This document shows, piece by piece, positions 1 to 22,927 of a stretch of DNA of 22,927 nucleotides. The stretch is taken from IMG/VR virus record IMGVR_UViG_3300049181_000050, positions 1-22,927 of that record; one strand, 5' to 3'. The position numbers and the translations under genes were made by a program. The DNA is from a virus. Each line of letters starts with the position of its first letter. Within the stretch, counting starts at the first letter, position 1. The notes under the pieces were generated by a model. That model had not been told where the DNA came from and did not search any database. It saw only the letters and a list, made by a program, of their open reading frames with translations.

Positions 1-1200
1 ACCCACGCCATCGCCCGCACCAGATGATCCGCCCGAACCACCGTTCCCGCCAATGAAAATACGAACGGAGCCGATCACATCGAAAAGATGTGTAACAAGT
101 CTGCGCATATCGACAAAAGGCGTGGCGGGCGTCGAGGCGGCGCGGGAAGCCCCGCCAGCAGTTCCGCCCACAGCCCCGCCAGCGCCGCTTGCGCCACCGG
201 CAATGCCCAGCCCGTAAGACGCAGTAATTGCGACACCGCCTTGAGCGCCTGCCCCTGTGGTGCCTGCCGCGCCTGCCGCGCCACTCAATGCGGTGCCGAG
301 AGTGGCGTTGTTGTAGATAAGACTGTTGCCCCCCGATCCGCCTAGAAGCGCAAAGCCGTTGTTCCCGTTGCGAGACGCGCCATTCCCATCGACATAGATC
401 GCACCCGCTGGAGCGCTCGAAATGTCCAACGTGCCAGCGACAAACACGCGGAAGTTGGCAGTGTTGAGCTTGCCCGTCCCGTTGATCGTCAGGTTGTTGT
501 AATACATGTCGCGGGTGATCGTGGTCGTGCCGCTGCTGATCGTCACATTGCCATCAGAGCCGTCACCGAAATACACGAGGTCGTCAGCAGAAGAACCGCC
601 CCCACCGCCACCACCGGGAATGTCAATTGTTGCCTCGCCGCCGCCCGCATCCGTCACCGTGACGCCAGCGCCAGTGAAGTTGAGGGTAGTGGCCGTCGCA
701 ACAACAGAAGCGCCTTCATCCTCGACAGCGATGGAGCCGCCGCCGCCAGTGGCCTCAATCGTGATGGTGTCAGCGCCGTCATCCGGCGTGATCGTGATGC
801 CAGTGCCCGCCACAAGCGTCGCGCCAACAACGTCGCGCACCTGTTCATCAGTGTAACCGCCGATGGCAGACCATGCCGCGCCGTCATAAGAAATCGGCTC
901 GTTGGCGTCTGCAACATACCCGGCCATGCCCTCGGTCGGCGTCAGGAACACCCAAGCCGTGTTGATGCGCTGCGCGATCTTGCCATCTTGTCCGCCCCAA
1001 TCGGTGCCGGTTGCCGACGCGGGCAGCAGGTAGCAATCGCCATCCGCAGGCGATCCGGGCTGCGCGGTGGTGGTGCGCGACTTGAACAGGAACCAGTTGG
1101 CCCCCTGTTCCAACAGACGGTTCGCCTCGTTGACAATTTCCTCTTTGCCCGCAGTCGAAGGCCCCGCAATTTCGGGCAAGGCGTGGATTGGTGATGCCAT
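1..1200 (-). CDS. Tail fibre protein with N-terminal DUF2793 domain (3' end outside the window)
   Basis: The frame opens at an ATG at 1200 and stays open for 400 codons to the left edge, so the C-terminus is missing. AGGA lies 7 nt before the ATG, overlapping the TAG stop of the upstream tail tip gene. Residues about 7-111 match the DUF2793 pattern: LPEIAGPSTAGKE, then an Asn-containing helix, SPADGDCYLLP, and a Trp-rich stretch with WVFLTPTEGMAGYV. DUF2793 is typical of alphaproteobacterial phage tail fibres. Two short beta-type linker units follow: GTGITITPDDGADTITI near residue 132 and FTGAGVTVTDAGGGEATIDI near 175. From about residue 270 the chain becomes very rich in Gly, Ala, Ser and Asn. 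I infer attachment at the tail tip, receptor binding by the distal part, and a trimeric fibre. GC content looks lower than in the head genes, as often seen for host-range genes. Confidence 0.85.
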   Translation of the reverse strand, partial: MASPIHALPEIAGPSTAGKEEIVNEANRLLEQGANWFLFKSRTTTAQPGSPADGDCYLLPASATGTDWGGQDGKIAQRINTAWVFLTPTEGMAGYVADANEPISYDGAAWSAIGGYTDEQVRDVVGATLVAGTGITITPDDGADTITIEATGGGGSIAVEDEGASVVATATTLNFTGAGVTVTDAGGGEATIDIPGGGGGGGSSADDLVYFGDGSDGNVTISSGTTTITRDMYYNNLTINGTGKLNTANFRVFVAGTLDISSAPAGAIYVDGNGASRNGNNGFALLGGSGGNSLIYNNATLGTALSGAAGAAGTTGAGAQGGVAITASYGLGIAGGASGAGGAVGGTAGGASRAASTPATPFVDMRRLVTHLFDVIGSVRIFIGGNGGSGGSSGAGDGVG

Positions 1201-1209
1201 GTGTCGTTC

Positions 1210-4200
1210 CTATGCTGTCCCGCTGGCGGCGAAGCCGCGGCCCACGGTTGCGCTCATCTGATAGATTGCGAACTCAAGATCGCCCGCCGCCACCGGCCCG
1301 CCGACATCGGTGGTCTGCGCGGCTGATGTCCAAGTGTAGGTTTCGCTGGTCGCGGTCTTGGTGACGCTGTCCACGCCGTCACCCAGCACCAGCTCGTAAG
1401 CCTCGCTCGCCTCGCCCAAGGGCACTTCAAGCGACCCCCAGCCTGCGCCGATGCGGGTGCGGCGGTTCCACGCGAACACCCAATCGCCGTTCGACAGCAG
1501 GCTGGCAGTGACGTTGACGGGCGCATAAGGCTTCAGGCTCGCTCCGTTCAGCGCCACCGTTTCGATAAAGCCATCGCCGCGCCCGAACGTCACAGATTGG
1601 AAGCGCGAGGTGGTGCCCACATCGGCGATTTCATATTGCTGTGCCTCGGCCCCTGCGATCACCAGCACGCTTTCGCCTGCCGAGTGCCCGCTGACTGCGA
1701 ACTCGGTGCCGCGCCGCCCGCGCTTGAAGCCCGACAAGTTATAGCTGCCATCGCCCTGAAGCGTGGCTGTGGCGAATTGCACCAGCTCGCCGCCGACCAG
1801 AAGCAGGTTCAGGCGCGGGTCGGCGTCAATCGCATCCTCGGCCGCGCTGGAAAGCGTGCCGTAATTCATCGCCACGTTGAGCACATTGCCGCGATCCCAC
1901 ACGGTCGGTGCGGCATCGCCCAGCGCATTAGTGGTGCGCCCCCAACTGGCGGCAGCGGTCGCACCGAAGCTGGCGAAATCCTCGTCGAACTCGCCATCAC
2001 CGCCCGCGCTGCTGTCGCGGTAGATGATCGCCCCGCCCCATGCGCCCGAACCGAACGGCGCGGCAGCGGCATAGGCGACCGGCAAGCTACCGTCATCCGC
2101 ATCGCTGACCAGCGGGATGTCTGCCACGAAGCCCTTTGTCGGGATGGGAAAGGCGATCACGCTCGGCAGGTGGCCGTCAGCCCCAGCACCCGCCGCGTCG
2201 TCAAGTTCTGCCAGCGCGGGGGCGTCATAGACCCAGGAGGTCGAAATCGTGCCGTCAGCGCGGATCACCATGTTGGTCAGGCGCGCATCCCATTGCTCAC
2301 CATCCAGCATCAGGGCGCGGACATCGCCGGGGGTGAGGCCGAGTTGCTGGCGGGTCAGCACCAGATCGGCGGTGCGGCTGCTGTTCCAGATGCGCGCGAA
2401 GTGCCGGTCGGCCAGCGCGCGAGCATCATCGGGCGCGAGCGCCAGCGTGCCCATGTCAATCGTGCCCTCGCCGCGCGAACCGGTGGCATCAAGCGGGCGG
2501 TCGGAGCGCACATTGTTCGGCTGCTGCTCGGCTTCCAGATCGGCAAAGGCGATGGTCAGCGAGCGGGGCAGTTCCGTGCCCTGCCGCACCTTGACCGTGA
2601 AGCGGTCGCTGTCCGGCACAAACCACGGCGTTGCCAGAGTGCCGCCCGATACGCCCGTGCGGCGGATGCCATTCACGCTGAAGTCAACCGTGGCAATGTC
2701 GCTGTCATAGACATCCAGCAGCGGTTCGATCATCTGCGACGCCCCGCCGCGAACCGCCGACCAGCCCGCCACGATTTGGTTGAGCGCGTCGAAATCGTAT
2801 TCGGTTACGCCCACCTGTTCGGCCAGATCATCAAGGATGCTGCCGAGCGTCACGCCTTCGCCGCTGATGCGATCAAGGTAGCGCCACGCGATTTCTTTGG
2901 CCAACCCGGGCGCGGTGATGATGGCATTGTTCAGCGGGTCATAGATTGCCGCGTCGCTGTCTGAAATATCCCAATCGGTCAGGTCAACCGTCCGGATAGT
3001 CGAAAGGTCTGACAGGCTGATTTCGCGCGCGACATTTGCGCCGCCCAACCAGATTGAAGTGGCCCCCGGCTTCAGGCTGGCGAACTGCTGGCGCGTATTA
3101 AAAACGTCCATCGTGACACTGACGGTCTGCACAATTGAGCCATCTGCGGGGTCAATATGGTGGAGCTTGCCCCCCGAGCCAGTCGGAGACGCCAGCACAA
3201 AATAGCCCGTCGCCGGATCAACGCAGGCCGCCACCGGGTTCAACAGGCCAACGCTATCCGCCAAGCCGCTCACCGCAAAGAACGGGGGGTAAGGCGAGGC
3301 GATGGTGACAAGACGGTAGAAATAGACGGTGTCGGTCGCAACCCCACCGCCTGCCGACCAGATATTGCCATCCAGATCAACGAAGTGAAATTCGGGTGCC
3401 CAATCAAACCCGGTCAGCGCGTTCATGTCGGCAGCAGTGCCGTCAATATAGAAGGGGCGAAGAAACGAGTGGGGGATGGTGGCCCAATGCTCCACGCCGT
3501 TGCCATCCGCTAGGACTTGAACCCATTCCTGCTGATCGCCGTCCAGATCGGCGAATGCCTCACCTCCGCTGCCATCGGCACCGACCACATAAATGATGTC
3601 CCTGGTGTCGCTGATAACCAGCATCCGGCCATCGCTGAAAACGCCAAAGCTGGGCTGGATTGAGGGCGTGAAGGGGAAGGTTCCGAAGCTGATCCGGGTG
3701 CGCGACGGGACATCCCAAACCTCGTAGTCCTGAACACCCCACACCAGTCGCGTGAAATCCGGCGAGAAGCTGAAGCCGAAAAGGCTGTTCGGCTGATCGG
3801 CGATGGTGACGAATTCTTCGTAAGGCAGAATTGCCGTGCTGCCGCTCGCCACCTCAATGCTCATTTGCGGAATGCGGTTGCCAAATTTCTCCAGCGGGAT
3901 GTCCTTGAACATCACGTAGGCGGTGCCGCGATAGGCGGGGCACGATCCGACGCCCGATTGCGATTCGACCGTCGCCTTCATGCGCGGGTCTGCGTCCTGC
4001 GTCTCGCTGCCGGGATACACCGTGATGATGTCATTACCTGCCGTGCCCGGACGGGCATCGCCAAAGCCGAACGGCATCAGCGGCCCCGCGCCGGTGGCGT
4101 CATAGATCAGGTGCGTGTCGGCCCAGATGCGCGTCACCGCGTCAATCTCATGCCCCGCAACCGCAACCGCCCATGTGCCAAAATAGGTGTAATCGTTGAA

Positions 4201-4437
4201 CTTGCCGCCCTTCGTCTTGCGGCGGCGGCGCACTTCGGTCAGCTCCTCGGCCCAGAAGATGTTGCCCTGAATGCGCCGCGTGCCCCACACCAGCGGCAAG
4301 GGCGCGTTGTAATCGCCTTGGGTGAACTTCAGGTCATCGAGGCGCTGGCCTTCGATTTTGCGCGACATGGTGACAGCCATCTGCGCGGCCTGCATGGCAA
4401 CGGCGATGGCGGCTTTGGCGACGAGGTTAAGAGGCAT
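1210..4437 (-). CDS. GTA gp15-like / host-specificity tail tip protein with a beta-propeller-like insert
   Basis: This 1075-residue protein is probably the large baseplate or tail tip component, equivalent in position to lambda J or GTA gp15. I chose the ATG at 4437 because it overlaps the upstream stop as TGATG and has GGAG 6 nt before it; ATG 4449 and TTG 4453-4455 are in-frame alternatives with weaker context. The N-terminus has an Ala-rich helix followed by LPLVWGTRRIQGNIFWAEEL and GTWAVAVAGHEIDAVTRIWAD, which is the usual opening of this tail family. Residues about 210-512 look like a beta-propeller inserted into the tail fold. The tail part resumes with ISGEGVTLGSILDDLAEQVG. The C-terminal part carries LSGFKRGRRGTE followed by SGHSAGESVLVI, a signature I associate with GTA and phage baseplate proteins, and then a fibronectin-III-like segment. 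It follows the hydrolase gene and precedes the fibre, as in GTA-like clusters. Confidence 0.85.
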   Translation of the reverse strand: MPLNLVAKAAIAVAMQAAQMAVTMSRKIEGQRLDDLKFTQGDYNAPLPLVWGTRRIQGNIFWAEELTEVRRRRKTKGGKFNDYTYFGTWAVAVAGHEIDAVTRIWADTHLIYDATGAGPLMPFGFGDARPGTAGNDIITVYPGSETQDADPRMKATVESQSGVGSCPAYRGTAYVMFKDIPLEKFGNRIPQMSIEVASGSTAILPYEEFVTIADQPNSLFGFSFSPDFTRLVWGVQDYEVWDVPSRTRISFGTFPFTPSIQPSFGVFSDGRMLVISDTRDIIYVVGADGSGGEAFADLDGDQQEWVQVLADGNGVEHWATIPHSFLRPFYIDGTAADMNALTGFDWAPEFHFVDLDGNIWSAGGGVATDTVYFYRLVTIASPYPPFFAVSGLADSVGLLNPVAACVDPATGYFVLASPTGSGGKLHHIDPADGSIVQTVSVTMDVFNTRQQFASLKPGATSIWLGGANVAREISLSDLSTIRTVDLTDWDISDSDAAIYDPLNNAIITAPGLAKEIAWRYLDRISGEGVTLGSILDDLAEQVGVTEYDFDALNQIVAGWSAVRGGASQMIEPLLDVYDSDIATVDFSVNGIRRTGVSGGTLATPWFVPDSDRFTVKVRQGTELPRSLTIAFADLEAEQQPNNVRSDRPLDATGSRGEGTIDMGTLALAPDDARALADRHFARIWNSSRTADLVLTRQQLGLTPGDVRALMLDGEQWDARLTNMVIRADGTISTSWVYDAPALAELDDAAGAGADGHLPSVIAFPIPTKGFVADIPLVSDADDGSLPVAYAAAAPFGSGAWGGAIIYRDSSAGGDGEFDEDFASFGATAAASWGRTTNALGDAAPTVWDRGNVLNVAMNYGTLSSAAEDAIDADPRLNLLLVGGELVQFATATLQGDGSYNLSGFKRGRRGTEFAVSGHSAGESVLVIAGAEAQQYEIADVGTTSRFQSVTFGRGDGFIETVALNGASLKPYAPVNVTASLLSNGDWVFAWNRRTRIGAGWGSLEVPLGEASEAYELVLGDGVDSVTKTATSETYTWTSAAQTTDVGGPVAAGDLEFAIYQMSATVGRGFAASGTA

Positions 4438-4856
4438 CAGTCTCTCCATCGCCAAATGGAATGGATGCGGTGCGGCAGGATCGTCACCGGGCGCACGCGC
4501 ATCGCGCCAACCGGCAAGGCTTCGATGGCGCGGTGCGGGTCGCCTGCAAGCGGCGCAGCGATGGCCAGATGCACCGGCTTGCCGTTCAGGTTGACCAACA
4601 GGATGTCGCCCGCCTCGCGTTCGCGCACGCGGTCAAACAGGCGCGCAAGGCCGGAGATCAGTTGCGGCCCGAACCCGCTTTCGGGATAGTCGCTCACCAG
4701 AGCCTCGAAGCTTACCGCCTCGGCACGCCCAGCATCTCGCGCCACGCCCGCCACAAGCCCCTTGCAATCACAGCCGACGCCTTTGACGCTCGCCTGCCAG
4801 TGAAACGGCGTGTCGATCCACGCTTCGGCGGTGGAGGCAATCTGCGCGCCGGTCAT
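4437..4856 (-). CDS. NlpC/P60-family cell wall hydrolase (GTA gp14-like)
   Basis: This 139-residue protein has the order of an NlpC/P60 cysteine peptidase. TPFHWQASVKGVGCDCKGLV places the catalytic Cys at residue 31 (the second Cys of GCDC), and GKPVHLAIA supplies a His near residue 96. Phage members of this family sit in the tail tip and cut peptidoglycan peptide cross-links during DNA entry. The ATG overlaps the DUF2163 stop as ATGA (4853-4856), and its own stop overlaps the next start as TGATG, so it lies inside a tightly coupled tail tip operon: DUF2460, DUF2163, NlpC, gp15-like. The same order is known from the Rhodobacter capsulatus GTA. In the common NlpC pattern a Ser follows the catalytic Cys; here it is Lys (DCKGL). 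I do not take this as inactivating. Confidence 0.88.
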   Translation of the reverse strand: MTGAQIASTAEAWIDTPFHWQASVKGVGCDCKGLVAGVARDAGRAEAVSFEALVSDYPESGFGPQLISGLARLFDRVREREAGDILLVNLNGKPVHLAIAAPLAGDPHRAIEALPVGAMRVRPVTILPHRIHSIWRWRD

Positions 4857-5749
4857 GCGGTCGGGTTTGGATAGCGCAGCGCCTGATCGCTGCCGGGAAC
4901 GTCAGGGAAGCCGCGAAAGTTGGCGATGTTGGCGAAGGTCATGCACGCGGCGCGCGTCTTGCTGGTGCGAGTAGCGGGATCAAAACAGCCCTGCCGCAGG
5001 GTCAGCGTGGCGCCGACTTCGGGCAGCTCGGCCAGCGGCATGAACAGGACAATGACGCCGGCAGCGGAGAAGCTGCGGATCTCGACCGGCCGCGTCCCGG
5101 CCAGCGCCCCAGAGGTGAAGGCGGCCGTGCCGCGGTTGAAGAAATCGTCCACGAAGCTGCTGATGAAGCTGACGGTGAAGCTGCGTTCATCGGTCACGCT
5201 GGTGACGGTCGCGACCTCTGTGACAGGGGTGGCACCGCAGCGCGCATCGCCAAAATCGGCATCGCAGTAGGCCGTAATGATCCGGCCGACCTCTTGCTCG
5301 AACCGGCTGATGTCTGATCGGATGGTCAACTTGAACCGGCCGCCCGCCACTTCGCCGCGCGCGACAAAGCCCTGCATCAGCCGGATCGGGCCGCTGGCAA
5401 GGCTTGCCCAGTCGACCATGAATATACGGGCGCGCGCACCATCGAAACGCCCGCCGATCACGGCGGCGCGGGTGACGTGCCAGGGCTGGGTGGCGGCATC
5501 CACCACCGGACCACTGATCTCGATCTCGTCAGCCTCGAAGCCGGTCGACAGCGACAGGTCGGACGGCAGAATTCCGGTGTCGGGATAGAAGGTCGCCGCT
5601 CCGTCGCCGAGATCCACGCTGAGCGCGCGATCGTGATCGGTGAAGGCGAGGGTGGTGCCGTCGGCCAGATCGAGGCGCAGCATCGCCGCAAGCGTCAGCG
5701 TGCGCTTGCCGAGCGCCGTCACCATGCCGGCGGAAAGCGTGCGGCTCAC
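4853..5749 (-). CDS. DUF2163 tail hub protein (GTA gp13-like, lambda gpL-like role)
   Basis: The 298-residue product fits DUF2163 (phage_BR0599 family), including the N-terminal LRLDLADGTTLAFTDHDR and a C-terminal motif ACMTFANIANFRGFPDVPG. These proteins form the hub between tail tube and baseplate. Four Cys occur at residues 162, 171, 255 and 269, in AYCDADFGDARCG, RQGCFD and ACMTF. The arrangement recalls lambda gpL, whose C-terminal domain binds an iron-sulfur cluster, so a metal site is plausible here. The start is GTG (complement of 5747-5749) and overlaps the upstream stop as GTGA, which suggests coupled translation. Ribosome-binding sequence is weak. The stop overlaps the NlpC/P60 start. 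Family assignment is strong; the metal site is inference. Confidence 0.88.
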   Translation of the reverse strand: MSRTLSAGMVTALGKRTLTLAAMLRLDLADGTTLAFTDHDRALSVDLGDGAATFYPDTGILPSDLSLSTGFEADEIEISGPVVDAATQPWHVTRAAVIGGRFDGARARIFMVDWASLASGPIRLMQGFVARGEVAGGRFKLTIRSDISRFEQEVGRIITAYCDADFGDARCGATPVTEVATVTSVTDERSFTVSFISSFVDDFFNRGTAAFTSGALAGTRPVEIRSFSAAGVIVLFMPLAELPEVGATLTLRQGCFDPATRTSKTRAACMTFANIANFRGFPDVPGSDQALRYPNPTA

Positions 5750-6105
5750 GCCCGCACCTCTTTCAGGCGCAGCGAGACGATCTGGTCGAGATGCGTGGCC
5801 GGCGCTTCGATATCGAGCGGGCTGTCGAACCTCACGTCGACGAAGCTGCCGTCGGTCCAGTCCTTGAACCTGAAGGAATACAGCCCGCCCAGCGATTGCG
5901 CGAACAGGTCGATCACCGCTTGATGATCCGCCCCGTCGCGCAGGCTGATCGGATAGCTGACCTCGAACACGCGCAGCGGGGTCGACCAGCGGGCGTTGCG
6001 AACCTCGAAGCCGCCGTCGGTGGTGACCACCTCGGTCGAATAGTCGAGCGTCCGGCGCGCGCCCAGTTCGACGCCTTCGGGCAGGGTGAGAGCGAGATCG
6101 GCCAT
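5746..6105 (-). CDS. DUF2460-like distal tail protein, short form
   Basis: This 119-residue protein carries the core of DUF2460 (TIGR02217, GTA gp12): GGFEVRNARWSTPLRVFEV, then a helix with a GLYSFRFKDWTDGSF strand. DUF2460 proteins are distal tail proteins that cap the tube beyond the tape measure. Known members are generally around 200 residues, and here the half after the DW motif is largely missing, so this is a compact version closer in size to lambda gpM. The ATG at 6105 has AGGT 7-8 nt upstream and follows the tape measure stop by 4 nt. The stop overlaps the DUF2163 GTG as GTGA. I see no frameshifted remainder of the missing half, so I read it as intact rather than broken. Confidence 0.75.
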   Translation of the reverse strand: MADLALTLPEGVELGARRTLDYSTEVVTTDGGFEVRNARWSTPLRVFEVSYPISLRDGADHQAVIDLFAQSLGGLYSFRFKDWTDGSFVDVRFDSPLDIEAPATHLDQIVSLRLKEVRA

Positions 6106-6109
6106 TGTC

Positions 6110-8095
6110 TTACCTCGCGTTCAGCACATGACGCAGGCGGGTCGCCGCTTGTCCGGCAGCCTCGCGCCCGACCCGCTCGTTGGGCGCGCTGATGTTGATG
6201 GTGATTGGGCCACCGCCGCCGCCCATCATCCGCTGGGTGTTGGAATTGTCGAACACCCGCTCGCCGCCGCGGAAGTTGACCAGCTCCGGCCCGCGCTCGC
6301 CCACCATCGCAAGGCCGCGCGGCGCCGACAGCGTGCCGGTGGCAAAGCCCGGGATGCCAAGCGAAGTGCCCAGCGCTTTCCAAGCCATGTTGAACGCCAT
6401 GTCCGCCAGCTGGGCGAGGAGGTTGGACAGGGCATCGCCCAGTGACTGGGCACCCTGAAGGACGCCAGACAGCTGGAAGCCGAGTTCGTTGAACGCCGCG
6501 CCGCCCGCCAGCTTGAGCTCGGCGAACTTGTCGACTCCGCCTTGCAGCGCCTTGCCGAGTTCAATGCCGAGGTTGCGGGCGTGTTCGGCCACGCGCTCGA
6601 CCACGTCCGCCGCTTCGTTGCCTTGCGTCAGCCAGTCGCTGACGGTGGCATCCCCCAGCCCTTGCGTGCCGAGCCGGAACTGTGCTTCGCTTTCAAGCTC
6701 GGGCGAGATGATGCCCTGGTCGCGCGCCGACTGGAGCAACCCGCGCTCGCCCTGCAACTGCCGCAGCTTGGCAATCTGCGGGAACAGCCGGTCGAGCAGC
6801 GATTGCACATCGCTCGCCATGTCGCGGAACGCTTGCTTCGTGTCGGCAGTCGCCTTGCGCGCCGGATCCACCATCAGGGCATCGAGCCGGGCCATTTCGG
6901 CAGCAATGCCATCCACCATGTCGGGAACGTATGAGTTGCCGACCACGGCGTCGTACATGTCGAAGAAGAAGCCGGTAACGGCCTTGATCTTCCTGCCGAG
7001 GCGCTCAAATACCGCACCCAGCTTGTCGATTAGCCACGTTTTCACGCCCTGATAAACCCGCTGCACAATCTCGGTGATCTTGTCCCAGTTCTTCCACGCC
7101 AGATAGATCGCGCCCAGCACCAGGGCAAAGCCGAGGATGACGGGGTTGGTCATCAGCGCCAGCGCGGCCACGCGGATGATGGTGAAAGCGCTGGCAATGG
7201 CGGGGGCAATCGTGACCAGCGAACCGAGCGCGATCAGCACTGGGCCGAGAGCGGCGGCAACGCCAGCGAACACAAGGATGCCTTCCTGCACGGGCGCGGG
7301 CAGGCTGGTGAAAGCGGTGGCGAGCGACACGATCGCCGCCGTGATCGGCGGGATCAGCGGAAGAATGGCTTCGCCGATCTTGTCCATCGCCTGTCCGATC
7401 GCGACTTCAGCCTGTCGCCAGGGCGAGGCATCAGCCGCAGCCGCACCGGCCCCTTTGAACTGGCGCTCGACCTCGGCGAGGATCACGCCCTGCGCGCCGG
7501 CGGTATCGCCCACCGCCTGCATCGCGGCGATCTGCGCCTTCTGCTGTTCGGTGAATTGCACGCCGACGCGGGTGAGGGCGGTGATGCCCTTGACCGGATC
7601 GTTCAGCGCCTTGCCCAGCATGATCGCGGCGGCCTGCGGCTCCCCGCCAAGGCGCGTCGCCATATCGATCGCCGCTTGCTGGGCGCGGTCGAATTCCTTC
7701 CCGGCGACGTTGCCGAAGGTCAGCAGCTGCGCGGTCACCTGCTTGAGGATGACCTCGGCATCGAACAGGCTGGTCATTTCCAGCTTGTCGGCCATCGCCG
7801 CCAGCTCGCCGGCCGTCTTGCCGCTGACATTGCCCATCGAGGCGAGCGCAGCGGAGACATCCGCCATCGCCTTTTCCTGCTCGATGAAACCCTTGACCGA
7901 AGCCGCACCCAGCGCGGCGAAGGGCGCAGTGATCCCGACGCTCAGCTTTGCGCCGAAATTCTGGATATCGCCCCCGAGCCGCTCGAAGCGCTTCACGCTC
8001 TTGCGCAACTCGCGTTCGGATTGTGTCAGGCCTGACTTGAACTCGCCGGAATCCAGCCCGAGCCGGATCAGAAGACTGCCGATCTTCGTCGCCAT
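6110..8095 (-). CDS. Tail tape measure protein
   Basis: This 661-residue protein follows the tail chaperone gene, the standard place for a tape measure. The N-terminus MATKIGSLLIRLGLDSGEFK and the following coiled-coil-like stretch RELRKSVKRFERLGGDIQNF are typical of the family. Residues about 70-215 are alpha-helical and Ala-rich. Residues about 248-335 hold several hydrophobic segments of membrane-segment length, as expected for a protein that may enter the membrane during DNA ejection. The C-terminus has FATGTLSAPRGLAMVGERGPELV and a Gly-rich turn, common to this class. By the general rule of about 0.15 nm of tail per residue the tail would be near 100 nm (inference). GGAGAGG lies 9 nt before the ATG. 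No peptidase or lysozyme insert is visible. Confidence 0.92.
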   Translation of the reverse strand: MATKIGSLLIRLGLDSGEFKSGLTQSERELRKSVKRFERLGGDIQNFGAKLSVGITAPFAALGAASVKGFIEQEKAMADVSAALASMGNVSGKTAGELAAMADKLEMTSLFDAEVILKQVTAQLLTFGNVAGKEFDRAQQAAIDMATRLGGEPQAAAIMLGKALNDPVKGITALTRVGVQFTEQQKAQIAAMQAVGDTAGAQGVILAEVERQFKGAGAAAADASPWRQAEVAIGQAMDKIGEAILPLIPPITAAIVSLATAFTSLPAPVQEGILVFAGVAAALGPVLIALGSLVTIAPAIASAFTIIRVAALALMTNPVILGFALVLGAIYLAWKNWDKITEIVQRVYQGVKTWLIDKLGAVFERLGRKIKAVTGFFFDMYDAVVGNSYVPDMVDGIAAEMARLDALMVDPARKATADTKQAFRDMASDVQSLLDRLFPQIAKLRQLQGERGLLQSARDQGIISPELESEAQFRLGTQGLGDATVSDWLTQGNEAADVVERVAEHARNLGIELGKALQGGVDKFAELKLAGGAAFNELGFQLSGVLQGAQSLGDALSNLLAQLADMAFNMAWKALGTSLGIPGFATGTLSAPRGLAMVGERGPELVNFRGGERVFDNSNTQRMMGGGGGPITINISAPNERVGREAAGQAATRLRHVLNAR

Positions 8096-8099
8096 TGCC

Positions 8100-8459
8100 T
8101 CAAGCCTCTCCGTAAGTGGTGGTCACGAGGCCGCGCGCGGCCATCGCATCGAGCCGCGCCCAGACTTCTTCGCGGGTGAGCGGGCGGGCATCGAACCCGG
8201 CGCGGAACTTGGCGAATGTTCTGATCTCCGGCTTGCGGAAATCGCTCGTCGCCAGGCGCGCCGAATAATAGGCTGTCAGCAGCGCCAGATCCCGCGCAGC
8301 CTTGGCCTCAGCTTCAAGCCGACGCTTCTGCGCCTGAATGATCGGGACAAAGGTTTCGACGCTCTCATCCCAGAACTGCGCGGGCGGCAGGCCGGCCTCG
8401 ACCCACCGCCCGAGCAGCGTCAGGGTGTCGGCTTCTTCGCCTCCTTCGGCGGCGGCGCG
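8100..8459 (-). CDS. -1 frameshift extension of the tail assembly chaperone (lambda GT-type)
   Basis: This reading frame encodes 119 codons (RAAAEGGEEADTLTLLGRW onward, ending YGEA) and stops 4 nt before the tape measure ATG. It has no ATG, GTG or TTG between the previous in-frame stop (complement of 8484-8486) and the middle of a conserved-looking helical region, so it cannot start in the usual way. It does look coding: charged amphipathic helices (VPIIQAQKRRLEAEAKAARD), an AYYSARLATSDFRKPEI stretch and GC-rich third positions. It is reached from the upstream gene by a -1 shift at GGGAAAC (8465-8459), giving a fusion of about 230 residues. In lambda and many siphophages the G and GT proteins are made this way from the gene before the tape measure. 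A less likely alternative is re-initiation at CTG 8423, which overlaps the frame-0 stop as CTGA. Confidence 0.82.
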   Translation of the reverse strand, partial: RAAAEGGEEADTLTLLGRWVEAGLPPAQFWDESVETFVPIIQAQKRRLEAEAKAARDLALLTAYYSARLATSDFRKPEIRTFAKFRAGFDARPLTREEVWARLDAMAARGLVTTTYGEA

Positions 8460-8791
8460 TTTCCCGCGTCGCCGGGTGCCGGTTCAGCCGAGGCCGCAGA
8501 TGCGCCGAAATAGGCCGAGATGCCTTCGGTGATCACAGCCATCACAGCTGCGAGGCCAGCATCGTCTATCAGATCGTCCGACTTTTCGCGCGTGACGCGG
8601 TGGCCGGGCTGGAGCGCCGCCCAGAAAACCGCGCTGATCGCGTCGAAGCCGACCTTTTGGCCCCCGCTGCCGAACACGGCCGCGATGCTTTCGCCCAGCT
8701 CCTTCTCGGCAAGCCGGAGCGTGCCGAACTTGAAGACGAGGCGGTAGGTGTTACCGCCGATCTCGATCACCTTGTGCGAGGCTCCGTTCAC
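8420..8791 (-). CDS. Tail assembly chaperone, frame-0 product (lambda G-type / GTA gp10-like)
   Basis: The 123-residue product starts at GTG 8791, which overlaps the tail tube stop as GTGA. The longer upstream extension of this frame is Arg-rich shadow translation of the tail tube gene and is rejected. The sequence VIEIGGNTYRLVFKFGTLRLAEKELG, then FDAISAVFWAALQPGHRV, fits the GTA gp10-like family (also called GTA TAM or gene transfer agent family protein), small helical proteins between tail tube and tape measure. These coat the tape measure during tail assembly and are absent from virions. The C-terminus is a Pro, Ala and Lys-rich tail, downstream of the frameshift site at residues 110-111. 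Most ribosomes should make this short form and a minority the extended form. Confidence 0.85.
   Translation of the reverse strand: MNGASHKVIEIGGNTYRLVFKFGTLRLAEKELGESIAAVFGSGGQKVGFDAISAVFWAALQPGHRVTREKSDDLIDDAGLAAVMAVITEGISAYFGASAASAEPAPGDAGNAPPPKEAKKPTP
8459..8465 (-). promoter_or_regulatory. Programmed -1 frameshift slippery heptamer GGGAAAC
   Basis: Read on the minus strand in the chaperone frame the site is G GGA AAC, a perfect X XXY YYZ heptamer of the class used in lambda G/GT (GGGAAAG). After slippage the tRNAs re-pair on GGG and AAA and translation continues with CGC at 8459. An AAGGAGG sequence lies about 12 nt downstream and GC-rich sequence surrounds the site; I have not modelled a stimulatory structure. 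Confidence 0.85.
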
Positions 8792-9222
8792 GAGGCGGGC
8801 CCTTCGGTCACCGCACGGGTAATGCGGATCATCAGGGTGGCGGTCATTGGCGCGTTCGGCTCGATCTGGTTGACCTTGTAGCTGCGCACGAAGCCGGTGC
8901 CCGAATCCTGCCGCAGCGGCGAGCCGTCGGTGTCGGGATAGACGATCTTCCACGCGCGGACATCGCCCGCCGCCTTGGCAGCGCGGCACAGCTGGTCGGT
9001 GGTCGAGTTGGGGACGTGCATGATTTCCACGGTCAGCTCACCGCCGTCGATCATGCCGACGATGTATTCCTTGCGGCGGTTGGGCGAGGCGAGGCTGGTG
9101 ACCTCGTGCTCGTCCGCCACGTCTTCGGGCGGGGTCACGCTGCCGACGCGCTCCAGCTCGAACAGGGTGCTGCCATTGTGAAGGTGGAACTGGCCGCCCC
9201 ACCCGATTGCTTCACCTGCCAT
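8788..9222 (-). CDS. Major tail tube protein
   Basis: This 144-residue protein sits between the tail terminator and the tail chaperone, the position of the tail tube subunit in siphophages. It has the mixed beta features of the family: an N-terminal GWGGQFHLHNGSTLFELERV, a loop with PPEDVADEHEVTSLASPNRRKEYI in which the tube protein usually turns between strands, then GGELTVEIMHVP and the C-terminal strand MTATLMIRITR. Such proteins stack as hexamer rings around the tape measure. The ATG at 9222 is preceded by AAAGGAA at good spacing. No C-terminal Ig-like domain is present, so this is a minimal tube protein. It ends in a GTGA overlap with the chaperone gene. Confidence 0.88.
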   Translation of the reverse strand: MAGEAIGWGGQFHLHNGSTLFELERVGSVTPPEDVADEHEVTSLASPNRRKEYIVGMIDGGELTVEIMHVPNSTTDQLCRAAKAAGDVRAWKIVYPDTDGSPLRQDSGTGFVRSYKVNQIEPNAPMTATLMIRITRAVTEGPAS

Positions 9223-9249
9223 ATTGCGTTCCTTTCATGGTGTTGGTCT

Positions 9250-9639
9250 TCAGTCGTGCATCACCAGCAGATCGAACCGCTGACGGTAGATGCGCGCGCC
9301 TTCGGTTCGGTCGGTGTCTCCGCTCACGTTCTCGATCATCCCGCGGCCGAAGCGGATCCCGCCGAAGGTCCCGCCCGGCACAACGGCTGCGATCGCCGCG
9401 TCGCGCAGGGCGATGGCCTCGGCGCGGTTCATGGCGAGGCAGCTGATCTGCACCCGGCTTTCGCGGCGGGAATGAAATCCGCCGAGATGTTGCGGGCGCG
9501 GATCGCTGATCAGTTCGAGCACGCCGCCGGGCAGCCAGCTGGTCTGCTCGCGCTCGTCCCAGTCCCACCGATCGGCAGCGATAGCCGCAACTGCGGGAGC
9601 GGCGATCAAACGCCGCGCCAGTGCCTGCTGCCAATCCAT
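9250..9639 (-). CDS. DUF3168 tail terminator / tail completion protein
   Basis: The product is 129 residues from ATG 9639, with GGAG 8 nt upstream. A longer frame to 9870 exists, but its upstream part is Arg and Ser-rich shadow of the gp10-like gene. Features match DUF3168: a helix MDWQQALARRLIAAPAV, then WDWDEREQTSWLPGGVLELISDPRPQ, FHSRRESRVQISCLA with a beta strand, a helix RAEAIALRDAAIAAV, and the final strand ARIYRQRFDLLV. DUF3168 proteins form the ring that ends tail tube growth and joins tail to head (lambda gpU role). It directly follows the gp10-like stop (2 nt between stop and start). Confidence 0.88.
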   Translation of the reverse strand: MDWQQALARRLIAAPAVAAIAADRWDWDEREQTSWLPGGVLELISDPRPQHLGGFHSRRESRVQISCLAMNRAEAIALRDAAIAAVVPGGTFGGIRFGRGMIENVSGDTDRTEGARIYRQRFDLLVMHD

Positions 9640-9640
9640 C

Positions 9641-10135
9641 TTAGGCTCCACGCTTGGCGAGCTTGGCCGCCTCCTTCTCGATCGCCGGGCCGAGAGCCGC
9701 GGCGACAATCCCCGGCACCGCCAGCGCGTGTTGGTCGAACGCCGGCCGCATGAAGGGACGCGCTGCCACGCCTGGCCGTCCGAATTCGATAATGCCTGCC
9801 ACCCCGGCAACGCCCGGATCGCGATAGGAGCCGCTGCCATCAGCGCGCGGACGCATGACGGGCGGATCAATGCTGCGATCGATGCCGATCACGACGAAGA
9901 CCTGGTCGCCGTCATCACCTCGGTCGCCGCGCCCTGTCGCCATCTTGATCGATGCGCGCAAATAGTTGCCGCTGCCCGTTGCCGGATCATCCGGCGCGAG
10001 GCTGCGCGCGGTCTCCATGATCGGACGACCTCCCTCGCGCAGAGCAGCCCGCCCGACGCGGCGGATCGCCTTGAGATCGCCCAGCGCGCTAAGCTGCCGC
10101 TCGAGATCGGCGAGGCCTTCGATCCGGATCGTCAC
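9641..10135 (-). CDS. HK97 gp10-family tail completion protein
   Basis: This 164-residue protein begins with IRIEGLADLERQLSALGDLKAIR, followed by a helix RRVGRAALREGGRPIMETARSLAP, which is the signature of HK97_gp10 family proteins. A central strand pair carries DQVFVVIGID, and the end has GIIEFGRPGVAARPFMRPAFDQH, the usual EFGT-ARPFMRPA motif of the family. These proteins work at the head-tail interface during tail completion. The start is GTG (complement of 10133-10135), overlapping the previous stop as GTGA, with no strong ribosome-binding sequence, so coupled translation is likely. Confidence 0.9.
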   Translation of the reverse strand: MTIRIEGLADLERQLSALGDLKAIRRVGRAALREGGRPIMETARSLAPDDPATGSGNYLRASIKMATGRGDRGDDGDQVFVVIGIDRSIDPPVMRPRADGSGSYRDPGVAGVAGIIEFGRPGVAARPFMRPAFDQHALAVPGIVAAALGPAIEKEAAKLAKRGA

Positions 10136-10497
10136 GCGATCGGTTCCGATGCGTTTTCCAGTTCGCCGGCAATGGCGAAAATCTCAATGCCTTCACGCCG
10201 CCCCACTTCCATCGGCGGGGCAGTGATCTGGTAACGGCGGCCTTCGAAGATGATGGCGTCCTGCTCGGTTATGCTCGACGTCAAGCTGTCGTACCGCAGC
10301 CAGAAGCTCATCAACGCGATCCCCGAGCGGCCCTGACCTTCCTCGCCTTCACGCCCGCGAGCGGGTTTGACGCTGGCCGTGCGGCTGCCGATCGCGCTCC
10401 ACGCGCCCGGCGCCCGCGAATAGCCATCGTGCTGCGGCGCAGCCTGACGCTCGAAGGTGACCGAGCGGTTGAGCCGCCCGGCGGGGATGCGTGCCAT
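10132..10497 (-). CDS. Phage head closure / head-tail adaptor protein
   Basis: The 121-residue product has the SPP1 gp16-like head closure pattern: an N-terminal ARIPAGRLNRSVTFERQAAPQ strand, an internal G-W-S-A-I-G-S region (APGAWSAIGSRTASVKPARG), SFWLRYDSLTSSITEQDAIIFEGRRYQI and a closing strand ending EIFAIAGE. This family forms a ring under the connector that closes the filled head and receives the tail. The start is ATG 10497, 9 nt after the upstream stop. It is followed by gp10-like and DUF3168 proteins, the standard neck series. Confidence 0.9.
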   Translation of the reverse strand: MARIPAGRLNRSVTFERQAAPQHDGYSRAPGAWSAIGSRTASVKPARGREGEEGQGRSGIALMSFWLRYDSLTSSITEQDAIIFEGRRYQITAPPMEVGRREGIEIFAIAGELENASEPIA

Positions 10498-10506
10498 CTG
10501 TCAGGA

Positions 10507-10920
10507 TCAGGCCAGCGCGACGCCGGCTTCCTGAATTCCGACTTCAAGAACCGAGGTCGAGGTGGCGATCCCGATGATCACCGGATAATCTCCGGCCGCG
10601 ATATCCGCGACCGGCGCGATCCCGCCCGCGTTGGGCGAAAGGTAATAAGCAACGCCCGCCGTCAGCGTCGCGCCGATTGTGACCGGCCCCTTGTTTGCAA
10701 TGGCGAGCGGCTGCCCGTCCGCCGCGCCGTTCAGCGCGATCCCGACCGGGCTGCGCACCGCGGCAGTGGCGCTGTCGCAATCGGCAAGCTTGAACTTGTC
10801 ATCGGCCGCATCCTTGTAGACAGCCTGACCGGCGGTGATGGTCGCACCAGCGGTGCCATAAGTGATGCGCGCGTCATCGCCTGCGACAACGCTGGCGGCA
10901 GTAATCGAGAGGTCAGCCAT
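10507..10920 (-). CDS. Probable capsid cement/decoration protein
   Basis: This 137-residue protein is rich in Ala, Gly, Thr and Ile and low in charge, with a repeated strand-turn pattern: ATITAGQAVYKDAADDKFKLAD, SPVGIALNGAADGQPLAIA, GPVTIGATLTAGVAYYLSP. This resembles the compact beta-rich folds of capsid decoration proteins and other DUF2190-like phage proteins, in which AGQ-VY and G-VT-G turns recur. It sits in the head-tail region between the connector and the head closure genes. AAAGGAAA lies 4 nt before the ATG at 10920. Family assignment is by pattern only; a tail or connector accessory role is possible. Confidence 0.6.
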   Translation of the reverse strand: MADLSITAASVVAGDDARITYGTAGATITAGQAVYKDAADDKFKLADCDSATAAVRSPVGIALNGAADGQPLAIANKGPVTIGATLTAGVAYYLSPNAGGIAPVADIAAGDYPVIIGIATSTSVLEVGIQEAGVALA

Positions 10921-10963
10921 GATGGTTTCCTTTGTGGCAGATCGATGAGATGGCGATGCCCGG

Positions 10964-11539
10964 TCAGATCACCGGCATCCGGTACTGGCTGCAGAGCATC
11001 TTGAATCCGAGCGGGATCTCGCTCGAGATGGTGCCGGTGATCACCGCCTCGCGGTGCAGGAACAGGTGGGCGGCGAACAGCTTCACTGCCTGCACCAGCG
11101 CCGCAGGGCGCTCTTCAGCGGCGAAGCCGGCATCGAAAATGATCACGACCCCGCCGCCGATGCCGCTCGGCAGAGTGCGGCCGGGCTTCAGCGCGATATG
11201 GTCGCGCATGACAACCCGCCAGTCGGAGGCGGTGCCTGTGACCGCCTCGCCTTCACTGTCGAGCCAGGTGATCGCGGTGATAGCCGTGACTGGCCAGACG
11301 CCGAGCCGGACGTTTGAACACAGGGCCTCGGTGCGCAAGGTCGCACCCGAAACCTCGCCAAGGCGGATCCCGCAATACCGCTCGACCATGTCGACAGCGG
11401 CGTCGCGGTAAAGCCCGATCAGGTCGTCGAATTCGGTCTCTTCGGCGGTGAAGGAGAGGTGATCCTTCATGTCGGCAAGCGAAACGATGCCCTCGGCATA
11501 GTTTGTGGGTAGGGCGAAAGGAGCCAGTTCGAACTGCAT
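10964..11539 (-). CDS. Head-tail connector protein (gp6-like)
   Basis: The 191-residue product matches gp6-like head-tail connectors (HK97 gp6/SPP1 gp15 type). The N-terminal part has VSLADMKDHLSFTAEETEFDDLIGLYRDAAVDMVERYCGI, where the LADMKDHL and DDLIGLYRDAAVDMVE helices are the family signature. A beta insert follows (VRLGVWPVTAITAITWLDSEG), and the C-terminal helices PAALVQAVKLFAAHLFLHRE close the fold. It forms a ring docked on the portal. GAGAGGGCGAG lies just before the ATG at 11539. Confidence 0.9.
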   Translation of the reverse strand: MQFELAPFALPTNYAEGIVSLADMKDHLSFTAEETEFDDLIGLYRDAAVDMVERYCGIRLGEVSGATLRTEALCSNVRLGVWPVTAITAITWLDSEGEAVTGTASDWRVVMRDHIALKPGRTLPSGIGGGVVIIFDAGFAAEERPAALVQAVKLFAAHLFLHREAVITGTISSEIPLGFKMLCSQYRMPVI

Positions 11540-11568
11540 CTCGCCCTCTCGCCTCCGGTTAATTTGAA

Positions 11569-12276
11569 TTACGCGGCCGATCTGGTCGGCATGGCTTCAT
11601 TGCCGTGCAGCAGTTCGGTGATCGAACCGCGCCAGCACGCCTGCCCCCAGTGACCAAATTCGATGAAGGGATGGAGCCAGACGTCGCCGCCCAATGCCCG
11701 CCAGCGTTCGCAGAACGTGAAGTCCTCCGACCAGCGCAGGCCATCGCGGACGAGATGCTCGAAAAAAGCGTGCATCGCGCGGGGACCGTCGCGGTGCGAA
11801 TTGTCGGTGTAAGCGATCTCGGGATGCGCGACGGCAATCGCCTCGAACACCTCCCGCTTGATCATCATGAAGCCGGTGCCGGCCCGGGCGATCTTGATCG
11901 CGCCAGTTTCGCGGCACTGGTGCAGTGTCTCGTGGCAGTCCTCGAGGAAAGCAATCGCGAATTCGTTGCGCTCGTTCTTCTTGCGGTATGCCCCTGCGAT
12001 CAGCGGCTTGTCAGCCGCGAGCAGGGCGAGGATTGCGTCCGGTTCGAACTCAGTGTCGGCGTCAATGAATAGCAGATGGGTGAAGTCGCTGGCCAAGAAG
12101 GCTGCTGCCGCACGGTCCCGGCCACGATCGACGAGGCTGTCCTCGAAGATCATGGCATAATGCTTCAACCCCTGCGCCGCCAGCGCCGCGCCGGCCTTCC
12201 ACAGCGACTGCGCAAATGCAGGTGTGACATAGCCGTGCGAATGGGTGGCGATCAGGACGCCGGTCTCTTCTACCAT
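11569..12276 (-). CDS. GT-A type glycosyltransferase-like protein in the head cassette
   Basis: The 235-residue product reads as a short GT-A fold transferase. GVLIATHSHGYVTPAF opens the first strand, residues about 48-56 are LVDRGRDRA, FIDADTEF provides a DxD-type motif at 72-74, GTGFMMIKREVF follows near 133, and SEDFTFCERWRALGGDVWLHP near 183 gives the acidic ED pair usual for the catalytic base region. ATG 12276 has GGAGG 4 nt upstream; an upstream in-frame extension to 12309 lacks such support. Sugar and acceptor cannot be read from sequence. Its position between capsid and connector genes, sharing their direction and spacing, suggests it is expressed with virion genes. It may modify capsid or tail proteins, or a host surface polymer (inference). 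There is no membrane segment or signal peptide. Confidence 0.82.
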   Translation of the reverse strand: MVEETGVLIATHSHGYVTPAFAQSLWKAGAALAAQGLKHYAMIFEDSLVDRGRDRAAAAFLASDFTHLLFIDADTEFEPDAILALLAADKPLIAGAYRKKNERNEFAIAFLEDCHETLHQCRETGAIKIARAGTGFMMIKREVFEAIAVAHPEIAYTDNSHRDGPRAMHAFFEHLVRDGLRWSEDFTFCERWRALGGDVWLHPFIEFGHWGQACWRGSITELLHGNEAMPTRSAA

Positions 12277-12339
12277 GAAGCCTCCAGAAATGAGAACGGG
12301 GCGGACCATAGGCCCGCCCCGCCAATTGGATCGCGCCGA

Positions 12340-13557
12340 TCAGATGCGGGTCGCGATCAGCTTGATCGCTTCACTGTCGATCACCGAACCGCCCACACGC
12401 TTGGTCGCGTAGAACTGGACGTAGGGCTTGTTCGAGTACGGATCGCGCAGGATGCGGGTGCCGAAGCGGTCGACGATCAGGTAACCCCGCCCGAAGTTGC
12501 CGAAGGCGATCGGGAAGGTGTTGATCGCGACATCGGGCATGTCCTGTGCTTCGACCGCAGCATAGCCGAGGATCGTCTGCGGCTGACCTTCGGCCAGACC
12601 AGGACGCCAGATCAGATCGCCATCCACGTTCTTGAACTTGCGGATAGCTGCCATCGTCAGGCTGTTGGCCATCCACACCGCACCGGCGCGCAGTTCGCTC
12701 TTGAGCGAGTGAACCGTGTCGATGAAAGTATCGACCGGGCTGGTCGAGCTGGATACGGCGACAAAGCCGCCGGCGACGCCGGTGTTGATCCGCTGCAGAT
12801 GCCCGAAGGTGCGGACCGCGTCAGCCGAAGCGTTGATGGTGCCCGCCAGGAACCCGAGCGGACGGTTGGTGCCGCTACCCGAGATGAACGCCGCGCCTTC
12901 CGCCTTGGCGAACTCGGCGCCGATTTCCTCGACAAGGAATTGCTCCACGTCAAAGAAGGCGTCGTCCAGCATCCGCTGGGTCGCGAAGGGGTTGGCATAG
13001 ACCTCGCCCATGTTGGGAGTGATCTCGGCGAACTGCGGCGAGCTGGTTTCCGGGCGAGTGTCCGTTTCGCCGACCCAGCCCGACGCCGTGCCGCGCAGGT
13101 TGACCAGCTTCTTATAGTCGGACCCGCCAATCGTCACCTGACCGGAAACCGCGCGGAACGGGGTCACCTGCTTGATCAGTGCGAGGATGTTGCGGTCGAG
13201 CTGCTCCGGCACCGCAAAACCGCCATCGGCCGAGGTGGTGACGTTGAGCGCCTTCTGCTCGAGATCCTGCAGGCCATCTTCACGGCCCTTGCGCAGAAAT
13301 TCGGCGTAAGCCTTCCGGTGCTCGGCCTTGAGCGCGATGACTTCCTGCTCGAGCGAGTCGAGAGTGTCCTTCTTGGCTTCGAGCGCGGCGAGGATGTCCT
13401 TCTTCGCCTCGAATTCACCGAACGCCTTCGACATGCGGTCGATCTTTTCAGCGGTCAGCGGGTCGACGGTGCCGCTCTTCTTGATTTCGGCGAGCTCGGC
13501 CGCGTTGGCCGCTTTGAACTCTTCGAAACCACGCGCGACGTCTTCAATGGTCTTCAT
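12340..13557 (-). CDS. Major capsid protein, HK97 fold
   Basis: The 405-residue product has a charged coiled-coil N-terminus (residues 1-103) that serves as the internal scaffold (delta domain) and is likely removed by the adjacent protease near residue 100. The mature part starts around LNVTTSADGGFAVPEQLD. Later features are typical of the family: GTASGWVGETDTRPET (E-loop region), FFDVEQFLVEEIGAEFAKAEGAAFISGSGTNRP (spine helix and GxGxNxPxG loop), and DFA-like ending with FGNFGRGYLIVDRFG and VQFYATKRVGGSV. Start: ATG 13557 has AAGGAAA 7 nt upstream; a TTG two codons earlier is possible but weaker. The delta domain contains an exact-spacing tandem repeat EAKKDILAAL/EAKKDTLDSL (residues 50-69). 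Confidence 0.96.
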   Translation of the reverse strand: MKTIEDVARGFEEFKAANAAELAEIKKSGTVDPLTAEKIDRMSKAFGEFEAKKDILAALEAKKDTLDSLEQEVIALKAEHRKAYAEFLRKGREDGLQDLEQKALNVTTSADGGFAVPEQLDRNILALIKQVTPFRAVSGQVTIGGSDYKKLVNLRGTASGWVGETDTRPETSSPQFAEITPNMGEVYANPFATQRMLDDAFFDVEQFLVEEIGAEFAKAEGAAFISGSGTNRPLGFLAGTINASADAVRTFGHLQRINTGVAGGFVAVSSSTSPVDTFIDTVHSLKSELRAGAVWMANSLTMAAIRKFKNVDGDLIWRPGLAEGQPQTILGYAAVEAQDMPDVAINTFPIAFGNFGRGYLIVDRFGTRILRDPYSNKPYVQFYATKRVGGSVIDSEAIKLIATRI

Positions 13558-13559
13558 GA

Positions 13560-14210
13560 TCAATTTCCTTTGAGACTGGTGAGGAGGCGCTCGAAGGCTG
13601 CCTGCTCTTGGGCTTCGGCGATCTCAGCCTCGACTTCCCGTCGCTGCGCTCCCTTGATGGCCGAAATGATCGCCTTCGCTTCGGCTTGGGAGGGGCGCTC
13701 TACATCCCGCAGCAGCGCCTCGATTTCTCTGATTGTATTAGCCTCGGAAAAGGCCTTCACCCCGGTGACCCGCGCCTCGTCATTGGCGGGCATGGTCACC
13801 AGCGAAACCTCTTTTAGATCGAGGTCGATGATGTCGCGGCCATTACTTTCGTAAACCGTGCGGCGGTAACCGATCGATAGCCCGGTCACCGACCCAGCCT
13901 TGAGGTGCGCGTAAGCACGCCGCGCCAACTCGTCATCCTCGACCAGCAGTCGGCCTTTGACGTAAAGCCCCTGGGCATCCTCGCGCATTTCGGTCCAGAC
14001 CCCGATCGGGTCTTCCATCCGGTGCTGCCAGAGCATGGAAGGATAGCGGCCGGTCTTGGCCGCCTCGGCAAGCGATTTGGAAAACGCACCAGGCTTTACG
14101 ACGTCGCCGTAGGAATCGATCACGTCGAAGACCGAACCATAGCCCTCGAACTCGCCGGTCGCACCGGTGTCGAACTTGAGCGCCAGCGCGCCAGCAACCT
14201 TATGCAGCAT
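13560..14210 (-). CDS. HK97-type prohead protease
   Basis: The 216-residue product matches HK97 prohead proteases. EGYGSVFDVIDSYGDVVKPGAF is the entry motif, LWQHRMEDPIGVW provides the catalytic His (63), and GSVTGLSIGYR the nucleophilic Ser (112). LKEVSLVTMPANDEARV is the usual acidic strand that follows. The C-terminal 60 residues are charged helices that probably target the enzyme to the prohead. It overlaps the portal gene by 11 nt at its start and precedes the capsid gene with the capsid ribosome-binding sequence inside its last codons. It would cut the capsid delta domain during maturation and then itself. Confidence 0.94.
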   Translation of the reverse strand: MLHKVAGALALKFDTGATGEFEGYGSVFDVIDSYGDVVKPGAFSKSLAEAAKTGRYPSMLWQHRMEDPIGVWTEMREDAQGLYVKGRLLVEDDELARRAYAHLKAGSVTGLSIGYRRTVYESNGRDIIDLDLKEVSLVTMPANDEARVTGVKAFSEANTIREIEALLRDVERPSQAEAKAIISAIKGAQRREVEAEIAEAQEQAAFERLLTSLKGN

Positions 14211-15405
14211 CAGGAAGCGCTCCCTCGGGCAGCGAATTGGGGGTCATTCGGTAATCATCACCGCCATCGCGCGGGTTCATCCCCAGCATTCGGCGGGCTT
14301 CGTTCGGGTTCATCACCCCGTTGTTGATTGCCAGCTGGAAGCTGGTCATCAGACTCTGGAAATCGCCCTGCGTCAGCTTGGTGGTGTCGAAATCCACCAC
14401 CAGACCATTGCCTTCAAGGCCCCAGAGCAGATCACGCTTGATCGCCTGCTCCCAGCATTCCAACCAAGCTTCCAAACAGTTGCGGACGAAGTCGAGCGAC
14501 TGGTGCTCGATGTTGGTGAAGGTGGCGCGCTCCAAATCCCCCAGCATGTGCGGGGGGATATTGAACAGCGACGCGATTTCGGTCCGGTTGAACTTTCGAG
14601 TTTCGAGAAACTGGCTATCCTCAGCAGACATGCTGATCGCCTGCCAGCTCATTCCCTCTTCAAGGATCAGCGGGCGCCCGGCATTCGCGCTGCCGGCGAA
14701 TTTCTCTTCGAACTGCGCGCGCAGACGAGTGATCGCCTCTTCGGAAAGCGCCCCATCCTTCTTCAATACACCGCTCGGCGTCGCGCCGTTAGCGAACATG
14801 GTCGAGCCATATTCATCGACCGCCAGCGCCATACCGATCGCATTGCGCGCCGCCGCGATCGGGTTGATCCCGACCACGCCATAGGATGACATGCCGCGAA
14901 GATGCAGGACGTCGCGCTGCTCTAGCGTCAGGGTCTCCCCAAGGATGCCGTGGCCGCGATAGATCAGCGAGCCGTCGGCGCGCTGCTCGACAGTGACGTA
15001 ATTCGGGTGCATCGGAATCAGCGCCGCGGGTCGGGTGCCGATGCGGATGATGCGGGCGTAGGCATTGCCGCGTAGGGCAAGGTGCCCCATCATCATCGAC
15101 TGGAATTCGAAAGCAGTCTGCCAATTGTTTGGCTTCCAGCGCAGCATTTGCGCGATCGGATGATCCGGCAGCAGGACGCGCGTCTCGCCTTGCTCCCGGT
15201 AGAGGTTAAGCGGCAGGCGGCCAACCGAACTGGCGAGAAGGCGCACCGCGGCAAAAACCGTCGTCACGCGCATTGCCGTGTCCGAGCTGACAAGTTGCCC
15301 GCTCGCAGTTTGCACGCCCGAATTGTAGATCAGCGACGCCATTTCATGCGACGCGATCGACTTCTTGCTCGGCCCCAGTAGCCAGTCGCGGAGAGATTCG
15401 AACAT
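14200..15405 (-). CDS. Portal protein, HK97 family
   Basis: The 401-residue product fits HK97-like portal proteins. The N-terminus MFESLRDWLLGPSKKS is followed by VSSDTAMRVTTVFAAVRLLASSVGRLPLNLYRE, the hallmark of the family. Later come GNAYARIIRIG, VLHLRGMSSYGVVGINPIAAARNAIG and SAEDSQFLETRKFNRTEIASLFNIPPHMLGD. The C-terminus has NGVMNPNEARRMLGMNP. Twelve copies form the DNA channel at one vertex. ATG 15405 is chosen because a strong GGGAGG lies 4 nt upstream; a further 13 codons upstream in frame belong to the intergenic region. The TerL stop lies only 10 nt before it, just ahead of the ribosome-binding site. Confidence 0.96.
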   Translation of the reverse strand: MFESLRDWLLGPSKKSIASHEMASLIYNSGVQTASGQLVSSDTAMRVTTVFAAVRLLASSVGRLPLNLYREQGETRVLLPDHPIAQMLRWKPNNWQTAFEFQSMMMGHLALRGNAYARIIRIGTRPAALIPMHPNYVTVEQRADGSLIYRGHGILGETLTLEQRDVLHLRGMSSYGVVGINPIAAARNAIGMALAVDEYGSTMFANGATPSGVLKKDGALSEEAITRLRAQFEEKFAGSANAGRPLILEEGMSWQAISMSAEDSQFLETRKFNRTEIASLFNIPPHMLGDLERATFTNIEHQSLDFVRNCLEAWLECWEQAIKRDLLWGLEGNGLVVDFDTTKLTQGDFQSLMTSFQLAINNGVMNPNEARRMLGMNPRDGGDDYRMTPNSLPEGALPDAA

Positions 15406-15415
15406 CAAACCTCCC

Positions 15416-17140
15416 TCATAGCAGGATGAACCCCCGCTCTTCATAAACCGACTTGCTGCGCGCGGCGGTCGGACCCAGCTCGAGCATCTGCACCGCGTTG
15501 AGCATCGCGATCAGCGGGTCGATCTTGGCGACCCCCGCGCGCTCCTTGGCGATGTACAGGTTGCTGCCGCGCAGTTCGGCTTTCGCGTTTGAAACACACC
15601 AGGCCATCAGGCGGCTGCCACCGTGGCGCAGCATCCCGTCGACCAGCTTGAATTCGACTGTCTTGATAGTGCCGGTCAGGCCGACACCTTGGCGGACCGA
15701 GGCGATCGAGCCGCCACGCCGTGTCACTTCGTCATAAGTCTCGAAGCCCGCTGCGACGAGCGCATCAACCAGCGTCCCCATGCCCCAGCTATCGAGGCCG
15801 ACCGCGCCCACATCGGGCAACTTCTGGCTGTCGCGCAGCGCAACCGTGCGCGCCGCAACCTGATCGACGATCTCCTGCCCGGTATCCGTGAAGGTCAGGT
15901 CGCCATCAGCGGCGAAGCCCTCCAGCAGACTGGCAATATCCTTGCGGCGATCGAGCACTACGCGCCGGGCAAAGGCATGGCACCAGACCAGCCAAATCCC
16001 CGTCGTCGCTTCGCGCCCGGCAACCGCGAGGCCGAACAAGTCGTCCGCGCCGCCGCCGTCCAGGCCGACCACCAGCACCTCGCATCGCTCGATGAGTGAT
16101 TCCAGCGTCAGCCCCGGCTCGGTCGCATCTTCCCAGTAATCCGCCGCCATCCACCGGTCGCGCCGCAAGCGCAGCCCGATCTCGACGTTCAGATGCTTGG
16201 CGAGGAAGATCTGGACGTCCTCGCCGTCGCCGCGAAGGGCCTTTTGCAGCTCACCGGTCAGGAACTCGACCGAGACCGAGCTGCCCAGGTGCGGGTTGGT
16301 AATGCCGAAATTCTCTGGCTCGAGGTAGGACTCGGCCTCAAGCATGTCCTCGGGCCACTCGTAAAGTACCCCGAGCGTCTCCGGATCCTCGATCACCGCG
16401 TCCCGCACGTCGCGGAAGTAAGCGAGCTTGGACTTGAACACGCCCGCAGGCGGCTCGTCCGAATGCGTCGTCACATAGAGCACGAAGCCCTCGGGCCGCG
16501 ATGCAAGCCCGCCCGTCGCCTCGCGCAGCATCGCTGCCGACTTCGGCTTCTTGCCGAACAGCCACAGCTCCTCGACCAGCACCATGCCGGCCTTCTTGCC
16601 CGAGGCGGTGTCGCTGTCCGCCGCGATGATCTTCAGTTCGGCCCCGGTGGTCCGGTGCCGGATCGTGCGGCGGTTTTCGATAATGTGCAGCAGCGTGGTC
16701 AATTCGGGATCTGCCCGAACCATCCCGCACGCCGGTGCGAAACTGTTGCCCGCAATCTCGATCGTCGGCGCGAGGATCAGCAGCTCGGCGTTATGGCGCC
16801 AGTTGATGATCAGCGCGGTGAGCATGATGCCCGCCGCGATCGTCGACTTCCCGTTCTTCTTGCTGATCAGGAGCATGAACTCCCGGATCAGCCGTCGCCC
16901 CGTCTTGGGATCCTCGGCCCCGAAAATCGCTGCGACCAGGTCGAGCACGCGCTGATCGACCACCTCTCCGAGGGTCGGCCAGCTGTCGTCCTTCTTCCTC
17001 GGCAGGTCGGTGACCTGCAGGCTGCAGAACACACCCAGCGCGTCCTTGGCCTTTTCCGGAAAGAGCGGCGCCACCGGCACCAGCGTCTGCCCGGCCACGA
17101 TCCGCTCGCGCCAGTCAGGGCAAGCGGTCGACCATCTCAC
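15416..17140 (-). CDS. terL: Terminase large subunit (Terminase_1 family)
   Basis: The 574-residue ATPase and nuclease packages DNA into proheads. ATPase: MLLISKKNGKST near residues 89-100 is the Walker A-like motif typical of this family, GMVLVEELWLFG near 185-196 is Walker B with the catalytic acidic pair, and VLYVTTHSDE near 220-229 is the coupling motif. Nuclease: VVGLDGGG (Asp 361), VGLDSWG (Asp 450) and KIDPLIAMLNA (Asp 541) supply the metal-binding acidic residues of the RNase H-like fold. Start: the first codon at 17140 is GTG, 10 nt after the small subunit stop; no better ATG is in frame nearby. The N-terminus WSTACPDWRERIVAGQTLVP matches other family members. Confidence 0.96.
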   Translation of the reverse strand: MRWSTACPDWRERIVAGQTLVPVAPLFPEKAKDALGVFCSLQVTDLPRKKDDSWPTLGEVVDQRVLDLVAAIFGAEDPKTGRRLIREFMLLISKKNGKSTIAAGIMLTALIINWRHNAELLILAPTIEIAGNSFAPACGMVRADPELTTLLHIIENRRTIRHRTTGAELKIIAADSDTASGKKAGMVLVEELWLFGKKPKSAAMLREATGGLASRPEGFVLYVTTHSDEPPAGVFKSKLAYFRDVRDAVIEDPETLGVLYEWPEDMLEAESYLEPENFGITNPHLGSSVSVEFLTGELQKALRGDGEDVQIFLAKHLNVEIGLRLRRDRWMAADYWEDATEPGLTLESLIERCEVLVVGLDGGGADDLFGLAVAGREATTGIWLVWCHAFARRVVLDRRKDIASLLEGFAADGDLTFTDTGQEIVDQVAARTVALRDSQKLPDVGAVGLDSWGMGTLVDALVAAGFETYDEVTRRGGSIASVRQGVGLTGTIKTVEFKLVDGMLRHGGSRLMAWCVSNAKAELRGSNLYIAKERAGVAKIDPLIAMLNAVQMLELGPTAARSKSVYEERGFILL

Positions 17141-17150
17141 GGCAGCATAC

Positions 17151-17633
17151 TCACTGCATCAGCAGCGAAGGGGCCTGCCGTGGCTCGAAAATTCCAGTGA
17201 CGCTGCCGGCGGCTTCGCGCTGCTGCTCCTTCTTGCCCTTCGGCACCGGCTTGTCGGACTGGCGGCGGTCCTTCACCACTGCCGCGGCGAACCGCGCAGC
17301 GCGGGCATCATCGCAGCGATCGAGCAGGGCCTTCGTCGCGGCCGTGCTGCCGTTCGCCGACTGGTCAAACAGCTTGGCCAGCTGGTCGGCTTCGAGCCGA
17401 TCGAGCAAGGCCTGCCGCTGCTGGACCTCTGAAAAATAATGCTTCCGCAGGGTCGGCTGCGTCACGCCGATCGCAGCAGCCACTGCCTCGACGCTGCGCC
17501 CGATGGCGAACAACATGCTGACGCGCTTGGCAATTTCGGGCGTGCGAGCATGCTCGGGCCGCCCGCGCTTGGCCTCACGGATTAGGACAGGGCAGCCGAA
17601 CAGGTCGACCCCCGCTGAAAATTCCTGACCCAT
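17151..17633 (-). CDS. Terminase small subunit-like DNA-binding protein
   Basis: The 160-residue product starts at ATG 17633, with GGAG 9 nt upstream; the ORF is open further upstream, but that part is intergenic DNA in frame. Residues about 28-68 form a helix-turn-helix: RTPEIAKRVSMLFAIGRSVEAVAAAIGVTQPTLRKHYFSEV, where the second helix QPTLRKHY is the probable recognition helix. A charged coiled-coil and a Lys/Arg-rich linker follow (QSDKPVPKGKKEQQREAAGS). The gene lies 10 nt before the large subunit, and small terminase subunits commonly have this HTH-then-oligomerisation order. It should recognise the packaging site (cos or pac) and hand DNA to TerL. The HTH is clear, the terminase role rests on context. 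Confidence 0.82.
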   Translation of the reverse strand: MGQEFSAGVDLFGCPVLIREAKRGRPEHARTPEIAKRVSMLFAIGRSVEAVAAAIGVTQPTLRKHYFSEVQQRQALLDRLEADQLAKLFDQSANGSTAATKALLDRCDDARAARFAAAVVKDRRQSDKPVPKGKKEQQREAAGSVTGIFEPRQAPSLLMQ

Positions 17634-17710
17634 CGAAAAAATCTCCAAATGAGTAGGGCGGTGGTCTAGGCGGCAACGGCCTCGCACACTTTTGACCACC
17701 CCCCCTCCGG
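17634..17710. other. 77-bp gap between HNH and small terminase genes with a 7-bp inverted repeat
   Basis: The gap between the HNH stop and the terminase ATG contains inverted arms GGTGGTC (17660-17666) and GACCACC (17694-17700), with a nested AGGC/GCCT pair (17668-17671 and 17679-17682). A run of seven C (17699-17705 on the plus strand, G-run on the coding strand) flanks the outer arm. The proximal part supplies the GGAG ribosome-binding site of the terminase gene. Cos sites often lie just upstream of small terminase genes, so this is a candidate. It could equally be a simple mRNA structure. Confidence 0.4.
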
Positions 17711-18043
17711 CTAGCGCCTCACACCCCCTGAAACCCGAGCGAGCTTCTCCCGCGCCGTCTTCGCACTGTGACACCCGGCGCAGTACCACTTCGCCCCGTC
17801 ATGCCGGGGGAAGTCCGGCCCGCCATCTCTGCGCTCCACCACATGGTCGAGCGTCAGCTTGTGCCGAGACCCGCAGACCACGCACCAGACGCCGCCCTGC
17901 TCCCTTGCCGTCCGCTCGCGGTGCGCCTTGCGATAGGCCCGCCACTCGGCCGACTGGTAGAAGCTCTCCGCCTTCTTCGGCAGCGCCGCCACCCGAACAG
18001 GCACGCGGCCAATCCGGCCAGGCAATCGCTTGATCACCGTCAC
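17711..18043 (-). CDS. HNH homing-type endonuclease, packaging-associated
   Basis: The 110-residue product (from GTG 18043) carries a zinc-finger-like HNH nuclease core: WCVVCGSRHKLTLDHVVERRDGG then WYCAGCHSAKTA, giving the Cys pairs CxxC (twice) and the catalytic His in LDHVV. Phage HNH proteins next to terminase genes are widely found and stimulate terminase cutting of cos DNA. Start: the ORF is open up to TTG 18163, but codon third positions in 18044-18163 are poor in G/C compared with the rest, and GTG 18043 overlaps the stop of the preceding small ORF as GTGA, the pattern used elsewhere in this operon. The true start could still be 18037 or 18163. Confidence 0.8.
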   Translation of the reverse strand: MTVIKRLPGRIGRVPVRVAALPKKAESFYQSAEWRAYRKAHRERTAREQGGVWCVVCGSRHKLTLDHVVERRDGGPDFPRHDGAKWYCAGCHSAKTAREKLARVSGGVRR

Positions 18044-18258
18044 CGGATTGGTCCGCGCAAGTTCTTTGAGATAGGACGCTCGCTGCGCATCAGGACCGCC
18101 ACCAGGGAACGGGGGGTTTCGCGGAGACGGTCCTGAGCGCCGAGCCCGATCGCAAGCGACCAAGCTATCCCCCAGATACCCCCCGCAGACGGTGGAGCGA
18201 AACCACGATATTTAGGGTGGAGAGATAATCCACCGTTGACAGGCTGATAAACGGCCAT
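18040..18258 (-). CDS. Small hypothetical protein, 72 residues
   Basis: The ORF starts at ATG 18258 with AAGGG 8 nt upstream and ends in TGA, which overlaps GTG 18043 of the HNH gene as GTGA. The first half (VNGGLSLHPKYRGFAPPSAG) is encoded by the repeat-rich DNA described separately, and its codons look unusual; the second half (IAWSLAIGLGAQDRLRETPRS) has third positions rich in G/C. I do not recognise a family. Support comes from start and stop architecture only. It may be a real linker gene or a chance ORF over a regulatory region. Confidence 0.35.
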   Translation of the reverse strand: MAVYQPVNGGLSLHPKYRGFAPPSAGGIWGIAWSLAIGLGAQDRLRETPRSLVAVLMRSERPISKNLRGPIR

Positions 18259-18283
18259 CCTCTGCGCCCTTCAACGGTGGAGC
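18189..18283. repeat. Cluster of GGTGGA-type direct and inverted repeats
   Basis: ACGGTGGAGC occurs at 18189-18198 and again at 18274-18283. TCCACCGTTGA (18229-18239) is an exact 11-bp inverted match of TCAACGGTGGA (18271-18281). GGTGGA (18216-18221) and TCCACC (18229-18234) form a second hairpin with a 7-nt loop. The cluster overlaps the end of the DUF6362-like gene and the start of the small ORF. Possible roles: operator, packaging site or recognition sites for the HTH protein. Confidence 0.6.
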
Positions 18284-18882
18284 AGATCGACAAAAGCCGA
18301 CCCGTCACGCGCCAGCAGCGACCGATAATGCCGCACCGGCACCCGGTTAACCCCGCAGACCAGCTTGGCCAGCGCCTCACGATAGCGCCGGGCAAGCCGC
18401 TGGCGGCTGTGCGGATAGTCGACCCGCCGCTTGATCCGCACCCAGTCCATCGGCTCGCCCCGCCATAGATGGAAACTCGCCTCCCAGATGATCTCGCAGT
18501 CAAGCGGATCGGCCAGCAGCTCCAGCCACCCGCGCAGCACATCGAGGCGCGTCACCTCGACCGAACGCAGCGGTGTGCGCGGGCGCAGGCTATCGATCTT
18601 GCGCACCTGCAGCTCCTTGCCCGCCGCATTGGTGATCAGCGTCTCCGAATACTCGGCGCGCCCGGCAGCCACATCCTCGCCCACCGCCTGCGCCAGATGC
18701 CACGGCCCGTCCTTCGCCCAGGGCGAGGTGGCCAGCGACCGACCACCCGAAGGCGCCCGCCACTCCAGATCACGCAGCTCGGCCAGAGCCTCTTCCATCG
18801 CCGCCAGCGTCAATGGAGCAGCGCCCGCCAAAGTGGAGCCACCTGCCAAACCCGTTGCAATCCTGAAAACGCCAGCGTTCAT
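18271..18882 (-). CDS. DUF6362-like phage protein (hypothetical)
   Basis: The 203-residue product has the layout I associate with DUF6362 in alphaproteobacterial phages: an N-terminal helix with MEEALAELRDLEWRAPSG, a conserved LRSVEVTRLDVLRGWLELLADPLDCEIIWEASF stretch in the middle, and a C-terminal helix-turn-helix-like part (DWVRIKRRVDYPHSRQRLARRYREALAKL) ending in a Tyr/Arg-rich tail. The last part resembles homeodomain-like DNA-binding helices. Function is unknown; proximity to terminase suggests a link to replication-packaging transition. ATG 18882 is preceded by GAAGGG 9 nt upstream. The Ser/Thr-rich first 20 residues vary and could be dispensable. Confidence 0.7.
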   Translation of the reverse strand: MNAGVFRIATGLAGGSTLAGAAPLTLAAMEEALAELRDLEWRAPSGGRSLATSPWAKDGPWHLAQAVGEDVAAGRAEYSETLITNAAGKELQVRKIDSLRPRTPLRSVEVTRLDVLRGWLELLADPLDCEIIWEASFHLWRGEPMDWVRIKRRVDYPHSRQRLARRYREALAKLVCGVNRVPVRHYRSLLARDGSAFVDLLHR

Positions 18883-18888
18883 AATGCT

Positions 18889-19065
18889 TTACCCTTCATT
18901 CTTCTTCTTCAAATGGAAGAAATGGAGGAATGGAGCATAATACAGCACCACCCCTGCGCGCCCGCGCCCGCACATACGAAGGGGGCTGCAAGTTTGCCTC
19001 CATTCCTCCAGACGCGCAGAAATCCGCCAAAAACCGGCTCCAAATGCGCTGTCAGGATGCTCCAT
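18889..19065 (-). CDS. Possible small gene, 58 residues
   Basis: Starting at ATG 19065 (GGAGG 4 nt upstream), this frame encodes MEHPDSAFGAGFWRISAR, then LEEWRQTCSPLR, a short hydrophobic stretch (GVVLYYAPFLHFFHL) and a KKKNEG end, with the stop 6 nt before the next ATG at 18882. It uses the ribosome-binding site inside the repeat dyad at 19059-19087. A competing frame (19109 to 18909, GTG overlapping the helicase stop as GTGA) covers the same DNA. No family is recognised. The strong Shine-Dalgarno sequence and tiling without gap argue for it; the repeat structure and odd composition argue against. Confidence 0.35.
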   Translation of the reverse strand: MEHPDSAFGAGFWRISARLEEWRQTCSPLRMCGRGRAGVVLYYAPFLHFFHLKKKNEG

Positions 19066-19087
19066 TTCGCCTCCAATGGAGCGAAAC
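19059..19087. promoter_or_regulatory. Operator-like dyad between helicase and DUF6362 genes
   Basis: Two nested inverted repeats share this site. GCTCCATT (19059-19066) pairs with AATGGAGC (19075-19082), an 8-bp stem with 8-nt loop. TTTCG (19065-19069) and CTCCA (19071-19075) pair with TGGAG (19077-19081) and CGAAA (19082-19086), leaving only C19070 and A19076 unpaired. TGGAGCGAAAC (19077-19087) recurs exactly at 18193-18203. The size and symmetry fit a dimeric repressor or DNA-binding protein site. No clear promoter pair was found next to it. Confidence 0.5.
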
Positions 19088-19105
19088 GGGCGATTAAACC
19101 GCGCC

Positions 19106-20920
19106 TCACGGCCACGAATCCCAGTCATCAAGCGGCGCGGCAGCGGGCCCACCTTCGACATCATCCGGTTCGTCAGCAGCCGTCCAGCGGCCATCCTTGA
19201 TGTCCTGCAGGTCAACGGTGGGCCGCACGCCGATCCACCACGATCCGTTCGAATGCTTCTCCTTGAAGCGCTTGGCCGACATCTCCTTCGAGAATGCCCG
19301 CTCGGCCATCTCGTAACCGCCGGTCTGATGGCACCACGCCTGATACAGCTCGAACAGATCGCCCTTGCGCACCCGCATCGGCCGGGCGCGGCTATCCTCG
19401 CCCAGCTCGCAGGTCTGGCGCAGGAACCGCCCAATGGTGTCGCTGTCGTCACGATATTCGGACGTCGCAAGGCGCACATCCTCGGGCTCAATCAGCCCGT
19501 GCTTCTTCCAGTCCAGCAGCCCGCGCATCAGCCAGGCGAAGATGCCATCGCGCTCGGCGAGCAGCTTGTCCTTCAACCCCTTGTCGCGCTGGCTGGCCGG
19601 GATATCGGCCTCCCACGGCACCAGCTGCATCCGTCGCCAGATGCCGTCGCTGGTGTCCTTGATCACCGGCTTGTTGTTGCCCGAGATCGTAATCTTGAAC
19701 TCGGGGAAGAACGTGAAGAAGCTCTTGTTCAGATGCCGCGCATCGACAGGATCCTCGCCGGTCAGCTCCTTGACGAGGCCCTCATCCAGCACCGCACCCT
19801 TGGAAGGCTCGGACACGCGCAGGAACCGCACACCGGGCAGCTTGGCGATGGCAGGGGTGGCCTGATCGCCCGACTTCTTGCCCTGGTCGAGCAGCGACTG
19901 GATCTTGATCGTCCCGGCATAGTCGCCCGCGATCCGCGCGATCGTCTCCACCCAGGTGCCCTTGCCGTTGGAGCCCCCGCCATAGAAGAAGGCGAGCTTC
20001 TGTTCGCCGGTGTTGCCCGTGAGGCTCAGCCCGCCCCACTGAGCGAGAAAGCGCCGCATCTCGGGCTTCGGTTGCACCACGGCAAGGAAAGCGTCATGCG
20101 TGGGCGAGACGGCCTTCGGGCGATATTCGACATCGGCGAGCTTCGTGATGAAGTCGTCGCGGTTGTGCTGGTCAAGCCGCAAGGCCCAGACCATGTGCCA
20201 CTCCGATTTGCCCGCCGCGACCTCCTCGGCAGGCCGTTTCCGCCGCGCGTGCTCCAAGCGGAGCGTGCCGTTCAGGACGTTGATCGCCATCCGCTCGCGG
20301 TCGAAATCCTGCACCTGCGCAACCAGCGGCCCCATGCTCTTGGCCAGCGCGCCCGCCGCCGCGATCTTGCCCGCCGCCTCGGACGTGCGCGCCCACTCGG
20401 CCAGCTTGTCGGAATACATGACCGCGCGGTTCTGCTTGCGATCGACCTCCCAGTCCATCTTCCCCGCCTGCTCGCGCTCCCACGCCTCGAGCGCTTCGCT
20501 GGCCAGATAGGGCGGGGCGGGCTGCCTTTCGCCGCTGGCCCGCACCAGCGCGGCCTCGTTCTTGATCGCGCGCATCGTGGCAAAAATCGCCTGCATCACC
20601 TCGGGGGGCAGGGCACGCGGCTCCTCGCCCAGCAGCAGCCAACGCCGCCCGTCCCAGCGGAACCAGCCCAGCTCTGCGCAGAACCGGAAGTCCTGCCCGT
20701 AACGGTGCACGAAGCGCTCGGCATTGCCGAGGTCGGTCATGGGAAAGCGCGCGCAGGCCCGGTCGAGAGCGTCATCAGCAAGAGGGCGCAAAGCAACCAC
20801 CTTCTGTCCCCGCCCGCCCGATGGGTCAGCAGCGCCGCCCGTTCCGTTCGGAGCTTGGGAGGAACCACCTCCACCGGCGGGGTCGGGGGCCACGCCTGCG
20901 GCCGCTAGATCGTCGCTCAT
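19106..20920 (-). CDS. D5/P4-type SF3 replicative helicase
   Basis: The 604-residue product starts at ATG 20920, which overlaps the methyltransferase stop as ATGA; an earlier in-frame Met at 21025 would read through the methyltransferase gene. The first 40 residues are a Gly/Pro-rich linker. Residues 60-280 fit the D5 N-terminal region (FVHRYGQDFRFCAELGWFRWDGRRW). The SF3 ATPase follows: FFYGGGSNGKGTW (Walker A, about 311-323), RVSEPSKGAVLDEGLVKELTGED (Walker B region), ITISGNNKPVI (sensor Asn) and DGIWRRMQLVPW with the Arg finger. No AEP or Toprim primase motif is visible here, although P4-family proteins often carry one. The primase activity may therefore come from the separate DnaG-like protein two genes upstream. 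It should unwind DNA at the phage fork. Confidence 0.92.
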   Translation of the reverse strand: MSDDLAAAGVAPDPAGGGGSSQAPNGTGGAADPSGGRGQKVVALRPLADDALDRACARFPMTDLGNAERFVHRYGQDFRFCAELGWFRWDGRRWLLLGEEPRALPPEVMQAIFATMRAIKNEAALVRASGERQPAPPYLASEALEAWEREQAGKMDWEVDRKQNRAVMYSDKLAEWARTSEAAGKIAAAGALAKSMGPLVAQVQDFDRERMAINVLNGTLRLEHARRKRPAEEVAAGKSEWHMVWALRLDQHNRDDFITKLADVEYRPKAVSPTHDAFLAVVQPKPEMRRFLAQWGGLSLTGNTGEQKLAFFYGGGSNGKGTWVETIARIAGDYAGTIKIQSLLDQGKKSGDQATPAIAKLPGVRFLRVSEPSKGAVLDEGLVKELTGEDPVDARHLNKSFFTFFPEFKITISGNNKPVIKDTSDGIWRRMQLVPWEADIPASQRDKGLKDKLLAERDGIFAWLMRGLLDWKKHGLIEPEDVRLATSEYRDDSDTIGRFLRQTCELGEDSRARPMRVRKGDLFELYQAWCHQTGGYEMAERAFSKEMSAKRFKEKHSNGSWWIGVRPTVDLQDIKDGRWTAADEPDDVEGGPAAAPLDDWDSWP

Positions 20921-21549
20921 GCACCCACCTCGTAATCCGAGGCGCGCTCGAGCCGCTTGCGGCAGGGCGGCAGCCATTCGAAGAACGTGTCGCCATCGCC
21001 GCCCATCATCCAGACAAGCCAGCAATAGGCCGTCGCAGTCGAGCCTTCGGGCGCGAGGCGGCCCTTGTGCATCACGACGCGCTCGGTGAACTGCAGGACG
21101 TGCGAGGGCGGGCTTTTGCTGAACAGCCGCTCGTAGCGCCCAACGGACTCGAGGAAGGCGCTGCGAACGATCACGGCAAAGCCGAATTCGCTGCTCGCGG
21201 CCATGCGCTCGATGAATTGCTCGGCAAGGCGGAAGGGCGGGTTAGTGATCGTCCAGTGGACGAACTCCGGCTCTGACCCGAACAGGTAGTCCTGCACCGC
21301 GAAGCCTGCGCCATAATCATGAACGTCTGCCGCCTCAACGCGGCGAAAGTATTCGCGCAACGGAGCGACCATGTGGCCCCTGTTGGCTGCAGGTTCGCGG
21401 CAGTTGAAGTCCTCGATTCCCTCACCCTTCCTGATCAGCCACTCACACAGCGCGCGCGTCGCCCAGGGCGGGGTCGGGAAGTCGTCGAGGCTGTCATGCG
21501 GCTCGCTGCGCTGTTGCATCACGGCCGAAGACCGATTCTGTCCGTTCAT
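20917..21549 (-). CDS. Small DNA adenine methyltransferase-like protein
   Basis: The 210-residue product resembles phage N6-adenine methyltransferases without a target domain. DFPTPPWATRALCEWL is the typical opening, CREPAANRGHM (residues 50-60) takes the place of the SAM-binding motif I, and TITNPPFRLAEQFIERM gives the catalytic NPPF at 103-106. The motif I glycine pattern is altered (AANRGH rather than ACGxGx), seen also in some phage homologues as far as I recall. The gene is coupled at both ends by ATGA overlaps (21546-21549 and 20917-20920). With no restriction partner nearby it is probably an orphan enzyme that protects phage DNA or marks replicated DNA; the target is unknown. Confidence 0.82.
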   Translation of the reverse strand: MNGQNRSSAVMQQRSEPHDSLDDFPTPPWATRALCEWLIRKGEGIEDFNCREPAANRGHMVAPLREYFRRVEAADVHDYGAGFAVQDYLFGSEPEFVHWTITNPPFRLAEQFIERMAASSEFGFAVIVRSAFLESVGRYERLFSKSPPSHVLQFTERVVMHKGRLAPEGSTATAYCWLVWMMGGDGDTFFEWLPPCRKRLERASDYEVGA

Positions 21550-22927
21550 TGCACGCCTCCCGCATCATGCCAGGCCAGCGCACTGGCGGCGCGCGGCGGG
21601 GCGGCGGGCGCGGGCAGGGCCTTGGGCGCGCCCGATCGGCTTGCGTCGATCACCACCGGCAACATCGCCTCGGTCATCGGCCCCTCGATGCCCAGCACGC
21701 GGCGATAGAGCACCAGCACACTCTCGGCCTCATGCCGGAAGGCACTGGTGCGATCGGCCAGATCAGCCTCGACCATCTTCACCACCGCGTCGATCTGCGG
21801 CAGGCGCAGCCCGGAAAGCTTGGCCAGCTCGCGCACCCACTTGCGCTCCTCGCGGATCGGCTCGACAGCCGCGCGCTCCTCGGCTCGCAGCTGCACCAGC
21901 TTGCGCACCACCTGAATGAGCCGCTTCTCGCTCTCATCCTCACTCTCGGGATAACGATACTCGTCGCCAGACCAGTCGCTGGCGGCAACCTCTGTGGGTG
22001 AAACCGTGTGCAACGCCGAGCCGCGCCCGGCACGTTCCACACCCGAGATCAGGCGCTCATAACGCGAACGCCAGGTCGCAAGATATTCGCCGCGCAGCTC
22101 ATCATGCGTGATCGTGGCGGCCAGATCGGCCAGATACTGCCAGACCGCCGCGCGCTCCTCGGGAGAAGCGTCAGCGCCCACATCGCCCGCCACTTCTGCA
22201 AATAGGAAGGCATCAAGCGCCAGCGCCTCGCGGATCACAACCTCGATCCCGCCGGAACCATGCGCGCGGACGAAATCGTCAGGATCCTGCCCCGCGGGCA
22301 GCAGCGCGACCTTCAGCGTCCGGTCAGGCGCCAGACTAGGCAGGGCACGCTCGCACGCCCGCCGCGCCGCCTTGCGGCCCGCCGCATCGCCATCGAACAT
22401 CAGGATCGGCGCGCGCACCAACTGCCAGAGCCGTTCAAGCTGCGCCTCAGTCAGCGCGGTGCCCATCGGCGCGACCGCCTCGGCAATTCCCGCGCCAGCC
22501 AGCGCGATCACGTCGAAATAGCCCTCGACTACCAGCGCCCACTTAGCCTTGCGGATTGCGGGCGCGGCGCGGTGGAGGTTGAACAGGATCCGGCCCTTGT
22601 CGAAGATCTCGGAATCCGGCGAGTTGATGTACTTGGGCAGGTCGCTCGGCGCGCCCGGCATCACCCTCCCGCCGAAACCGACAATCCGTCCGCGCGCATC
22701 ATGCACCGGCACCATGATCCGCTGCCGGAACCGGAAACCCTTGCGGCCATCGGCCTCCCACATAAGGCCAGCAGCCAAAGCATCAGCCTCGCCAATCCCG
22801 GCACGGTCGAGCCAGCTCGTTCCTTCCGGCGTCACACCGATCTGGAACGCCTCGGCCAGATCTCGCGAGACTCCGCGCTTGGCCAGATAATCCTGCACAC
22901 CGGACACGCGGCCCAGCTGCTCCATGA
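21546..22927 (-). CDS. DnaG-like primase with Toprim domain (5' end outside the window)
   Basis: The frame is open to the right edge; the first visible Met is at 22925, but this is probably internal because the expected N-terminal zinc-binding domain is absent. In the visible 459 residues, residues 1-75 match the DnaG region before Toprim (YLAKRGVSRDLAEAFQIGV, RFRQRIMVPVHDARGRIVGFGGRVM). KYINSPDSEIFDKGRILFNL precedes the Toprim core, which shows LVVEGYFDVIAL with catalytic Glu 134 and ILMFDGDAAGRKAA with the DxD pair 178/180. QDPDDFVR is the usual following motif. The C-terminal part (about 240-459) is helical and ends in a Pro/Ala-rich tail. It makes RNA primers for phage replication and probably works with the SF3 helicase encoded downstream. 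Confidence 0.92.
   Translation of the reverse strand, partial: MEQLGRVSGVQDYLAKRGVSRDLAEAFQIGVTPEGTSWLDRAGIGEADALAAGLMWEADGRKGFRFRQRIMVPVHDARGRIVGFGGRVMPGAPSDLPKYINSPDSEIFDKGRILFNLHRAAPAIRKAKWALVVEGYFDVIALAGAGIAEAVAPMGTALTEAQLERLWQLVRAPILMFDGDAAGRKAARRACERALPSLAPDRTLKVALLPAGQDPDDFVRAHGSGGIEVVIREALALDAFLFAEVAGDVGADASPEERAAVWQYLADLAATITHDELRGEYLATWRSRYERLISGVERAGRGSALHTVSPTEVAASDWSGDEYRYPESEDESEKRLIQVVRKLVQLRAEERAAVEPIREERKWVRELAKLSGLRLPQIDAVVKMVEADLADRTSAFRHEAESVLVLYRRVLGIEGPMTEAMLPVVIDASRSGAPKALPAPAAPPRAASALAWHDAGGVQ

Follow-up and report, generated by a model that had tools for sequence, protein, structure and literature searches.

How is the reading frame between the tail chaperone and tape measure genes of this virus expressed, when it has no usable start codon of its own? 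The window, that is, the whole stretch of 22,927 nucleotides that was analysed, comprises positions 1-22,927 of the metagenomic virus record IMGVR_UViG_3300049181_000050 in IMG/VR, and the genes considered here lie on its minus strand, where the tail tube gene is followed by the chaperone, its extension and then the tape measure gene. The relevant features, several of which resemble genes of gene transfer agents (GTA), are:

8788-9222, minus strand: lambda gpV-like tail tube protein (PF16461), whose gene immediately precedes the chaperone
8420-8791, minus strand: gpG-like tail assembly chaperone in the zero frame (related to PF11836 Phage_TAC_11 / phrog_2115)
8484-8486, minus strand: last upstream TGA stop in the -1 frame, read from the sequence
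8459-8465, minus strand: slippery heptamer G GGA AAC, with register and type of site conserved among homologues
8100-8459, minus strand: -1-frame extension, 119 codons plus TGA, putative gpT-like domain of the Phage_TAC_6 / GTA g10.1 family, phrog_19318
6110-8095, minus strand: tape measure protein (PF06791), starting 4 nt past the extension stop
4437-6105, minus strand: GTA g12-g14-like tail genes (DUF2460; Gp84_N/BR0599 hub; NlpC-like)
1210-4455, minus strand: GTA g15-like hub protein with Phage-tail_3 and Rcc01698_C

The zero-frame chaperone ORF (ORF1) runs for 123 codons from GTG at 8791, which overlaps the stop codon of the tail tube gene (GTGA), to TGA at 8422-8420. A preliminary description had proposed that a canonical -1 programmed frameshift at GGGAAAC joins this ORF to the next, and both its coordinates for the heptamer (8465-8459) and the X XXY YYZ register were reproduced exactly; this is the single occurrence of GGGAAAC on the minus strand, and there is none on the plus strand of the window. 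The -1 frame is closed upstream, as described, by TGA at 8486-8484, and this stop and the zero-frame stop at 8422-8420 bound the zone in which a shift is possible. From the slip, the -1 frame is open to TGA at 8102-8100, which was correctly placed 4 nt before the tape measure ATG at 8095. The claim that the 119-codon extension lacks a usable ATG, GTG or TTG also stood: the earliest ATG, at 8144, lies 15 codons before the end and is followed by a GTG at 8126. CTG codons are present in the -1 frame at 8423, 8417 and 8390, one of which overlaps the zero-frame stop (CTGA), and AAGGAGG is found at 8446-8440, 16 nt upstream of the overlapping CTG. What the analysis shows is the layout and its conservation, the absent start codon, the families and the predicted folds.

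We consider it very likely that the phage makes two tail chaperone forms from one gene by a -1 ribosomal slip of the lambda G/GT kind. Most ribosomes would stop at 8420 and yield a 123-aa G-like chaperone, while on G_GGA_AAC (8465-8459) a minority would move back one base and produce a fusion of 230 aa (111 + 119, junction DAGN-RAAAEGG) with a T domain like Phage_TAC_6. If the parts work as they do in lambda, the tape measure protein would be coated by the G part, and the T domain of the rare fusion would bring in the tail tube protein, whose gene lies immediately upstream. That the shift occurs, at what rate, and how the two forms would divide the labour, we infer from lambda.

Taken alone, the heptamer in the window is weak evidence: when synonymous codons were drawn from the window's own genes, 37% of trials placed an in-register XXXYYYZ by chance somewhere in the overlap of 22 codons. 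The slip site uses GGA, a rare codon that makes up 4.6% of the glycine codons in the window. Downstream of the site, RNA structure did not exceed what composition gives in comparison with shuffled sequences (z -0.15 to -0.98), and no Shine-Dalgarno-like stimulator was seen upstream. In Escherichia coli, AAC in the A site generally promotes -1 shifting less well than AAG does. Given AAGGAGG at 8446-8440 and the CTG that overlaps the stop, a degree of independent initiation is conceivable. With the heptamer by itself weak, the case for frameshifting rests on homologues.

Direct tblastn searches of GenBank phages with the extension and with ORF1 gave no match, and single-protein scans of viral contigs gave no relatives; relatives were reached via the tail tube protein and then by alignment-based scans of viral contigs. 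The resulting set comprises 58 distinct loci including the window, mostly from phages, together with one locus from a Roseovarius genome (L026), on which the genome sampling of relatives was centred, and one genome from the class sample (L120). A conserved GLxPxxFW domain lies in the -1 frame at all 58 loci. An in-register heptamer is present at 46 of them; the wrong registers give 8 and 1, and synonymous resampling gave a mean of 13 and a maximum of 21 in 300 trials; thus, heptamers are enriched 3.5-fold and in the correct register only. The locus rows are related, so these counts overstate the evidence somewhat, and a protein tree was used as a guard against this. On this tree, the slippery type (GGGAAAN, AAACCCT, AAAAAAR or CCCTTTR) changes at least 15 times and the frame never changes, a pattern that selection on frameshifting predicts and that would not fit selection on one peptide or DNA word. 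In total, these observations support the -1 frameshift and the lambda-like arrangement put forward in the preliminary description; of the two points that it proposed to test on an alignment of homologues, the -1 ORF is conserved, and the heptamer varies in type.

That description had also named two findings that would speak against a frameshift, an independent start for the second ORF and loss of the heptamer from loci that keep the ORF, and the frameshift reading withstood both checks. An ATG, GTG or TTG within 25 nt of the junction is present at only 7 of the 58 phage-type loci. XXXYYYZ is absent from 12 loci, 11 of which (L002, L017, L020, L024, L029, L036, L040, L050, L057, L063 and L065) keep a proline slip NNC_CCY, mostly CGC_CCT or CGC_CCC, at the same place; the exception is L037, which has GGG_GAG. 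Most of the NNC_CCY loci, including that of phage Rivra, share a clade with AAACCCT relatives, and that clade has probably retained the proline slip C_CCY of an original A_AAC_CCT while losing its AAA half. These sites look like candidate single-tRNA proline slip sites. Non-canonical frameshift sites in tail chaperone genes are already recognised by PRFect (PMC10274946).

Four relatives are annotated GenBank phages, namely Rivra, Psul1, Pben1 and Shpa (L002-L005), each of which has both pieces with the extension in the -1 frame. The in-register site is GGGAAAG in Psul1 and Pben1 and AAAAAAG in Shpa, and a canonical heptamer is absent from Rivra. The T domain is annotated as a separate hypothetical ORF in all four, and in three of them the annotated start lies 30-63 nt into the conserved domain; that gene callers lose or mis-start the second ORF was therefore rightly anticipated. 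For the window itself, the outcome is a solid but ordinary correction of the annotation, as the T domain is dropped or shortened by standard gene callers.

The stretch that corresponds to 8420-8459 differs in charge between the two frames across 56 loci, with relatedness ignored: the zero-frame tail past the slip is basic (mean charge +2.3), and the -1 linker is acidic (-1.3 versus +0.3 expected with synonymous codons), as where one frame reads KAKA and the other EGEG.

The second ORF could alternatively be a separate gene that is translated by termination-reinitiation at the weak CTG at 8423, like g10.1 in the GTAs of Rhodobacteraceae. The CTGA overlap with AAGGAGG 16 nt upstream is compatible with this, the homologous g10.1 of many GTAs uses ATGA or GTGA overlaps, and the second ORF of phage Shpa is annotated from CTG. 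However, the spacing of AAGGAGG from the CTG is too long, the phage relatives are strictly in the -1 frame (58/58) whereas start-mode GTA genes drift in frame, and the 3.5-fold enrichment of heptamers in the right register alone is at odds with a separately started gene. Altogether, we regard a separate gene translated by reinitiation as unlikely.

Two further explanations dispense with a ribosomal slip, and we give both a very small probability. Since the sequence comes from a metagenomic virus record, one continuous gene might have been split by an indel that arose in sequencing or assembly, or by decay into a pseudogene; yet an identical -1 junction is found in 58 loci from different studies and in the four GenBank phages, and both ORFs retain conserved residues and confident folds. 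This recurrence among homologues refutes a sequencing error. Slippage of the RNA polymerase rather than of the ribosome would fit the longer A runs in a few relatives (AAAAAAA in L010), but mixed heptamers that lack a long homopolymer (GGGAAAC, AAACCCT, CCCTTTG) are found in the window and in most relatives, which makes this equally improbable. Ribosomal frameshifting is thus the reading that we retain.

The preliminary description stated that the extension belonged to no family that could be named; a name can now be given. The window's own extension had no Pfam match; 37 of 51 aligned extension relatives matched PF09550 (Phage_TAC_6) at E <= 0.1 (best 1.8e-6), a profile built from the extensions retrieved GTA g10.1 down to 3.5e-7, and by its relatives the extension belongs with PF09550, the family of GTA g10.1. 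It also matched phrog_19318 (E=5.4e-5), which PHROGs lists as of unknown function and which can now be named as the putative frameshift-encoded T domain of a tail chaperone. ORF1 matched phrog_2115 (E=2.5e-15) and PF11836 (E=8.9e-5, 22.9 bits, below the gathering cut-off of 27.8 for the window copy); PF11836 was matched by 41 of 51 ORF1 relatives at E <= 0.1, and ORF1 appears related to this family (Phage_TAC_11, GTA g10). For both ORFs, membership rests on relatives because the window copies are below cut-off (PF11836) or unmatched (PF09550).

Structures were predicted with AF2 from alignments that excluded rows from annotated GenBank regions. The ORF1 model (pLDDT 86) is confident to about residue 95 and the slip is at residue 111; accordingly placed by the model, the slip site falls just past the folded domain. 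The top solved structure that matched this model was 2OB9, the HK97 tail assembly chaperone (Z 5.4, 86 residues, rmsd 5.0), other matches included phage p2 ORF12, and the BFVD matches were named tail assembly chaperones. Support for an HK97-like tail chaperone fold is moderate because a Z in this range can reflect a common arrangement. The extension model is all-helical (pLDDT 84), and no fold is claimed for it because the fold search returned helical look-alikes alone (best Z 5.0). Sequence profile searches of solved structures gave no usable match; a match to AvrBs3 was treated as spurious, as no stretch passed on its own.

The lambda GGGAAAG -1 frameshift reportedly has counterparts conserved in dsDNA tailed phages (attributed to Xu, Hendrix and Duda, 2004). 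The window resembles lambda G/GT in the position of the site between the tail tube and tape measure genes, the -1 direction, the lambda-type heptamer, and the pairing of a short chaperone with a predicted rare extended form; it differs in that its proteins are of the PF11836 and PF09550 type. The lambda mechanism and shift heptamers have been reviewed (PMC5009743). Frameshifted tail chaperones have been reported for Caulobacter phages, with GGGAAAC proposed in Colossus and AAAAAAC in phiCbK (PMC3556154), and for phages of Rhodobacter capsulatus (PMC4882933, PMC8601537); these share with the window the kind of site and the class of the host bacteria, and are likened to it by site rather than by protein alignment. 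The frameshift locus itself thus belongs to a well-known kind of tail chaperone gene, and the new part, a two-mode pattern in GTAs, lies outside the window.

The window's g15-like hub protein has no GTA_TIM domain, and because of this we take the window to come from a phage whose tail module is GTA-like and not from a GTA of the R. capsulatus (RcGTA) type. Its DUF2460 (GTA g12-like) protein at 5746-6105 has 119 aa and covers profile positions 4-83 of 205; its C-terminal part seems to be missing or replaced.

The g10/g10.1 pair of RcGTA is homologous to the two pieces in the window and shares their gene order, but consists of separate genes with their own starts and a variable relative frame. 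In GTAs of Rhodobacteraceae, one cluster of which was verified by GTA_TIM, DUF2460 and gene order, an ATG, GTG or TTG is present within 25 nt of the g10 stop in 29 of 29 and a heptamer in 1 of 29, and the relative frame of g10 and g10.1 is -1, +1 or 0. Outside that family the loci divide, and some other alphaproteobacterial GTAs, which are chromosomal clusters with a GTA_TIM-type g15 and not phages, resemble the window in having the -1 frame and an in-register heptamer (GGGAAAG, AAACCCT, CCCTTTC or CCCTTTG). These sites are GGGAAAG in L180, AAACCCT in L182, CCCTTTCCCT in L183 and L188, and CCCTTTG in L184, and L185 also has a heptamer; in all six, g10.1 is in the -1 frame with no ATG or GTG before the conserved FPW of the domain.

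Across GTAs, the two modes, a -1 frame and heptamer (often CCCTTTCCCT) without ATG or GTG versus an overlapping ATG or GTG without heptamer, are nearly exclusive (two-mode loci: L180, L182-L185, L188, L189 and L255-L280). Among 80 GTA loci, 59, including the R. capsulatus family, have the start only, 18 the heptamer only, 1 both and 2 neither (Fisher p 1e-14, with relatedness ignored). All 18 heptamer-only loci are in the -1 frame, and synonymous resampling expects a heptamer in 5.8 of them; the start-mode loci are in -1 (46), +1 (11) or 0 (2). Within one order, 21 of 30 loci have an overlapping start and no heptamer, and the other 9 have CCCTTTC and no start. At L239, a GTA of the class sample, a heptamer and a TTG are both found at the junction. 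In several heptamer GTAs, a TTG or ATG that overlaps the stop codon of g10 lies 3-5 codons into the domain, and a truncated separate g10.1 product may be made there; because the conserved FPW precedes this codon, we argue that the fusion would still be made.

On a tree of GTA proteins, which are short and divergent and have long branches, the start mode needs 5 changes, 3 of which are forced by well-supported branches, and heptamer rows branch beside each start clade. In GTAs, frameshifted and separately started forms of the tail chaperones seem to have replaced one another on more than one occasion, and we infer that the direction was from frameshift to start codon in parallel. The preliminary description had taken the lambda arrangement to be transferred to a GTA-like module; this is not the best reading, because the arrangement is found throughout these tail modules of the alphaproteobacterial type. 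Some true GTAs have it too, and it looks ancestral. On balance, we favour a history in which the ancestral tail module, common to these phages and alphaproteobacterial GTAs, frameshifted its second chaperone. Several GTA lineages would still do so, a tandem CCC_TTT_CCC serving as the slip site in some; in other lineages, among them the R. capsulatus family, an overlapping start would have taken the place of the slip site at least 3 times, turning a rare fusion into a separate protein, and a side branch of phages would have reduced its site to C_CCY. Frameshifting of GTA g10/g10.1 was not described in the literature searched, a sample with few subscription papers; because the literature was sampled only in part, this is not proof of novelty.

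If GTAs have indeed switched, they provide a natural experiment on whether tail assembly needs a strict lambda-like G:GT ratio. The two-mode pattern is the part worth following and is testable in cultivated bacteria. In four GTA clusters (L232, L233, L234 and L254), g10 (PF11836) is present and the profiles used detected no g10.1 homologue nearby. At the GTA or GTA-like loci of two genomes (G140, L119/L240; G101, L134/L243), g10 and g10.1 share one reading frame, with a stop codon between them and an ATG just after that stop.
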